Shown: positions 1 to 64,000 of the stretch, in pieces
How the letters are laid out: each line of letters starts with the position of its first letter
Position numbering within the stretch: the first letter of the stretch is position 1
NCBI RefSeq assembly: GCF_000473045.1
Contig: NZ_AXAY01000039.1
Coordinates: 1 to 64,000 of the forward strand
Direction: 5' to 3'
DNA from: Bradyrhizobium sp. WSM3983
GTDB taxonomy: Bacteria; Pseudomonadota; Alphaproteobacteria; Rhizobiales; Xanthobacteraceae
DNA: 64,000 nucleotides
Notes under the pieces: generated by a model
What the model was told of the DNA's origin: nothing
Database searches by the model: none
Seen by the model: only the letters and a program-made list of their open reading frames with translations
Translations under genes and position numbers: made by a program

Positions 1-789
1 GGCCAGCGCGACCGCCTGCTCGCCCATCTTGCGGCGGGTGGCCTCGTCGAGCAGCGGCGACGGTGCCTCCTCGATGATCTTCTGGTTGCGGCGCTGGATC
101 GAGCATTCGCGCTCGCCGAGATAGATGACGTTGCCGTGCTTGTCGCCCAGCACCTGGATCTCGATGTGACGGGGATCGACGATGAACTTTTCGACGAAGA
201 CGCGGTCGTCGCCGAACGAGGCTTTCGCCTCGGCCTTGGCGAGGTTGAAACCCTCGGCGACCTCAGCCTTCGAATGTGCGATGCGCATGCCCTTGCCACC
301 ACCGCCGGCGGAGGCCTTGATCATCACGGGATAGCCGATCTCGTCGGAGATCTTGACCGCGTGCTTGTCGTCCTCGATGACGCCGAGATAGCCCGGCACA
401 GTCGAGACCTTGGCTTTCGCAGCCGCCTTCTTGGATTCGATCTTGTCGCCCATCGCAGCGATCGCGCCCGGGTTCGGGCCGATGAAGACGATGCCGGCGG
501 CTTCCAGCGCGCGCGGAAACGCCTCGCGCTCGGACAGGAAGCCGTAACCGGGATGCACGGCTTCGGCGCCGGTCTTGCGGCAGGCCTCGACGATCTTCTC
601 GATCACCAGATAGCTCTCGGCCGCGGCCGGCGGGCCGATCAAAACGGCCTCGTCGGCCATCTCGACATGGAGGGCGTCGCGGTCGGCCTCGGAATAGACC
701 GCAACGGTTTGAATTCCCATCTTGCGGGCGGTCTTGATGACCCGGCAGGCGATTTCGCCGCGATTGGCGATCAGAATTTTTTTGAACAC
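1..789 (-). CDS. pccA: Propionyl-CoA carboxylase, biotin-carboxylase (alpha) subunit, 5' part only
   Basis: This is the first 263 codons of a biotin-dependent acyl-CoA carboxylase alpha subunit; the frame runs off the left edge of the window. It reads from a GTG at 789 as [16 protein letters not shown], the classic biotin-carboxylase N-terminus. The glycine-rich ATP-grasp loop ([12 protein letters not shown]) and a [13 protein letters not shown] segment follow. The family carboxylates biotin with ATP and bicarbonate and passes the carboxyl group to propionyl-CoA through PccB, giving methylmalonyl-CoA. It starts 7 bases after the pccB stop, so the two are almost certainly cotranscribed. The biotin-carrier end lies outside the window, so an acetyl-CoA or methylcrotonyl-CoA carboxylase subunit cannot be fully excluded. 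The PccB partner makes propionyl-CoA the best call. Confidence 0.93.
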
Positions 790-796
790 TGCTATC

Positions 797-2326
797 TCAC
801 AACGGCAGATTATCGTGCTTTTTTGCGGGTATTTCGATCTTCTTGTCCTTCAGCATCGAAAGCGCGCGCGCGATCCGCTTCCGCGTCGAATGCGGCATGA
901 TGACGTCGTCGATGTAGCCGCGCTCGGCGGCGATGAACGGCGAGAGGAAACGGTCTTCGTATTCCTTGGTGCGCGCGGCGATCTTGTCGGGGTCGCCGAT
1001 GTCTGCACGGAAGATGATCTCGACCGCGCCCTTGGCGCCCATCACCGCGATCTGGGCGGTTGGCCAGGCGTAGTTCATGTCGGCGCCGATTTCCTTCGAC
1101 GCCATCACGTCGAAGGCGCCGCCATAGGCCTTGCGGGTAATAATCGTCACCAGCGGCACGGTGCACTGCGAGTAGGCGAACAGCAGTTTTGCGCCGTGCT
1201 TGATCAGGCCGCCATATTCTTGGCTCGTGCCCGGCAGGAAGCCCGGCACGTCGACGAAGGTGACGATCGGGATGTTGAAGGCATCGCAGAAACGAACGAA
1301 GCGCGCGGCCTTGCGTGAGGCGTCGCTGTCGAGCACGCCGGCCAGCACCATCGGCTGGTTTGCGACGAAGCCGACGGTGCGGCCGGCGATACGGCCGAAG
1401 CCGGTGACGATGTTCTTGGCAAAGCTTTCCGCGATCTCGAAAAAATCGCCCTCGTCCACGACTTTCAGGATCAGCTCCTTCATGTCGTAGGGCTTGTTCG
1501 GATTGTCGGGGATCAGCGTGTCCAGCGACATGTCGAGGCGACCGATGTCGTCGAAGCTCGGCCATTCCGGCACGCCGTCGGTGTTGTTGGACGGCAGGAA
1601 GTCGATCAGGCGCCGCATCTGCAGCAGCGTCTCGACGTCGTTTTCGAAGGCGCCGTCGGCGATCGAGGAGCGCGTGGCGTGCACCGAGGCGCCGCCGAGC
1701 TCTTCGGCGGTGACGACCTCGTTGGTCACGGTCTTCACCACGTCCGGTCCGGTGACGAACATGTAGCTGGTGTTCTTCACCATGAAGATGAAGTCGGTCA
1801 TCGCCGGCGAATAGACGTCGCCGCCGGCGCAGGGGCCCATGATCACCGAGATCTGCGGGATCACGCCCGAGGCGAGCACGTTGCGGCGGAACACGTAGGA
1901 ATAGCCGGCGAGCGCGGCGACGCCCTCCTGGATGCGGGCGCCGCCCGCGTCGTAGAGGCCGATGATGGGCGCCCGCGCCTTCATTGCCATGTCCTGGAGT
2001 TTTGTGATCTTCAGCGCATGCGTTTCCGAGAGCGAGCCACCGAACACAGTGAAGTCTTTGGCAAAGACAAAAGTCTTGCGGCCGTTGACGGTGCCCCAGC
2101 CGGTGACGACGCCGTCGCCGGGGATCTTGTTCTTCTCCATGCCGAACTCGATGGAGCGGTGCTCGACAAACATGTCGAACTCCTCGAACGATCCCTTGTC
2201 GAGCAGCAGCTCCATGCGCTCGCGCGCGGTCAGCTTGCCGCGGGCGTGCTGCGCCTCGATGCGCTTCTCCCCGCCGCCGAGCTTTGCGCAGGCACGTCTT
2301 TGTTCGAGCTCAACCAATGTCGTCAC
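797..2326 (-). CDS. pccB: Propionyl-CoA carboxylase, carboxyltransferase (beta) subunit
   Basis: Carboxyltransferase half of propionyl-CoA carboxylase. It moves CO2 from carboxybiotin to propionyl-CoA in the cytoplasm. The N-terminus has [20 protein letters not shown], the middle has the crotonase-like glycine-rich segments ([22 protein letters not shown]), and the C-terminus ends AKKHDNLPL as in PccB proteins. From the GTG at 2326 the protein is 509 residues, the usual family length of about 510, and that start aligns with family N-termini. The open frame extends to a TTG at 2371, which would add 15 residues unlike the family. It is the upstream gene of a pccB-pccA pair and lies 106 bases after biotin synthase. 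Confidence 0.95.
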
Positions 2327-2432
2327 GGCAGCATCCGTCCTCGTGGTCAGGTCCGACTTGGTGTCAACCAAGAACTCATTACGGAGTGGATATCGGGCAA
2401 CAGTTTATTTCGCGGATGGTGCGACGCCTTCT

Positions 2433-3428
2433 TCAGCCCGGCTTGGAGCTCATGCCGAGCCGCCGGAGAAGACTTTCATCCCGATCGCGTTGCGGGTTCT
2501 TCGTCGTAAGCAGTACGTCGCCGATGAAGATGGAATTCGCGCCAGCCAGGAAGCACAGCGCCTGCAGCTCATCGGTCATATATTGTCGTCCGGCCGACAG
2601 CCGGACCACGGCGCGCGGCATCAAAATGCGAGCGACCGCAACCAGTCGCGCCACCTCGATCGGATCGGGACGCGCTGCGGTATCCGCAACCGGTACCCCC
2701 TTGACCTCGTTCCAGAGGTTTATCGGTACGCTTTCGGGATGGACCGGCAGATTGGCAAGCAAGACGAGCATGCCGAGCCGATCTTCGATTCCCTCCCCCA
2801 TTCCGATGATGCCGCCCGCACAGACGCTGATGCCGGCGTGGCGTACATGCGTCAGCGTGTCTAGGCGGTCCTGCAGGGTACGCGTTGTGATGATCTTGTC
2901 GTAGAACTCGGGTGACGTGTCGACGTTGTGATTGTAAAAGTCGAGGCCGGCCGCGGCGAGCCGTTCGGCCTGTTCGAACGTCAGCATACCGAGCGTGACG
3001 CAAGTTTCGAGGCCCAGCCCCTTCACTTTGGCGACCATATCGCAAACGCGATCAAGCTCCCGGTCTTTCGGGCTACGCCATGCGGCGGCCATGCAGAATC
3101 GGGTCGCACCGGCGTCTTTGGCACGCTCCGCGGCAGCGATTACGTCAGCCTGATCCAATAAGCGAGTTGCACCGACGCCAGTATCGTAGCGCGCGCTTTG
3201 CGAACAATATCCGCAATCCTCAGGACAACCGCCGGTCTTGATGCTGAGCAAGCTTGCGAACTCAATGGTGTTGGGATCAAAGTTGCTGCGGTGAGTGCTC
3301 TGGGCACGGAGAACAAGATCGGAAAACGGAAGATTGTAGATCGACTCGGCCTCGGGGCGGGTCCATTGGTGACGAACCGCCTCCGTCGGGGCGGCGTCAG
3401 CTTGATCGGTTTGGTCAATCACGCTCAT
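2433..3428 (-). CDS. bioB: Biotin synthase (radical SAM)
   Basis: Converts dethiobiotin to biotin by sulfur insertion, using S-adenosylmethionine and two iron-sulfur clusters. The radical-SAM motif CPEDCGYC is present, with cysteines at about residues 68, 72 and 75 counted from the ATG at 3428. It is followed by the BioB-typical [16 protein letters not shown] and SAGRQYM segments. The frame is also open from an ATG at 3455 and a GTG at 3464. I chose 3428 because the first dozen residues of the longer forms are not family-like. The gene is upstream of and codirectional with pccB-pccA, so cofactor synthesis sits beside a biotin-requiring enzyme. No BioR-like box is evident upstream. Confidence 0.94.
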
Positions 3429-3676
3429 AATAACCTGTCTTGTCGGCGCCGCCATTGATCCCACGAGCGAACCGCGGCCTGCGCGATCACTGTCCCAAAG
3501 CCTCGCAAGTAGGCTCTACCGACGGACAGATTCCTCCGGCGGTCACAAGCTTCTGTAATTTCGAAGTGAGGCGGCCGCGGGCAGTTCCCCGCGTCGGCCG
3601 GAGGCTTTACGACCTTTGCACCTCACTCTGATGTATGCAAAGTTAGCAAATCAGTGGCCGCAGGAGGACTAAATAA
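3429..3676. other. Intergenic region between divergent bioB and the RamB/PrpR-like regulator
   Basis: 248 bases between divergent genes. The half next to the regulator holds the ACTTTGCA-type sites and the Shine-Dalgarno of a leader peptide, annotated separately. I see no other gene in it. Confidence 0.5.
3614..3650. promoter_or_regulatory. Two ACTTTGCA-like sites, putative operator of the RamB/PrpR-like regulator
   Basis: Plus-strand CTTTGCA lies at 3614-3620. TATGCAAAGTTAGCAAA lies at 3634-3650, which contains AACTTTGCA on the minus strand (3636-3644). As I recall, actinobacterial RamB and PrpR, the best-studied relatives of the downstream protein, bind ACTTTGCAAA or TTTGCAAA. A third copy overlaps the regulator start. 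Autoregulation is inferred. Confidence 0.5.
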
Positions 3677-3727
3677 GTGCTCATTATTGCTGATAGCGCT
3701 GCAGTTTTTGTAAAGTTTGCAAAGTGA
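3677..3727 (+). CDS. 16-codon leader peptide coupled to the regulator start
   Basis: A GTG at 3677 sits 9 bases after a near-perfect Shine-Dalgarno, AGGAGG (3662-3667). It opens a 16-codon frame (VLIIADSAAVFVKFAK) whose TGA stop (3725-3727) overlaps the GTG start of the regulator (3724-3726) in a GTGA junction. The regulator has no Shine-Dalgarno of its own at the normal distance, so ribosomes finishing this frame could restart on it. Coupling is inferred. The peptide matches nothing I know and is probably a translational device rather than a functional product. Confidence 0.45.
   Translation: MLIIADSAAVFVKFAK
3712..3725. promoter_or_regulatory. TTTGCAAA operator-like site abutting the regulator start codon
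   Basis: AAAGTTTGCAAAGT contains a perfect TTTGCAAA palindrome (3716-3723). On the minus strand it reads ACTTTGCAAA, the core of the RamB site as I recall it. It ends at the first base of the GTG start codon, inside the leader-peptide frame, so a bound regulator could block elongation into its own gene. Confidence 0.5.
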
Positions 3728-5178
3728 CGAAGCATCACAAGATCTTTGCGGGCGACCGCCTGCGGCGGCTGCGCGAGCAACGCGGGACGACACAAGCGGA
3801 GCTCGCAGACGCTCTTGGCATTTCGGCAGGCTATCTGAGCCAAATGGAAGGGGATCAGAGGCCGATCACGCGCAAGTTGCTCATGCGGCTCAGCCGCCTA
3901 CTCGGCATTGAACCGAACTATTTCGCAGCTGATGACGACTTGCGTCTCGCAAGCGAACTCCGTGAAACCGCTAGCGACCCGCTGTTCGGGTCGGCCATCT
4001 CGGCGGACGAGGCGAGCGCGGCCGTTCGGGTCGCCCCCGACATCGCGCAGCGCTTTCTCCATCTTTATCGCGGTTATCTTGCGCTCGAGGAAGAGCATCG
4101 TTCGCTGCAAACGCGCGTCACACAGAACGATGTGGGTGCCGCGAGCCGCTTTCCCTACGATGAGGTCCGGGATTGGGTGCAGTCGAAACGAAACTATTTC
4201 GATGCGCTAGACCGCGCTGCCGAAAAACTCGCAGGAGCAAGAAGCTTCCATCCCGAGAATCGCAGCGAAGACTTCATCAGATATCTGCGCGACGCATACG
4301 GGATCCGAACGGAGCAAGCTCCGGAGGATCTCGGCAAAGGCATGATCTGGCGGCTCGATAACAGCGCCAAGACGCTCTTTCTGTCCGAGGATGCCCCGGC
4401 AGAAAGTCGACTGTTCTGGATCGCTCACGTCATCGGCCTCCTGGAGCAGCGAGACAGCATCGAGCGCCAGATCAAACAGGCCCGATTGAGCAACGAGGAA
4501 GCCGCATCGCTGGCACGTGTCGCCCTCGCCAATTACTTTGCGGGCGCTCTGGTCATGCCCTACGAAGCATTCCTCGCCACCGCGCGCGAAGTTCGGTACG
4601 ACATCGAACGCCTTCAGCGACGCTTCGGCACGAGCTTCGAACAGGTCTGCCATCGCCTAAGCACGCTTCAACGTCGGAACTCTCCCGGAATTCCGTTCTA
4701 CTTCTTGAAGATCGACATCGCCGGAAACGTGCTAAAGCGGAGCAGCGCTACCCGATTCCAGTTCGCCCGCTTCGGAGGTCCCTGCCCCCTTTGGAACGTG
4801 CACCAGTCGTTTTCGCATCCTGGTCGCATCCTGGTCCAGCTGGCCGCCACGCCGGATGGGACGAGGTATCTTTCCGTAGCCCGGACCGTGAGCCTCTCGG
4901 CAGGCTCCTATCTTAGCCGTCCGCGCGCCGTCGCGGTCGGACTCGGATGCGAAATTGCCTATGCAAACGAGACGGTCTACGCGAAAGGCCTGAACCTGGA
5001 CGACCTCGATGCGACCGATCCTATCGGCCCAGGATGCAGAGCCTGCGAGCGTAGAGATTGTCGTCACCGGGCGTTGCCGCCGATCGGACATCCGCTTGAC
5101 GTCGGCACAATCGAAAGAGGAGTCGTCCCGTACCAAATCGACGCCAAAATTCCACGAACCAGCGACAGCAGCAGATGA
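3724..5178 (+). CDS. Short-chain fatty acyl XRE-family regulator (RamB/PrpR-like)
   Basis: 484-residue regulator with an XRE helix-turn-helix at residues about 8-60 (GDRLRRLREQRGTTQAELAD through YLSQMEGDQRPIT). A long middle region follows that resembles the IrrE/M78 metallopeptidase-like fold. The C-terminal domain carries a cysteine cluster (GPGCRACERRDCRHR), typical of regulators of acetate and propionate use. The start must be the GTG at 3724: a TAG lies in frame at 3694-3696 and no other start codon falls between. Its neighbours, propionyl-CoA carboxylase and biotin synthase on the opposite strand, fit a role in propionyl-CoA metabolism. The effector and targets are not shown by the sequence. 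Translation appears coupled to an upstream leader peptide. Confidence 0.88.
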   Translation: MTKHHKIFAGDRLRRLREQRGTTQAELADALGISAGYLSQMEGDQRPITRKLLMRLSRLLGIEPNYFAADDDLRLASELRETASDPLFGSAISADEASAAVRVAPDIAQRFLHLYRGYLALEEEHRSLQTRVTQNDVGAASRFPYDEVRDWVQSKRNYFDALDRAAEKLAGARSFHPENRSEDFIRYLRDAYGIRTEQAPEDLGKGMIWRLDNSAKTLFLSEDAPAESRLFWIAHVIGLLEQRDSIERQIKQARLSNEEAASLARVALANYFAGALVMPYEAFLATAREVRYDIERLQRRFGTSFEQVCHRLSTLQRRNSPGIPFYFLKIDIAGNVLKRSSATRFQFARFGGPCPLWNVHQSFSHPGRILVQLAATPDGTRYLSVARTVSLSAGSYLSRPRAVAVGLGCEIAYANETVYAKGLNLDDLDATDPIGPGCRACERRDCRHRALPPIGHPLDVGTIERGVVPYQIDAKIPRTSDSSR

Positions 5179-5230
5179 CAGCGCGGGCGCGGACCCAGCA
5201 ATAGCTTGCCAATGGGCAATCCTCGGCGGG

Positions 5231-5347
5231 ATGACAGTTCTGGACTTTCAGCAAGCCTCTGCGGATTTCGTCGCCGCTCGGTTGCGCGGGGCTGCCAGCG
5301 AGTGTATTCCCGTGATCGAGTTCAAAGGCAAGCGCAAGACGAACTAA
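5231..5347 (+). CDS. Possible 38-residue small protein, unknown
   Basis: An ATG at 5231 opens 38 codons (MTVLDFQQASADFVAARLRG at the start, ending FKGKRKTN). The protein-like composition has an amphipathic helical first half and a basic tail. The Shine-Dalgarno is poor (GGCGGG directly before the ATG), and I recognise no family. It lies between the XRE regulator and the LysE gene. It could be chance. Confidence 0.25.
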   Translation: MTVLDFQQASADFVAARLRGAASECIPVIEFKGKRKTN

Positions 5348-5472
5348 CCCTGCCGGAGAGGCCCGCCGGCCCTTGCAGAAGGCGAGCAGGCTCGGGGTCC
5401 TGAAGTGGGCCCGCCTTATCCCAACGCAGACCTTGAGCCGAGGCGCTCCGGACCGCAACGAAAGGCAAAGCC

Positions 5473-6099
5473 ATGTTCGCATACCAGACGATCCTCCTGT
5501 TCTTGGCGGCTGCGCTGATTGTCGCAATCACCCCAGGACCAGGCATCTTCTATATTGTCGCGCGAACACTTGCGGGTGGCAGAGAGGAAGGTTTGGCCTC
5601 GAGCGTCGGTCTGGGTCTCGGTGGACTTGTGCACGTACTGGCTGACGCCGTCGGCCTCTCTGCCCTCGTCATGGCGAGCGCGGAAGCTTTCACTTTACTG
5701 AAGATCTTGGGAGGCCTGTATCTCGTTTGGCTGGGGATTAAGACATGGCGCGAAGCACGTATCATCGAGCCGTCCGACGTTCACACCACTGGAGCGCCCC
5801 GGGCCTTTCGCGAGGGCATCGTCGTCGAGGCGTTGAACCCCAAGACGGCCGCGTTCTTTCTCGCGTTCATCCCGCAGTTCATCGACCCATCCGCGAACGT
5901 CGCCGCCCAGTTCATCGTGCTGGGGCTGATCTCGGTTGCACTCAACACGAGCGTAGACCTGATTGTGACCTATTGGGCTGCGAAGGCGCGGGACGGGTTT
6001 GCGAAGCGGCCATCATTCATCGTCAAGACCCGACAGGCCTCGGGCGCTGTCATGTGCGGGCTGGGAGCAACGCTACTCTTCGCACGTCGCGCGAGTTAA
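5473..6099 (+). CDS. LysE/RhtB-family amino acid exporter
   Basis: 208-residue inner-membrane exporter. The LysE/RhtB signature ITPGPGIFYIVART is at about residues 18-31 and is followed by GLGLGGLVHVLADAVGL. A later NPKTAAFFLAFIPQFID segment is also diagnostic. About six hydrophobic helices are evident, and the length matches the family (about 205). Members export amino acids, homoserine lactones or similar small compounds by proton exchange; the substrate here is unknown. It converges on a GST gene, with a small hairpin between them. Confidence 0.88.
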   Translation: MFAYQTILLFLAAALIVAITPGPGIFYIVARTLAGGREEGLASSVGLGLGGLVHVLADAVGLSALVMASAEAFTLLKILGGLYLVWLGIKTWREARIIEPSDVHTTGAPRAFREGIVVEALNPKTAAFFLAFIPQFIDPSANVAAQFIVLGLISVALNTSVDLIVTYWAAKARDGFAKRPSFIVKTRQASGAVMCGLGATLLFARRAS

Positions 6100-6114
6100 C
6101 GATCGGCAAGCACA

Positions 6115-6131
6115 CACCGCCAACGGCGGTG
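6115..6131. terminator. Short hairpin between convergent genes
   Basis: CACCGCC (6115-6121), loop AAC, GGCGGTG (6125-6131). It is a strong 7-bp stem between the lysE stop and the converging GST gene. No U-tract follows on either strand, so it may be only a weak or Rho-assisted terminator. Confidence 0.3.
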
Positions 6132-6158
6132 CCGCACCTGGTACGGCCTAGAGATGCT

Positions 6159-6824
6159 TCATTTCGTCTTGTCGGCCATTTCGACCGTCGCAAAATTAAG
6201 ATCGGCGCGCCCCGGAAATAGGGGTTGATAGCCGGGCAGCCTTTCTATTCGCGCAAGCCAAGGCAGGACGTTTTGAAACGTCTCCAAATCAATCCCGCCC
6301 ATACTTGCAAGGCGCGTGTACGGATAAAGGGCCACATCGGCGATACTCGGATGAGTTTGCGTAGCGACCCAGCCAGATGAGCCTTGCCTTGCGAGTTGCT
6401 CGTCCAACAGGCGCAACGCATGCTCTGCTTCGACCTTGAAACGAACCATGTCTTCGTCTCCAGCTTCGCGGTCACGGCGAAGGCTTAAGTGTAATCGCAG
6501 TTGCGCCAATGGATGCATGTGCTGTGATTGCTCGAACGACAACCACATCAAGACATATGCCTGATCAAGAGCGGTGATCGGCCACCACGGCGTTCCGTGA
6601 GCCAGAAACTGCAAGATGGCAATAGATTCGCCGATGGTGCGCCCATCCTCGAGCTCCAAGACCGGCACCATGCCGAGTGGACTACGTTTGAGAAACTCCG
6701 CATCGCCGAGGTTGCCTCGGTCGATCGACAACGTAACCCTTTGCAGGGGTTTATTGAGGAGCCTGGCGAGAAGTCGGACCTTCCAGGCATTCCCCGATCG
6801 CTGCGTATCGTAAAGCTTCATCAT
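6159..6824 (-). CDS. Glutathione S-transferase family protein
   Basis: 221-residue cytoplasmic GST. The N-terminal thioredoxin-like half begins MMKLYDTQRSGNAWKVRL and contains the glutathione-binding GMVPVLELEDGRTIGESIAI segment with its cis-Pro (VPVLE). The helical C-terminal domain has SIADVALYPY, the family folding motif. These enzymes conjugate glutathione to electrophiles or act as isomerases; no substrate can be named. A Ser in the early SGNAWKV segment is the likely catalytic residue. It lies 20 bases downstream of a codirectional XRE-cupin regulator and may share its transcript. Confidence 0.88.
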   Translation of the reverse strand: MMKLYDTQRSGNAWKVRLLARLLNKPLQRVTLSIDRGNLGDAEFLKRSPLGMVPVLELEDGRTIGESIAILQFLAHGTPWWPITALDQAYVLMWLSFEQSQHMHPLAQLRLHLSLRRDREAGDEDMVRFKVEAEHALRLLDEQLARQGSSGWVATQTHPSIADVALYPYTRLASMGGIDLETFQNVLPWLARIERLPGYQPLFPGRADLNFATVEMADKTK

Positions 6825-6844
6825 TCTGCACCACGCCCCGACAC

Positions 6845-7378
6845 TCAGGTCTCTTTTGTGGCGATCACCACCAACGCGGACGCGGCCTCCGACGAGAGAG
6901 CAGTTAGCTTATGAGGAATCGTTGAATCGAATTGCACGCAGTCGCCCGGATAAAGAGCTTCCTTTCGGTTTCCGATAAGAATCTCGATCTTCCCGGTCAG
7001 GATGAAAAGGATTTCCTCGCCTTCATGATGACTCATGATCCGGCCCCGTTTTGCCGTTTTCGTGGGTCGAACAATGAAGGCGCGCATGATGCGATCCGGT
7101 GCCAGCCCGGCGACCAGTGACAAATATGTCGTGGCATCTCCTGGCTTGCCGTTCTCTGCTCGCACGATGGCGACCGGATCCTTGTCGTCCTGTTGTCCGT
7201 ACAGCCGGTCAAGGGACGTACCCAGTGCTTCAGCTATCTTGAGCGCTGAACCAATCGAGGGCGACGAGAGACCGCGCTCCAGCTTGGACAGGTAGCTTCT
7301 TGTCAGCCCGGAATCGGCCGCAAGTTGCTCGAGGGTCATCCCGCTTTGGACGCGGAGGAATTTCAGGTTAAGGGTCAT
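6845..7378 (-). CDS. XRE-family regulator with C-terminal cupin
   Basis: 177 residues from the ATG at 7378. The N-terminal HTH is LKFLRVQSGMTLEQLAADSG followed by TRSYLSKLERGLSSPSIGSA. The C-terminal single cupin has SHHEGEEILFILTGKIEIL and a LYPGDCVQFDSTIPHKL hairpin. HTH-cupin proteins usually bind small organic ligands and control nearby catabolic genes. The frame extends 9 residues upstream (to 7405), but MTLNLKFLRVQ is the normal family start. It is codirectional with the downstream GST. No convincing palindromic operator was found in the 126 bases upstream. Confidence 0.85.
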   Translation of the reverse strand: MTLNLKFLRVQSGMTLEQLAADSGLTRSYLSKLERGLSSPSIGSALKIAEALGTSLDRLYGQQDDKDPVAIVRAENGKPGDATTYLSLVAGLAPDRIMRAFIVRPTKTAKRGRIMSHHEGEEILFILTGKIEILIGNRKEALYPGDCVQFDSTIPHKLTALSSEAASALVVIATKET

Positions 7379-7504
7379 ATCAATCGAATCAGCAGAATGG
7401 AGCATGCGATACGCTCGACCCCAATCTGTGTGATATTGTGCCGCAGATCAACACTGCCCCGGGCTGGGGCTGGGGCCGGGATCGGCATCACCATCCGAGG
7501 CCAA

Positions 7505-8455
7505 TCAGAGGTCCAACACCAGTTTGGGCCCGGCGCAATCGCCTACGCAGACGATGAGCTCGCTTTGCCGCTCGGCTGGCGAAAGGACACGATCCCTGTG
7601 GATAGGAGGCCCTTCAATCCACCGCGTCCGGCAGGCTCCGCAGATGCCACCCCCGCACGAGACCGCCACATCGATGCCCAACGCCTCGAGCGTTCCGAGC
7701 AAGCCGACCTCGGGCACAACCGTTGCCACTTTCTTGCTCTCTCGCAGAACGAGTTCATAGGGTGGCACGTCACTCTGGGCGACCCGTTTCGGCGGGGTGA
7801 ACATCTCGATGTGCTTGCGCTCGTCCGGCCAGCCTTCCACGGCGCCTTCGAAATCCCTGAGCATAGGCTCCGGCCCGCAGCAGGCCGCAAAGCCGCTGCC
7901 GGCGAACTCCTGAACTAGCTCGGCAATCGCGGGCTTCGGCTGCATGGCCGTGTCGTACAGCCGAACGCGACCGGCCTCGATTGCGGGCGAGATCATGTCG
8001 GAGAGGACCGGCCACCCGCGACTTGTCCAATGCAGTCTATAGTTCGTGCGTCTGCGTCGCTCGAGGTGCCGGATCGCAGAGATGAATGGCGTCACGCCGA
8101 TGCCACCCGCCACGAACACGTTCATTTCGTCCGGATTCAGTGCGATGCCGCCCCGCGGCAGGGAGACGCCGAAAGAGTCGCCGACACGTACCCGATCATG
8201 CAGGAAATTTGAGCCGCCGCGGCCGTCGCGCTCCCGCTTAACTGCTATGACATAGCGTGTGTTGTCTTCGGGCTCGTTGCAAAGCGAATAGGTACGGACC
8301 AGGCCAGGTTGCAGGTGCACATCAAGATGCGCGCCGGGCTTGAAAGGAGGCAGCTCCCAACCGTCCTGATCCGTCAGCGTGAAGCGCTTGGTCTCATTGC
8401 CGAGATCCTCGACCCGCGAAACGACGGTCGAGACAGTTTTGATCGGCTTAGCCAT
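7505..8455 (-). CDS. Ferredoxin-NAD(P)H reductase with C-terminal 2Fe-2S domain (PDR/VanB type)
   Basis: 316 residues in the phthalate-dioxygenase-reductase/VanB arrangement. A flavin-binding barrel (RTYSLCNEP) comes first, then a nucleotide-binding domain (VFVAGGIGVTPFISAI and CCGPEPML). A plant-type ferredoxin domain comes last, with cysteines in CGGGICGAC and a fourth in LIVCVGDC. Such proteins carry electrons from NAD(P)H to an oxygenase or other redox partner. No Rieske oxygenase lies beside it. Its start overlaps the stop of the MOSC gene (TAATG at 8453-8457), so the MOSC protein is the likely partner. Confidence 0.9.
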   Translation of the reverse strand: MAKPIKTVSTVVSRVEDLGNETKRFTLTDQDGWELPPFKPGAHLDVHLQPGLVRTYSLCNEPEDNTRYVIAVKRERDGRGGSNFLHDRVRVGDSFGVSLPRGGIALNPDEMNVFVAGGIGVTPFISAIRHLERRRRTNYRLHWTSRGWPVLSDMISPAIEAGRVRLYDTAMQPKPAIAELVQEFAGSGFAACCGPEPMLRDFEGAVEGWPDERKHIEMFTPPKRVAQSDVPPYELVLRESKKVATVVPEVGLLGTLEALGIDVAVSCGGGICGACRTRWIEGPPIHRDRVLSPAERQSELIVCVGDCAGPKLVLDL

Positions 8456-8964
8456 TACAAAGGCCTTACGGCGTCACCCACGCGCAAGGTACCGCCTGCG
8501 ATGATCTTGCAGTTTAATCCTGAGCGGTTGATCAGCGGATCGAACACGGCCTTACCGAGAATCTCCTCGATATGACGGCAGGGCGTGGACAGACGCGTGG
8601 CTTCGACAATCGCCTCGCCGAGCCTGAAGCGCCGGCCGACGAGGTGGTTCAGCGGCACACCCTCGACCGTCACGTTTCGTCGATGCTCTTCCGGCAGCAG
8701 TTCGATGCCGTGATCGCGGCGCAGGGCCTCGAGGGTCTCCATCTCGAACAGGGTGATCTGCCGACCCTCCTCCGGCTTGTGCGAGTAGAAGCCGGTCTCG
8801 TGCCCGATGAGGTAACGGTCGCCTTCGATGCCGCGGCCGGCAATCAGTTGGAGTACGGGGAATTCGCGCATGGGAAGAAACGCACGTGGCGTCTTGTGAA
8901 GAAAGCGCACGACACCCCGCCATGAGGCCGCGATCTGCGTTTTCTCGGATACGATGCCGTCCAT
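8455..8964 (-). CDS. MOSC-domain protein (molybdenum cofactor/sulfur-carrier type)
   Basis: About 169 residues with a MOSC domain: RGIEGDRYLIGHETGFYSH, the RNVTVEGVPLNHLVG segment, and the conserved cysteine in STPCRHIEEIL, which binds the molybdenum cofactor in relatives. MOSC proteins such as YiiM and YcbX help reduce N-hydroxylated compounds. The ATG at 8964 follows AAGGTAG and is my chosen start. An ATG at 8985 and a GTG at 9003 are also in frame. The stop overlaps the start of a flavin/2Fe-2S reductase gene, giving separate versions of the parts that are fused in YcbX. It lies immediately downstream of the TPP-enzyme gene. Confidence 0.85.
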   Translation of the reverse strand: MDGIVSEKTQIAASWRGVVRFLHKTPRAFLPMREFPVLQLIAGRGIEGDRYLIGHETGFYSHKPEEGRQITLFEMETLEALRRDHGIELLPEEHRRNVTVEGVPLNHLVGRRFRLGEAIVEATRLSTPCRHIEEILGKAVFDPLINRSGLNCKIIAGGTLRVGDAVRPL

Positions 8965-9010
8965 TTGACTACCTTCGATATTCATGCGGCAGAGCTGTCC
9001 CACCTCTCGA

Positions 9011-10657
9011 TCAGCGCGAGGCTGCTGCGATCGACTTGTCGGGAGATTGGTGCACGTCGGACCGCACTTCGATTACGACCGGCCCCTTTGTCGACATTGC
9101 CTCGGCCACGATTGCCGGAGCGCCTCTTGCGTCGCAAATGCAGTATCCAGCGGCGCCGTACGCGCGGGCCAAGGCGGCAAAATCAGGATTTGACAAATCG
9201 GTGCCGTACGGCCGGTTCGGAAACGTTCTCTCCTGATGGGAGCGAATGGTGCCATACGAGTTGTTGTTGGAAATCACGATCTTCAGATCGGCTCCTCTCG
9301 CAACCGCAGTGGCCAGTTCGTTCCCAGTCATCAGGAAGCCACCGTCTCCGCAAAACGCGATCACCTGTCGATCGGGATACCGCAGGCTTGCCGCGAGCCC
9401 GGACGGAACTCCGCTTCCCATCGCACCGCATGCCGAACCGAGCAATCGCGCAGTTGGCTGGAAGCTAAAAGTCCGGTGGACCCATCCGGCGAAGTTGCCG
9501 GAGTCCGTCGTGACCACCCCATCCGGCCGAAAGTGCGAGGCAATGGCCGCAACGGCATGGCCAAAAACGTCATTCGGGGGCACGCCCGACCGAGGCCAGC
9601 CGTGCGTCGCTGTCCGTGCAGCGACAATCTTCTGGCGCCAGGCGGTCCGCTCCTGTGGCGAAGCACATAAGGCAAGCATTCCGCGGACGAAGGCGTGCGC
9701 CCCAGACACGATCGCAAGGTCGGTTTGAAAGCGAGTCCCGATCGAAACGGGGTCCGGATAGACCTGCACAAGCGGCTGACGCGGCGCAGATTGTCGGGGA
9801 AACGAGAATCCGAGAGAGGAAAGATCGCCGAGGCGACTTCCGATCGCGACGATGAGATCGGCGCGCTCGAAGAGCTTCATGTGCGCGGGAGCGGTGAAGA
9901 ACCCGAGCTGGCCGGCCCAGAGGGAATGATCGTTGGGAAACTGGTCCTGCATCTTGGCGGCGACAACGACTGGCACATTCCACTTTTCGCTCAGGGCGAC
10001 CAGATCTTGCCGGAATGCTGTCGTCCGACACTCCCCGCCGACTAGCAGAATAGGCCGCTCTGAAGCGGCGAGCATGACGCCGGCCTTCTCGATTGCATCC
10101 GCGCCGGCCTCTGGCTGCACCGTTCCGTGGGTTCTAGCAACAAGTCCATCCGCCATATCGGCCAGAAGGTCCTCCGGCAGTTCGACAGCAACCGGACCGG
10201 GCGTGCCGGACTGCGCAATTGCAAATGCGCGGGCCATCATCTCCGGGACCAAAGCCGCGACGTCCAATCGAACCGCCCACTTCAGGACGCCATCGAAGGA
10301 GCGACTACAGTCGACCTCCTGCACCGCTTCGCGATCGAGGTTTGGACGGTCGACCTGTCCAACCAGCATCATGAGCGGAATCGCCTCCTGCGCCGCCACA
10401 TGCAGACCGAGCGCCGCGTTGAAGGCACCTGGTCCGCGACTGGCCATCACGACGCCGGCACGCCCAGTCAGCTTGGCATCAGCGACCGCCGCGAGGCTCG
10501 CGCTGCCCTCGTGGCGGCACGTCACCAGATCGATTTGGTCTCTGTCATGCAACGCGTCCAGCAGCGGCAGAAAACTTTCGCCGGGAACGCCGAAGGCACG
10601 ATCGACGCCGTGGGCAATGAGGCTGTCCGCGATCAACTCGGCAATACGATAGGTCAT
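9011..10657 (-). CDS. Thiamine-diphosphate-dependent enzyme, acetolactate synthase-like
   Basis: 548-residue enzyme of the acetolactate synthase/benzoylformate decarboxylase/oxalyl-CoA decarboxylase superfamily. The N-terminal PYR domain has the catalytic glutamate (HEGSA, Glu50). The C-terminal domain has the TPP/Mg motif beginning GDGGF and ending VISNN. The central domain is poor in FAD-type signatures. These enzymes decarboxylate 2-oxo acids or condense two of them; the sequence does not settle which. Its ATG overlaps the CoA-transferase B stop by 4 bases, so it is translated as part of a CoA-transferase and acyl-CoA dehydrogenase operon. That fits degradation of an organic acid rather than branched-chain amino acid synthesis. 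Confidence 0.87.
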   Translation of the reverse strand: MTYRIAELIADSLIAHGVDRAFGVPGESFLPLLDALHDRDQIDLVTCRHEGSASLAAVADAKLTGRAGVVMASRGPGAFNAALGLHVAAQEAIPLMMLVGQVDRPNLDREAVQEVDCSRSFDGVLKWAVRLDVAALVPEMMARAFAIAQSGTPGPVAVELPEDLLADMADGLVARTHGTVQPEAGADAIEKAGVMLAASERPILLVGGECRTTAFRQDLVALSEKWNVPVVVAAKMQDQFPNDHSLWAGQLGFFTAPAHMKLFERADLIVAIGSRLGDLSSLGFSFPRQSAPRQPLVQVYPDPVSIGTRFQTDLAIVSGAHAFVRGMLALCASPQERTAWRQKIVAARTATHGWPRSGVPPNDVFGHAVAAIASHFRPDGVVTTDSGNFAGWVHRTFSFQPTARLLGSACGAMGSGVPSGLAASLRYPDRQVIAFCGDGGFLMTGNELATAVARGADLKIVISNNNSYGTIRSHQERTFPNRPYGTDLSNPDFAALARAYGAAGYCICDARGAPAIVAEAMSTKGPVVIEVRSDVHQSPDKSIAAASR

Positions 10658-11337
10658 GGAACGACGGTTCCGTCCTGCTTAATAGTGCGGAGCTTGCCAG
10701 GTGTAAGCAACGGCGCCTCGGTAAGATTCTGCAAGCCCGCGACCGTCGCACCCTCGAGCAATGCGTCCATCGCCAAGCCATTTTCCGTCACGTCGAGAAT
10801 AGCGAGATTCGTGAAAATGCGCGTGACCACCTTCCGTGCGGTGAGCGAGTATCCGCAGCGCTCGACGATCCGCGGACGTCCGTCCTTGGTCGTGTGGTCC
10901 ATCATCACCCAGATTGATTTCGCGCCGACCGCCAAGTCAATCGCGCCGCCGATACCAGGTGGAGATCCGTTGTCGCCGGTCGTCCAGTTCGCCAGATCGC
11001 CATTCCTGGAAACCTGGAAAGCTCCGAGTACGGCGACGTCGAGATGGCCCCCCCGCATCATCGCAAACGACAGGCTGGAATCGAAATACGATCCGCCTCG
11101 CTTGAGCGAGATCGGCATCTTTCCGGCGTTGATCAGGTCCCAGTCCTCCTCACCCTCCGGAGGTTTTGGCCCAACGTTGAGAACGCCGTTTTCGCTATGA
11201 AGCATTACGCCGGAACTGGACGGCAGATAGTCTGCGACATGCGTGGGCGCGCCGATGCCGAGGTTGACGAACCCCTCGTCTGGAAGATGCAGCGCTACCA
11301 TGCGGGCGAGCGCGTCTCGCGAAAGCGGCTTCATCAA
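10654..11337 (-). CDS. 3-oxoacid CoA-transferase, subunit B
   Basis: 227-residue beta subunit of a family I CoA-transferase. The active-site glutamate lies in the LHSENGVLNVGP segment and is preceded by NLGIGAPTHVADYLP. Family members move CoA from succinyl-CoA or acetyl-CoA to 3-oxoacids such as 3-oxoadipate or acetoacetate. Its start overlaps subunit A's stop by 4 bases, and its stop overlaps the start of the TPP enzyme. The substrate is not identifiable from sequence. PcaJ- or ScoB-like activity is possible, but no other 3-oxoadipate genes lie nearby. Confidence 0.9.
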   Translation of the reverse strand: MMKPLSRDALARMVALHLPDEGFVNLGIGAPTHVADYLPSSSGVMLHSENGVLNVGPKPPEGEEDWDLINAGKMPISLKRGGSYFDSSLSFAMMRGGHLDVAVLGAFQVSRNGDLANWTTGDNGSPPGIGGAIDLAVGAKSIWVMMDHTTKDGRPRIVERCGYSLTARKVVTRIFTNLAILDVTENGLAMDALLEGATVAGLQNLTEAPLLTPGKLRTIKQDGTVVP

Positions 11338-11993
11338 CGGCTCCTTGTGAACACGCGGTCAACGAAAATGCAGGGTGTCACGATGTTTTCCGGATCGAGC
11401 TCCCCAACGTCCACGATCCGGTCCACCTCCACCGCCACGGTATCGCCGGCGGTGGCCATGACGGCGCAGTGGTTGCGCGCGCTCTTGTTGTAGGTGATGT
11501 TGCCGAGACTGTCGGCCAGATTTCCCTTGATGAAGGTGAAGTCCGCTCGCAGCGGCAGCTCGAGAATGAACTCCCGGCCCTGCGCGGCGATTTTTTCCTT
11601 ACCGTCCGCGAACACCGTTCCGACGCCGACCGGCGAGAGAAAGCCTCCGAGGCCGGCGCCTCCGGCCCGGATACGCTCGACCAGCGTGCCTTGCGGAACC
11701 AGCTCGAGTTCGACCGTGCCCGCCCGATATTGCTCCGCGAATTGTTGCGCATTTCGCGGATACGAGCAGATGATCTTGCGCACAATTCCAGCGCCGAACC
11801 AGAGCGAAAGGTCGTCGTCGGACGAGCCGGCATTGTTGGAAATCACAACGAGTTCACGCACGCCTGCGTCAAGCACCGCCGTGATCACCCCTTTCGGCAG
11901 GCCAGCGCCTCCGAAACCGCCAACCATGACGGTGTGACCGTCTTTGATGTCTTTCACGGCCGCCTCGGCGTCCCTAACCACTACGTTGCGCAT
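11334..11993 (-). CDS. 3-oxoacid CoA-transferase, subunit A
   Basis: 219-residue alpha subunit with the family signature VGGFGGAGLPKGVI near the N-terminus and NKSARNHCAVMATAG near the C-terminus. It forms the CoA-transferase with the B subunit encoded by the next gene, which overlaps it by 4 bases. Its own start lies inside the end of the acyl-CoA dehydrogenase gene (20-base overlap), a sign of tight operon packing. The A-B order and sizes match PcaIJ/ScoAB-type enzymes. Confidence 0.9.
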   Translation of the reverse strand: MRNVVVRDAEAAVKDIKDGHTVMVGGFGGAGLPKGVITAVLDAGVRELVVISNNAGSSDDDLSLWFGAGIVRKIICSYPRNAQQFAEQYRAGTVELELVPQGTLVERIRAGGAGLGGFLSPVGVGTVFADGKEKIAAQGREFILELPLRADFTFIKGNLADSLGNITYNKSARNHCAVMATAGDTVAVEVDRIVDVGELDPENIVTPCIFVDRVFTRSR

Positions 11994-13200
11994 TTGTCTT
12001 GTCCGTCAAAGGCTCGATTTCGATTCGGTCTCGGTAATCCGACGGTAGCCCACGCCCGATGCGATCCAGCAGCATCTCGTTCGTGCCATCAGCGTAAACC
12101 GCCATCCGGACCTCGGCGAGATGCATATTCAGACGGTGCGCCGCGCTCGCGCCGGTCGCGCCGATGATCCGCACGCACTGATCGATCCCCCAGATAGCGG
12201 CATCGACGGCAAACTTCTTGGCCTGCGCCGCGAGACCCACAGGGTTTCCGCCGATCTGGACCTGCTCGGCGGCGCGAAAGACCAGCGCGTGCGCGGCCTC
12301 TAGCCGGACGGAGACCTCTGCGAGCTCCCATCGCAGACCCTGATGCGCGACGAGCGGCTTTCCGAACGCATGGCGGCCTTCGCAATAGGCTACGGCCTCA
12401 CAGAGCGCCGCGTGAAGTGTCGCAACGCACATCGCCGCGACATGCACCCGGGCCGCATTGACCGAGGCCATCGACGCTTTCAGCGCGGCACCGGGAGAAG
12501 CAATCAGGGCCCATTCCGGCACGAAATGATCGGCGAAGGCAATCTCGGCCAAGCGAAAGGACCGGGCGCCCGGAACGACGATCTCTTGTCGGCGGACGGT
12601 TGCCGCTACGTTCAGTGGCACATAGAAGCTCGCGATGTCGCCACCGCCGCCCCCAGCGTCTTGCACGCGCGCGAGCACGATGAGGCCGCCAACCATCATG
12701 CCGTTGGTGAGCCAGGCCTTGGTCCCATTCAGCGACCAGCCGCCGGCGATAGGCTTCGCAGTTGTGGTCAGCGCGGCGACATCGCTTCCACCGCCGGGCT
12801 CGCTCATGGCGGTGGTCAGAAGGAGCTCGCCTCGCAGTGCAGGCGTCAGGAGTTGCTCGATCTGCGCCGGTGTACCGGTCTGCGACAGGCGCGTCACGCC
12901 GCCCTGGTGATGGTTTAAGCAGAAGGCAGTCGCAAAGCTATGGCGCGCCATTTCCTGGGCGACACGGATCTTGCACAGATAGGACGCTCCGAAGCCGCCA
13001 TGAGCCGGCTTCGCCTGTAGACCCAGCCTGCCGGTTGCCGCCCATGCAGCGATCCACTTTGCGGGAAACGCCTCGCCGGCGACGTGCGACGCCAGAACGG
13101 ATTCTGCGAACACACCCGAACAGAATTCGCGTGTCGCCTCCACGTGCCTTCGCTCTTCCTCGGAGAGAAGCTCGTCAAACTGATGATAAAAGTCCAGCAT
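11974..13200 (-). CDS. Acyl-CoA dehydrogenase family protein
   Basis: 408-residue flavoprotein of the acyl-CoA dehydrogenase family. The FAD/substrate segment TTAMSEPGGGSDVAAL and the later GRHAFGKPLVAHQGLRWELA match the family. Near the C-terminus the usual IYEGT, which carries the catalytic glutamate in medium-chain types, reads YADGT, so an aspartate takes that place. These enzymes introduce a 2,3-double bond into acyl-CoAs and pass electrons to ETF. It is the first gene of the minus-strand operon after the TctC-like binding protein, upstream of the CoA-transferase. That fits activation and then oxidation of an imported acid. Confidence 0.87.
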   Translation of the reverse strand: MLDFYHQFDELLSEEERRHVEATREFCSGVFAESVLASHVAGEAFPAKWIAAWAATGRLGLQAKPAHGGFGASYLCKIRVAQEMARHSFATAFCLNHHQGGVTRLSQTGTPAQIEQLLTPALRGELLLTTAMSEPGGGSDVAALTTTAKPIAGGWSLNGTKAWLTNGMMVGGLIVLARVQDAGGGGGDIASFYVPLNVAATVRRQEIVVPGARSFRLAEIAFADHFVPEWALIASPGAALKASMASVNAARVHVAAMCVATLHAALCEAVAYCEGRHAFGKPLVAHQGLRWELAEVSVRLEAAHALVFRAAEQVQIGGNPVGLAAQAKKFAVDAAIWGIDQCVRIIGATGASAAHRLNMHLAEVRMAVYADGTNEMLLDRIGRGLPSDYRDRIEIEPLTDKTNAQRSG

Positions 13201-13224
13201 CGGCGTTCCGATCAGGCTCTGCGA

Positions 13225-14214
13225 CTAGCGCGCAAGGGACCCGCCCATCTCCTTGGCCCATTCATTCCAGAACGCGACTTCTTGTCCGATGTCGGTCGTA
13301 ACGCTCTCCGCTGTCGAGCCATGGATCGGAAGAGCGCCAAGCGTCTCGAGCTGCGCCAGAAATTCCTTGTCGTCGGCGGCCTTGTCGAGTGCAGCGCCAA
13401 TCTTCTCGACGACGTCCGGAGGCAACTTCGCCGGCCCGGCGATACCAAACCAAGGTGAAACGTCGAGCGGCTTGCCACCACCCTGCTCAACAGTCGGAAG
13501 ATCAGGGAAAGCCGGCGAGCGCTCGCTTGAAGCGACCGCAATCGCCTTGAGCGTCCCCGCCTTGATGTGCTGCGCGACCGTCGATTCGGTGAAGAAGCCG
13601 ACCTGAACGACGTTCGCAATCGTATCGACGACCGGCTGGCCACCACCGGAATAATTGATGAACGTCATCTTGGTGCCGTTGGCCTTGTCGAAGAGCGTAC
13701 CAGCGATGTGCGACGTCGCCCCGAAGGTTCCACCGAAGTTCACTTCGCCGGGATGCGCTTTCAAATATGAAATGAGTTCCGAAATGGACGATACGGGCAA
13801 ACCTGGATTGACCACGACAAGATTGCGCTGCTTTGCGACCTTGCGGATGTAAGTGAAGCTCTTCGCCTGGTCATACGGAACGGACGGATTGAGCGCGAGC
13901 GCCCGGGTGTTCGACGATTCGACCGAGACCAGAAGCGTATACCCGTCGGGTTTCGCCTTAGCGACGTTGTTTGCACCGATGAGGCCAGCAGCGCCACCGT
14001 TGTTTTCGATCACGACGGGCTGCCCCAGCTCCTTCGATAGTTTTTGTCCGATCACGCGTCCGATAATGTCGGTGGGACCACCAGGCGGAAAGCCGACAAC
14101 GAGCTTGATGGGCTTCGATGGATAGACGTCGGCCGCGATCGACGGGGCAGAGGGTAAACCGAAGCACAGCGAGACAGCAGCAAGCAGCAAAGCTCTTCCG
14201 AAGAACTGGATCAT
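13225..14214 (-). CDS. Tripartite tricarboxylate transporter substrate-binding protein (TctC/Bug family)
   Basis: 329-residue periplasmic binding protein. It begins with a signal peptide (FFGRALLLAAVSLCFGLPSA) and then the Bug-family motif YPSKPIKLVVGFPPGGPTDI. The centre has NFGGTFGATSHIAG, and later WFGIAGPAKLPPDVVEKI. It captures a carboxylate for the TctA-TctB membrane complex. The matching tctB and tctA are on the other strand at 16.1-18.1 kb, so this transporter is split across a divergent promoter region. The ligand is unknown. It precedes the acyl-CoA dehydrogenase and CoA-transferase genes. Confidence 0.92.
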   Translation of the reverse strand: MIQFFGRALLLAAVSLCFGLPSAPSIAADVYPSKPIKLVVGFPPGGPTDIIGRVIGQKLSKELGQPVVIENNGGAAGLIGANNVAKAKPDGYTLLVSVESSNTRALALNPSVPYDQAKSFTYIRKVAKQRNLVVVNPGLPVSSISELISYLKAHPGEVNFGGTFGATSHIAGTLFDKANGTKMTFINYSGGGQPVVDTIANVVQVGFFTESTVAQHIKAGTLKAIAVASSERSPAFPDLPTVEQGGGKPLDVSPWFGIAGPAKLPPDVVEKIGAALDKAADDKEFLAQLETLGALPIHGSTAESVTTDIGQEVAFWNEWAKEMGGSLAR

Positions 14215-14255
14215 GGGGACGTCCTCTCAAAGGATGGTTTCACCATCGAAGCTAG

Positions 14256-14268
14256 GACACATTGTGTC
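14256..14268. promoter_or_regulatory. Inverted repeat GACAC-N3-GTGTC upstream of tctC
   Basis: GACACATTGTGTC sits 42 bases before the TctC-like start, in the divergent region shared with the TetR gene. It could be an operator for the minus-strand operon. Its sequence differs from the repeat beside the TetR start, so the binding protein is uncertain. Confidence 0.3.
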
Positions 14269-14454
14269 AAGTACGAAACCTGAATGGCGTCCATGCACCG
14301 CACCTCCGCAGCAAACAGCAGACGCACAATCACGCGGCGACTTGTGCCACTTCGATTAACAAGCTGCACAAAATACGAGTTTTGCTGCGTCGCAAGGACG
14401 ATTTAACGCGATTGCGACGGCTTTTCTGTTGCCTGAAAGAGCCTGGCGTGTTTC

Positions 14455-14469
14455 TAGACGATCGGTCTA
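14455..14469. promoter_or_regulatory. TetR-type operator TAGAC-N5-GTCTA
   Basis: TAGACGATCGGTCTA lies 11-25 bases before the TetR start codon. The 5-bp arms with a 5-bp centre are the style of operator used by many TetR-family repressors. Placement inside the gene's own leader suggests autorepression. Confidence 0.5.
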
Positions 14470-14479
14470 ATGGTGAAAC

Positions 14480-15151
14480 ATGACGCAGAACAAGAACAAA
14501 CCCCGGATAGTTACGCAGGCTGAACGGCGCGACCTCGGCTTCGCTGCAACGCGCGAAGTCCTCATTCGCTGTGGCATGGAGGTGCTGACGGAACAGGGGT
14601 TTGCGGCGACCGGTCTTGACGCCTTGTTGCGCCGCGCGACGGTGCCGAAGGGCTCGTTTTATCACTACTTCGGCAGCAAGGCGGACTTCGTCCGGGAAGT
14701 CATGAAGGCCTATGATGCGTTCTTCTGCCGAAAGCTCGATCGGGCTCTGAACAACGAGAGCCTCGCACCGTCCGAACGGATGCGCGCCTTCGTTGAGGAT
14801 GCCAAGTCGGGCATGGCCAAGTACCAGTACACGCGCGGCTGCCTTGTCGGAAATCTCAGCCAGGATGTCGAGGCGCTCCCTGAGGACTACCGCGTCGCAC
14901 TCGACAACATTGTGCAGGGCTGGCAGCGCAAGGTGGCACGCTGCCTCGAGCTTGCGCGTGAAGCCGGCGAGATCGAAGCGTCCGCCGACTGCGAGGCGCT
15001 GGCCGAGTTCTTCTGGATCGGCTGGGAGGGTGCGGTGATGCGGGCTCGCCTCGTCAGGAATAGCACGCCGCTCGACACCTTCATTGCGGGATTCATGGCC
15101 GGGCTACCGCGCCCGCGATCATCGAAATCCGGCCGAAAGCAGACCTCGTAG
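14480..15151 (+). CDS. TetR/AcrR-family transcriptional regulator
   Basis: 223-residue regulator. The N-terminal TetR DNA-binding domain is TREVLIRCGMEVLTEQGFAA, then TGLDALLRRATVPKGSFYHYFGSKADFV. The C-terminal ligand domain has YTRGCLVGNLSQDVEALPEDYR, as seen in the TetR_C group of AcuR and YxaF/LmrA relatives. It lies 14 bases upstream of an AcuI-like reductase gene. In dimethylsulfoniopropionate or acrylate users, AcuR (TetR) sits beside acuI in the same way, so acrylate-like CoA or acid ligands are plausible but unproven. A palindrome directly before its start supports autorepression. Confidence 0.9.
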   Translation: MTQNKNKPRIVTQAERRDLGFAATREVLIRCGMEVLTEQGFAATGLDALLRRATVPKGSFYHYFGSKADFVREVMKAYDAFFCRKLDRALNNESLAPSERMRAFVEDAKSGMAKYQYTRGCLVGNLSQDVEALPEDYRVALDNIVQGWQRKVARCLELAREAGEIEASADCEALAEFFWIGWEGAVMRARLVRNSTPLDTFIAGFMAGLPRPRSSKSGRKQTS

Positions 15152-15165
15152 ACAGGAGTTTGGTG

Positions 15166-16149
15166 ATGTTGAAAGCCGTACTGATCGAAAAGGACGAACA
15201 GGGGTATCAGGCGAAGGTGACCGAACTGCCTGAAAGCCGGCTTCCCGAGGGCGACGTGCTGGTCGATGTCGAATACAGCACGTTGAACTACAAGGATGGC
15301 CTCGCGATTACGGGCAAGGGACCGATCGTACGATCATTCCCTATGGTGCCGGGAATTGATTTCGCTGGCGTGGTCAAATCGAGCTCCGATCCGGCATTCG
15401 CCGCAGGCGACCGCGTGGTTTTGAACGGCTGGGGCGTCGGCGAGCAACATTGGGGCGGTCTGGCGCAACAAGCCAAGGTCAAGGGCGACTGGCTTATCAA
15501 ACTACCGGCCGCAATGCCTTCGCGCCTCGCGATGATCATAGGGACCGCCGGTTATACGGCGATGCTCTGCGTCATGGCGCTCGAGAAGCATGGCATCCGT
15601 CCTGGCCCGGGCGACGCGCTGGTGACCGGCGCCGGCGGAGGGGTCGGCAGCATCGCGATCATGCTGCTCAGCAAGCTTGGCTTCCGTGTCATCGCCTCGA
15701 CCGGCCGGCCCGAGGAACGGCCATATCTGCAAAGTCTCGGAGCCGCAGAGATCATCGACCGGGCCTCGCTTTCCGAGCCCGGAAAGCCTCTCCAGAAAGA
15801 GCGATGGATCGCCGCCATCGATTCGGTCGGAAGCCATACGCTGGCCAACATCTGCGCCAGCACCAAGGCCGATGGCGCGGTGGCGGCCTGCGGCATGGCG
15901 CAGGGCCTCGATCTGCCTGTCGGCGTCGCGCCGTTCATCCTTCGTGGGCTCACCCTGTACGGGATCAACAGCGTGACGCGGCCCAAGGCCGAACGTGTGG
16001 AGGCCTGGGACCGGCTCGCCTCGCTCCTGTCGGCGTCGGATCTCGAAAAGACCGCGATTGAGATCGGATTGGGTGAGGTCGTGCCTGCCGCTGCTCGCCT
16101 CATGAACGGCCAGGTGCGCGGTCGTACGATCGTTGACGTGAACAGGTGA
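15166..16149 (+). CDS. AcuI/YhdH-family acrylyl-CoA reductase-like quinone oxidoreductase
   Basis: 327 residues from the ATG at 15166, which follows AGGAG by 7 bases; TTG 15160 and GTG 15163 are also in frame. It is a medium-chain dehydrogenase/reductase without structural zinc. The start KAVLIEKDEQGYQAKVTEL, the STLNYKDGLAITG segment and the NADPH-binding TGAGGGVGSIAI match AcuI/YhdH. AcuI reduces acrylyl-CoA to propionyl-CoA with NADPH. The neighbouring acyl-CoA dehydrogenase, CoA-transferase and TctABC genes suggest a related enoyl-CoA step here. Its TGA overlaps the GTG of tctB (GTGA), giving coupled translation. A generic quinone reductase role remains possible. Confidence 0.85.
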   Translation: MLKAVLIEKDEQGYQAKVTELPESRLPEGDVLVDVEYSTLNYKDGLAITGKGPIVRSFPMVPGIDFAGVVKSSSDPAFAAGDRVVLNGWGVGEQHWGGLAQQAKVKGDWLIKLPAAMPSRLAMIIGTAGYTAMLCVMALEKHGIRPGPGDALVTGAGGGVGSIAIMLLSKLGFRVIASTGRPEERPYLQSLGAAEIIDRASLSEPGKPLQKERWIAAIDSVGSHTLANICASTKADGAVAACGMAQGLDLPVGVAPFILRGLTLYGINSVTRPKAERVEAWDRLASLLSASDLEKTAIEIGLGEVVPAAARLMNGQVRGRTIVDVNR

Positions 16150-16628
16150 GTGCCGAGGGGGCCCCGATGCGTCTGAGTATTCGAAATCCAGCCGACTTCT
16201 GGTCCGGACTCCTGTTTGTGGCGGTCGCCTCTACCTTTCTCTGGATCGCCCGCAACTACGAGTTCGGCTCGCCCCTACGCATGGGGCCGAGTTTTTTCCC
16301 TGTCGTGCTTTCGATCGCGTTGGCGGCGATCGGGCTGGTCGCTCTTCTGAGATCCTTCACCGTCGCTGGCGATAAGATCGGAGGATTCGCGGTCAAGGGG
16401 CTGCTCCTCGTCACCCTTGGCTCGCTCCTGTTCGGCGCACTGATCGAGCGTGCCGGCATCATCATCGCGGTGTCCACGATCACTCTTGTCAGCGCCTATG
16501 CCAGCGTCAAGTTCACCTGGAAGCAGGGACTGATCATGGCCGCTGTGCTTTCGGCGTTCTGCGCGCTCGTTTTCGTCTATGGACTCGGTGTGCCTATGCC
16601 GATGTTCGGATCCTGGTTCGTGGATTGA
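16146..16628 (+). CDS. Tripartite tricarboxylate transporter small membrane subunit (TctB)
   Basis: 160-residue protein with four predicted membrane helices: WSGLLFVAVASTFLWIARNY, FFPVVLSIALAAIGLVALL, LLLVTLGSLLFGALIERAGI and a C-terminal VLSAFCALVFVYGLGVPMP. The FGSPLRMGPSFFP segment after helix 1 is typical of TctB. It pairs with TctA to carry carboxylates delivered by TctC. The GTG at 16146 overlaps the acuI-like stop. An internal ATG at 16167 behind GAGGGG is an equally good start. Confidence 0.88.
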   Translation: MSAEGAPMRLSIRNPADFWSGLLFVAVASTFLWIARNYEFGSPLRMGPSFFPVVLSIALAAIGLVALLRSFTVAGDKIGGFAVKGLLLVTLGSLLFGALIERAGIIIAVSTITLVSAYASVKFTWKQGLIMAAVLSAFCALVFVYGLGVPMPMFGSWFVD

Positions 16629-16640
16629 AGGGCTGGCACA

Positions 16641-18146
16641 ATGGACATTCTCTCCAATCTTCTGCTCGGATTTCAGACAGCGGGAACGCTTTTCAACCTG
16701 GGTTATTGCCTGATCGGCGTCTTCCTCGGAACTCTGATAGGCGTTCTGCCGGGGCTCGGACCGGTCGCCACCATCGCCATGCTGTTGCCCGCCACCTTCG
16801 GCTTGCCGCCGGTGTCGGCGCTCATCATGCTCTCGGGCATTTACTATGGCGCCCAGTATGGCGGGTCGACGACGGCGATCCTGATCAACCTGCCGGGAGA
16901 ATCGTCTTCCGTTATCACTGCTTTGGACGGTTACGCTATGGCGCGAAACGGGCGGGCCGGCGTCGCACTCGCGACGGCTGCGATCGGCTCGTTCTTCGCC
17001 GGCACGGTATCCACCCTCCTCCTTGCGCTCGCGGCTCCGCCACTGGCACAGGTCGCGCTGAAGTTCGGGCCGCCGGAATACTTCTCACTCATGGTCCTTG
17101 GATTGAGCGCCTCGGTCGTGCTTGCACACGGATCGCTTTTGCGAGCGTTCGGCATGATCGTGTTCGGCTTGCTACTCGGCGTGGTCGGGACCGACGCCAA
17201 CTCGGCGGTGCAGCGTTTCACATTCGACATCCCCGAGCTCGCCGACGGGATCGGTTTTGTCACCGTTGCCATGGGCATGTTCGGTGTCGGCGAGATCATC
17301 CGCAACCTCGAGAACGAAAGTGACCGCTCCGTCTTTGTCAGCAAGGTCACGAATCTGATGCCGAACCGCGAGGACTGGCGGCGGATCGTCGGACCGATTC
17401 TTCGTGGAACAGCGCTGGGATCCGCGCTCGGCATTCTTCCAGGCGGCGGAGCGATGCTCTCTTCGTTTGCCGCCTACTCCGTCGAAAAGAAGATTTCGCG
17501 GCGGCCATCAGAGTTTGGCAAAGGAGCGATCGAGGGCGTTGCGGCGCCAGAATCTGCAAACAATGCAGGCGCGCAGACCTCCTTCATTCCGATGCTCACG
17601 CTTGGGATTCCCTCGAACCCGGTGATGGCGCTGATGATCGGCGCGCTCATCATTCACGGTATTCAGCCGGGACCGGCGGTCATGACCCAGCAGCCCGCCC
17701 TATTCTGGGGGATCATCGCTTCGATGTGGATCGGCAACTTCTTCCTCATTTTGCTCAACCTGCCCCTCGTCGGGATGTGGGCGAAGATGCTGACGATCCC
17801 CTACCACATCTTGTTTCCCGGCATCATGGTGTTCTGCGCCATCGGAGTGTTCAGCCTGAACAACACTTCCTTCGACGTGTACCTCATGGCCGTCTTCGGC
17901 CTGCTCGGCTACGTGTTCGCCAAGCTCAAATGCGAACCTGCCCCCATGCTGCTCGGCTTCATTCTCGGGCCAATGATGGAAGAAAACCTGCGGAGATCGC
18001 TCACGCTGTCGCGCGGGGATCCGTTGGTCTTTGTGAAGAGCCCCATCAGCCTGACGATGCTAATCATCGCACTGCTCGCCTTGTTGATGGTCCTTCTTCC
18101 CTCGTTCCGAAAGACCCGCGAGGACGCCTTCGTGGAAGAGGACTAA
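16641..18146 (+). CDS. Tripartite tricarboxylate transporter large permease (TctA)
   Basis: 501-residue inner-membrane permease with about twelve helices. The two family glycine-rich repeats are visible: GVLPGLGPVATIAMLLPATF with YGGSTTAILINLPGE in the first half, and LGILPGGGAMLSSFAAY with TLGIPSNPVMALMIGAL in the second. It is 12 bases after tctB and forms the translocation channel of the TctABC system, driven by the proton or sodium gradient. The imported acid is unknown; the flanking enzymes suggest a short carboxylate handled as its CoA ester. Confidence 0.93.
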   Translation: MDILSNLLLGFQTAGTLFNLGYCLIGVFLGTLIGVLPGLGPVATIAMLLPATFGLPPVSALIMLSGIYYGAQYGGSTTAILINLPGESSSVITALDGYAMARNGRAGVALATAAIGSFFAGTVSTLLLALAAPPLAQVALKFGPPEYFSLMVLGLSASVVLAHGSLLRAFGMIVFGLLLGVVGTDANSAVQRFTFDIPELADGIGFVTVAMGMFGVGEIIRNLENESDRSVFVSKVTNLMPNREDWRRIVGPILRGTALGSALGILPGGGAMLSSFAAYSVEKKISRRPSEFGKGAIEGVAAPESANNAGAQTSFIPMLTLGIPSNPVMALMIGALIIHGIQPGPAVMTQQPALFWGIIASMWIGNFFLILLNLPLVGMWAKMLTIPYHILFPGIMVFCAIGVFSLNNTSFDVYLMAVFGLLGYVFAKLKCEPAPMLLGFILGPMMEENLRRSLTLSRGDPLVFVKSPISLTMLIIALLALLMVLLPSFRKTREDAFVEED

Positions 18147-18202
18147 GAGGACTCATCCGAAAGGCGAGTCATAAGACGAGTAAAATCAGGCAGGAGAAGC
18201 AA

Positions 18203-18700
18203 ATGATTGCCGCGCCACCCGGGCTTGAGACCGCGATGGAATTGGATCCCCGCAGCCTCACTCCACAAAAAAAGATGGTCTTCCGATTCTACAAAGACAT
18301 GTGGGATCGCGCGGATGTCAGCTTAATTCCCGAAATATTTCATCCAGATTTCACGTTCCGTGGCTCACTGGGCCCTGTTCTGGTTGGACACTCGCAGTTC
18401 GAGGACTATGTCCGATGGATCAGCGACGCTCTCGACGGTTACACCTCGGACATTCTGGATTTGATCGAAGAGGGTGATCGGGTATCTGGAAAGCTGCGTT
18501 TTCACGGAATTCATCGAAAGCCGCTCTTTGGGCGCGAGCCCACCGGACAGCATATCTGGTGGTATGGCACTCCGATCTTCATCTTCCGCGGCGGGAAGGT
18601 TCAGGATCTATGGGTTCTGGGAGATATTCATGGGTTGCTAGGCCGGCTCGATGGAGCCCAAGACGTGCCGCCGGAATTCAAGCCACCTCTGTCGCGTTGA
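18203..18700 (+). CDS. SnoaL-like/ester-cyclase-family protein
   Basis: 165 residues from the ATG at 18203, which follows AGGAG by 6 bases. A larger open frame covers it but starts inside tctA and is not real. The fold family is recognised from MVFRFYKDMWDRADVSLIPE, FHPDFTFRG, GHSQFEDYVRWISDA and the closing FRGGKVQDLWVLGDIHGL, the pattern of SnoaL-type NTF2-like proteins. Some are polyketide cyclases; most small ones have no known reaction. It follows tctA by 56 bases and probably belongs to the same transcript. Confidence 0.78.
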   Translation: MIAAPPGLETAMELDPRSLTPQKKMVFRFYKDMWDRADVSLIPEIFHPDFTFRGSLGPVLVGHSQFEDYVRWISDALDGYTSDILDLIEEGDRVSGKLRFHGIHRKPLFGREPTGQHIWWYGTPIFIFRGGKVQDLWVLGDIHGLLGRLDGAQDVPPEFKPPLSR

Positions 18701-19001
18701 ATTAGAGAGCCGGTCACTGGTGCAGTCGGAGACGCGACCGACTACCCCATCTGGTCCAACAGAATGTCGTTCGGTGTTCAGATTGCTGCCGCCATCGACG
18801 GAGATCTTGCGCCGATCATCGCGACGAAGCGGTTCACCGCAACCGCATCTATTTGGCCGTTGCCATACCGGCGGCGATCTGCGGCGATGCGAGCGAGCCC
18901 GGGTGAACTTCAGCCGGGTGATCTCGCTGGGCTACCATTCTTCAACTGGCTCTCCGTGGAGCATAGCGCGAGATGAGGTCAACAAAAGGAGAATGGCAAT
19001 A

Positions 19002-19381
19002 ATGGGCAGAGAAGCAATCAACGCCCCAGGCGCCGCTGCAGTCGGTCCTTACTCCCACGGTGTGGCCGCGAATGGTTTCGTCTATCTCTCCGGTCAGACC
19101 CCTATCGATAGCGTCACTGGCCGATTGGTCGAAGGTGGAATAGAGGCCCAAGTGTCCCAATGCTTCCGCAACCTTGTAACGGCTCTGGAAGGGGCGGGTC
19201 TCTCGTTGGATAATGTCGTCAAGTGCAACGTCTTCTTGACGGACATGGGCGGTTTCACCGCGATGAACGCTGTCTACGCGAAGCACTTCTCAGACCCTAT
19301 CCCGCACGCACAACAATCGGCGTGGCCTCGTTGCCATTGGTAGCGAAGGTCGAGATCGAAATGGTTGCCGTCAAGTCCTGA
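19002..19381 (+). pseudogene. RidA (YjgF/YER057c) family protein, frameshifted
   Basis: The frame reads as RidA from AINAPGAAAVGPYSHGVAAN through SGQTPIDSVTG to YAKHFSDP, then turns to non-family sequence and stops at 19343. In the next frame the missing end appears at once: PARTTIGVASLPLVAKVEIE and MVAVKS, with TGA at 19379-19381. A one-base loss near 19295-19298 (family Tyr codon in SDPYPAR) explains this. The lost part carries the conserved Arg that binds the substrate carboxylate, so the product should lack imine deaminase activity. The ATG at 18993 is an alternative start, but its Shine-Dalgarno would be too close. A sequencing error is the main alternative to true decay. Confidence 0.8.
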
Positions 19382-19445
19382 GCGTCGGCCCGCTTCAATC
19401 CGCTTCAATAGGAACTGCCGATGTCCTCGCACCATAGTTCGCTCG

Positions 19446-20351
19446 ATGGAGGAAACCGATCTCGACGACGCCTGGAACCTGTCCCAACGGTTTCTTTGGC
19501 CTCATCGCCGCGAAGATCGGGCATTTTTGCTTGAGCTGGGCGAAGGGCTTGTGGCCGAGGTGGACGGCCGAGTGCGGGCCACGATCATGGCCTTTCGCTA
19601 CGGGCCCGCCTTGGCGACTGTGGGCATAGTGATCGTTGACAAGTGGATGCAAGGCCAAGGCGTCGCCCGGGAGCTCATGCTGGATGTGATGGCACGTCTG
19701 AAGGGGTGCACGATTGTCCTGCAGGCCACCCCGAGCGGTGCGTCGCTCTATGCCAAATTGGGCTTCGAAGACATCGGGTTGCTATATCAGCATCAGGGCA
19801 TCGCGCCGGCAGCGCCTCAGCCAACGCTATCGCCAGGCGAGCGGATCCGCTCAATCGGATCCGCCGATTCGCATCTCGCCACACTTTATTCACAGGCGAG
19901 TTGCTCCGATCGAAGCGACCTGGCGAAAGCATTGTTTGCACAGGAGAAGGGGATCGTGCTGACTCGCGACGATACGCCCGTGGGCTTCGCCATGCTGCGA
20001 CAGTTTGGCAAGGGCTGGTGCATCGCACCGGTGGTGGCGATCGATCTCAACGCGGCAAAGGCTCTGATCCTCCACTGGGTTGCAGTCAACACAGACCGAT
20101 TTACCCGCGTCGATGTGGCCGGCGACGAAGTCCTGTCGAAATGGCTGACGGAACTCGGCCTGCCACAAATCAGCGGTACACAAACGATGGCGCACGGGGG
20201 TTTACCGACTTCGCCCAAGGCGTACAAAGTCTTCGCAGTCACCGCGCATGCGTTGGGAGAACACAAAGCGAGTCGACGACTGAATTTGGGACCGGGCGGC
20301 AGTCACGCACGGAAATGCTGGACAGGCTGTCACTGCACGTCATGCCTGTAA
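19446..20351 (+). CDS. GNAT-family N-acetyltransferase (two-domain)
   Basis: About 301 residues from the ATG at 19446. The first half is a GNAT domain: RFLWPHRREDRAFLLELG, VATVGIVIVDKWMQGQGVARELM with the acetyl-CoA pyrophosphate loop (QGQGVA), and ATPSGASLYAKLGFEDIG. The second half, about 150 residues, resembles the YitH/HolE-type C-terminal acetyltransferase-like domain. The frame is open upstream to a TTG at 19365. Family members usually have about 10 more residues before VRSMEETDLDDA, so the N-terminus may be eroded. It follows the broken ridA gene closely. The substrate is unknown. Confidence 0.75.
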   Translation: MEETDLDDAWNLSQRFLWPHRREDRAFLLELGEGLVAEVDGRVRATIMAFRYGPALATVGIVIVDKWMQGQGVARELMLDVMARLKGCTIVLQATPSGASLYAKLGFEDIGLLYQHQGIAPAAPQPTLSPGERIRSIGSADSHLATLYSQASCSDRSDLAKALFAQEKGIVLTRDDTPVGFAMLRQFGKGWCIAPVVAIDLNAAKALILHWVAVNTDRFTRVDVAGDEVLSKWLTELGLPQISGTQTMAHGGLPTSPKAYKVFAVTAHALGEHKASRRLNLGPGGSHARKCWTGCHCTSCL

Positions 20352-20440
20352 ATGGGCGCGCCGATGTTTACTTCGCTTGTAGTCCAAAATCAGGGGCAAG
20401 CCATTCAAGTGCCCCCAAGCTAAGCCTACATTTCAAAAAA

Positions 20441-20465
20441 CGCCCGGCAAACTAAGTGCCGGGCG
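20441..20465 (-). terminator. Rho-independent terminator for the isomerase/MHS operon
   Basis: A perfect 9-bp stem, CGCCCGGCA (20441-20449) with TGCCGGGCG (20457-20465), has a 7-base loop. On the minus strand the stem is followed by TTTTTTG. It lies about 110 bases after the minus-strand isomerase gene. A second GC-rich inverted repeat (GGCCCC 20491-20496 with GGGGCC 20515-20520) lies between. Confidence 0.75.
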
Positions 20466-20572
20466 CAAGTTTATAAGGGCACTTAGGTAAGGCCCCGTGG
20501 TCCGGCCCAGGGAGGGGGCCGAAACTGAGAATCCGAGATCAGAAGCGTTCGTGCCGAAGGGGCGTGCGCGGC

Positions 20573-21229
20573 CTATCGCCCTCCTGTTGCACCAGTGCTC
20601 GATTGAGAATTGCTACGACGCGCCGCACCTCCAATGGAGCTTGTGATCGCCTCTTCAAGCATATCCAGTCGGTCCTGGCCCCAGAACAGCTCGTTGTTGA
20701 AGACATAAGATGGCGACCCAAAAACGCCGGCTTCCACAGCGTCATCCGTGAAACGTCGATACAACGCCTCAATCTCGGGAACATCGGCCGCCAATAGCAA
20801 CCGGTCTGCGTCGAGCCCCTCCTCTGCCAAAATGCGCTTCAGCTCTTCGCGATCGGAGATATCGCGATCGTCACACCACTCGGCACGCAAAATGGCCTTG
20901 TAGAGCGAGACTATGCTCAATCCCATGCGATCCGCGGCAATCACGATCCGCGAAGCCGCGTCTGCATTCGGGCACATAAATTTCGGCATTGGATTTACGT
21001 GGATTCCGAGCTTCTTGCACCAACGGTTTAGTTCGACGATCCGGTAGGCTTGTCGTTCGGGCGCTCGATTGCCTAGCAATTGTCCGCCCGTCCGCCGGTA
21101 GACGTCAGGAAGATCGACCGGCATGTAGCGGATCTTCAGTTGATATTTGGCAGCAATTTGCTCTAGCCGGTCAGTGCCGAGATAGGCCCAGTCCGAGTTC
21201 ATCCAGAAAAAGTAGTCGATCTTATTCAT
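20573..21229 (-). CDS. DsbA-family protein, 2-hydroxychromene-2-carboxylate isomerase-like
   Basis: 218-residue thioredoxin-fold protein of the HCCA isomerase/kappa-GST group. It begins IDYFFWMNSDWAYLGTDRLE, with Ser in the position of the DsbA active-site cysteines. The C-terminal signature is GVFGSPSYVFNNELFWGQDRLDML. Relatives isomerise 2-hydroxychromene-2-carboxylate in naphthalene degradation using glutathione, or process other aromatic products. Its ATG overlaps the stop of the MHS transporter by 4 bases. Transporter, isomerase-like enzyme and upstream class II aldolase suggest uptake and breakdown of an aromatic or sugar-like acid. Confidence 0.82.
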   Translation of the reverse strand: MNKIDYFFWMNSDWAYLGTDRLEQIAAKYQLKIRYMPVDLPDVYRRTGGQLLGNRAPERQAYRIVELNRWCKKLGIHVNPMPKFMCPNADAASRIVIAADRMGLSIVSLYKAILRAEWCDDRDISDREELKRILAEEGLDADRLLLAADVPEIEALYRRFTDDAVEAGVFGSPSYVFNNELFWGQDRLDMLEEAITSSIGGAARRSNSQSSTGATGGR

Positions 21230-22572
21230 GATGCCACGCTCGCCGAAACGCTAGAAGCCGCGCTCGCCCTGTCTGCGGGCTCTTGGGCGGCAATGAATGC
21301 CGCTGCGCGCATACGCCACGCGCAAAGGAGGGCGATAGCGGCTAGGACCATGAGATACCAAACCACATATTGTGGATCACCTCCATTTCGCGCCAAGAGC
21401 CAAGTCGCAACGATCGGAGCAAGACCACCGCCTACCGCCCCGGAGACCTGCACGGCCAGGGAGATGCCGGTGTAGCGTACTTCTGGCGGAAATTGCGAAG
21501 AGAACAACGATCCTTCGGGGGCATACAGGCAACCGTAGACGAGCCCGATGGCGATGATCATCGCGACGTTGATCCAGAACACCTCCTTGCTGCCCAGAAG
21601 ATTGAAGAAGACGGGGGCTGCGATCACGATACCGACCGCACCAATCATGAAGACGTGCTTGTGGCCGATACGATCGCCAAGCAATCCGAACAGCGGCATA
21701 GTAAACAGTACGACCGCGGCGCCCCAGATCGTCGCGTCTAAAATTACTGTTTGCGGGATGCCAAGCGTACCCGCGGCGTACGCAAGAGAGAAGCTCGACA
21801 CGGTATAGAACCAGGTCACCTCCGCGAACCGCGCGCCGATCGCCAGGAGAACCTCCCGCGGATAGCTCCGGCAGACTTCGGCGATCGGGACTTTAACGTC
21901 GTTGCCATTGTCCTTCACTCTTTCGAAATCCGGGGATTCGGCAACGTTGACCCGAATGAACCAGCCGACCGCCAATAGAACCACACTGGCAAGAAATGGC
22001 AGACGCCAGCCCCAACTCAACATGTCCTTCTCAGGAAGCGCCGCCACCATGCTCATCGCCAAGGATGACAGAATGAGACCCGGGGCGACACCAGCTTGCG
22101 GCAAGCTGCCGAACAAGCCCTTCTTGCCTTCGGGAGCATGTTCAACCGCCATCAAGACCGCGCCCCCCCACTCGCCGCCCACAGCCACGCCTTGAAGAAA
22201 CCGCATCGCTACCAACAAAACGGCGGCCCAGTAGCCGATGCTCTCGTAGGAAGGAATAATGCCGATGGCCATCGTCGGCACGCCCATCAAGACCAATGTG
22301 ATGAGCAGCATCGATTTTCGTCCGATCCGGTCGCCGAAATGACCAAAGACGATGCCCCCTAAGGGGCGCGCAAAGAACCCAACCGAATAGGTCGCGAATG
22401 CCGCCATCGTCCCCGCAACAGGATCGAAACTCGGAAAGAAGATCTTGTTGAAGATGAGTGCGGCCGCCGTTCCATACAGAAAAAAGTCATACCATTCGAT
22501 CGTCGTCCCCATCATGCTGGCAAGTCCGGCGATCACATAGTGACGGCGCCCCCGCTCCTCGACGGATTTCAT
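21226..22572 (-). CDS. MFS transporter, metabolite:H+ symporter (MHS) family
   Basis: 448-residue twelve-helix permease. The MHS signature segments are present: GTTIEWYDFFLYGTAAALIF at helix 1, ARPLGGIVFGHFGDRIGRK in loop 2-3, and FLQGVAVGGEWGGAVLMAVE before helix 5. The family (KgtP, ProP, ShiA, CitA) imports organic acids with protons. It follows a good GGAGGAGAA ribosome site and ends inside the start of the isomerase-like gene. The substrate is not predictable from sequence. Confidence 0.92.
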   Translation of the reverse strand: MKSVEERGRRHYVIAGLASMMGTTIEWYDFFLYGTAAALIFNKIFFPSFDPVAGTMAAFATYSVGFFARPLGGIVFGHFGDRIGRKSMLLITLVLMGVPTMAIGIIPSYESIGYWAAVLLVAMRFLQGVAVGGEWGGAVLMAVEHAPEGKKGLFGSLPQAGVAPGLILSSLAMSMVAALPEKDMLSWGWRLPFLASVVLLAVGWFIRVNVAESPDFERVKDNGNDVKVPIAEVCRSYPREVLLAIGARFAEVTWFYTVSSFSLAYAAGTLGIPQTVILDATIWGAAVVLFTMPLFGLLGDRIGHKHVFMIGAVGIVIAAPVFFNLLGSKEVFWINVAMIIAIGLVYGCLYAPEGSLFSSQFPPEVRYTGISLAVQVSGAVGGGLAPIVATWLLARNGGDPQYVVWYLMVLAAIALLCAWRMRAAAFIAAQEPADRASAASSVSASVAS

Positions 22573-22678
22573 GATCGTTCTCCTCCTCCGGTTTTTATTT
22601 TTGATAGTTAGGGGCCCGCTGGACGGGCCCCTTCCTTTTCACGCGGAAACCCCACGAAGATACGGCCTTCGCGCCCGG

Positions 22679-23455
22679 CTACTTCGCGGCTGGACCCGCC
22701 GAATGGGTCTGCCGGCACCAGTAGTCGAAGGTAGCTCCGACGATGGACGGCTTGAGCAGATAGTCGTGTGCTTCCTTCGCCAGCGCATCATCGACAGGCG
22801 TCAGCGGACCGAACGCCTGCGCGCGAATCTGCATCCGCGCGGCACGCTCGAGGTAGACCGACAGATATGTCGCCTCTTCGATCGATACGCCGGCAGTAAG
22901 GTAGCCGTGATGAGCCAGGATGATTGCGCGCTTGCGACCGAGTGCTTCCGAGATGAGAACGCCCTCCTGGTCCGCGATCGGAACACCGGGCCACTCTCCG
23001 AGAAACGCGCAGTCATCGTGCAGCGGCGTCATGTCCATCTGCGCGATCACGAGCGGCTGACGCGCCGCAGCCAGCGCCGAGGCCCACGGTGAATGTGTAT
23101 GGATCAACGACTTTACGTCAGGCCTTGCGTCGTAGACCCATAGATGGAAGCGCGTGGCAGGATTTGCCATGCCTTCCCCAGTCAGCGTATTGAGGTCCCT
23201 GTCGACTTCGATGAAATCATCAGGAGTCGCCTCATCGAAGCCCAGACCAAACCGCAAGGTCCAATAGGCATTGGGGCGTTCGGAGCGAAAGCTGATTTGG
23301 CCCGCGAGCCCCGCTTCCTGACCGGTCATGGCCAATATCCGGCAGGCGTAAGCCAGCGTCTCCTTGTAGCTGCGCTTCGCGCCTTTGAGATGCTCAGCCA
23401 TTTCCCGCGTGGCGCGGTCGTCGAAATATTCCTTTGCCCGCAGCTCCGCCTTCAT
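22679..23455 (-). CDS. Class II aldolase/adducin family protein
   Basis: 258-residue zinc-dependent fold of the fuculose-1-phosphate aldolase/ribulose-phosphate epimerase family. Visible ligands are the HTHSPWASAL pair and a later His in LAHHGYLTAG. The N-terminal glycine-rich GLAGQISFRSE segment also fits. Members cleave or decarboxylate hydroxyacids and sugar phosphates. It has a good Shine-Dalgarno (GGAGAAG) and is the first gene of a minus-strand operon with an MHS transporter and an HCCA-isomerase-like protein. The C-terminal extension with DYWCRQTH is typical of uncharacterised alphaproteobacterial members. Confidence 0.87.
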   Translation of the reverse strand: MKAELRAKEYFDDRATREMAEHLKGAKRSYKETLAYACRILAMTGQEAGLAGQISFRSERPNAYWTLRFGLGFDEATPDDFIEVDRDLNTLTGEGMANPATRFHLWVYDARPDVKSLIHTHSPWASALAAARQPLVIAQMDMTPLHDDCAFLGEWPGVPIADQEGVLISEALGRKRAIILAHHGYLTAGVSIEEATYLSVYLERAARMQIRAQAFGPLTPVDDALAKEAHDYLLKPSIVGATFDYWCRQTHSAGPAAK

Positions 23456-23704
23456 CTGTCTTCTCCTGCATTTTGCGGGAAGCCTGATGATCCCGCATCA
23501 AAAAGTTAACATGTCGCAGGAGGTGCAAGCGTGCCATGAACCTCAAGTCATATCTGAGATGAGTTCTTCGGCGTTGAGCTACAATCGACCGTGCTTGCTC
23601 CGCTCGGGAGCCCGTTCATCACCGGTTCCTGCAGCAACGGAGGGATCATCTGGTCGCGCCCACGATCCGCGAAGACAGAACGAATCAATTGTCTGCCTCG
23701 GTCA

Positions 23705-25465
23705 CTAACTCTCGATCACACTGCCAACTGACGACGTGATACGCGCCTTCGGCGGCACGTCGGTACAGGTACCCTTGGCTATCTCTGCCGCCATTCCGAT
23801 GCTTTCACCAAGCGTAGGATGCGGATGTATTGTTCGACCGATATCGATGGCGTCCGCTCCCATCTCAATCGCCAAACAGATTTCTCCGATCATATCGCCT
23901 GCGTTCGGGCCGATGATGGCGCCACCGACGATTCGGCCCGTTTCCTTTGCAAAGATCAACTTGGTCACACCGAAATCGGCAGAATTGGCGATGGCGCGCC
24001 CAGAGGCAGTCCACGGAAATTTTGCGACTTCGATCGCCAGGCCATTGGCCTTGGCCAACTCCTCCGTCACGCCCACCCAAGCGATCTCTGGGTCGAGATA
24101 GGCGACGGAAGGAATGACCGCCGCGTCGAATGCGGCTTTGTGCCCAGCAGCAACCTCAGCGGCGACGTGTGCCTCATGGACCGCCTTATGCGCCAGCATG
24201 GGCTGACCGACGATATCGCCGATCGCGAAGATGTGCGCGACCTGTGTCCGCATATGCCGATCTACTTTGATGAAGCCATTATTTGCAGTGAGGCCGGCAG
24301 CTTCGAGCGACAGGTTTGCGCCATTTGGTCGCCGGCCAGCTGCTTGGAGAACGAGATCGTAGTCGCCGTCGGCGGCGTCGCCACTGAAGCGCCCGGTCAG
24401 CTTGTCTGGCTTGGCGTCAATCGCCTCCAGGCGCGTTCCAATCATGACGCGATCGAAGCGTCTGGCATTTTGTTTCATCCAGATGGCTACGAGGTCGCGG
24501 TCAACGCCATTCAGGATGAGATCCGTTTGTTCGACGACATCGACCCGCGCTCCAAGCGCGCTGTAGACGGTGGCCATTTCAAGTCCAATGATACCACCGC
24601 CAACAACCAACATCCGCTCGGGGACAAGCGGGAGTTCGAGCGCGCCAGTCGAGTCAACGATTCGCGGGTCGTCGGGCAGATGTGACAACGCGATCGGCGA
24701 AGACCCCGCCGCAATGATGCATGATTTGAACTGCAGGGCCAGCGCTCCACCGCTCGATAGCACGACTTCAATCCGGTTCGGCGCGGTGAATTGGCCTGTT
24801 CCTGTAATGCGTTGCACTTTCCGCATCTTCGCCATGAAATCGAGCCCATCGGTGAGCCTCTTCACCGTTGACTTTTTGAAGTCGCGGAGCGCATTGAGAT
24901 CAACCTGCGGCGGGCCGAAAGTGATGCCATGTGTGGCGAGGCGGCCTGCCTCCTCCTTGACCGCCGCAACGTGCAGCAAAGCCTTGGAGGGGATGCAGCC
25001 GACATTGAGGCAGACGCCACCGAGTTGCGCTCTGGTTTCGACCAAAGCCACCTTCAGACCAAGATCGGCAGCCCTGAAAGCGGCTGAGTACCCACCCGGG
25101 CCGCCTCCGATAACGACGAGGTCAAAATCGCCGCCCGATGGCGCGACCGCCGCGGTAGAGCGTCCCGCCCCCGGCGCAGCGATGGTCGCGGCTCGCTCGC
25201 TGCCCGTAGTCGCTGGTGCATTCACAGCATCGGTTTCGATCAGGCCGAGTAGGCTACCCGTCGAGACGCGATCACCGACCGAGACGTTCAGCGACAGGAT
25301 CTTCCCAGCGACGGGCGAGGGAATATCCATCGTCGCCTTGTCGCTCTCGATCGACGCCACTGCTTGCTCGAGGTTGATCCTATCTCCGACCTGCACGAAG
25401 ATTTCGGCGACCGGAACATCGTGGAAGTCCCCGATGTCAGGCACGATCAGTTCGATTTTGGCCAT
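23705..25465 (-). CDS. lpdA: Dihydrolipoyl dehydrogenase (E3) with N-terminal lipoyl domain
   Basis: 586 residues. The N-terminal lipoyl domain (about 1-80) has the lipoylation lysine in ESDKATMDIPSPVAG. The flavoprotein disulfide reductase that follows has FAD motif VIGGGPGGYSAAF, redox pair GGVCLNVGCIPSKALL, a second nucleotide site VVGGGIIGLEMATVYSALG, and the C-terminal HPHPTLGESIGMA with the catalytic His-Glu dyad. It reoxidises dihydrolipoamide on the E2 subunit using NAD+. The gene is 9 bases after the E2 gene in an aceE-E2-E3 operon. The lipoyl fusion is known in some Neisseria-type and other proteobacterial E3 proteins. Confidence 0.94.
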   Translation of the reverse strand: MAKIELIVPDIGDFHDVPVAEIFVQVGDRINLEQAVASIESDKATMDIPSPVAGKILSLNVSVGDRVSTGSLLGLIETDAVNAPATTGSERAATIAAPGAGRSTAAVAPSGGDFDLVVIGGGPGGYSAAFRAADLGLKVALVETRAQLGGVCLNVGCIPSKALLHVAAVKEEAGRLATHGITFGPPQVDLNALRDFKKSTVKRLTDGLDFMAKMRKVQRITGTGQFTAPNRIEVVLSSGGALALQFKSCIIAAGSSPIALSHLPDDPRIVDSTGALELPLVPERMLVVGGGIIGLEMATVYSALGARVDVVEQTDLILNGVDRDLVAIWMKQNARRFDRVMIGTRLEAIDAKPDKLTGRFSGDAADGDYDLVLQAAGRRPNGANLSLEAAGLTANNGFIKVDRHMRTQVAHIFAIGDIVGQPMLAHKAVHEAHVAAEVAAGHKAAFDAAVIPSVAYLDPEIAWVGVTEELAKANGLAIEVAKFPWTASGRAIANSADFGVTKLIFAKETGRIVGGAIIGPNAGDMIGEICLAIEMGADAIDIGRTIHPHPTLGESIGMAAEIAKGTCTDVPPKARITSSVGSVIES

Positions 25466-25474
25466 GGTGTTTCC

Positions 25475-26752
25475 CTAGAGCATTGCGCGGCGAAGGTCGC
25501 TCAGGATCTCGGCGATACAGCCAAGGAATCGCGCGGCGGCGACGCCGTCCACCACGCGGTGGTCCCAAGATAGGCTTAGGGGCGTGATCAGCCGGGGTTC
25601 AAACGCCCGCCCATCCCAACGCGGCTCCATCTGCGAGCGCGCCGCCCCGAGGATGGCCACTTCCGGAGCGTTAATAATCGGCGTAAAACCGGTGCCACCA
25701 ATTCCCCCCAAAGAGGAAATCGAAAAGCTGCCGCCCTCCATTTCGCGGGCCTGCAGCTTGCCCTGTCTAGCTTTCTCCGACAGGGCAGCCATTTCGACGC
25801 CGATATCGAGGAGACCCTTGCGGTCGCAATCACGGACGACGGGAACCAACAGGCCGTTCGGCGTGTCGACCGCAAAGCCAACATGGATGTATTTCTTCTG
25901 AATGACTGTTTCGCCTTCGAGCGAAGCGTTGAAGCGCGGATGTGCGGCCAGAGCGATCGCCGAGGCCTTTATGAGGAAAGCAACCATAGTGAGCTTAACC
26001 AACGGCTCGCGCTTCTCCGCGTTGGTCGCCAAGCGAAAGGCTTCGAGTTCGGTGACATCGGCGTTGTCGAAATTGGTGACATGAGGGATGGTCAGCCAAT
26101 TCCGGTGCAGCGCGGTGCCCGAGATGCGTTGGATCCGTGACAGCGGAATCCGCTCCACTTGCCCATATTTCTCGAAATCGTAGGACGGCGCGGGCGGAAG
26201 CGAGAATCCGGTGGCCCCTACGTGCGCGGGTGCCGTCATCCGGGCTTTGACGAAGGCAAGCACGTCCTCGCGCAATACCCTGCCCTTTTGCCCGCTCGCC
26301 TTTACGTCGACGAGATCGACTCCGAGCTCTCGCGCGAAGGCGCGGATCGACGGCGTGGCATGCGCGCCCGCCTTACCCGCCCCGCCATTGCCCTGCTCGG
26401 GAGCGCAAGCCAGGACAGGTTGAGGAGGCGCAGCTACCGGGACTGCGGGCGTGGGAGCCGGGACCGCCGCCTCTGCCTGGGCCACGGTTGCCGAAGGGAC
26501 CGAAGCCGGGTCCGCGACCTCGATGACGGCGATCGGCATCCCCTGGGAGACGTTACGGCCAATATCGACCTTCAGTTCGACGATCCGGCCCGCATAGGGA
26601 GAAGGTACCTCCATCGTCGCCTTGTCAGATTCGAGTACGAGCAAAGGCTCGTCGAGGCGGACGACGTCGCCTGGCCTGACCAAAATCTCGACAATCGGGA
26701 CATCCTTGTAATCGCCGATTGAAGGCAACTCGACGGTTTGAAATGAAGCCAA
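25475..26752 (-). CDS. aceF: Dihydrolipoamide acyltransferase (E2) of the 2-oxoacid dehydrogenase
   Basis: 425 residues from the TTG at 26752, which lies 8 bases after GGAG; the frame is open to 26848, but that part overlaps aceE and is not family-like. One lipoyl domain (lysine in ESDKATMEVPSPYAG), a Pro/Ala linker, a peripheral-subunit binding domain (ATPSIRAFARELGVDL) and a catalytic domain are visible. The catalytic domain ends in SLSWDHRVVDGVAAARFL with the active-site His. It transfers the acyl group made by E1 to CoA. The single lipoyl domain contrasts with the three of E. coli AceF. Confidence 0.93.
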   Translation of the reverse strand: MASFQTVELPSIGDYKDVPIVEILVRPGDVVRLDEPLLVLESDKATMEVPSPYAGRIVELKVDIGRNVSQGMPIAVIEVADPASVPSATVAQAEAAVPAPTPAVPVAAPPQPVLACAPEQGNGGAGKAGAHATPSIRAFARELGVDLVDVKASGQKGRVLREDVLAFVKARMTAPAHVGATGFSLPPAPSYDFEKYGQVERIPLSRIQRISGTALHRNWLTIPHVTNFDNADVTELEAFRLATNAEKREPLVKLTMVAFLIKASAIALAAHPRFNASLEGETVIQKKYIHVGFAVDTPNGLLVPVVRDCDRKGLLDIGVEMAALSEKARQGKLQAREMEGGSFSISSLGGIGGTGFTPIINAPEVAILGAARSQMEPRWDGRAFEPRLITPLSLSWDHRVVDGVAAARFLGCIAEILSDLRRAML

Positions 26753-26807
26753 AGGGGTTCTCCAGAAAATCCGGTCATTGCTGTCGCGAAGTGGCTGCTG
26801 CCGGAGG

Positions 26808-29483
26808 TCAACAAAGCCAAGGCGCCGTTGGCACGGCTCCAAGCCCATATTCCTTGGTCGCCTTTGCGACGATGTCCTGTGAAACCTTGCCTTTGCGCGC
26901 TAGGGCATAGATGGCAGCAAGAACGACATGCTTGCGATCGACTTCGAAGAAGGCCCGCAGGGCCGATCGTGTATCGCTGCGGCCGAAGCCGTCCGTGCCG
27001 AGGGCGACGAAAGGACCTTCGATATAGGAAGCGATCAGTTGGGGATAGGCACGAACATAATCAGTTGCTGCCACGATCGGAGCATCGCCGGGGAGCAGGC
27101 GCTCGACGTGGCTGAGTCCTGTCGCGTCGCCGCTGAGCATGCGGCGACGCTCGACCTCTCGGGCTTCACGGGCCAGTTCGCTGAAGCTAGTTGCGCTTAG
27201 CACCTCCGCCTCGATACCCCAATCGGCTAAGAGCAACCCGGCTGCGGCCACAACTTCGGGCAGGATCGCCCCCGATCCAAGCAGACGCACACTGGCGCGA
27301 CCGGTCTGCGGTCCCATCAGCGAATAGAGGCCCTTGATAATGCCTTCGGCGACGTCCTTTGGCATGGAAGGCTGAGCATAACTCTCGTTCATCGCCGTGA
27401 TGTAGAAGAACTCGTCGGCGCCCTGCTCCATCATCCGTCGGGCACCATGATCGACGATCGTTGCCACTTCATAAGCGTAGGTCGGGTCGTAGGCCCTGCA
27501 ATTCGGCACCGTCGCCGCCATGACATGACTGCTGCCGTCCTGGTGTTGCAGGCCCTCGCCGCCGAGGGTGGTCCGGCCGGCGGTCGCTCCGATCAGGAAG
27601 CCGCGTGCACGCTGGTCGGCAGCCGCCCAGATCAGATCGCCGATGCGCTGGAAACCGAACATCGAATAGTAGATGTAGAACGGCAGCAGGGGCTTGCCGT
27701 GCACGCTGTAGGACGTCGCGGCCGCCACCCAGGACGAAATCGCCCCCGCTTCCGTAATGCCCTCCTCCAAGAGCTGTCCGTCGACGGCTTCCTTGTAGTA
27801 AAGCATCGAACCGGCATCCTCCGGCTCGTAGAGCTGGCCGACCGGGGAATAGATACCGACCTGGCGGAACAGATTGTCCATGCCGAAGGTACGAGCCTCG
27901 TCAGCGACGATCGGAACGATCTTAGGTCCGAAGTCCTTGCTCTTCAGTAGATTGCTGAACAGTCGCACCATCGCGACGGTGGTCGACATTTCCTTGCCAT
28001 CTGCCTTGAGCGCAAATTCGCCATAGCTCGCCAGATCTGGCACGGATAAGGGCTTCGCGCTTTTGCGACGCGCCGGCAGGTAGCCACCTAAAGCACGGCG
28101 GCGCGCATGCAGGTACCCCAGTTCCGCCGACCCTTCCGCGGGGCGATAGAACTCGAGCTTTTCGACTTGCGCATTGGTTAGTGGCAGCGAAAACTTGTCG
28201 CGAAACGCGAGCAGCGCGTCGACATCCAGCTTCTTGGCTTGGTGCGCCGTCATACGGGACTCGCCTGCCCCGCCCATACCGTAACCTTTTTTGGTCTTCG
28301 CAAGGATGACTGTGGGACGCCCCTTAGTGCTCCTCGCGGCAAGGAACGCCCCGTAGAGCTTGCGGAAGTCGTGGCCGCCGCGTTTGAGAAGGTCGATATC
28401 TTTGTCGGACAGATGTGCGACGAGCTTGCGGACGTCCGGATCCCCGTCGAAGAAATGCGCGAGGTTATAGGCGCCGTCCTTTGCGCCGAGCGTCTGGTAC
28501 TTGCCGTCGTTCGTCTCCGCGAAGCGGCGCAGCAAGCTATGCGAGGTGTCACGGGCGAAGATTGGATCCCATTCAGAACCCCATAGCACCTTGATGACAT
28601 TCCAGCCCGCCCCCTTGAAGAGGCTCTCTAGCTCCTGGATGATTTGGCCATTCCCTCGCACGGGCCCGTCAAGTCGCTGCAGGTTGCAGTTTACGATGAA
28701 CGTCAGATTGTCGAGACGTTCCCGCGCAGCCAGGGAAAGCCCGGCGACAGATTCCGGCTCGTCCATCTCACCATCGCCGAACACCCCCCAAACGTGCTGA
28801 GCGTCGGTGTCGTGCAGTTTCCTATCCCGCATGTAGCGCATGAAACGCGCCTGATAGATCGCGCTTATCGGACCGATACCCATCGATCCTGTCGGGAATT
28901 GCCAGAAATCCGGCATCAGCCAGGGATGTGGATAGGAGCACAGGCCGTTGCCCGACATCTCCTGCCGATAGTGGGCAAGGCTGTTCTCACTCAATCGTCC
29001 CTCGAGGAAGGCGCGTGCATAGATGCCCGGAGCCGAATGGGGTTGAAAGAAGACGAGATCACCACCATCACTCTCGCTCGGCGCACGAAAGAAGTGATTA
29101 AAGCCCAGCTCGAAGATCTCTGCCGCAGACGCGTAGCTCGCTACATGCCCACCGAGTTCGCCATAGGCTCGGTTCGCGCGCACGACCATTGCCAGCGCGT
29201 TCCAGCGAATGATCGAGGTAATGCGTTCCTCTATCGCCAAATCGCCGGGGAACGGCGGCTGCTTCTCGAGCTCGATTGTGTTCCGATAGGGAGAATAAGG
29301 ATGACTATCCTCGACAATGCCGATTTCCTTAGCGCGGCGATCGAGCGCGTTCAGCAGAAAGCGAGCCCTTCGGCCATCATTTTGGCGTGCGACTGACTCT
29401 AGCGACCGCAGCCAATCATCTGTCTCGGTCGGGTCAACGTCAATGCTTGAGGTTAGGAGTTCTTTGTTGGCAGAGGAATTCAC
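26808..29483 (-). CDS. aceE: Pyruvate dehydrogenase E1, homodimeric AceE type
   Basis: 891 residues from the GTG at 29483, which follows GGGAG; the frame extends to 29555 but without family sequence. It is a single-chain E1: YRNTIELEKQPPFPGDLAIE near the start, HSAPGIYARAFLEGRLSE, the TPP/Mg motif GDGEMDEPES with FIVNCNLQRLDGPVRGNG, and late GATAGRTTLGGEGLQHQDG. It decarboxylates pyruvate, or a near relative such as 2-oxobutyrate, and acylates the E2 lipoyl group. Alphaproteobacteria normally use a two-subunit PdhA/PdhB E1, so this is probably a second, acquired or specialised complex. A LysR gene lies just upstream in the same direction. Confidence 0.95.
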   Translation of the reverse strand: MNSSANKELLTSSIDVDPTETDDWLRSLESVARQNDGRRARFLLNALDRRAKEIGIVEDSHPYSPYRNTIELEKQPPFPGDLAIEERITSIIRWNALAMVVRANRAYGELGGHVASYASAAEIFELGFNHFFRAPSESDGGDLVFFQPHSAPGIYARAFLEGRLSENSLAHYRQEMSGNGLCSYPHPWLMPDFWQFPTGSMGIGPISAIYQARFMRYMRDRKLHDTDAQHVWGVFGDGEMDEPESVAGLSLAARERLDNLTFIVNCNLQRLDGPVRGNGQIIQELESLFKGAGWNVIKVLWGSEWDPIFARDTSHSLLRRFAETNDGKYQTLGAKDGAYNLAHFFDGDPDVRKLVAHLSDKDIDLLKRGGHDFRKLYGAFLAARSTKGRPTVILAKTKKGYGMGGAGESRMTAHQAKKLDVDALLAFRDKFSLPLTNAQVEKLEFYRPAEGSAELGYLHARRRALGGYLPARRKSAKPLSVPDLASYGEFALKADGKEMSTTVAMVRLFSNLLKSKDFGPKIVPIVADEARTFGMDNLFRQVGIYSPVGQLYEPEDAGSMLYYKEAVDGQLLEEGITEAGAISSWVAAATSYSVHGKPLLPFYIYYSMFGFQRIGDLIWAAADQRARGFLIGATAGRTTLGGEGLQHQDGSSHVMAATVPNCRAYDPTYAYEVATIVDHGARRMMEQGADEFFYITAMNESYAQPSMPKDVAEGIIKGLYSLMGPQTGRASVRLLGSGAILPEVVAAAGLLLADWGIEAEVLSATSFSELAREAREVERRRMLSGDATGLSHVERLLPGDAPIVAATDYVRAYPQLIASYIEGPFVALGTDGFGRSDTRSALRAFFEVDRKHVVLAAIYALARKGKVSQDIVAKATKEYGLGAVPTAPWLC

Positions 29484-29562
29484 GTCAATCTCCCTAAATC
29501 GACAAGTTGAGCGTGGCTCAAGCGCTATCCTGCTTGCGTGCCGCTGCGCAGCCAATGAGGCG

Positions 29563-30435
29563 CTATCGCACCTTGGCGAGCGCGATCTTCACGACTTCCC
29601 GCACCAGCGGAGGACAATGCTTGTGGTCACGCACGATGGCGACGACGCGGCGGCGCAGCATCGGTCGAATGATCCTAAGTTTCTTAAGACCATAATCGAC
29701 GAGTAGCCTGTCTGGAATTCGAGCCGGCAGCACACAAGCGCCAACGCCCGAAGAAACCAACTTGAGCATCGCATCGATTGTTTCTGCCTCCGCCACAAAC
29801 TCCGGAGCAAGGCCGCCGCCCTGGAGCATCTTCCGCAGTGCATAGTGTGGCGGGAATCCCACGAGTTTATGTCGCGATGTTGTAAGGTCGATATCGTCCG
29901 GCCATACGCTGTCCTCGCGTGCGATCATGCACATCTCATCTTCGAACAACGGAGTTGCCTGAAGTTCTGCGGAGTCGACAGCCGAATCGTATACGAATCC
30001 GATGTCGGCCTTCCCGCTTTCGACCAGCGCGACAACCTCAGGCGAGCTCCGGCTTATCAGTGAAAGATTGACGCTCTCCCTCTGCACCATGAACTCGGCA
30101 ACGACGTCGGACATGAAGTAATAACTTAAGGTGTGGATGACAGCGATCCTGATATGTCCTTGGGTCACACCTTCTTTATCACGCACAGATTCAAGAGCGT
30201 CATCGATGTTCGCGTAGGCCGCCTTTGCGACATCGAAGAGTCTTTCACCGGCTCTCGTCAGCTCAACTCCTCGTCCAGTACGGGAAAACAACGGCTTGCC
30301 GACATAGGCTTCGAGTGACGCAAGCTGGCGGCTAATTCCCGATTGGGTGAGGTCGAGCGCATCCGCCGCACGTGACAAGGATTTGAGCTCCGAAATTTTC
30401 ACGAAGTACCGCAGTTGCCGGTCGGTATTTTCCAT
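29563..30435 (-). CDS. LysR-family transcriptional regulator
   Basis: 290 residues. The N-terminal winged helix has LRYFVKISELKSLSRAADAL and SGISRQLASLEAYVGKPLFS, followed by a linker and a periplasmic-binding-like effector domain. It starts MENTDRQ at 30435, with no longer family-like start. The gene is 79 bases upstream of aceE and in the same direction, so it may be cotranscribed with or regulate the 2-oxoacid dehydrogenase. The usual LysR arrangement is divergent, which is not the case here. The effector is unknown. Confidence 0.9.
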   Translation of the reverse strand: MENTDRQLRYFVKISELKSLSRAADALDLTQSGISRQLASLEAYVGKPLFSRTGRGVELTRAGERLFDVAKAAYANIDDALESVRDKEGVTQGHIRIAVIHTLSYYFMSDVVAEFMVQRESVNLSLISRSSPEVVALVESGKADIGFVYDSAVDSAELQATPLFEDEMCMIAREDSVWPDDIDLTTSRHKLVGFPPHYALRKMLQGGGLAPEFVAEAETIDAMLKLVSSGVGACVLPARIPDRLLVDYGLKKLRIIRPMLRRRVVAIVRDHKHCPPLVREVVKIALAKVR

Positions 30436-30564
30436 GTCCGGTACAAGCCCCGCCGTAACCCTAGCGACTAACTAACCGAGACAGCATTGTCGAAACCGCC
30501 CAAGCGATCCCCTGCAGCTCTCTCTCACCCGCCGGGGATCCAAGATCATGTTTGCTTCCGGGCT

Positions 30565-31608
30565 TCAACGAATGGGAGGCGCGTACTGCAGACCGCCCTT
30601 GGTCCATTGCGCATTCAGGCCTCGGGCAATTCGCAGGGGTGTGGACGGTCCCAGATTGCGGTCGAAGACCTCACCGTAGTTGCCGACATGCCGGATAATC
30701 CGCGCCACCCAATCAGCCGTCAGGCCAAGGCTCTGGCCGAGCGTGTTATCAATACCGAGGAGGCGCCTGACGTCAGGCTTGTCCGAGCGCACCATTTCAT
30801 CCACGTTCGCCTTGGTAACGTCCAACTCCTCGGCGGTCAGCATCGCAAAGTGCGTCCACTTGACGATATCGAGCCATTGGTCGTCACCTTGACGAACGGC
30901 TGGTCCCAGCGGCTCCTTTGAGATAATTTCAGGCAAGATCACCTGCTCGGCCGGATTCTGTAACTTCACCCTGTAGGCGCTCAGTCCCGAGGCGTCTGCC
31001 GTCAGAACGTCGCAACGCCCTCCATCATAGGCCTTGACCGTCTCGTCGGCCGTGCCGAACACCACGGGTTCGAACTTCATCTTGTGAGCACGAAAGTAGT
31101 CCGCAACGTTTTGCTCGTGCGTGGTCCCCGCCGTGATGCAGATCGAGGCATCCGTAAGTTCGGACACCCCCTTAACGTTGAGGGACTTCTTGACCATGAA
31201 GCCCTGTCCGTCGAAATAAGTAATGGCTGCGAAGTTGAAGCCGAGCGCCGTATCGCGCTGCAAAGTCCACGTCGTATTTCGCGCCAGGACGTCAATAAGA
31301 CCGGATTGCAAAGCCGTGAAACGGTCGGTTGCCGAAAGCGGCGACATACGCACCTTGGTTGGGTCGTTGAAGATTGCCGCCGCGAGCGCACGACAAAAAT
31401 CAACGTCGAGACCACTCCAGTTGCCGGCGCTGTCCGGAGATGAGAAGCCTGCGACCCCTTGAGAAACGCCGCACTCGATGTGTCCCCTCGCCTTCACTTT
31501 CTCCAGGGTAGTGGTCGTTTGGGCCAATGCTCCGTGGCCCACCGTTAAGAGAAAGGTTGTCGAGATCAAAGCCAATTGAACAAGCGCGGGCGCGCGGCTC
31601 TTACGCAT
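30565..31608 (-). CDS. aapJ: General L-amino acid ABC transporter substrate-binding protein (AapJ-like)
   Basis: 347 residues from the ATG at 31608, which has GGAGG 7 bases before it. A signal peptide (LVQLALISTTFLLTVGHGAL, cleavage near ALAQ) is followed by a family 3 binding protein: KARGHIECGVSQGVAGFSSP, GLDVDFCRALAAAIFNDP and VLARNTTWTLQRDTALGFNF, the last closely matching AapJ/BztA. It delivers amino acids to the AapQ-AapM-AapP complex. Those genes lie about 2.6 kb away on the other strand, with a PLP enzyme and an HTH-cupin regulator between. An operator-like site shared with that locus lies 31 bases before this start. Confidence 0.92.
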   Translation of the reverse strand: MRKSRAPALVQLALISTTFLLTVGHGALAQTTTTLEKVKARGHIECGVSQGVAGFSSPDSAGNWSGLDVDFCRALAAAIFNDPTKVRMSPLSATDRFTALQSGLIDVLARNTTWTLQRDTALGFNFAAITYFDGQGFMVKKSLNVKGVSELTDASICITAGTTHEQNVADYFRAHKMKFEPVVFGTADETVKAYDGGRCDVLTADASGLSAYRVKLQNPAEQVILPEIISKEPLGPAVRQGDDQWLDIVKWTHFAMLTAEELDVTKANVDEMVRSDKPDVRRLLGIDNTLGQSLGLTADWVARIIRHVGNYGEVFDRNLGPSTPLRIARGLNAQWTKGGLQYAPPIR

Positions 31609-31638
31609 TTGCAATCCTCCGGTGCAGTTATTTCTTAT

Positions 31639-31653
31639 GGACAACTTGTTGCC
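31639..31653. promoter_or_regulatory. Operator copy 1 (GGACAACTTGTTGCC), aapJ/PLP-enzyme divergent region
   Basis: One mismatch from GGACAACTAGTTGCC, the reverse complement of the sequence found before the HTH-cupin gene (33141-33155), and two from the copy before aapQ (34059-34073). It lies between the divergent aapJ and PLP-enzyme genes. The probable ligand-binding repressor is the HTH-cupin protein encoded at 33.3 kb. Confidence 0.65.
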
Positions 31654-31748
31654 TGAGCGGCAGAGTTGAGTCAACATAAACTGCGATGCAGCGGTTCGCT
31701 CCTTGAGGTGCAAAGAGTCAGGAACCGCCCGCTAATGGAGATTTTCGA

Positions 31749-32978
31749 ATGTCAGCTCCCAATTCTGTCCAAAAGGTCGCGACAGCGCCAAGTCATGGCT
31801 CGGAGCTAGGGTTCGCAACGCGCGCCATTCACTACGCGTATGATCCGGCCGACCATCATCGGGCGGTGTCTCACCCGGTTTACTTCACCTCTACTTACGG
31901 CTTCGAGAGCATGGCCGACGTCGACGCCGCCGCCGCGCTCGGAGGCAAGCTCTATGCTCGGGAGCACAATCCGACCACCGAGTTGTTGGAGACCCGCCTC
32001 GCCAATTTGGAAGGAGCCGAGGCCGGATTGGTCCTGGCATCGGGAATGGCTGCTGTGGGAGCCCTGACGCTGTCCCTGCTGTCGCAAGGTGATGAACTGA
32101 TCGTCCACCGCACCTTGTACTCGAACACTACGGCCATGTCCGAGCAGGGTTTGCCGCGTTTCGGTGTGAAAGTCGTTCCCGTCGACCTCGGCGCCCCAGT
32201 CAATCTGGATGCGGTCATCACACCTCACAGTCGGGCGGTCTATTTCGAAACGCCTATTAATCCAACGGGGGACGTACTCGATATCGCCGCCATCGCGGCA
32301 CGGGCTCATCGTGCGGGTCTTCTGGTCCTTGTCGACGGGACCTTCGCCTCACCGGCGTTGCAGCGTCCTCTCGAGCACGGAGCCGATATCGTTCTGCATT
32401 CGCTGACCAAATACATCAGCGGCCACGGAGACGTGCTTGGCGGGGCTCTCTTGGGAAGATCGGAGCTCATCGACAGGATCCACAACCAGGGCTTACGCTT
32501 CATCACCGGCGCGGCCCCTTCTCCCATGGCGTCATCTCTGATACTGAGAGGGTTGAAGACGCTGCCGCTTCGAATGGAGCGACATGGCTCCAATGCGCTT
32601 GCTATTGCGCGTATGCTCGACGAGCATCCTGCGGTTGCCTGGGTGAATTACCCATTCCTTGCATCGCATCCGAGGCATGCGATTGCAAAAAGGCAGATGT
32701 CAGGCGGATCCGGAATGATGTCGTTCGGTCTGCGGGGAGGATTTGACGCGGCAAGGCGCATGATGGACAAACTTGAATTGATGACAATCGCCGTCAGTCT
32801 TGGCGACGTCGAGACACTCGTCTCCCATCCTGCAAGCATTGTCCGCGCGCGGCAAACCGTTCGACCCGAGGCTCACTTGCAAGGCGGGGTTGGCGAAGAT
32901 CTCGTCCGGCTGTCGGTGGGGCTCGAAGATGAGGCCGACCTCTTGGCCGATTTGAGGCAAGCGCTGAACCGGCTCTAG
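31749..32978 (+). CDS. Trans-sulfuration-family PLP enzyme (Cys/Met metabolism), substrate uncertain
   Basis: 409 residues of the Cys/Met-metabolism PLP fold: HPVYFTSTYGFESMADVDAA, KLYAREHNPTTELLETRLA, the PLP-phosphate loop LASGMAAVGA, and the Schiff-base lysine Lys221 in HSLTKYISGHGDVLGG. The family includes methionine gamma-lyase, cystathionine gamma-synthase and gamma-lyase. The position of the methionine gamma-lyase cysteine (Cys116 in the Pseudomonas enzyme) appears to be Asn126 here (LYSNT). The usual DNT loop reads DGT, so a classic methionine gamma-lyase is unlikely. Beside an amino acid transporter and a shared operator, it most likely cleaves an imported amino acid, possibly to a 2-oxoacid. 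Confidence 0.87.
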   Translation: MSAPNSVQKVATAPSHGSELGFATRAIHYAYDPADHHRAVSHPVYFTSTYGFESMADVDAAAALGGKLYAREHNPTTELLETRLANLEGAEAGLVLASGMAAVGALTLSLLSQGDELIVHRTLYSNTTAMSEQGLPRFGVKVVPVDLGAPVNLDAVITPHSRAVYFETPINPTGDVLDIAAIAARAHRAGLLVLVDGTFASPALQRPLEHGADIVLHSLTKYISGHGDVLGGALLGRSELIDRIHNQGLRFITGAAPSPMASSLILRGLKTLPLRMERHGSNALAIARMLDEHPAVAWVNYPFLASHPRHAIAKRQMSGGSGMMSFGLRGGFDAARRMMDKLELMTIAVSLGDVETLVSHPASIVRARQTVRPEAHLQGGVGEDLVRLSVGLEDEADLLADLRQALNRL

Positions 32979-33322
32979 CGCTCTCGCTCTGAAACGAAGC
33001 TTCCGCGCGGCAGACTTTGGTTCGCAGCCGCCAATCAAGACCGCGGAGCAGCTTAAAGCCGCCACGGGTGCTTTCCTCACCGGACAAGGGCCCTGAACTG
33101 CCTTGACAAACGCCGTATCGCGACCAATTGTTGTTGCAAAGGCAACTAGTTGTCCGCCTGGGCCGGCTGGCAGCTGGGATCCCCCTTCTTGGGGACTGGC
33201 GGCTGGAAATGGCGCGCGGAAGCGCCCTTCGTTCTCAAAAAATTGAGATTAATCGGTCAACTTGACGCTTCCGCTAATCAGAGTGGGAGAGACGCACCGC
33301 CGAGCTGATAGTATGCCGGTGA
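32979..33322. other. Intergenic region before the HTH-cupin gene
   Basis: 344 bases without a gene that I can support. It contains operator copy 2 (33137-33155) and, upstream of the HTH-cupin start, an AT-rich stretch around 33236-33256. No terminator hairpin is obvious after the PLP-enzyme gene. Confidence 0.5.
33124..33155. promoter_or_regulatory. Operator copy 2, before the HTH-cupin regulator
   Basis: CAAAGGCAACTAGTTGTCC at 33137-33155 contains the palindrome CAACTAGTTG (33143-33152). It also overlaps an inverted repeat GTTGC-AAAG-GCAAC (33133-33146). A related half (CCAATTGTTGTTG) lies directly before it. The 19-bp core recurs with one change at 34055-34073 and, inverted, at 31639-31653. 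Confidence 0.65.
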
Positions 33323-33940
33323 ATGCAGATAGCGATGGCAATGATCAAAAAGACCAGTTTGCTGGCGAGACAGAGAGTTGAAGAGATCGACACAGCAGCC
33401 GCCGGCCGCATAGGCGCTCGCCTACGGTCGAGCCGTCGGCAGAAGAATATGACCCTAGACGAGCTAGCCGAGGCGACGGGCCTCAACAAGGGATTTCTTT
33501 CGCGGATCGAAAAGGACGCCAAGGCCCCGTCGATAGCGACTGTTATGAAGTTGTCGCGGGCACTGGACATCCCCGTAGCTCGCTTGTTCGGCGAGCAAAT
33601 TGATGATTCCGATATCCATCTTATTCGCACCGCAAACCACAAGCCTGAGGACGACCCGATAAACGGGTATTCCTTTGTTCCGCTGTCGCCAGCAGGGAGT
33701 GACAGACGGAACGAAGCATTTCTCATGACGCCCCCTCGCCACTTCAGCGAAGCCACACACGCTGAACATGCAGGCGAAGAGATGCTCTACGTTCTTTCAG
33801 GGCGGATCGAGGTGAAGTTCGTTGACCGAAGCGTCGCGATGTCGGCTGGCGACTACCTCCAGTTTCCCGGCCATCTCGTACATCACGTGCGACGGATCGG
33901 TGCAAACGCCACTGTGCTCATCGTCATAAGTCGCGATTAA
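33323..33940 (+). CDS. XRE-family regulator with cupin sensor domain
   Basis: 205 residues. The HTH is at about 30-85 (GARLRSSRRQKNMTLDELAE, LNKGFLSRIEKDAKAPSIAT), and a C-terminal cupin (SEATHAEHAGEEMLYVLSGR, MSAGDYLQFPGHLVHHV) probably binds a small ligand. Such proteins commonly repress amine or amino acid catabolic genes until the ligand appears. It sits inside the transporter/PLP-enzyme locus, and identical palindromes precede aapJ, its own gene and aapQ, making it the likely regulator of all of them. The start is uncertain: ATGs at 33323, 33335 and 33341 are in frame and none has a good ribosome site. Confidence 0.85.
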   Translation: MQIAMAMIKKTSLLARQRVEEIDTAAAGRIGARLRSSRRQKNMTLDELAEATGLNKGFLSRIEKDAKAPSIATVMKLSRALDIPVARLFGEQIDDSDIHLIRTANHKPEDDPINGYSFVPLSPAGSDRRNEAFLMTPPRHFSEATHAEHAGEEMLYVLSGRIEVKFVDRSVAMSAGDYLQFPGHLVHHVRRIGANATVLIVISRD

Positions 33941-34247
33941 CGCAGCCGTTTTTCACCTGACTCGAGAAGCTCCGTCACGAGCCTCTAACCGGTTCCATGG
34001 CAGCAGCCCGAATGAGCCTCTTGTCTCATTGAACGAGAGGCCATATACGTGCCTCAAAGGCAATTAGTTGTCCATATAAACAACAGTTGCCCACTAGGGA
34101 AGGAAGCGCGTGTCAAGCAACGGTATTTCTGTGTCCGGGCGCGAGCCATTGAATTGCTGGGCGATCGTCGCTTTCGCGGCGTCCCGAGGCTCGGTTGTTG
34201 ATTCGACACGCTCGTTCACTCGGCTGACGACCGTCTAGAGCAACGCA
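33941..34247. other. Intergenic region before aapQ
   Basis: 307 bases between the HTH-cupin gene and aapQ. It holds operator copy 3 (34055-34092). I see no gene in it; frames here are short and unlike proteins. Confidence 0.5.
34055..34092. promoter_or_regulatory. Operator copy 3, before aapQMP
   Basis: CAAAGGCAATTAGTTGTCC (34055-34073) differs by one base from copy 2. It is followed after ATATAA by an inverted partner, ACAACAGTTGCCC (about 34080-34092). The whole is a roughly 35-bp imperfect palindrome about 160 bases before the aapQ start. Confidence 0.65.
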
Positions 34248-35450
34248 ATGACCATTGCTCCCCGGAAACCCCCTCCGCAATCTATACAACGACTGCAGCG
34301 TGCGCTGGGCGGGCGAGCAGGTTGGAGCGGATTCGCGCTCCAACTTTTGTTCGCAGCCATCCTCGCTTGGCTGGCCTATGAAATCATCGCCAATGTCCGC
34401 GCAAACTTGCAGACGCAGCGGATCACCGCCGGCTTCGGTTTCCTGCAGAGCAACGCGGGCTTCGACGTCAATCAGACCCTGATCTCCTACTCGGGATCCG
34501 ACACCTATGCCCGCGCTTTTCTGGTGGGTTTGTTCAATACTCTTCTGGTTTCCGTCATTGGTATCTTCTTTGCCACGGCGATTGGCTTCATTGTTGCGCT
34601 TGGCCGGCTATCGTCCAACTGGCTCTTGTCGAGAATCGCCGGTGCTTACGTTGAATTGGTGCGCAACCTGCCGCTGCTTTTCCAGATCCTGTTCTGGTAT
34701 CTGGCGGTGCTCGCGGCGCTTCCAAGTCCGCGACAAAGCCTCTCGTTCTTTGGCGGCGCTTTCGTCAACAATCGCGGCATCATCATTCCGCGGCCAACCG
34801 GTGAACCTGGTCTCGAGCCGTTCGTCGGTGCCATTTTGCTGGCTATGGTCATCTCGTTTTTACTGTGGCGCTACTCCCGTCAGCAGCTCTATCGACACGG
34901 CCGGGTGATCAAGGTGTGGCCCTATGCTCTGGTAGATCTGGTCGGCTTGCCATTGATCGCGGCGTTGGCGTTCGGCGCGCCGGTGACGTTTGAGACCCCT
35001 GTGCTGAAAGGATTTAATTTTGCCGGCGGCTCTCGTCTCATTCCCGAGTTCGTCGCACTGACGCTGGCTCTATCGACCTACACGGCGGCATTCATCGCCG
35101 AGATCGTGCGCGCCGGCATACTGTCGGTGCACAAGGGACAGATGGAAGCCGGCTCCTCGCTTGGGTTGCGGCGCGGCACCGCGCTGCGGCTGATCGTAAT
35201 TCCACAGGCGCTCAGGGTGATTTTGCCGCCGCTCACGAGCCAATATCTCAATCTAACGAAGAACTCCTCGCTTGCCGTCGCGATCGGCTATCCTGATCTA
35301 TTTTCTGTGTTTGCTGGAACGACGTTGAGCCAGACCGGGCAAGCGATCGAGATCATCGGCATCACGATGGGGGTCTATCTGCTGATCTCGCTCGTGACCA
35401 GCGCGATCATGAACCTGTACGGGTGGCGGATCAGCAGGAGCACGATTTGA
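34248..35450 (+). CDS. aapQ: Amino acid ABC transporter permease AapQ
   Basis: 400-residue inner-membrane permease, the long AapQ/BztB type. An N-terminal helix (ALQLLFAAILAWLAYEIIAN) is followed by the ABC permease core with YVELVRNLPLLFQILFWY. The EAA loop is AEIVRAGILSVHKGQMEAGS then SLGLRRGTALRLIVIPQALR. The non-conserved stretch between helices 1 and 2 and the overall size match AapQ of rhizobia. Its stop overlaps the aapM start (TGATG). It works with AapM, ATPase AapP and, presumably, the AapJ encoded at 30.6-31.6 kb. Confidence 0.92.
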   Translation: MTIAPRKPPPQSIQRLQRALGGRAGWSGFALQLLFAAILAWLAYEIIANVRANLQTQRITAGFGFLQSNAGFDVNQTLISYSGSDTYARAFLVGLFNTLLVSVIGIFFATAIGFIVALGRLSSNWLLSRIAGAYVELVRNLPLLFQILFWYLAVLAALPSPRQSLSFFGGAFVNNRGIIIPRPTGEPGLEPFVGAILLAMVISFLLWRYSRQQLYRHGRVIKVWPYALVDLVGLPLIAALAFGAPVTFETPVLKGFNFAGGSRLIPEFVALTLALSTYTAAFIAEIVRAGILSVHKGQMEAGSSLGLRRGTALRLIVIPQALRVILPPLTSQYLNLTKNSSLAVAIGYPDLFSVFAGTTLSQTGQAIEIIGITMGVYLLISLVTSAIMNLYGWRISRSTI

Positions 35451-36973
35451 TGCGAGACGGTGAAACACCTTCGTTCGTGCGCCAAGACTTGGTGTCTGAA
35501 CGGTCCGCGCCGGTGAAGACCACGGGTTTTGTCGGCTTTTTGCGCGTACGTCTGTTCAATTCTGTAACTAACATCCTGGTCACGATCGTTTGCGCGCTGT
35601 TGCTGTGGGTGCTGCTGGTGCCTACGGTCAAATTCCTATTGATCGATGCTGTCTGGAGCGGTGCAGACCGTAGTGCCTGTCTAGCCGAAAATGCTGGTCA
35701 CGTCGTTGGTGCATGCTGGCCCTTCGTTCATGCCAAATTCGGCCAATTCGTATATGGATTCTATCCGGAGCCTGAACGGTGGCGGGTCAATCTGACCTTC
35801 ATGCTCGCCGCAGTGCTTCTGCTCCCGCTACTGATTCCAAAGCTACCTGCTAAGGGGCTCAATGCGAGTCTGTTTTTCATAGCGCTCCCGATCGTGGCCT
35901 TCTTTCTGCTGTATGGCGGTGGACTCGACGGCTTCGCGGTGAGTTGGATCTCGGCTCTGCTCACCGGCTTCAATGCTTCGATCGGAGAAGTCGGACGGAA
36001 GCTCGTCCTCGCAGGAGACGCCGTTGCGGTCATCGGTCCGTTTTTGTGGCTGGCTGGCAAGCTGATTGTTGGAATCAGCACCGCGATCTCGTGGGTGCTT
36101 ACGCCGCTGGTTTGGCTGCACATTTCGATTCAATCGTCGGGCCGTCCGGTGTGGATCGACCTACTCCTGACGACGGCAATTATCTCGGCGCTGATCTTTA
36201 TGCTGGGCGGGGGCGCGCGTGCGGGCTGGCGGCCGTTGCTGGCGAGCTTGACGACGTTCGTTGGTATCGGTCTCCTGATCGCTGTGATGGGCCTCGATCG
36301 TGGCGGCCTGCCGGTCGTTGATACCAGGCTATGGGGCGGCCTGCTGATAACGCTTGTCGTGTCCGTAACGGGCATCGTCGCGTCGATGCCAATCGGCATC
36401 GGTCTGGCGCTCGGCCGGCGATCGACGATCCCTCTAGTCCGGACCTTTTCGATCGCCTTTATCGAGTTTTGGCGCGGCGTGCCGCTCATTACGGTGCTAT
36501 TTTTTGCGACCTACATGCTGCCGCTCTTCGTGCCAACCGGCTTCACGATCGACGGACTGGTGCGTGCGCTTATAGGGATCTCGCTGTTCGCAGGCGCCTA
36601 TCAAGCCGAGGTTATTCGCGGTGGGCTGATGGCGATCCCACGCGGCCAGACCGAAGCGGCGAGCGCGGTGGGCCTAACCTGGTGGAAGACAACTGCGTTG
36701 ATCGTCCTGCCGCAGGCGTTGCGCCACGTCATTCCCGGCATAGTCAACAGCTTCATTGGGCTGTTCAAGGATACGTCGCTCGTATCAATTGTGGCTTTGT
36801 TCGACCTGCTAGGTTCAATGCGGGCATCCTTCAGCGACCCTCTCTGGGCGACACCATCGAGCCTATTCACGGGCTTCGCCCTAACTGGCACGATCTATTT
36901 CGTCTTCTGTTTTGGAATGTCGCGTTACTCGCTGTTTGTCGAGCATAGATTAAACGCGCACCAGCGCAATTGA
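35450..36973 (+). CDS. aapM: Amino acid ABC transporter permease AapM
   Basis: 507 residues from the ATG at 35450, which overlaps the aapQ stop by one base; an in-frame GTG-type extension to 35423 is inside aapQ and unneeded. Several helices precede the ABC permease core: [20 protein letters not shown], then [20 protein letters not shown] with [20 protein letters not shown] as the EAA loop. The length is characteristic of AapM/BztC, longer than ordinary polar amino acid permeases. Confidence 0.92.
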
Positions 36974-36981
36974 GGCAGGCG

Positions 36982-37725
36982 ATGGCTACTGATTCTATCG
37001 TTGGAATTAACGATCTTAACAAATGGTACGGCGACTTCCATGTGCTCCGAGACGTCAATCTCGAGGTCGGTAAGGGTGAGCGTATTGTGATTTGCGGCCC
37101 CTCGGGCTCCGGCAAGTCGACGCTGATCCGTTGCGTCAACGCGTTGGAAGAATTTCAGGAGGGTGAGGTCGTCGTCGACGGCATCAAGCTCGGACCCAAC
37201 CTCAAGCACATTGACGCGGTCAGGCGCGAAGTCGGCATGGTATTCCAGAGCTTCAACCTGTTTCCACATCTCACCGTGCTGGAAAATTGTACTCTGGCGC
37301 CGATCTGGGTACGCAACATCCCGAAGAAGGACGCCGAAGCGGCCGCGATGAAATTTCTGGAGCGGGTTAAGATCCCTCACCAGGCCAACAAGTTTCCAGG
37401 GCAGATGTCCGGCGGTCAACAGCAGCGCGTCGCGATCGCGCGCGCGCTCACCATGAACCCCAAGGTAATGCTGTTCGACGAGCCGACCTCTGCACTCGAT
37501 CCCGAGATGGTAAAGGAGGTGCTGGACACCATGGTCGACCTTGCGAAGGAGGGTATGACTATGCTCGTCGTGACGCATGAGATGGGATTTGCCCGCGAGG
37601 TTGCTAACCGGGTGGTGTTCATGGATGCCGGCCAGATCATTGAATCGAACGCGCCACGGGAATTCTTTGCCGCCCCGCAGCACGCGCGCTCGAAGCTGTT
37701 CCTGGCCCAGATATTACGACACTAG
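36982..37725 (+). CDS. aapP: Amino acid ABC transporter ATP-binding protein AapP
   Basis: 247 residues from the ATG at 36982 behind GAGGCAGG (a TTG at 36970 is also in frame). Walker A is [10 protein letters not shown], the Q-loop [11 protein letters not shown], the ABC signature [15 protein letters not shown], and Walker [15 protein letters not shown] with the switch His in VVTHEMGFA. It powers the AapQM permease. The sequence closely follows the polar amino acid ATPase family (GlnQ/AapP). It is the last gene of the plus-strand aapQMP operon. Confidence 0.94.
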
Positions 37726-38937
37726 ATTGGTACGAAATCTGAACAACGCCCCGAGCGTGGAACGAAACCCGGTCCGCGCGACTTCTGCAATTTGCAAGTT
37801 GATTTAGTGACCGCGCTTTTCTTTGCGGCGAATTCAGACGACCCGACCTTTGGAGGATAGATGGGGGGATCCGTCTTCTGACCGTAGTCGGGGACTCTAA
37901 TGTTCCGGGCCGGACATGAGAAGAGATTTCACGATCAAACACGTCTCTCGAGGAGGTCGTCGCTGCATTGCAGACAGTCTCACCTGGCGCTCGATTTGAT
38001 GTTAGGCACCCGAAGCAGTTTCGTTGGCATGTGCGTTTTCTATCGACGCCGCATCTCCAGATCTGGAAGAGGCAGGGAAATGCAGAATGGACGGGCACTG
38101 CTGTAGGCACGGCGGAGAGGTTCTCTCTGATCCTGCCGACCGTCGGCGTCGTACAATCCACGCTAAGCAAACAAACCCATACTTCGGTTGGGTCGCACGC
38201 TCTGAACACTACAATCCAGATCCAGTTCCGATGTGGGAATACCGCGAGCCAGACGACGCACAGATCAATGGCACCTGCTTTGCAGGCGGAACATCGCGCC
38301 GTCTCCAAGAATAGCGGGAAATGAACTGGGCACCGCAACATCGCTCGCGCTCCGAGATTCAAAAAAAGGCCACCGCCGATCAAATCAAGCAATGGACCTT
38401 ATCCGTATTGCGCGCACGGACATCAGATTGCGAAGCAGGTCACGTATCTAGGGATGCTCCCAACAACGCCCGCAATCATGAGATGTCGCCGTTCTTGCAC
38501 ATCCACCTGACCAGAAGCCAACGTAAGCTTGGCCCAGGCTATCGCGCGATCTCGGCCTCGGCGCTCCCGGTCCGGTCCGGTGAGCCAAAAAAGCGGTAGA
38601 TGCGCGACGAAAAGCTCTTTCGGAATGCCGGCTGAGGATCAAAAGCTGAAGTTGTGTTTTACACCGAGCAATGTCGGTTTAGTATTTGACGAACGGGTCC
38701 GCCATCCCGAAGGTCACAACAAGCACCGTGATCACCGGCGCGTCGGAAGTTTCGAGAACGTTCGCACGGGCACGCCGGCACGTAGCCACCGAACTGCATA
38801 TTGCTGCAGTCGATTCAGCGTTGCATCCGCTCAGTGGCTGCCCAACGGCAACTACCCCTCGTCGCCGCGAGAACGCGCCACGAGTGACGCGCCCTGCCGC
38901 ACCTAAGCAGAGTAATTTCGCCCGCCAAGCTCCCAGC
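37726..38937. other. 1.2-kb region without an intact gene; possible decayed reading frames
   Basis: No frame here looks like a complete gene. At 37971-38160 the plus strand reads like a regulator N-terminal domain (FRWHVRFLSTPHLQIWKRQG, then GTAERFSLILPTVGVVQ), loosely recalling AraC-family arms. Around 38160-38310 another plus frame (NPYFGWVARSEHYNPDPVPM) looks more protein-like than the first, as if a frameshift occurred. Later short frames match nothing. I read it as a decaying gene or genes; assignment to a family is tentative. Confidence 0.35.
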
Positions 38938-40908
38938 TCACGCCGGTCGCTTGTTCTGCCGGTTCTTCACGAGATCATCGACGACGGCGGGATCAGCGAG
39001 GGTCGAGGTGTCGCCGAGGCTGCCCGGCTCGTCCTCGGCGATCTTGCGCAGGATGCGGCGCATGATCTTGCCGGAGCGGGTCTTGGGCAGGCCCGGCGCG
39101 AACTGGATCTGGTCGGGCGAGGCGATCGGACCGATCTCCTTGCGCACCCAGGTCACGAGCTCCTTGCGCAGATCGTCGGTCGGCTCGACACCGGCCATCA
39201 GGGTCACATAGGCGTAGATGCCCTGGCCCTTGATGTCGTGCGGGAAGCCGACCACGGCGGCTTCCGACACCTTCTCATGGGCAACGAGTGCACTCTCGAC
39301 TTCCGCGGTGCCCATGCGATGGCCGGAGACGTTGATGACGTCGTCGACGCGGCCGGTGATCCAGTAATAACCGTCGGCGTCGCGCCGGCAGCCGTCGCCG
39401 GTGAAGTATTTGCCCTTGTAGGTCGAGAAATAGGTCTGCTCGAAGCGTGCGTGATCGCCATAGACCGTGCGCATCTGGCCCGGCCATGAGCGGGTGAGGC
39501 AGAGATTGCCCGAGGTCTCTCCGTCCAGCACCTTGCCGTCGGCGTCGACGATCTCGGGCACCACGCCGAAGAACGGCTGCGTCGCCGAGCCCGGCTTCAG
39601 CTTGGTCGCGCCCGGCAGCGGCGTGATCAGGATGCCGCCGGTTTCGGTTTGCCACCAGGTGTCGACGATCGGGCAGCGGCCGTCGCCGATGACGCGGTGA
39701 TACCATTCCCAGGCCTCCGGATTGATCGGCTCGCCGACCGAGCCGAGCAGGCGGAGCGAAGCCCGCGAGGTCTTGGTCACGGGCTCGTCGCCCGACTGCA
39801 TCAGCGCGCGGATCGCGGTCGGCGCGGTGTAGAAGATGTTGACCTTGTGCTTGTCGATGACGTCCCAGAATCGCGAATTATCCGGATAATTCGGCACGCC
39901 TTCGAACATCAGCGTGGTTGCGCCGTTGGCCAGCGGTCCATACAGAATGTAGCTGTGGCCCGTGACCCAGCCAACGTCGGCGGTGCACCAGTAGATGTCG
40001 CCGTCGTGATAGTCGAAGACGTATTGATGCGTCATCGCGGCGAACACGAGGTAACCGCCCGAGGTGTGCAGCACGCCCTTGGGCTGGCCGGTCGAGCCTG
40101 AGGTGTAGAGGATGAACAGCGGATCTTCGGCGTGCATGTGCTCGGCCGGGCACTCCGTCGTCACCATCTTGGCGGCGTCGTGGTACCAGAGATCGCGCGA
40201 CGGGTTCATATCGACCTTGCCGCCGGTGCGCTTGACCACGACGACCCAGTCGACGCCTTCCGCTTTAGCAAGGGCCGCATCGACATTGGCCTTCAGCGGC
40301 ACCTTCTTGCCGCCGCGCAGGCCCTCGTCCGCGGTGATGATGACCTTGGACTGGCAGTCGCTGATGCGCTGGGCGAGTGAGTCCGGCGAGAAGCCGGCGA
40401 ACACCACGGAGTGGATGGCGCCGATCCGCGCGCAGGCCAGCATCGCGTAGGCTGCTTCCGGAATCATCGGCAAATAGATGGTGACGCGGTCGCCCTTCCT
40501 GACGTTGCGGGTGCGCAGGATGTTGGCCATCCGGCAGACCTCGTCGTGCAGCTCCTGATAGGTAATGTGCTTCGACTGCGAGGGATCGTCGCCTTCCCAG
40601 ATGATCGCGGTCTGGTTGGCGCGCTTGTGCAGATGGCGGTCGATGCAGTTGTGGGCGACGTTGAGGACGCCGTCCTCGAACCATTTGATCGAGACGTTGC
40701 CCGGCGCAAAGGAGACGTTCTCGATTTTGGTGGGCGCGTGCATCCAGTCGATGCGCTTGGCCTGCTCCGCCCAGAAGGCGTTCGGATCCGAGACCGAGCG
40801 CGCGTACATCTCCCGGTATTTAGCGTAACCGACGAAGGCCCGCTTGGCCCATTCGGTCGAAACTGGATAAACCTTCTCCACGGCAGTTTTGTTCTCGTTT
40901 GCGCCCAT
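38938..40908 (-). CDS. acs: Acetyl-CoA synthetase
   Basis: 656 residues from the ATG at 40908 behind GGGGAA; the longer frame to 41028 adds 40 non-family residues. It is an AMP-forming acyl-CoA synthetase: [15 protein letters not shown], the P-loop [50 protein letters not shown], and the C-terminal acetylatable lysine in [16 protein letters not shown]. It converts acetate, CoA and ATP to acetyl-CoA. The length matches the roughly 650-residue family. It stands alone on its transcript. A propionate preference cannot be excluded by sequence. Confidence 0.96.
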
Positions 40909-41195
40909 CGAGCATTCCCCGTTGATAGTGTAGCTGCAGCTTTCAAGAACTCGTGCGCCCTTCAACCAGTTCTTCCGAACGCTGCGTTTAAAACCTGCGA
41001 AGTTGACCGCGCCGCCGAAGCGACGCACTCATGAGCTTCGAAACCCAAGCGATTGCATCTCTCACTGTCTAACGGATTGAGCGCCTATGTTTCGACAGCA
41101 GAAAAAAGGGCCGCTGCCGGGATTCAGCAACGGCCCCGCCTAGTCTAGGGAGAATTAGCAGACGAGCCGGTCTGCCAGCGGATCAGTACGAGTCA
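40909..41195. other. Intergenic region: acs promoter side and MHS-operon terminator
   Basis: 287 bases between two minus-strand genes. It holds a terminator for the upstream MHS/hydrolase operon (41108-41136) and the untranslated leader and promoter of acs. I find no perfect TTTGCAAA here; the AACTTCGCAGG on the minus strand (about 40995-41005) is only a weak resemblance. Confidence 0.45.
41108..41136 (-). terminator. Rho-independent terminator after the hydrolase-MHS operon
   Basis: GGGCCG (41108-41113) pairs with CGGCCC (41131-41136), extended by CTG and CAG across a small bulge. On the minus strand it is followed by a run of T (AAAAAA at 41102-41107 of the plus strand). It lies 60 bases after the MHS stop. 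Confidence 0.75.
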
Positions 41196-42821
41196 TCACG
41201 TATTGATGTCCCGACCACGGGTTTCCGGGAGCAATAGAGCTCCGATAATTGCCGTCGAAGCTGCGAACGCGACGGTATACCAAAGTCCATCGAAGATGTT
41301 GCCAGTCGCGACGACGACCGCTGTTGCGACGAATGGTGCGAATCCCCCGATCCATCCATTGCCGAACTGCAGCGCGACGGAGACGCCGCTGTATCTGATA
41401 CGGGCCGGAAAAAGCTCGACCAGAAGAGCACCAAGCGGCCCGTAAACCATGGTCGCCAGGAACACGAGAACGAAAAGCACTGCTACGACCATGGGACCGT
41501 TTGGCTCCGCGGGCGCTTTTAATGCCGGCATGCCTCTTTCGCTGAGCACCTTAAGGATCATGGTTTCCTCAAAGGGCATAGCTGCATCATTTCCGATTTG
41601 AACGTTGAGAGATGCAGCATCGGCCTTCACAACGTAAGGCACGGCATGCGCGGACAAGAACGACTTCACGCGGGTGCACTCTTTCGTTGCCTTTGGGCTG
41701 AAGAGGCGACCAAACAACGACTGATCCTCGCTGCAATCATTCGCGTGAATCACCACCGAAGTTTTTGAACGGAATTCAGCAAGCGCAGGATTGCCGTAAC
41801 TGGCCAACGCCTGAAAGAGAGGGATGATCAAAATGGCCGACAAGGCGCATCCCGCGACGATGATCGGTTTGCGGCCCACTCTGTCAGAAAGCCAGCCAAA
41901 GAACAGAAAGAACGGCGTTCCAAGAACCAGCGCGATGAGCAGATAGAAGTTCGCTTGCTCGAGACTCATCTTCAGCACGGTCGTCATGAAGTAGAGGCTG
42001 TAGAAGTGTCCCGTGTACCAAACCACCGCCTGACCTGCCACGACTCCGAAGATCGCGACAAGCACTAGACGCAGATTGCGGCGGTCACCGAAAGTCTCGC
42101 CGATCGGATTTTTCGAGCTTTTGCCGTCAGCCTTCATTTGCTGAAACACAGGCGATTCGTGCAGCTTGAGGCGAATGTACAGGGAGAGGACGAGAAGACC
42201 GATGGATCCGATGAACGGTATGCGCCAACCCCAACTCGCGAAAGTCTCCGCTGACATCGAAGAACGACACAGGAGGATCACAGCCAGCGAGAGGAACAAA
42301 CCAAGCGTTGCCGTGATCTGAATCCAGCTTGTCGTGAACCCCCTCTTATCCACATCAGAGTGCTCCGCAACATAGGTCACGGCACCTCCAAATTCGCCAC
42401 CGACGGCGAGACCTTGCAGCAGCCGCAATCCAACCAAGATAGTGGGAGCCCACCAGCCGAAAGTCTCGAATGTCGGTAGCAGCCCGACGGCCGCTGTAGC
42501 GAGACCCATCACCAGCATGGTGACGAGAAACGTCTTCTTGCGACCGACGAGGTCGCCGAGCCGCCCGAACACGATCGCACCGAAGGGACGAAGGACGAAG
42601 CCTGCGCCGAATGTCGCCAGTGCCGCCAGCAATGCCGCTGTTTCATTCCCTTTTGGGAAGAACAGAGTGCTGAAGAACGCAGCTAGCGAGCCGTATATGA
42701 AAAAGTCGTACCACTCGAAAACAGTGCCGAGTGCGGCGGCGAAGATAATACGTTTGGTATCCCGGTCGAGATTGCGGGTTGTGGGGACCGAGGGCTCAGA
42801 CGTTATGGCGTGAATGGACAT
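41196..42821 (-). CDS. MFS transporter, MHS family, with long extracytoplasmic insert
   Basis: 541 residues from the ATG at 42821 behind GGGAGGAAAAC. MHS landmarks are GTVFEWYDFFIYGSLAAFF, LRPFGAIVFGRLGDLVGRKK and LLQGLAVGGEFGGAVTYVAE. It is about 100 residues longer than a standard member. A hydrophilic insert lies between late helices (AEFRSKTSVVIHANDCSEDQ through VLSERGMPALKA) and contains two cysteines, C-x(19)-C. Such inserts occur in some alphaproteobacterial MHS proteins. It probably imports the substrate or product of the alpha/beta hydrolase encoded just upstream, which shares the sigma-54-type promoter. Confidence 0.9.
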   Translation of the reverse strand: MSIHAITSEPSVPTTRNLDRDTKRIIFAAALGTVFEWYDFFIYGSLAAFFSTLFFPKGNETAALLAALATFGAGFVLRPFGAIVFGRLGDLVGRKKTFLVTMLVMGLATAAVGLLPTFETFGWWAPTILVGLRLLQGLAVGGEFGGAVTYVAEHSDVDKRGFTTSWIQITATLGLFLSLAVILLCRSSMSAETFASWGWRIPFIGSIGLLVLSLYIRLKLHESPVFQQMKADGKSSKNPIGETFGDRRNLRLVLVAIFGVVAGQAVVWYTGHFYSLYFMTTVLKMSLEQANFYLLIALVLGTPFFLFFGWLSDRVGRKPIIVAGCALSAILIIPLFQALASYGNPALAEFRSKTSVVIHANDCSEDQSLFGRLFSPKATKECTRVKSFLSAHAVPYVVKADAASLNVQIGNDAAMPFEETMILKVLSERGMPALKAPAEPNGPMVVAVLFVLVFLATMVYGPLGALLVELFPARIRYSGVSVALQFGNGWIGGFAPFVATAVVVATGNIFDGLWYTVAFAASTAIIGALLLPETRGRDINT

Positions 42822-42835
42822 GTTTTCCTCCCGCA

Positions 42836-43666
42836 TCAAATGTTTTGTTGCACGTTGGCCGTTGCACTCACGTGTGACAACGAAATGCCTTGTTTCATCA
42901 AAAACTCGCCGAACAAGGGATTGAAGCGGTCAGGTCGTTCGAGCATCGGGAAGTGACCGGCTTCAGATATGATCGCAAGCTCGCTATTGGGAATGCCGGC
43001 GGCCAGGGCGCGCGACTCGCTCGGCGGGGTAATGATGTCTTCGTCGCCAACTACCACGAGCGTTGGCACGTGGATTTCTCCCAACCTTGAACGGCTGTCC
43101 GACGCGTTGAGCGACTTGATCGCTTCGCGAGCCACGAAGGCCGGCGTTTGCGCAACTTCCTTCCTGGCGAATTCGATGAGCTCGGGGCTTGCAGCAGAGC
43201 CGAAGGATCGTTCGATGACCCTCTGACTTGCTGATACGACGCCCAACTCATCGATGGCTTTGAGGACGTTGTCGACGTTGACGTCTGCGCCCAATCCATG
43301 TGGTGTGGCTCCCACAAGTACCAGCGCTCGCACGCGCTCCGGGTAAGACAGCGCGAAACTCTGGGCCACCGTTCCTCCCATGGAGAGACCCACGAGGACC
43401 GCCGATTCGATGGCTAATGTGCGATACACACTGAGCACGTCGTTCACGAATGCATCGATCGTATATCTCCGATCCTCTGGACGAGGTGAACGGCCATGAC
43501 CGGGCAAGTTGATGCGAACCATCTGATGACGAGACGAAAACGCCTCGACCTGCTCGCGCCAGAACTCGGCTGTGGTCGTGAAGCCGTGCACGAACACCAA
43601 TGGCGTGCCTGCTCCTGAGACCTCCACAATGGTGTCTCCGATTTTAATGGCTTTGCTGAGTGTCAC
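42836..43666 (-). CDS. Alpha/beta hydrolase (lactonase/esterase-like)
   Basis: 276 residues from the GTG at 43666, which is 5 bases after GGGAGG. Alpha/beta-hydrolase features are GTPLVFVHGFTTTAEFW (oxyanion HG), the nucleophile elbow GLSMGGTVAQSFA (Ser95), the acid in VVVGDEDIITPPSES, and the base in SEAGHFPMLERPDRF. It resembles the 3-oxoadipate enol-lactonase group but could cleave another ester or lactone. It is the first gene of an operon with the MHS transporter. An apparent sigma-54 promoter lies 37-53 bases before its start, so expression probably depends on the divergently encoded activator. Confidence 0.88.
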   Translation of the reverse strand: MTLSKAIKIGDTIVEVSGAGTPLVFVHGFTTTAEFWREQVEAFSSRHQMVRINLPGHGRSPRPEDRRYTIDAFVNDVLSVYRTLAIESAVLVGLSMGGTVAQSFALSYPERVRALVLVGATPHGLGADVNVDNVLKAIDELGVVSASQRVIERSFGSAASPELIEFARKEVAQTPAFVAREAIKSLNASDSRSRLGEIHVPTLVVVGDEDIITPPSESRALAAGIPNSELAIISEAGHFPMLERPDRFNPLFGEFLMKQGISLSHVSATANVQQNI

Positions 43667-43702
43667 TCGAGCCTCCCTTGCTTGTTTCCCACGCAAGAGG
43701 TT

Positions 43703-43719
43703 CGCAAGCTCCGTGCCAA
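43703..43719 (-). promoter_or_regulatory. Sigma-54 (-24/-12) promoter of the hydrolase-MHS operon
   Basis: On the minus strand the sequence is TTGGCACGGAGCTTGCG. This matches the consensus TGGCACG-N4-TTGC exactly, with GG and GC separated by 10 bases. Transcription would start near 43692, giving a leader of roughly 25 bases before the GTG at 43666. The divergent gene encodes a GAFTGA-type sigma-54 activator. Confidence 0.8.
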
Positions 43720-43824
43720 ATTTGCTCGCAGAGACGCGCCACCGCGCATCTTATTGGAACTTCGGTACAATTTGCCAAAAGTCAGCGCGATCGCGCCGAG
43801 TTGACGCTCATAGACTGCAAGGCT

Positions 43825-43867
43825 AGTGTCTCATTAAAGTGACAATACTGTCACCCGAGTGACACGT
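43825..43867. promoter_or_regulatory. Putative upstream activating sequence with GTGAC repeats
   Basis: GTGACAATACTGTCAC (43839-43854) is a GTGAC-N6-GTCAC palindrome. It is flanked by GTGTC (43826-43830) and GTGACAC (43859-43865). It lies about 120-135 bases upstream of the sigma-54 promoter's -24 element, a normal distance for an enhancer-binding protein, and just before the activator's own start, so it may also control that gene. Confidence 0.6.
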
Positions 43868-43883
43868 GCCGAGGTAGATTCCA

Positions 43884-45233
43884 ATGGTCCTTTCACAGTG
43901 GATCGTCGGCTCGTCCGAGGAAGCAGGCTTCCTGAAGCTTGTTCTCGACCATGTATCGGACTGCCTCGTCGCGGTTGATACTTCTGGGACAATCGTATTG
44001 ATCAACCAGCCATACTGCAGACTATTAGGCGGTAAAGCGGATGATTTTATCGGACGGCACATTACCGACGTCGTGGGTCCACAGACCAAGCTCCATCTCG
44101 TTGCGCGTGGTGAAGGAAGCCATGTTGGTTACCCTTTGAAGGTCCGCGGACATCAACTCATTACGAAGCAAGTTCCAGTAATTCAGGATGGTCAAATCAT
44201 CGGTGCCGTTGGCTTGGCACTGTTTTCGGATCTCGCTGCTCTGAAACGAACCTTCCGTCGGATCTCGCAAGCGGAGCTGGCACTGCCCCAAGGCAACAAA
44301 CCTTGGCGTTCGCGGTTTGGCATGAGCAACATCGTGGGGCAAGGCGAGCTCATGGACGCCTACCGAAACTCTCTTGAGGTCGTCGCAGGGCACGATCTTC
44401 CTGTTTTAATCTCGGGTGAAACTGGCTCCGGCAAGGAATTGGCCGCCCACGCCATCCACGCGCATTCAAGCCGATCCGAGGGTCCTTTCGTTTGGATCAA
44501 TTGCGCTTCAATCCCGGGCGAGCTGATCGAAGCCGAGTTATTTGGCTATGAAGGCGGCGCATTCACCGGCGCGCGCAGTCGCGGAAAGCTGGGAAAGTTC
44601 GAGTTGGCTTCCGGAGGTACCCTGTTCCTTGACGAAATTGGCGATATGCCATTACACCTCCAGGGCAGCTTGCTGCGCGTTCTCCAGACCAACGAGATCG
44701 TACGCGTTGGCGGCACGACGCCGGTCGCCGTCAATGCCCGCGTCATTTGCGCAACTAATCAATCGCTGCCCGAACTGGCGCGCGCTGGCCGCTTTAGACA
44801 GGACCTTTACTACCGCCTCGGCGTGCTGCCGATCGACGTCCCTCCCCTTCGCGACCGTGAGGACACCGAATTTCTCGCGCGACAATTGCTGACGCGGATT
44901 GCAGCCCGATTGAGTGCGGTGCCGAAGGACTTGAGCCGAAGGGAGATCACAGCGCTTCTTGCACATCGATGGCCAGGCAATGTTCGGGAACTCGAAAACG
45001 TGCTCACCCGGTTCGTCGTAACCAGTCAACTGGTGTTGCTCCCCGCAGATCTACGTCCCGAGCAGGACGAGGCGCGCAAACCGCAACCGCTCAAGAAGCG
45101 TATTCAGTCCCAGACGGCGACGGAGATCAGGGCCGCCCTAAAGCAATCGAGCGGCAACAGAAGCCGTGCGGCCGGGCTGCTGGGCATCAGCCGGGCACAT
45201 CTCTACCGACTCATGAAGGAGCAGCGCCTATGA
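43884..45233 (+). CDS. Sigma-54-dependent activator: PAS, AAA+ and Fis domains
   Basis: 449 residues. The N-terminal PAS sensor spans about 15-125 (LVLDHVSDCLVAVDTSGTIV). The AAA+ domain has Walker A GETGSGKE (178-185), the sigma-54 contact loop GAFTGA (225-230), and Walker B GGTLFLDEIG (about 244-253). The C-terminal Fis-type HTH has SGNRSRAAGLLGISRAHLYR. It remodels sigma-54 polymerase at -24/-12 promoters in response to a signal sensed by the PAS domain. It faces the hydrolase-MHS operon, whose promoter fits sigma-54, so that operon is the likely target. No receiver domain is present, so it is not a classic two-component response regulator. Confidence 0.95.
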   Translation: MVLSQWIVGSSEEAGFLKLVLDHVSDCLVAVDTSGTIVLINQPYCRLLGGKADDFIGRHITDVVGPQTKLHLVARGEGSHVGYPLKVRGHQLITKQVPVIQDGQIIGAVGLALFSDLAALKRTFRRISQAELALPQGNKPWRSRFGMSNIVGQGELMDAYRNSLEVVAGHDLPVLISGETGSGKELAAHAIHAHSSRSEGPFVWINCASIPGELIEAELFGYEGGAFTGARSRGKLGKFELASGGTLFLDEIGDMPLHLQGSLLRVLQTNEIVRVGGTTPVAVNARVICATNQSLPELARAGRFRQDLYYRLGVLPIDVPPLRDREDTEFLARQLLTRIAARLSAVPKDLSRREITALLAHRWPGNVRELENVLTRFVVTSQLVLLPADLRPEQDEARKPQPLKKRIQSQTATEIRAALKQSSGNRSRAAGLLGISRAHLYRLMKEQRL

Positions 45234-45286
45234 CCGCTCGCATCGAGTCTCGATGCCTCCTTTCAACACACAGAACGAATCTCGCC

Positions 45287-46954
45287 CTATGCCGCCCGGA
45301 CGCTTGCAACAAAGCCGCTGACCTCCTCCTGTAACAGCTGCAACTTGCCCGTCAGGCGCGCGCTCGAGCCAAGCACGGTGCCCGCCACCTGACCGGTTTG
45401 CGACGTGGCGGTGCTGACATCGGAGATGTTCTGCGAAACCCGGTTCGTGCCGGAAGCCGCGTCCCGCACACTTTGTGCGATGGCTTGCGTTGCAACGCCT
45501 TGCTCCTCCACGGCCGAGGCGATCGACGACGATATCTCGTTTACCTCTGTGATGGTCGCGAGAATGCTCTGAATGTTGCCGACCACGGAAGTCGTCTCCG
45601 CCTGTATCGAAGAAATTTGCGCCCCGATTTCGTCGGTGGCCTTGGCCGTTTGCGTCGCGAGCGACTTCACTTCCGCGGCTACGACCGCAAAACCCCTCCC
45701 GGCTTCGCCAGCCCGCGCCGCCTCAATCGTGGCATTCAGCGCGAGCAGGTTGGTCTGCGCCGCAACCTGGTTGATGAGTCCAACGACCTCGCCGATCTTG
45801 GAGGCCGCCGCGGCGAGCCCTTGCACTGTGGCATTGGCACGCTGCCCGTCGTTGGCGGCCTTGTCGGCAACCTGAGCCGCCTGTGTCACGCGATGGCTTA
45901 TCTCGTTGATCGAAGCCGACAGTTGACTGGCAGCCGAAGCTACCATTTGCACGTTCTCGGAAGCCTCGCGACCCGCTTCCGCAACCGAGTTCGCGCGTCC
46001 ATTGGCATGATCGGCGCTCGCTGACATACTCTCTGCGGCCCTCTGCATCTCGCTCGCCTCATCGAAGACCTGCCGCACCACGCTTTCGACGCTTGCCTCG
46101 AACTTGCCGGCAAGTTCGACCATCGTCCTGCGCTTGTCTTCGTCAGCGCTCTGCTTGAGCTTTTGCTGATCGTCGTTCATCTTCCGAACCGCGGCTACGT
46201 TCTCCTTAAATACGCGCAAGGCGCGGGCGAGACTCCCGACTTCATCGCGGCGGGTCGTGAACGGTACCTCGAAATCATCTTCCCCCGAAGCAAGCCTCTC
46301 GGTAAGAGTGGTAATCGTGGTGAGAGACCGCGTCACGGTGCGGCTGATTGCAAGGGAAATGGCGAGCACCAGCACAACGACACCAAGGCAAATCCAAGCG
46401 AACGTCCAGGCGGTCTGCCGAAAGATCACGTCGACATCGTCGAGATAGATGCCGGTGCCGATGATCCAGCCCCAAGGCGCAAAACCCTTTACATAGGATA
46501 GCTTGGAAACCGGCTGATCGGAGCCCATTTTTGGCCAGAGGTAGCCGTAGAAGCCGGCGCCCTGTTTCTGCACAACGTCGACAAAGCCCCGAAAGAGGTA
46601 ATTTCCAGCCGGATCTTTAAACTCTCCGACCGGCTTGCCATCGAGCTCAGGCTTGGCCGGGCTCATGATCATGTGCGGAACCATGTCGTTGATCCAGAAG
46701 AACTCGACCTTGCCGTAGCGCAGCCCCTTGATTTCCGCGAGAGCAGCAGCCTGGGCCTGCTCGCGACTAAGCTTTCCGTCGCTTTCAAACTTTTGGTAGT
46801 GCGCCAGGATACCGTGCCCGATATCGACCATTTGCTGGATCTTGGCCTGTCGATCCGCCATCATCTGGCTGCGGATATTGTACAACGCAATTGGCACCAG
46901 AGCGATCATGCCCGCAAGCGCGACGCCAATGATGACGAGGAATTTGGCTCTCAC
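45287..46954 (-). CDS. Methyl-accepting chemotaxis protein with single Cache sensor
   Basis: About 555 residues from the GTG at 46954; the longer frame overlaps cobW and is not family-like. Helix 1 ([20 protein letters not shown]) is followed by an extracytoplasmic single Cache domain ([20 protein letters not shown] through [18 protein letters not shown]). Helix 2 ([20 protein letters not shown]), a HAMP domain and the coiled-coil signalling hairpin come next, with the conserved tip [20 protein letters not shown] then [15 protein letters not shown]. It senses a small ligand and signals to CheA/CheW. It is divergent from the nitrile hydratase locus. The final VASVRAA lacks a CheR-type pentapeptide. 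Confidence 0.9.
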
Positions 46955-47099
46955 CAGACGCTTAAGTATCTTGGCCTTGCCCCCGCCAATGCACGAAGTT
47001 GACGCTGTTTGGCAGAATTTGCACGTATGCCAATGTTGCGATGCCCCTCGCCCCAAAACTAGCTTCCCCAGGGAGTGGTGCAAAGAAGCGCAGGGGTTG

Positions 47100-48092
47100 A
47101 TGGCGACATCGCGAAAAATTCCGGTCACTGTCCTGACCGGCTTTCTGGGATCGGGTAAGACGACGCTGCTAAATCAGCTCCTCGAAAGCGATCTGATGGC
47201 GGGCTCCGCGGTCATCGTGAACGAGTTCGGGACGATCAGCATCGACGCGGAGCTGGTGATCGGCGTCGACGATGAAATCCTCCAGATCAACAACGGCTGC
47301 ATCTGCTGCACGGTCCGCACCGATCTGGTTACGACGATCACCAATCTCCTTTCCGGCACGAAGCCGATTCGCCGTATCCTTATCGAGACTACGGGTCTGG
47401 CCGATCCCGCACCCGTCATACAGAGTTTTATTGTCGACGAAGTGCTGTCAGCAGCGACCATGCTCGATGCGGTCGTAACGGTAGTGGACGCCACCCATAT
47501 CGATCGGTGGCTTGCCGACCAAAGCTCCGGCGAAAACGTCGCTGCCGAACAGATCGCCTTTGCCGATATCGCAGTGATCAGCAAGCTGGATCTGGCCGGA
47601 GAAGGCAGCCTCGCCAAGTGTGAGGCGACCATTAGGACCATCAACCCGATGGCTCGTGTGGTGGCTCCGGTTGACGGCCGGGTGGTTGTCTCATCAATCA
47701 TAGACGTGAAGGCGTTCGATCTGAAGAGCTGCCTGGCGATCGAACCGCTGCTGCTCTCCGATCTAGAACACGAGCACGATTTGTCAGTGATCAGCGTGGA
47801 GGTACGTGAAGAACACCCGTTGGATGGACCTCGGTTCTTCCGATGGCTCAACGCCTTCGTTCAACAGAACGGTGACCGGCTTCTGCGCTGCAAGGGCATA
47901 TTATCGCTGGCGAGCGAAGCGCGGCGTTGGGTGTTTCACGGCGTCCACATGACGCTCGACGGTCGGCCAGGTCGCCCATGGGGCGCGGCGGAGCCTCGGA
48001 CCAGCGCGATCGTCTTCATCGGAAGAGGGCTCGATGCGGCTCGTATTCGCAACGAGATTGCCGACCTGTCACAGCAGGATCTCGTCGCTTAG
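47100..48092 (+). CDS. CobW/COG0523 GTPase (metallochaperone family)
   Basis: 330 residues from the ATG at 47100; the open frame begins far upstream inside the divergent chemoreceptor gene. Walker A is [13 protein letters not shown] (14-26). The CxCC metal motif CICC (67-70) lies in [13 protein letters not shown]. Then come [15 protein letters not shown] and the nucleotide motif [10 protein letters not shown]. The family loads metals such as zinc or cobalt into target proteins; the P47K activator of Fe-type nitrile hydratase belongs to it. It lies 129 bases upstream of the nitrile hydratase beta subunit, so assisting that enzyme is the likely role. No long His-rich loop is seen. Confidence 0.9.
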
Positions 48093-48221
48093 CGCGGATC
48101 GGCAGCTCAGAAGGTTTACCGCGTTTCATGCCGACGAGACGATCGACTTTGCGTCTCGATATCCCGCGGCGTTTTGGATTCTGGCGGCAGCGTACCCAAT
48201 CCGGAGGAAAACGGCTCCAAC

Positions 48222-48944
48222 ATGAAGCTGCAACACTATCTTGGCGGCCTGGAAGGCCTCGATCCGATCTCGCTCGAAACACGGATATTCGTGGAAGCTT
48301 GGGAGGAGCGGATCTTCGGCATCCACACCGCGATGATGGCGCTGAGCTCGCAACTTGAGCTCGACGCGACATCAAGCACTTTCAACACCGAGTGGACCTG
48401 GGCGGACCTGCGCAAAGGCGCCGAGTCGATGAATCCATTCGATTACTTCAAGTACCGCTACTACGAAAAATGGCTCGGCGGTATCTCCGGCTATTTCGTT
48501 GCCAAGGGCTATATCGCCCGAGCAGAGCTCGATGCGCGGACGAAGGCCTTTCTGTCTTCGGCACCGGCGATGCCGAGGGGCGGAGACGCCGAAGTCGATG
48601 CTCGCGTACGAAAATACCTCTTGATTGGGGACGACCCGAAACGCGAGCGATCAGCTCCGCCCCGCTTCGCGGCCGGAGATACGGTTCGGGTCGCCGACCC
48701 GAATTCAGTCGACCACACGCGCCTGCCGGGTCATCTCCGGAACAAGGTGGGCGTCATCGACAGCGTCTATCCCGACGCCTACGCCTACCTTTGCGACACG
48801 GGACCCGACGGACTCGGGAAGGCGATGCCGGCTTACTGCGTCAAGTTCGATCCCGAAGATCTCTGGCCAGGCAATACCGAAACAAACTTCACCTTCTATG
48901 CAGATCTGTTCGAGGCCTACCTCGAACCTGCCACCGCATCCTGA
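48222..48944 (+). CDS. nthB: Nitrile hydratase beta subunit
   Basis: 240 residues from the ATG at 48222, with GGAGGA 13 bases before it; the frame extends 16 residues to 48174. The N-terminal helical part has YLGGLEGLDPIS, WEERIFGIHTAMMAL and MNPFDYFKYRYYEKWLGGIS. The C-terminal SH3-like barrel has RFAAGDTVRVADPNSVDHTR, LPGHLRNKVGVIDS and YCVKFDPEDLWPG. With the alpha subunit it hydrates nitriles to amides in the cytoplasm. The beta-then-alpha gene order is the one usual for cobalt-type enzymes. Confidence 0.93.
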   Translation: MKLQHYLGGLEGLDPISLETRIFVEAWEERIFGIHTAMMALSSQLELDATSSTFNTEWTWADLRKGAESMNPFDYFKYRYYEKWLGGISGYFVAKGYIARAELDARTKAFLSSAPAMPRGGDAEVDARVRKYLLIGDDPKRERSAPPRFAAGDTVRVADPNSVDHTRLPGHLRNKVGVIDSVYPDAYAYLCDTGPDGLGKAMPAYCVKFDPEDLWPGNTETNFTFYADLFEAYLEPATAS

Positions 48945-48954
48945 GGAGACCTCG

Positions 48955-49575
48955 ATGGAGCGCTTCGAATATTCGAGAGACCGCGAGGCGGTGAACGCGG
49001 CGCGCGCACGCGCGCTTGAGGCTCTTCTCATCGAGAAGGGTGTTATCACCAGCGAGACCGTCGACAAGATCATGGCGATCTTCGCGACTGAGATGGGTCC
49101 GTTCAACGGCGCCAAACTCGTTGCGAAGGCGTGGGTCGATCCGGCGTTCAAGACACTTCTGGCCCAAGACACCATGGCCGCCGTCGAACAGATGAATTTC
49201 GCGACCAAGGGTGCCGGCGCCGAAGGCGAGCATATGAAAGCGGCGATTAACACGCCCGAGGTGCACAACCTCATCATCTGCACGCTCTGTTCATGTTACC
49301 CGTGGCCGATCCTCGGCCTTCCGCCCTACTGGTACAAGGACCCTTCATTCCGTGCACGAGCTGCGCGTGAACCGCGGAAGGTGCTCGGCGAGTTCGGGCT
49401 GAACATCGATCCGACTAAGGAGATCAAGACCTGGGACAGCAGCGCCCAGATTCGCTGGTTCGTCGTTCCCGAGCGGCCGGAAGGCACAGAACATCTCGGC
49501 GAAGAGCAACTTGCGGCGCTAGTCACGCCCGAATCGATGATGGGAGTGGCCATCGTCAAGCCGCCGAGTGCTTGA
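48955..49575 (+). CDS. nthA: Nitrile hydratase alpha subunit, cobalt type
   Basis: 206 residues from the ATG at 48955 behind GAGGAG. The metal claw is CTLCSC (Cys109, Cys112, Ser113, Cys114) in IICTLCSCYPWPILGLPPYW. The Thr after the first cysteine marks the Co(III) type; Fe types have Ser. The two later cysteines are oxidised to sulfinic and sulfenic acid in mature enzymes. Other family segments are EMGPFNGAKLVAKAWVDPAF and IDPTKEIKTWDSSAQIRWFV. The related gamma subunit of thiocyanate hydrolase has the same claw, but the single-chain beta gene here supports nitrile hydratase. Confidence 0.95.
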   Translation: MERFEYSRDREAVNAARARALEALLIEKGVITSETVDKIMAIFATEMGPFNGAKLVAKAWVDPAFKTLLAQDTMAAVEQMNFATKGAGAEGEHMKAAINTPEVHNLIICTLCSCYPWPILGLPPYWYKDPSFRARAAREPRKVLGEFGLNIDPTKEIKTWDSSAQIRWFVVPERPEGTEHLGEEQLAALVTPESMMGVAIVKPPSA

Positions 49576-49582
49576 GACAACG

Positions 49583-49921
49583 ATGCAGACGAACTTCGAG
49601 CATTTCGCCCTGAGCAGCATGATGGGAAAGTCCGACATGCCGCCCAAGGACAATGGAAGCCTGTGCTTCGGTGCGCCTTGGCAGCGCCAAGCCTTCGGAA
49701 TAGCGCTGGCTCTTTCCAAGCAGGGCGTGTTCGAATGGGACGACTTCCGCTCGGAAATGATATCAAGCATCGCCGCATGGGAGGTCGCTCACGAGAATAC
49801 CGACCATAGTTGGGACTACTACGAGATTTGGCTTACCGTGCTGGAGCGGATGGTCCAGCGGTCTGGCTTACTGGGCGACGCGACCCAAGCTTCTCCTAAG
49901 GCGCTCCTCTCATCGCCTTAG
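49583..49921 (+). CDS. Nitrile hydratase accessory protein (P14K/NhlE-like)
   Basis: 112 residues from the ATG at 49583 (GTG at 49568, overlapping the alpha stop region, also in frame). The family pattern is LCFGAPWQRQAFGIALALSK, GVFEWDDFRSEMISS and YYEIWLTVLERMVQRSGL. In cobalt-type enzymes this small protein forms a complex with the alpha subunit and delivers Co by subunit exchange. It follows the alpha gene directly, completing a beta-alpha-accessory operon. Confidence 0.87.
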   Translation: MQTNFEHFALSSMMGKSDMPPKDNGSLCFGAPWQRQAFGIALALSKQGVFEWDDFRSEMISSIAAWEVAHENTDHSWDYYEIWLTVLERMVQRSGLLGDATQASPKALLSSP

Positions 49922-50396
49922 AGATTCTTCAGGCTCGTGGTCAGGGACTAGGCGAGCGACTGTTCCATGACATCGTTGGTCAGCTTTTGGCAAAGCTTTT
50001 GGCTGCAGGCTACACCTGCGGGTGTTCGAAGCGAATGTCGCAGGCCTTCGCTTTTATGGACGCCTTGGAGGCAGCGTAGTCGAGAGGGATCGCTCTGCAA
50101 CTCCTGCGGCGAATGGAACGGTCTTCCCGCGCGTGCACTGGCCAACCCTCAAGCAAATCGGCTAAAATCGCGAATTGCAGATCTGCTTCTGGCGTTGTGG
50201 ATGGCTGCCGCATCCAAAAGCGGATCTGAGCATTACCTTTGAATAGGTGCTCTAAACCAGCGGCTCCCACGTGGAGTTTGCTCTGTAACCCGTGCACGGA
50301 GTCCGAATACCACGCAAGTTTGGCCGAAAATGACGCATCGGTGGCGAATAGCCGGAACGAGAATTGCATGAAACTTGGGCCTACTGGGGATTATTG
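49922..50396. other. 475-bp region without a recognised gene
   Basis: The longest frame is on the minus strand (50010-50369, 119 codons). It has no hallmark of any family and no ribosome site that I trust. Nothing here is recognised as RNA, repeat or insertion sequence. It presumably contains the promoter of the GlxA-type regulator. Confidence 0.4.
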
Positions 50397-51398
50397 ATGC
50401 GCATCGCACTACTAGCTCCGCCCGGTGTTCAATCCCTCGACATCGTCGGTCCCGCGGAAGTCTTCGGGGAGGCCGCAAGACGGCTCGGAGATCCCAGCGC
50501 CTATACCGTGCAGGTGATAGCGGGATCAGCCGAACCTGTTCTCGGGACGGGAGGCCTGCGCTTCTTGGCTGACCGACACATATTTCAAGCCGACGAACCG
50601 ATCGACACTCTTTTGGTCGGCGGCGATCCGACATTTGAGACGATTGATCCAGCGACTGTGCAGTGGCTACGACGGCGCTCCAGCACGGTCCGTCGACTCG
50701 GATCTGTCTGTACGGGTGTCTTTTTGCTCGCGGCGGCCGGCTTGCTCGAGGGAAAGCGTGTAACGACGCATTGGGAATGCGCGGCCCGTCTGCGCGCCCA
50801 GTATCCAACTCTCAATATCGATTCCAACCAAATTTTTATTAGAGACGGTAACCTCTTCACGACCGCTGGTGTCACCGCCGGCATGGATCTCGCGCTCGCT
50901 CTCGTCGAGGAAGATTATGGACGAGACCTCGCTCTGATCGTTGCACGTTATATGGTCATGTTCCTGAAACGGCCCGGCGGTCAATCACAATTTAGCGCCC
51001 ATCTTGCAGCGCAAATGTCCGGCAAGACAAAGATCCAACAGGTCCAGCAATACGTCCTCGACAATCTTGCGGCGCCACTCGCGGTCGATAGCTTGGCCGA
51101 ACGGGCTGGCATGAGTGTTCGGAATTTCACACGGGTGTTCCGCCGGGAAATGAACATGACGCCGACCGAGTTTGTGGACGCGGCGCGACTGGATGCGGCA
51201 CGACTGCTCCTCGAAGATAGTGGAAAATCGTTACAGCAGATCGCCCTACGCTGCGGCTTCGGGAATGCCGACGGTATGAGGCGGGCATTCGTCAGAAACC
51301 TTGGCGTAGGCCCTGGCGAATATCGACTTCGGTTTCGAAGTGCGTGGGCAGATACAACTCTGCCCTCACCTAACCATCCAGTACCCAGCAGACCATAG
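50397..51398 (+). CDS. GlxA-family regulator: DJ-1/PfpI-like sensor plus AraC DNA-binding domain (copy 1)
   Basis: 333 residues from the ATG at 50397 behind GGGGA. The N-terminal half is a class I glutamine amidotransferase-like fold (RIALLAPPGVQSLDIVGPAE) with the nucleophile-elbow cysteine in GSVCTGVFLLAAAGLLEGKR. The C-terminal half is a double AraC HTH (LAAPLAVDSLAERAGMSVRN, FTRVFRREMNMTPTEFVDAA, IALRCGFGNADGMRRAFVRN). Family members activate catabolic genes for amines, amides or amino acids. It lies downstream of the nitrile hydratase operon in the same direction and is followed by a second similar gene, so it may respond to nitriles or amides. Confidence 0.9.
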   Translation: MRIALLAPPGVQSLDIVGPAEVFGEAARRLGDPSAYTVQVIAGSAEPVLGTGGLRFLADRHIFQADEPIDTLLVGGDPTFETIDPATVQWLRRRSSTVRRLGSVCTGVFLLAAAGLLEGKRVTTHWECAARLRAQYPTLNIDSNQIFIRDGNLFTTAGVTAGMDLALALVEEDYGRDLALIVARYMVMFLKRPGGQSQFSAHLAAQMSGKTKIQQVQQYVLDNLAAPLAVDSLAERAGMSVRNFTRVFRREMNMTPTEFVDAARLDAARLLLEDSGKSLQQIALRCGFGNADGMRRAFVRNLGVGPGEYRLRFRSAWADTTLPSPNHPVPSRP

Positions 51399-51698
51399 AA
51401 CGCTCAGGTTATTGCAGCGGCTATCGCGCGCGCCTGCATCGCAAGTCGCCACGCGCTATGCGCACCGTCGCAAGACGGATGCGACGTTCTCTTTCAATCT
51501 TAAGGCGTCGAAGGTTGCCGAACCGAGCATCCGTCGGTGCGCAAATGGCCGATGGTGACGTGTCTTTGGCCGCACGACTGCAGCGGGCTCACACATAATC
51601 GTCATCGAACGTTCGGTTAGATCAACGACAGGCGGCCCGAAAAGCCGGCAACAAGGATCGTGAGGCCGTGCGCGGCTGAGGCGTCGAGGCATCTATCT
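51399..51698. other. 300-bp spacer between the two GlxA-type genes
   Basis: No gene, hairpin terminator or clear operator seen. Frames in it are short and unlike known proteins. Confidence 0.4.
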
Positions 51699-52742
51699 AT
51701 GGCGAACATCGACCCTCCTCCGCCCCGTGAAAGCGATGGAGAAGTTGGGCCTAGTCTTCGAGTCGGCATCGTCATCATCAACGGTGCCAACGCGATCGAC
51801 TTCATAGGTCCGAGCGACGCGTTCAACGAAGCCGGCCGATCAGCCGCGACGCCATTTCGTTACCAAGTCGATCTGATCAGCGTTCGGCCCGGCCCCATCG
51901 TGGGTTCGTCCGGCATCCGTACCCTTCCCGATAAGATTATCGGACCCGAACTGGATGCGGCCTACGATACGATCTTGATTACTGGCACTCAAGAACTTCA
52001 CCCATTTGACGGCGACCAGCTTCTTATCGACTGGCTGAAACGAAACGCGCCCTCGGCGCGACGCATCTGTGCCACATGTACCGGAACATTCATCCTGGCA
52101 TCGGCCGGCCTCCTCAACGGACGGCGCGTCGCCACACGTCACGATCACGCTAAGCAGCTTGCAAACATGTTTCCAGAGGTCCGTGTCGAGCCGGATAGGC
52201 TCTTCGTGCGGGACGGCAGCTATTATACCGCTGTCGGTGGCATGGCCGGGATCGATCTGTGCCTTTATCTCATCGAGAACGATTGCGGTCGGGCGACTTT
52301 TCTCGATGTGGCCCGGATGTTGGTGCTCTTCCTGCGGCGTCCGGGCAACCACCCTCAAGTCAGCGAATTCCTGAAAGCGCAATCAATCACAAATACTCAG
52401 ATCAGCCAGGTGATGGACTGGGCGCTAGACAATCTCGTCGCCGATCTTTCGGTCGACGCGCTCGCCAAGCGTGCAGCTATGAGCCCGAGGAATTTCAGCC
52501 GCGCGTTCATGGACGAAATGATGACCACCCCTGCGCGCTTTGTCGAAAACATCCGGATCGAGGCCGCTCGCATTCTACTCGAGACTACGCCGCTAACTAT
52601 TCAGCAAATTGCCCATCGGGCCGGGTTCGGTAACCCTGCAAACATGCGTCGTGCTTTCGTTCGCGCCTTTCAGGCACCGCCCGCGGAATATCGGCATAAC
52701 ATCGATCGCTCCCCGACCAACTCGAAGGGGCTAAGTTGCTGA
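51699..52742 (+). CDS. GlxA-family regulator: DJ-1/PfpI-like sensor plus AraC DNA-binding domain (copy 2)
   Basis: 347 residues from the ATG at 51699. It has the same architecture as the gene before it: sensor half RVGIVIINGANAIDFIGPSD with the elbow cysteine in CATCTGTFILASAGLLNGRR, and an AraC half (LVADLSVDALAKRAAMSPRN, FSRAFMDEMMTTPARFVENI, IAHRAGFGNPANMRRAFVRA). The two are clearly paralogous but divergent, so the duplication is old or they were acquired separately. Whether they act together on the nitrile hydratase operon is unknown. Confidence 0.9.
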   Translation: MANIDPPPPRESDGEVGPSLRVGIVIINGANAIDFIGPSDAFNEAGRSAATPFRYQVDLISVRPGPIVGSSGIRTLPDKIIGPELDAAYDTILITGTQELHPFDGDQLLIDWLKRNAPSARRICATCTGTFILASAGLLNGRRVATRHDHAKQLANMFPEVRVEPDRLFVRDGSYYTAVGGMAGIDLCLYLIENDCGRATFLDVARMLVLFLRRPGNHPQVSEFLKAQSITNTQISQVMDWALDNLVADLSVDALAKRAAMSPRNFSRAFMDEMMTTPARFVENIRIEAARILLETTPLTIQQIAHRAGFGNPANMRRAFVRAFQAPPAEYRHNIDRSPTNSKGLSC

Positions 52743-53051
52743 AGGCCTGACGACTGGGTTTTGACTTTTCTCGATCAAGAAGGCGTTGCCCTAGCATGGC
52801 CGATGATCAACCACTGTTTTAGAGCCCACGATAGTATCGACGCTCGGACCGTTCCGGGACGTCGCCTAAGGTGTCATGACCGACCGTCCCCGAAGCGGCC
52901 GATGCAACGCCGGTAGGTTCTCCACTGGATAGCGAAATCGGAACCTACAGCAGACCTCGTGACGCTACTCAGGGGTGGCATCCCAAGATCGCTTCAACTT
53001 TCATTTCCAAGATTTAATCCGGCCTAATTCCCCAACCAGTCTTTCGTGAGA
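52743..53051. other. 309-bp region at the edge of a gene graveyard
   Basis: No gene or structured element recognised. It separates the GlxA-type gene from degraded minus-strand gene fragments. Confidence 0.4.
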
Positions 53052-53488
53052 TCAGCCAGCATGAACCGTCAGTGATTCCCCGAGCCCTGTGACTGTTGTC
53101 TGATATTGAACGTCCGCGCATTCGAACCGCTGGGCTCTCGACAGCAGTATCTTCTCGAAAACAGGCTGGACAATGTCGGTTCGCGTGCCAAAACCGTTCG
53201 GCGTCATGAACGGATCAATTCTGACGATCGGCGGCCCCGCGATGAATAGAAGAAGATTCCGAAAGGCGCGGCGATATCGTCGCGCATGACTGGAAGAATA
53301 CCCAGTTTATCGAGCACGCGCATGTATTCGTCGTCGACGACCAGTGCTCGCGGCAAGTCCGAGGTGAATTCGTTACGCTCCACCAGGATCGTCTTGACGT
53401 CCAGCGAGCCAAGGATGTTGCACCGTAAGCTCGAAGCCGGCCCGAAGCCGGCCCTGTTATAGCCGCGGAAGCGGGGAGTCTTGACCAT
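53052..53488 (-). pseudogene. N-terminal fragment of an MhpA-like FAD monooxygenase, frameshifted
   Basis: On the minus strand the frame reads FGPASSLRCNILGSLDVKTI, LVERNEFTSDLPRALVVDDE, then YMRVLDKLGILPVMRDDIAA and PFGIFFY. This matches the FAD-binding N-terminus of 3-(3-hydroxyphenyl)propionate hydroxylase-type enzymes, in which VERN, PRA and DDE-like segments recur. Near 53230 the frame shifts and the family sequence continues as IDPFMTPNGFGTRTDIVQPV and FEKILLSRAQRF, until a TGA at 53052-53054. The GxGxxG motif is damaged (GFGPAS), and the remaining two thirds of the enzyme are missing. It is a dead remnant. Confidence 0.65.
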
Positions 53489-53510
53489 CTCGATGGCAAG
53501 CTTGTCTGGC

Positions 53511-53803
53511 GACCGGCTCCGCAACGACGGGCGGAAGAAGCCCCTCGAAACTCTCCGCGTCTCGGGAAGCTTGGCCGAGACGCGCGGCGTCTCGGCATGC
53601 ACCTCAGCGCCGATATGGTGCGCGATCAGGCGCACGATCCGCTCGCCGTCGGCGGCGGACATCGTTCGTCCGCTATCTTCCAGCCCGCCGGACAGCCGAT
53701 CGATCCAGGGCCGACCGTCGGGGTTGAGCATCACCTCGACGATCGAAGGGTCTTCGAGAAAGGTCGAGATCGCGGGGCGCCACGTTGGAACGGCAGACGG
53801 TAG
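53511..53803 (-). pseudogene. trbB: trbB fragment (conjugal transfer ATPase N-terminus), frameshifted
   Basis: The minus-strand frame reads AISTFLEDPSIVEVMLNPDG, RPWIDRLSGGLEDSG, then MSAADGERIVRLIAHHIGAE and VHAETPRVSAKLPET, the N-terminal domain of TrbB VirB11-type ATPases. It then shifts frame to FEGLLPPVVAEPV and ends. There is an in-frame TAG just before it, and the Walker ATPase part is absent. TrbB powers mating-pore assembly in conjugative plasmids and integrative elements, so this fragment marks a former element. The FAD-monooxygenase fragment follows on the same strand. Confidence 0.72.
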
Positions 53804-54951
53804 AGTATCTCTCTCAGGCTCGCTTGACTATTTTGTATTGCTCGACGGATTGCCTCAGTCGTTGTTGCGCCGCCATGAAGAACCTAGCCTATAGTGCATC
53901 CTTCTATTTAATGGAAAATACTGCACCAGTAAAGTCCGGGATCAAACACCTAGACCTGATGAGATTTTTCTTGATCTCCCGGTGCACACGTCGTGCACAC
54001 GACGCCCTCTAATCAATTGAAATACTTGAATTCTCGCTCCAATCCATCATGGGCAAGTTTGGTCTAACTCCAGCAATCGATGTCCAACTAGGTCAACAAT
54101 GGCGTTACGTCGTTGAAGGAGCACGCTCGCCCGCACTCTCCGCCCTACCCCGCGATCGCGAAGTCCCAGTAGATTCAGATCACGGACGCGCAACCATCTC
54201 AAATTGCTGTTTCAGCAGCCTGACGGCGTTGGATGGTACTCCCCAGCAAGCCGGAAGAGCCAAAAAATCAACACGCTAGGAAATCATCTGGGACAAGGTG
54301 AGCTGATAGTCGGCAAGGCTTTCAAGACACTATCCCATACTTGATTATCCAAAGCCGATGGCCGAATGGCTCAGATGCTGATTGGTCGGCTATCAGGTCA
54401 CCTTCCGGAGAGGATTGACGATTTCGACGTCAACAAAGTCATTCTCGTTATCGCAGACGACGATGCAGTGGTTGGCCTCGTCAATCGCTACGATGACTGT
54501 GTCGAGAGCATTGCGCAGCTTTCCTTTGCTGTTCTCCAGCCATCAGGCAGGGCCAGATCAGGTCCGCTATTTAGTCAGATGGCATGAGCGGCGAAGCGCT
54601 GCGCAAATGCCGCCTGAACCGGATTCGTTCGCGACCTGAGCGCCCGAATGCTCAGTCGAGCGCCGAAACAGGTGAATGCGGCGCCAGGCAAAAAACTTCG
54701 ATAGAACCAGGCATTGATCGGCGATGGCAATGGGAAATCTGCCATTTTGGACACCTCAGAAATGCTCTTTCTTCAGGAAAAGACTAGAGCTAACCTGTCT
54801 AAGACAGCTCTGATTTGGCTGTCAAATGAGCAACGCATTCAGATCAGATACATTTGACTGCTTCGTGGATATATCTTCGTCCGCAGAAAAATGTGTAGAC
54901 TTCGTCGAACAGGAATCGATCAGTAAGTAATGGGCACGGCGGCTTGAAATA
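53804..54951. other. 1.1-kb low-coding region with degraded fragments
   Basis: Noticeably less GC-rich than its neighbours in parts, and without an intact gene. It contains a PIN-toxin tail (54393-54545) and a direct repeat GTGCACACG at 53982-53990 and 53993-54001. No integrase, transposase or terminal repeat could be recognised. It looks like the remains of a mobile element. Confidence 0.45.
54393..54545 (-). pseudogene. C-terminal remnant of a PIN-domain (VapC-like) toxin
   Basis: The minus-strand frame reads AIDEANHCIVVCDNENDFVD then VEIVNPLRKVT and a stop at 54393-54395. This resembles the end of VapC/FitB PIN toxins, where an acidic DNxxDF motif is followed by a closing NPLR. Upstream sequence does not continue as a PIN domain and no start or antitoxin is evident. 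I read it as a fragment; the identification rests on about 30 residues. Confidence 0.4.
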
Positions 54952-55332
54952 ATGAAATGGCTCCGATCGAGACTTCGATCTTGCACGCAGTTGGCGCTGT
55001 TTGCGCTGGCGGTGCAGATGGTTCTTTCGTTTGGCCATATCCATCGACACGATCTCGGACTGCCACCACCTGTATCCGATGCGACGCAACTCATATCGGA
55101 TACGGAGCACGTGCCGGCGGGTCCGGCCGATCAGGACCATCATCCAGCCACGAACGATAGTTGTCCGATCTGCGCCAGCGTGGCGCTCGTCGCGACAGCG
55201 CTACCGTCCCTCCCCCCGGTGCTTGTCGAGCCGATACCGATCCGCCGTGCTCGCCTGCTGGAAACACCGGTCCAGCCGCCATCGACACAAGTCTGGCGTT
55301 CATTTCAAGCCCGCGCTCCACCTATCGCTTAG
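54952..55332 (+). CDS. Small exported protein, DUF2946-like
   Basis: 126 residues. A basic start and hydrophobic stretch (CTQLALFALAVQMVLSFGHI) form a signal peptide or anchor. A His/Asp-rich segment (ADQDHHPATNDSCPICASVA) follows with a CPIC pair, then a Pro-rich tail. This layout, signal then His-rich then CxxC, is that of DUF2946 proteins often found beside copper or other metal-handling genes; their function is unknown. It precedes the SPFH/P1B-ATPase operon in the same direction by about 190 bases. Confidence 0.6.
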   Translation: MKWLRSRLRSCTQLALFALAVQMVLSFGHIHRHDLGLPPPVSDATQLISDTEHVPAGPADQDHHPATNDSCPICASVALVATALPSLPPVLVEPIPIRRARLLETPVQPPSTQVWRSFQARAPPIA

Positions 55333-55518
55333 CTCATTGCCAGCTCGGCTCGTCGCCAGCATTTGAGTATGCCTCGGTCTACCCGGGGTTTGCTCGATCA
55401 ATCGGCGAGGATGAATTGACGCTTCGTGCGCAATCCCGACTTCGGGTGCCAGCCGGCCGCGACGACTGAACAGCGCTCGCTTGCCGTTCTTCGCCAACAA
55501 GAGCTTGATGCAATCCCT

Positions 55519-57678
55519 ATGAAATCTCCTGCCAAGGCGAACCGCATGCAACGATCGGCGGGCGAACTCGGAAAGGCGCCCGGGATGCTGGCCGAGCTGC
55601 CGCATTTCAACAATGCCAAGCGGTATGTTGGCGCGCTGCTGATCATCGGTGCGATCTTTGCATCAATCGGGTTGGGCTTGATTGGGATGGTCTACGCGCC
55701 GCCGGTCTACGCGCCTCCACATCTCTATCGATCTTTCTATCTCGTCATTCCGTCGGCATTCGCCTATGTGGGAGCGGCGCTTCTGGTCGCAGCTGCGGGA
55801 TCTCTCTCGGCCGGTATTGTCGCCTCCATCCGTGCCCACTTGCTGGAGTCCGACCGCCAAGGGGTCGCGCAAGCGGAAAACTCCGTTTCGGCCGTACCGC
55901 ACTGGGCCAGAAGCGAGCGATTGAGGCGTCGTCTTGGCGTTGTGCGCGCATTATTGATGCCAAGCGCAGCCTCTCTGGCGAACTGGCCGGCGACGCTTGT
56001 CGTCCTGCTGTTCGGCGGCCTGGCGGCTGGCGGTGTCATCGTTGGCTGGCTTGCGCCGCCAATGCGCATTGCCGACCCGCTGCCTCGACAAGTGCTGAGT
56101 GGCGTGCTGCTCGTCGCGGCATTCCCGCTCCTGGTGCTGGAGCGCTCCTACGCGGCGATCCCGGCCGAGATGCTGCCGGAGGCGCCGCAGCTCAATCGGT
56201 TGCTAAGGGTCCCGCTCACCACATGCCTTGGTCTTGGCATATCGATGGTCCTGCTCTCGCTCGGATTCCCATGGGCGATCTGGATCTATGTTGCCTTGGG
56301 CCTGTTGATTGTTGTCATCGCGCTCGAATTGATGCTGCGCAGCATGGCGATGTTTTTCATCCCGTTCGCGCCCATCGAACGATTGCGATCGGTTGCAGAC
56401 AGCAGTGTGGCCGGACTGCTCCGCTTCTCCGTACCCAACTTCCACGCCTTTAACATTGCCGTGCGTCAGCAGTTCGGCATTGATCTGTCGCGCAGCTGGG
56501 CGCTTGCCTTCATCCAAAGGGCAATGCTGCCAGTGGCGGCCGGGATGGCCCTTATGGCCTGGGGGCTAACCGGAGTTACAGCGCTCAGCCTCACTCAGCG
56601 CGCGGTTTACGAACGGTTGGGTGTACCCGTCGCCGTGTTTGGGCCCGGACTGCATTTTCATCTTCCATGGCCGATGGGCGTGATGCGTGGGGTTGAGCTT
56701 GGCATCATCCACGACATTCCGATCGCGATATCGCCTGGCGACGCTTCGATCGATTTCCAGCAGCCCAGCGCCGGCGTCGGTCAGCAGCAGAATTCGGTGG
56801 GCGACGAGGCCCCGGCGCCGCCCAGCGCAGATCGTCTGTGGAATGCATCGCATCCGTCCGAGCAGAGCTACCTGATCGCGAGCGAAGCGAGCGGCCGGCA
56901 GAGCTTCCAAATCGCCGATGCGGACTTGCGCATAGTCTACCGGATCGGGCCGTCAGACGCCGCTGCGATCGACTCCGTCTATCGAGTCGCTGAGCCGACG
57001 ACTTTCATCCGCGCCGTAGCCGGCCGGCTCCTGGTGCAATATTTCGCGCGGTACACATTGCTCGACGTGCTCGGTCAAAACCGCGAAGCTTTTGCCAATG
57101 AATTTCGCACCGCGTTGCAGGAACAATTGGATCAGATGTCGAGCGGCATCGAGGCCATTGCGGTGGTGGTCGAGGCGATCCACCCGCCTCCGGGGGCCGC
57201 CAACGCATACCACAACGTGCAGGCCGCCGAGATTCTCGCCACGTCGCAGGTTTCGAAAGAAAAGGCAAAAGCGATCCAAACCCTCAAGTCGGCCGAGACG
57301 AACGCAACGGCAGTTCACAACGGTGCGGTCGCGGCGGCCGCTCAGCTTGTTGGCGGGGCCAATAGCGAGAGCGTGCTGTTCGATGCCGATCGCGAGGCAG
57401 CGCAGCGCAACAGCGCGGCATTCCTTCTCGAGCGGTGGCTCGAACGCTTGGTCGTTGCCCTTACCGGCTCCGACATCATCGTCGTCGATCACCGCCTCAA
57501 CGGCCAGAACGCGCCAACTGTCGATCTGCGTAGCCTTGATGCCGCAACCCGCGACGTCCTCCCGCCCTCGGGGAAAAATGACGTCGCGCCGCCCTCCGAC
57601 AGAAATAACGATCCGGAAGACGAGGACAACGAATTCACGACACCAAAGTCCACACCGATACCAGGATCAAAGCCATGA
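55519..57678 (+). CDS. Polytopic membrane protein fused to an SPFH/HflK-like domain
   Basis: 719 residues from the ATG at 55519 (frame open to a GTG at 55426). The first half is a membrane module of about seven helices (YVGALLIIGAIFASIGLGLI, PATLVVLLFGGLAAGGVIVG, LGLGISMVLLSLGFPWAIWI, PVAAGMALMAWGLTGVTAL and others). The second half is an SPFH domain of the HflK protease-modulator type: QRAVYERLGVPVAVFGPGLH, HLPWPMGVMRGVELGI, RIVYRIGPSDAAAID, YTLLDVLGQNREAFANEF, and a coiled coil with ATSQVSKEKAKAIQTLKSAE. Ordinary HflK has one helix and about 400 residues. The stop overlaps the next SPFH gene by 4 bases (ATGA). It presumably forms a membrane ring with the two following proteins. Confidence 0.82.
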   Translation: MKSPAKANRMQRSAGELGKAPGMLAELPHFNNAKRYVGALLIIGAIFASIGLGLIGMVYAPPVYAPPHLYRSFYLVIPSAFAYVGAALLVAAAGSLSAGIVASIRAHLLESDRQGVAQAENSVSAVPHWARSERLRRRLGVVRALLMPSAASLANWPATLVVLLFGGLAAGGVIVGWLAPPMRIADPLPRQVLSGVLLVAAFPLLVLERSYAAIPAEMLPEAPQLNRLLRVPLTTCLGLGISMVLLSLGFPWAIWIYVALGLLIVVIALELMLRSMAMFFIPFAPIERLRSVADSSVAGLLRFSVPNFHAFNIAVRQQFGIDLSRSWALAFIQRAMLPVAAGMALMAWGLTGVTALSLTQRAVYERLGVPVAVFGPGLHFHLPWPMGVMRGVELGIIHDIPIAISPGDASIDFQQPSAGVGQQQNSVGDEAPAPPSADRLWNASHPSEQSYLIASEASGRQSFQIADADLRIVYRIGPSDAAAIDSVYRVAEPTTFIRAVAGRLLVQYFARYTLLDVLGQNREAFANEFRTALQEQLDQMSSGIEAIAVVVEAIHPPPGAANAYHNVQAAEILATSQVSKEKAKAIQTLKSAETNATAVHNGAVAAAAQLVGGANSESVLFDADREAAQRNSAAFLLERWLERLVVALTGSDIIVVDHRLNGQNAPTVDLRSLDAATRDVLPPSGKNDVAPPSDRNNDPEDEDNEFTTPKSTPIPGSKP

Positions 57679-58736
57679 TATTCGGGCATCATCACCACGG
57701 TCATCACCATGGTCATGGTCATCACCATCATGATCACGACGACCATTCGGGGCATGGATCGGGACATGGGCAGGATCGTCGGCAGCAGGGACTGTTCGCG
57801 CGCTACGGACGATTCGCGGTCGCTTTCGTGATCGTCGCAGCTGCCGTCGCCAGCGCCTGCCTCGTTCTGGTCAGTCCAGGCGATGCGATCGTGGTGACCC
57901 GCTTCGGCGATCCGATCCACGTGCTCACCGCACCCGGAGTCGCATGGAAGATGCCTGCGCCGTTTGAAAGCACGATCGATGTCGATCTGCGGCTGCGGAC
58001 CACATCGAGCGGCCTGCAGGACGTCGGAACGCGCGACGGCCTGCGTATCCTGGTACAGGCCTATGTGGCGTGGCAAGTGCCGGCCGAGCCCGACCACATC
58101 CGGCAATTCCTGCGCGCCGTTCGCAACCAGCCCGATGTGGCCGCGCAGCAATTGCGAAGCTTCGTCGGCTCGTCGCTGGAAATCGCAGCCGCGAGCTTCG
58201 ATCTCGCCGATCTGATAAATACCAATCCCGCCAAGGTTCAACTGACCACATTGGAGAGCCGCCTGCGTGAGCGTCTCGATGAGCAGGCGCTGAAGGTCTA
58301 CGGCGTGACCGTTCGGCAAGTCGGCATCGAACGTCTGACCCTGCCGGCAGAAACCCTGAATGCCACCATCGCGCGCATGCGGGCCGAGCGCGAAACCGTC
58401 GCGGCCGAACGGCAGGCCGAGGGCCGGCGCGCGGCTGCCGAAATCGCATCGAACGCCGATCGCGATGCGCGCGTTCTGCGCGCCAGGGCCAAGCAGGATG
58501 CATCCGAAGTCGAAGCCAAATCACGTCTCGAAGCGGCCGACATCTATGGTCGGGCCTACAGCAGTGCACCGGAGCTCTACAATTTGCTTCGATCCCTCGA
58601 CACCCTGGACACGGTGGTGGGCGACAATACACGGCTGATTCTGCGCACCGATGCCGCGCCGTTCCGGGTTCTGGTCGACGGGCCACCGAGCGCGGCCGCG
58701 CCCGCGGCACAACCTACGCAAGGAAGCCGCCAATGA
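57675..58736 (+). CDS. HflC-like SPFH protein with His-rich N-terminal tail
   Basis: 353 residues. The first 32 residues contain 16 histidines (FGHHHHGHHHGHGHHHH then DHDDHSGHGSGHG), a likely metal-binding tail. One helix (FAVAFVIVAAAVASACLVLV) is followed by an HflC-type SPFH domain: AIVVTRFGDPIHVLTAPGVA, WKMPAPFEST, LDEQALKVYGVTVRQVGIER. The coiled coil ERETVAAERQAEGRRAAAEI ends in the HflC-typical AADIYGRAYSSAPELYNLLR. HflC and HflK normally regulate FtsH. Here the tail and the neighbouring metal ATPase suggest a metal-linked role. It starts and ends with ATGA overlaps to its neighbours. Confidence 0.88.
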   Translation: MIFGHHHHGHHHGHGHHHHDHDDHSGHGSGHGQDRRQQGLFARYGRFAVAFVIVAAAVASACLVLVSPGDAIVVTRFGDPIHVLTAPGVAWKMPAPFESTIDVDLRLRTTSSGLQDVGTRDGLRILVQAYVAWQVPAEPDHIRQFLRAVRNQPDVAAQQLRSFVGSSLEIAAASFDLADLINTNPAKVQLTTLESRLRERLDEQALKVYGVTVRQVGIERLTLPAETLNATIARMRAERETVAAERQAEGRRAAAEIASNADRDARVLRARAKQDASEVEAKSRLEAADIYGRAYSSAPELYNLLRSLDTLDTVVGDNTRLILRTDAAPFRVLVDGPPSAAAPAAQPTQGSRQ

Positions 58737-59776
58737 CGGTATCCGATATACGCGAAGGTGCCGAACCCGAAGGAGCATGGGCTCAATCCGCCAAGATCGC
58801 ATTCCGATTCCTGTTCCTCGCCGTCTGCTTCGCGGCAGTCGTTTGGTCATTGTCGGGCATTCGGCAGGTGCCGCCTGAAAGCCGGGCGATCGTCTACCAA
58901 TTCGGAAAGGTCGAGCGTCAACAACCGGCCGGACTATTGTTCGCATGGCCGCGGCCGATCGAGCAGGTTGTCATCCTGCCATCAGCCGACCGGCAAATCG
59001 AATTCCGGATCGACAGCTTCGAGCCGGGCTCAAATCCCAAACACGTCTTCTACTACAACGCCCGAATGAATGGCGCCTTCCTGTTGAGCGGTGATGCCAG
59101 TGTGGTGCATCTGGAAGCTACGCTGTTCTATCAGATCGTGGATCCGGCCGCCTATATTTTGACCGGCGAGCACCTTGGGCCTGCCCTGCAGCGTTTGTTC
59201 GTCGCCAGCGCTGTCTCCGTCAGCGCAGCGCGCGATCTGGATACGATATTGGTCGCACGCCCCGAATTGGCTACCGGTTCGAATGCCGCCGCGCGCGCCG
59301 GCCGCGAGAGGCTACGCTCAGATCTGATGAACGCGATCAATCACCGGCTCGGAGATCTCAGCGGCGTGGGCGCCGGTCTCGGCATCACGGTGAGCCGGGT
59401 CGATCTCGCGGCATCGATTCCGGACGGCGCCAAGGATGCCTTCGACAGGGTGCTGGTCGCCTCGCAGGAAGCCGAGCGTGACATTGCCGAGGCTCGCACA
59501 GATGCGGCCGCCACGGCGCTCAGCGCCAATCAAGAGCATGATCGGATTCTCACGGATGCCGATGCTAAAGCGGCGGAGAAAACGACCCAAGCAAAGGTGC
59601 GCACGGCCGCCATTAACGCCCTTGCGCGGGGATCGCCTGGATTTTCCGGCATGACACTCGCCAGACGGATCTATATCGACCGCATCGGCGCCATATTGGC
59701 GAAGGCCGCTCGCGTCGATACGGTGGACCAGAGCGGCGGACTTCATCTGATACTGCCCGGGACGACGCCGCAATGA
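58733..59776 (+). CDS. Second HflK-like SPFH protein
   Basis: 347 residues. One N-terminal helix (KIAFRFLFLAVCFAAVVWSL) is followed by an SPFH domain: RQVPPESRAIVYQFGKVERQ, PAGLLFAWPRPIEQVVILPS, VVHLEATLFYQIVDPAAYIL, and a coiled coil (DRVLVASQEAERDIAEARTD). It ends in SGGLHLILPGTTPQ, the kind of terminal strand seen in HflK. It is shorter than the polytopic first gene and is the third SPFH protein of the operon. ATGA overlaps couple it to the His-rich HflC-like gene before and the P1B ATPase after. Confidence 0.85.
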   Translation: MTVSDIREGAEPEGAWAQSAKIAFRFLFLAVCFAAVVWSLSGIRQVPPESRAIVYQFGKVERQQPAGLLFAWPRPIEQVVILPSADRQIEFRIDSFEPGSNPKHVFYYNARMNGAFLLSGDASVVHLEATLFYQIVDPAAYILTGEHLGPALQRLFVASAVSVSAARDLDTILVARPELATGSNAAARAGRERLRSDLMNAINHRLGDLSGVGAGLGITVSRVDLAASIPDGAKDAFDRVLVASQEAERDIAEARTDAAATALSANQEHDRILTDADAKAAEKTTQAKVRTAAINALARGSPGFSGMTLARRIYIDRIGAILAKAARVDTVDQSGGLHLILPGTTPQ

Positions 59777-61686
59777 CCGCAGAAACCATGACCGCAAACG
59801 ACGCCGCCACGCCGAGCGAGGGCCTGCTCAGCCGATCTGAACAGATTTCCCTTGGCGTGCGGCTTGTTCTTTCGCTGATTGCCGGCGGATGTCTGATCCT
59901 TTCGGCCGGACTGCTGTTCCTGGCGCCGAGCCAGGCTGAAGTCGCCGAGCTGGTTGCCGGTGTTGCGGCATTGCTGGTCGCCATCCCCGCGCTCTCGGCA
60001 GCCTGGGAGAGCCTGCGCTATCCGGATCTGCACGGCATAACAGACCAGCTCATCGCCCTGGCGTTGGTCGCGGCCTGGGCGGCTGGAGATCTCATGACGG
60101 CGGCATTGCTGCCCCTGGTCATGACTCTCGGACACATCCTGGAGGAGCGATCACTGCTGGGTTCGCAAGAGGCGATCCGGGCGCTGAGCCGGTTGACGCA
60201 GGTCAAGACGCGCCGCGTGCTGCCGGGTGGGGAACTCGAAGAAGTGACCACGCAATCGTTGCAGGCCGGCGATCTGATCGATTTGCGCGCTGGCGATCTC
60301 GTCCCCGCCGACGGCGTAGTTCAAACCGGCAAGTCAAGCATGGATACGGCTTCAATCACGGGAGAATCCGTTCCCGTCGAAGTGCAGCCCGGCAGCGAGG
60401 TGTTCAGTGGCTCGATCAATGTCGACGGTCATCTGCTCGTGAAGCTCACGCGGGTTGGCCAGGATTCGACCCTCGGCCGTGTGATAACCCTGCTGCAGGA
60501 GGCCGAGAACGCCAAGCCTCCGATTACCCGGCTGCTCGAACGCTATGCCGGACGTTACATGGTGCTGGTGCTGCTGACAGCCGCCGGCACCTGGTTTCTG
60601 ACCAGCAGTACGGTGGCAATGCTGGCGGTGCTGGTCGCAGCCTGTCCGTGCGCCCTGGTGCTCGCCGCGCCGGCGACGTCAATCGCCGCGATCGCTGTTG
60701 CAAGCCGTCACGGAATCTTGGTCAAGGGCGCGGGATTCCTGGAGAACCTCGCGACCGTCGATGCGGTCGTGTTCGACAAGACCGGGACCGTCACGCTGGG
60801 ACAATTGCAGGTCGTCGATGCGAGACCGGAGTCCGGCGTCAGCCGGGACGAACTCGCTACATTGGCCGGCAGTCTGGCGGGCGCCAGCAATCACCCGGTC
60901 AGTCGGGCGCTCGTTCGGTTTGCAACGAACGCAAAGCTCGAACTCGATGACGTCAAAGAAACGCATGGTCTCGGCGTGGTCGGACGGCTGGGCGGGGACA
61001 CGGTCGCACTTGGTCGCGCCGAGTTGTTCGATGAACTCGGCATCGCCGTTTCGTCTGAGCCGAACCACGACGGTCCGATCGCCGGTATCGCTCGCGGCAA
61101 CAAATTCCTCGGTTGGATGCTGATGGCGGATGAGCCTCGCCCGGAGGCGCCAGAGGCCATCGCAGACCTCCGCGAGCTCGGTCTTCGGCGGCAGGTGCTG
61201 CTGACGGGAGATCGCATGTCGGTCGCCCGCCGCATTGCCGATGTTCTGGGCCTGTCAAACGTCCGCGCCGAGGCCCTTCCGGCCGAGAAGATGGCTTGCG
61301 TGCTCGACGAGATTGGCGCCGGCTATCGTCCAATGGTGGTTGGCGATGGCATCAATGATTCGCTCGCGCTCAAGGTCGGCGCGGTCGGCGTTGCCATGGG
61401 CGCGCGTGGCAGCGACGTTGCGTTGGCCTCCGCCGATCTGGTGCTGATGACCAATGATCTGCGCCGGCTCGGGACCTGCATCCGTCTGAGCCGACGCTGT
61501 CGCCGTACCATCTATGTCAATGTCGCCGTCGGGCTTGGCTGGACGGTCGTGATCGTGGCCGCGGCGGCGACCGGCGTCATGGGCGCCAGCGGTGCGATCA
61601 TTGCGGCGCTGCTTCACAATTTCAGCACTTTGTTGGTGATGGCCAATGCTGGCCGGCTGTTGAAGTTTCAAGAGCCGGTGGCGTAG
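59773..61686 (+). CDS. P1B-type heavy-metal-translocating ATPase without N-terminal metal domain
   Basis: 637 residues. It has no N-terminal GMTCxxC domain; the protein begins almost directly with helices. Motifs in order are TGE in the actuator domain (SITGESVPVE), the metal-site CPC in VAACPCALVLAAPATSI, phosphorylation DKTGTVT, the SNHPVSRAL His-Pro motif, and GDGINDSLALK. The last helix has LLHNFSTLLVMANAGRLL, closer to Zn/Cd-type (HExST) than to Cu-type (MxxSS) signatures, but not identical. It exports a transition metal using ATP. Its ATG overlaps the third SPFH gene, so the four proteins are probably made in a fixed ratio. Confidence 0.92.
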   Translation: MTAETMTANDAATPSEGLLSRSEQISLGVRLVLSLIAGGCLILSAGLLFLAPSQAEVAELVAGVAALLVAIPALSAAWESLRYPDLHGITDQLIALALVAAWAAGDLMTAALLPLVMTLGHILEERSLLGSQEAIRALSRLTQVKTRRVLPGGELEEVTTQSLQAGDLIDLRAGDLVPADGVVQTGKSSMDTASITGESVPVEVQPGSEVFSGSINVDGHLLVKLTRVGQDSTLGRVITLLQEAENAKPPITRLLERYAGRYMVLVLLTAAGTWFLTSSTVAMLAVLVAACPCALVLAAPATSIAAIAVASRHGILVKGAGFLENLATVDAVVFDKTGTVTLGQLQVVDARPESGVSRDELATLAGSLAGASNHPVSRALVRFATNAKLELDDVKETHGLGVVGRLGGDTVALGRAELFDELGIAVSSEPNHDGPIAGIARGNKFLGWMLMADEPRPEAPEAIADLRELGLRRQVLLTGDRMSVARRIADVLGLSNVRAEALPAEKMACVLDEIGAGYRPMVVGDGINDSLALKVGAVGVAMGARGSDVALASADLVLMTNDLRRLGTCIRLSRRCRRTIYVNVAVGLGWTVVIVAAAATGVMGASGAIIAALLHNFSTLLVMANAGRLLKFQEPVA

Positions 61687-61708
61687 AGGTCGCCTGAATT
61701 GTCCCGCA

Positions 61709-62650
61709 CTACTCCAGCTTGGAGAGGAGCTGGTCAAGACTATTGGCGAAGCTGTTGATGTCGAAGTTCAAGGGATCATCGTGGCCGTTAGGAATGTCGG
61801 CGTCGATGGCGGCGTGAAACGCAGGCACGAGCCAGTCCCCTCGGCGGACGCTGGCGATGGTGTAGAGCAAAGCCAGTCGGTCGTATTGTGCTGTGGTGAA
61901 AGCCGGATCGGGAGTACGCGCATCATTGCGCACGCCATGTCCCGGGGAAGTACCTCGCGGCTGCACCATCTCGGTATGCAGGAACAGCCCCTGCAGGGCC
62001 CCGCCAAACTCGGCCGCTTGCTCGAATTTGGTCTCCCGCCAGGGAATCGAATAATCGTGCGCCAGCAGCATTTCGCCGGTGCGATTAATGAAGACATGGG
62101 CGCGTCCCCAGCCATCCGAACAAGCATAATAAGCGAGATTTTCGTATAGTCGCCCGGTATCGATGTTGTCGGGAAATGCGCGGCGGCCGTAATTCGGCCC
62201 GCTGGTATCGTGGATCACGAAGTACCGTGCCATGGGCGCATCGGGATCGTTGTTGCGGGCCCGCGATAACGACTCCCACAGATGGGCGCCAAACTCAACC
62301 TCCAGGTCCTGCCTTGAGAGATAAGCGGTCAGCGCTTCGCGCGAGGGCAAGTCCGTGATTTTGCCGATCCGTCGTGCGAGTCCGGACGGCAGACTTTCGA
62401 CGGGCGGGCCGAGATTCCTGCTCGCATCCATGCCGCGCATGAGACATTTGGCTTGCTGCATGGGCGTGCCGGCAAAGCTCAAAGTCTCCAGGTCGAAATC
62501 GCAGACGCCCATACTCTTGACAAAATAAGGCGCGCGAAAGTGGCGCGGCTTGCATTCCGTGGCAAACACCGCCTTCGCAAAACTGAGCGACAGTGCGGCG
62601 CAAACTCCCGCCACGAGCAGGTTGCAATTTGGTTTGACGCGGTCGCGCAA
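61709..62650 (-). CDS. Exported protein, amidase_2/PGRP-like
   Basis: 313 residues. A signal peptide (NLLVAGVCAALSLSFAKAVF, cleavage near VFATEC) is followed by a cysteine-containing mature protein. The middle resembles the N-acetylmuramoyl-L-alanine amidase/PGRP fold: ARYFVIHDTSGPNYG, GRAHVFINRTGEMLLAHDYS and GLFLHTEMVQPRG supply candidate zinc histidines. A peptidoglycan role in the periplasm is inferred. It converges on the P1B-ATPase gene with only 22 bases between and is codirectional with the polysaccharide deacetylase upstream. Confidence 0.55.
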   Translation of the reverse strand: MRDRVKPNCNLLVAGVCAALSLSFAKAVFATECKPRHFRAPYFVKSMGVCDFDLETLSFAGTPMQQAKCLMRGMDASRNLGPPVESLPSGLARRIGKITDLPSREALTAYLSRQDLEVEFGAHLWESLSRARNNDPDAPMARYFVIHDTSGPNYGRRAFPDNIDTGRLYENLAYYACSDGWGRAHVFINRTGEMLLAHDYSIPWRETKFEQAAEFGGALQGLFLHTEMVQPRGTSPGHGVRNDARTPDPAFTTAQYDRLALLYTIASVRRGDWLVPAFHAAIDADIPNGHDDPLNFDINSFANSLDQLLSKLE

Positions 62651-62708
62651 GCGTTAATTCTCAAACATAAAATTCAGATCCCGCGCCGGCGACGCGCTGC
62701 GAGTTTCG

Positions 62709-63713
62709 TCAGAAGCCCTTCGCGCCTCCTAAGCAGCCTGAGCTTCCTTCGATCCGCCGTAACGCCGCGGCCTTTTTCACCGGTGCCGCAGCTGACAGCG
62801 GCGCCTCAGCGACCGGCACGTTCTCCTCTGCTCCAACAGCTCGAGCAGGAGGCAGCCGCCATTGTTCGGAAGTTGTTTCGGTTTTTGCGATCGTCGCATT
62901 GGCCGCGACGACCTGCACCACCTTGTATCCCCTCGTCTTCAACTCGCTCAAAAGGTCCGGAAGTGCCCCAACAGTGCGTTCATGAATATCGTGAAGAAGG
63001 AGAATGCCCCGGCTCTTCGCTTCCAATCTCGAAATCGCCCGTTTCACGACTTCGGCGCTGCTTATTCCCAACCAGTCGTCGGCCGGAACGTCCGCGCTCC
63101 ACGTCATGAGACCGCGGGAGGCGAGCGCGGCCTCAGTGCGCTCAGAGGTCAACAAGCCCGGCACCCGGAAAAAGGGAGCGATTTCCTCCGAACTTCCGAG
63201 CGCAGTCCCGACTGCGGCGATTCCTCCGTCGATTTCCCGGCCTGCCTGACTTTCCGTCATTCTTCCGAAAGTGAACGGGTGACTAAAGCTATGCGTCCCA
63301 ATGGTATGCCCCTCAGCCTCAACCTTTCTGGCTTCGTCCGGAAAGGTCGCCGCCATCCGGCCAACCATGAAAAACGTCGCTTTGACGCATTCCGAAGCGA
63401 GTATCTCAAGGACACGGTCCGTGTATCGCGGCGACGGCCCGTCATCAAAGGTGATGACGACCTCGTGGTCGGCGAGAGGCAGCGTTTCCGGATATTGCAT
63501 GGTGCCGATCCGCGGATGGTCCTTCGGGTCGACGGCGATGATGCGACTGGTGCCGAGCGCATCGGGCTTGCCATTGCACTCCGTCGCCGAACTAGATGTA
63601 CTTACGCCAAGGCTCGCGAGGACCAGACCGACAAGAAACCTGCGCCCAACAGGTTGAACGGGCTTCTGCTTCGCTGCACTTCGGAAGACGCGGATGGGAG
63701 AGACAATGCTCAT
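62709..63713 (-). CDS. Polysaccharide deacetylase (NodB/CE4 family)
   Basis: 334 residues from the ATG at 63713 behind GAGGGGAG; the frame is open to 63923, but that part overlaps the next gene. A signal or anchor segment (RRFLVGLVLASLGVSTSSSA) precedes the NodB homology domain: VVITFDDGPSPRYTDRVLEI (catalytic and metal Asp), HTIGTHSFSHPFTFGRM (metal His-x3-His), FFRVPGLLTSERTEAAL, WSADVPADDW and GILLLHDIHERTVGALP. It removes acetyl groups from a cell-surface polysaccharide, perhaps peptidoglycan or chitin-like. The C-terminal Ala/Glu-rich tail is not conserved. Confidence 0.9.
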   Translation of the reverse strand: MSIVSPIRVFRSAAKQKPVQPVGRRFLVGLVLASLGVSTSSSATECNGKPDALGTSRIIAVDPKDHPRIGTMQYPETLPLADHEVVITFDDGPSPRYTDRVLEILASECVKATFFMVGRMAATFPDEARKVEAEGHTIGTHSFSHPFTFGRMTESQAGREIDGGIAAVGTALGSSEEIAPFFRVPGLLTSERTEAALASRGLMTWSADVPADDWLGISSAEVVKRAISRLEAKSRGILLLHDIHERTVGALPDLLSELKTRGYKVVQVVAANATIAKTETTSEQWRLPPARAVGAEENVPVAEAPLSAAAPVKKAAALRRIEGSSGCLGGAKGF

Positions 63714-63727
63714 TGATCGCGCTCCCC

Positions 63728-64000
63728 TCATACCGGCTCTCTCGGAGCCTGGACCTGCGCATTGGGAGATCGGTAGGCCGCCCAGCCGCGGCTGACGAAA
63801 TAGGCTAGCGCGCTTAGCAATGCGATGCAGAAGCTGACGGGCCAATCGGTATAATAGGCGATGGCGATCCCGACCCAAGCCTCGGCCAAAGCAAGACCGA
63901 CCGAGAGCGCAATTCCGCTCCAAAGCCCGCCGACGAGCAGTTGCGCGGTTGCCGGCGGACCCACCATAAGACTGAATACGAGGAGAATGCCGACGATCTG
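63728..64000 (-). CDS. Metal ABC transporter permease (ZnuB/MntB type), 3' end only
   Basis: The frame enters at the right edge and gives the last 90 residues of an ABC-3 family permease: QIVGILLVFSLMVGPPATAQ, LLVGGLWSGIALSVGLALAE, AWVGIAIAYYTDWPVSFCIA, LLSALAYFVSRGW. The PPATAQLL segment and the GxxxSYY-like loop are typical of zinc/manganese uptake permeases (ZnuB). It lies 14 bases upstream of the deacetylase gene. Its ATP-binding and substrate-binding partners would be beyond the window. Confidence 0.8.
   Translation of the reverse strand, partial: QIVGILLVFSLMVGPPATAQLLVGGLWSGIALSVGLALAEAWVGIAIAYYTDWPVSFCIALLSALAYFVSRGWAAYRSPNAQVQAPREPV

Follow-up and report, generated by a model that had tools for sequence, protein, structure and literature searches.

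A conserved cassette of three SPFH proteins and a P1B ATPase in Bradyrhizobium, probably an HmtA-type system for zinc (and/or copper) acquisition

What would three SPFH proteins do for a metal pump encoded directly behind them? This question is raised by four genes on the + strand of the window, that is, the whole stretch of 64,000 nucleotides of Bradyrhizobium DNA analysed here. Gene A (55519..57678) encodes a polytopic HflK-like SPFH protein of 719 aa, B (57675..58736) an HflC-like SPFH protein of 353 aa, C (58733..59776) an HflK-like SPFH protein of 347 aa with a single transmembrane (TM) segment, and D (59773..61686) a P1B metal ATPase of 637 aa. A preliminary description of this DNA had reported three ATGA junctions between four such genes; the open reading frames and the overlaps at 57675 (A/B), 58733 (B/C) and 59773 (C/D) are confirmed, as are the protein families, with Pfam Band_7 in A, B and C and E1-E2_ATPase plus Hydrolase in D. 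In-frame NTGA overlaps recur across 34 loci, at 22 A/B, 21 B/C and 27 C/D junctions (26 of the latter if locus L090, where C and D are separated by a further ORF, is excluded), which argues that the ATGA overlaps are not a product of chance. The GC content of the cassette (0.62-0.63, versus 0.57-0.62 in the rest of the window) gives no clear sign of foreign origin.

The gene order is not a peculiarity of this strain, as the same set occurs in many bacteria. In particular, A-B-C-D was found in this order and on one strand in all 40 loci opened out of 43 A-hits, a sample selected through A. Moreover, in one family A and D occupy the identical 18 of 148 genomes at strict cut-offs (E<=1e-50 for A and E<=1e-150 for D, the latter being one that weaker D-like genes would escape). 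These two observations rule out a chance co-location of the four genes, supply the conserved co-occurrence for which the preliminary description had recommended a search, and sustain its proposal of a dedicated SPFH set linked to a metal ATPase. In E. coli genomes, a search with the Klebsiella-type A-B-C stretch gave no match.

All three SPFH proteins exceed the Pfam cut-off for Band_7 (23.6 bits), with 60.5 bits for A (residues 360-585), 102.7 for B and 58.7 for C. In the tree, each of them forms one clade, A and C on the HflK side and B grouped with HflC. Their scores against the NCBIfam equivalog models, on the other hand, all stay below the cut-offs (46.4 of 159.4 bits for A and 77.6 of 159.4 for C with HflK; 97.8 of 134.4 for B with HflC), so that they are relatives of HflK and HflC rather than HflK and HflC proper. 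Thus, of the HflK/HflC-like trio initially described, the relatedness stands, while a plain HflKC identity is rejected. Hydropathy predicts for A about 5-6 N-terminal TM segments, plus a further one ahead of the SPFH domain. Its start at 55519 is backed by genome G320 (locus L071), in which no start codon of the frame precedes the same ATG, and residues E270 and R274, within a predicted TM region, are invariant in 8 aligned sequences. No solved structure matched A at E<=0.001, and a structure prediction for it (window protein and B. diversitatis copy) was discarded at a pLDDT of 33.9. A His-rich N-terminal tail precedes the single TM segment of B, 16 of the 45 residues leading up to this segment being His. 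Across 39 loci, a His tail is present on B in 37 and on D in 20; the two loci with fewer than 5 His on B carry 6 and 4 on D.

D is a P1B (heavy-metal P-type) ATPase by its TIGR01525 score (527.5 bits, with an NCBIfam cut-off of 346.25), its DKTGT motif and its CPx motif, which is CPC in TM4. No HMA domain was found in it with Pfam. The last TM segment bears LHNxST, and all 22 D proteins examined share the signature LHNx[SG]T. The D proteins form one clade in the tree. As a separate observation, a D-like fragment without SPFH neighbours lies on a K. michiganensis plasmid.

The regulatory regions of related loci offer a first indication of function. These were scanned with the consensus letters of Zur, a box being counted at >=10 of 13 positions. 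Of 29 loci from two gammaproteobacterial families, which we take to be Pseudomonas-like (f44) and Enterobacteriaceae-like (f49), 27 have a Zur-box-like palindrome ahead of A, versus 14 of 619 control segments; on a 23-locus subset of these families the count is 22 of 23, versus 10 of 490. Each of these boxes stands before an in-frame start of A. In the window and its two sister loci, no box at this threshold was seen before A or before the DUF2946 gene upstream of it, nor in 8 other loci outside the two families, including that of the Klebsiella plasmid, where the best match was 9 of 13. Three Rhizobium-type loci (L046, L047 and L061) have in common another palindrome, GATACGTAATAACGTATC, near the start of A. 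In genome G442 it has one exact site, and its 7 further sites at 3 mismatches compare with 5 for a control pattern; being unique there, it provides no evidence of a regulon and was rejected as a regulon operator.

The genes surrounding the cassette point in the same direction as the boxes of its relatives. Upstream, on the + strand, a DUF2946 protein of 126 aa with His/Cys motifs (54952..55332; PF11162, 26.4 bits, cut-off 23.7) is encoded; its gene ends 186 bp before A, is kept there in all 3 Bradyrhizobium loci, and is possibly co-transcribed with the cassette. Downstream, on the - strand, follow a protein convergent with D with a sub-threshold Amidase_2 match (61709..62650; 17.4 bits, cut-off 26), a polysaccharide deacetylase (62709..63923; PF01522, 84 bits), both present in 3 of 3 Bradyrhizobium loci, and the 3' end of a ZnuB/AztB-like metal ABC permease (63728..64000; AztB 133.6 bits, below the cut-off of 280). 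The deacetylase ORF overlaps znuB, and its start is probably over-extended. Beyond the window (G000:C31, L101), the znuB operon goes on with znuC, znuA, a small ORF and two COG0523 GTPases; the domains found are ABC-3, ABC_tran, ZnuA and cobW/CobW_C, the second COG0523 gene having been scanned as its L102 copy. In addition, the two sister genomes carry in the island a PepSY protein and a TonB receptor, and Zur-type palindromes (18 of 20 positions) are found before the COG0523 gene in both sisters and before the TonB receptor in L103. In the Paraburkholderia locus L044, a Fur-family regulator, ZigA and a zinc ABC system lie within about 10 kb.

A locus with the same set of genes is already on record in P. 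aeruginosa. The preliminary description knew of no system of this composition; yet HmtA and three HflK/HflC-family genes are tabulated as PA2435-PA2439 in PMC4542158 (Table 2), and the locus is also treated in PMC8531726, PMC11761036 and PMC9431628. In a znuA mutant, PA2434, PA2435, PA2437, PA2438 and PA2439 are up 5.6-14.4-fold, PA2436 not being listed (PMC4542158), and under zinc depletion the proteins of the locus are higher, not all of them significantly (PMC11761036). The PA2439 promoter is bound by Zur in a gel shift (PMC8531726), contrary to the review that presents hmtA as an exception to Zur binding. As for the pump, reviews describe HmtA as an importer of Zn and Cu, a claim going back to one study, and one of them reports that its overexpression raises cellular Zn and Cu.

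Taken together, these data indicate that the four genes are probably an HmtA-type cassette for zinc (and/or copper) acquisition within a zinc-starvation island. A, B and C would form a heteromeric SPFH assembly of the HflK/C type in the inner membrane, dedicated to D and organising or protecting it in a physical A-B-C-D complex. D of the window would work in the import direction, and the cytosolic His-rich tails of B, and in other species of D too, may catch the incoming metal for the COG0523 GTPases. A stricter version, which we put forward only tentatively, is that the four proteins are one obligate machine, with a periplasmic SPFH cage enclosing an importing P-type ATPase and the cytosolic His tails acting as receiving buffer. 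KdpA supplies the entry path for KdpB; in the boldest form of this version, the polytopic part of A would likewise provide a path for metal entry, which would explain a P1B pump running inward.

The metal efflux machine originally envisaged, in which D exports a toxic metal under the regulation of an SPFH ring, appears very unlikely. According to the reviews, most P1B ATPases are efflux pumps, and D passes the cadmium-family model TIGR01512 with 474 bits over 313.5; however, the Zur-like boxes of the relatives, the znu, COG0523 and TonB surroundings and the induction of the P. aeruginosa locus by zinc depletion (PMC4542158, PMC11761036) all fit starvation. The label "metal-exporting" given to the ATPase is itself probably wrong, since sequence does not reveal direction and uptake is what the evidence favours. 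A system mainly for copper, with D loading this metal for cuproenzymes, is somewhat easier to defend, though still improbable. PCu(A)C and DUF2946 genes form a pair upstream of A in the Paraburkholderia copy, and in 5 of 18 f44 loci D is immediately followed by bufferin genes (models were applied to L065, one of these five). HmtA is reported in a review to carry Cu, and its mRNA is low and not repressed by added zinc, a lack of repression in which the authors see a hint that copper is imported (PMC8531726). Nevertheless, the Zur-like boxes of the f44/f49 loci include those of all five bufferin loci, and it is a znu operon that adjoins the window copy.

It is also conceivable, although we would not favour it, that the trio modulates the Zn-dependent protease FtsH in zinc starvation and that D is merely co-regulated. 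A, B and C are related to HflK and HflC, known partners of FtsH, and PA2437-2439 are listed among the zur regulon as FtsH modulators (PMC9431628). Against this, no ftsH showed up in the annotation around four plasmid loci or in those genes flanking the Bradyrhizobium loci that were checked with Pfam, a canonical hflK-hflC pair is found elsewhere in the same genome, and the exact match between A and D in their distribution (18 of 148 genomes) is less well explained by mere co-regulation.

The acquisition reading matters because metal import by a P1B ATPase has been a thorny issue ever since HmtA, for which a review still wants confirmation. In the parts of the literature on HmtA-type pumps at hand, no discussion was found of three accompanying SPFH proteins, one of them polytopic; similarly, those on PA2435-PA2439 yielded no statement on the job of the trio for the pump, be it cage or FtsH modulation. 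The SPFH linkage makes this a testable question: does the pump import metal only when its SPFH partners are present? If true, it would be an example in which an SPFH assembly is reserved for a transporter.

With respect to known systems, the trio shares the SPFH domain and the tree affinities described above with the canonical HflK-HflC modulators of FtsH, but forms separate clades and differs in the large polytopic N-terminal part of A and the His tail of B. D has the P1B core, DKTGT and a CPx motif in TM4 (CPx or SPC among the known pumps) in common with the Zn/Cd exporters ZntA and CadA and with 7qbz, which are among its best PDB matches. An acidic residue in the last TM segment is important in ZntA (ADTGAT in E. 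coli); it is not present in D, which has LHNx[SG]T there and in this does not match a ZntA-type Zn/Cd exporter. Nor does D match a CopA-type copper exporter, which has AMALSS at this position: its TIGR01511 score is 370.3 bits (cut-off 397), with no HMA match. The P1B-4/CoaT class is marked by SPC in TM4 and HEG[GS]T in the last TM segment, both lacking in D; the nearest PDB chain, 7qbz, presumably a CoaT-type pump, has SPC and HEGST where D proteins have CPC and HNx[SG]T. As to the hmtA locus, the window copy differs in its DUF2946 gene upstream and znu operon downstream, in a D without His tail, in having no visible Zur box and in lacking a gene at the PA2436 position, where 9 of 13 loci of genus g159 have an ORF of 150-175 aa and the other 4 have no room. 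Alike are the three HflK/HflC-family genes followed by the P-type ATPase, in the same order and on the same strand (PA2439, PA2438, PA2437, [PA2436], PA2435). By this published gene order D would be the orthologue of HmtA (PA2435), and the cassette of the window would belong to a known but barely studied kind, the HmtA type.

Conservation of the cassette reaches beyond what a reader of the sequence alone could know. The four open reading frames, that is A (polytopic HflK-like SPFH protein), B (HflC-like SPFH protein with a histidine tail), C (HflK-like SPFH protein) and D (P1B ATPase), and their three ATGA junctions lie exactly where the preliminary description placed them (55519-61686; junctions at 57675-57678, 58733-58736 and 59773-59776). 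A, B and C contain the SPFH/Band_7 domain and score under the cut-offs that NCBIfam sets for HflK and HflC proper; D is a P1B ATPase with no HMA domain. The genome, of 8.79 Mb, carries its canonical hflK-hflC pair elsewhere, nine Band_7 matches with the cassette's three counted and, besides D, four heavy-metal P-type ATPases above the TIGR01525 cut-off. In all 40 opened loci, every one found via A, the order is A, B, C, D on one strand; in the sampled loci, the SPFH trio always accompanies the pump. A more independent test is given by the D profile, with up to eight candidates scored per genome: at E<=1e-150, a cut-off that would overlook weaker D-like genes, it matches 18 of the 148 sampled genomes of family f44 (Pseudomonas-like), identical to the 18 with A.

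Full-length A is found in three of 242 genomes of the genus, including this one and B. diversitatis, which carries a near-identical copy. Among 100 genomes of the family, only this one has a full-length match, and 96 others match A partially, in its HflK-like part only. In samples that overlap, so that counts are not additive, A occurs in 2 of 249 genomes of the order (this one included), 5 of 119 of family f49 (Enterobacteriaceae-like), 18 of 148 of f44 and 13 of 25 of g159, a genus within f44; in the phylum sample its profile matches 12 of 398 genomes at E<=1e-25, 11 at full length (this one included) and one, G563, in the HflK-like part only. A search of 72,556 plasmid records gave ten matches to A, in no case over more than 80% of its length, and A-B-C-D is present on all seven that were opened (Rhizobium, Burkholderia, Paraburkholderia, Klebsiella; H2, H6 and H7 were left out). 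On a conjugative plasmid of Klebsiella aerogenes (L045), a Tn3-family transposase and an aminoglycoside phosphotransferase gene lie a few kb from the cassette. An unannotated D-like stretch with no SPFH neighbours, possibly a remnant, occurs on a Klebsiella michiganensis plasmid (L100, 8001-9150), and in genome G532 an in-frame stop codon interrupts B (L069, 8305-9288).

In a tree of 22 of the 40 loci (92 rows, quick method, with long-branch warnings), the A, the B and the C proteins each group in a single clade (SH-aLRT 100, 99 and 99), B being placed with HflC, and A and C with HflK. The 22 D proteins likewise form one clade (100), separate from E. coli ZntA and CopA and from six relatives of the same Bradyrhizobium genome, on very long outgroup branches. 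The same small groups repeat in all four trees, a pattern that a cassette moving as one block would produce. Analysis of C and of D puts the Rhizobium copies among those of f44 and f49 and not next to Bradyrhizobium, with supports of 82-97 that are not uniformly high. The A tree joins them to f44 copies (94); the B tree places them outside the f44/f49 copies. Together with the plasmid copies, this placement points to horizontal transfer of the cassette.

Histidine tails could be scored on both B and D in 39 of the 40 loci, using a 45-residue stretch that may take in residues before the true start: at least five histidines precede the transmembrane segment of B in 37 loci and of D in 20. In the two loci where B has fewer than five, D carries six and four. 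C has five or six in two of 40 loci, and A never more than four. The tail would face the cytosol, in B from its charge pattern (3 versus 1 positive residues, N-terminus inside) and in D by analogy with P1B pumps. Since the tail is able to sit on either protein, its distribution suggests that B and D work at one place.

From the window end onward, the contig carries on the minus strand a znuB-like permease, znuC, znuA, a small ORF and two COG0523 GTPases; the genome has four ZnuA-family matches, and this znuA scores weakest among them. In both sister Bradyrhizobium loci, a PepSY protein and a TonB receptor come next, and palindromes matching 18 of 20 positions of the Zur-type pattern TGTAATGTTATAACATTACA lie ahead of the COG0523 gene in each of them and, in L103, ahead of the receptor as well; our contig stops before these sites. 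A DUF2946 gene lies upstream of A in all three Bradyrhizobium loci. B. diversitatis has a second, divergent DUF2946-like ORF nearby (L039, 7248-7631, minus strand), 33% identical to the first and with no match in a Pfam scan. The Paraburkholderia copy has DUF2946 and PCu(A)C upstream of A, and a Fur-family regulator, ZigA and a zinc ABC system in its vicinity. In five f44 loci (L064, L065, L066, L096, L097), an MNIO/bufferin-type gene set directly follows D, linking the cassette to copper handling; in L065, the one locus run against models, BufA2 and BufB exceed their NCBIfam cut-offs, and a third gene is of HvfC/DUF2063 type, its HvfC match being below cut-off. A cyclopropane synthase gene lies near the cassette in nine loci (Pfam run on one), and a neighbour in six is presumably a cardiolipin synthase. 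Between cassette and znu operon, the window (61709-63923, minus strand) and the sister loci encode a weak amidase-like protein and a polysaccharide deacetylase. An amidase likewise belongs to the P. aeruginosa zur regulon (PMC9431628), so it may be worthwhile to look at enzymes of the cell wall in zinc-starvation islands.

The Zur-like pattern TGTTATANNATAACA is matched at 10 or more of 13 positions near the 5′ end of A in 27 of 29 opened f44/f49 loci; of the controls, 619 segments of 700 bp taken from these loci, 14 have such a match. All 27 boxes lie upstream of where A-protein similarity begins and are followed by an in-frame start codon, though some, such as that of L099, are unconvincing taken singly. 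A first count gave 22 of 23 loci, against 10 of 490 control segments and 182 of 3400 crude shuffles. None of the 11 loci outside these families (window, sisters, plasmids, G442) reaches 10, the best being 9. Starvation control of the cassette, predicted from these boxes, is well supported in f44 and f49 and unproven for the window copy. Metal efflux, as proposed in the preliminary description, is unlikely.

Nor is the composition new, as had been supposed: PMC4542158 describes the set PA2439-PA2435 of P. aeruginosa, labelling PA2439 HflK family, PA2438 HflC and PA2437 HflC family. There, a znuA mutant induces these three genes, PA2435 (HmtA) and PA2434 5.6-14.4-fold; a weak Zur site (E 0.11) is given at the locus, and PA2436 is absent from the list. 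That position is occupied, in nine of 13 g159 loci (L062, L089-L092, L110, L111, L113, L114), by a protein of 150-175 aa with a signal-like N-terminus between C and D. The one of L062 (11142-11594) has no match in Pfam or NCBIfam. According to PMC8531726, Zur binds the PA2439 promoter in a zinc-dependent gel shift, hmtA mRNA is low and added zinc gave no repression; PMC10393844 conflicts with that gel shift in naming hmtA an exception to Zur binding. Zinc depletion raises the protein levels, significantly for some only (PMC11761036), and N-acetylcysteine induces PA2437-2439, named FtsH modulators in PMC9431628. Reviews describe HmtA as a Zn/Cu importer, for which PMC10393844 wants confirmation. 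An SPFH role for HmtA is proposed in none of the excerpts of these reviews or of PMC4542158, PMC8531726, PMC11761036 and PMC9431628; the point of interest is a possible functional link of the SPFH trio to a putative P-type importer.
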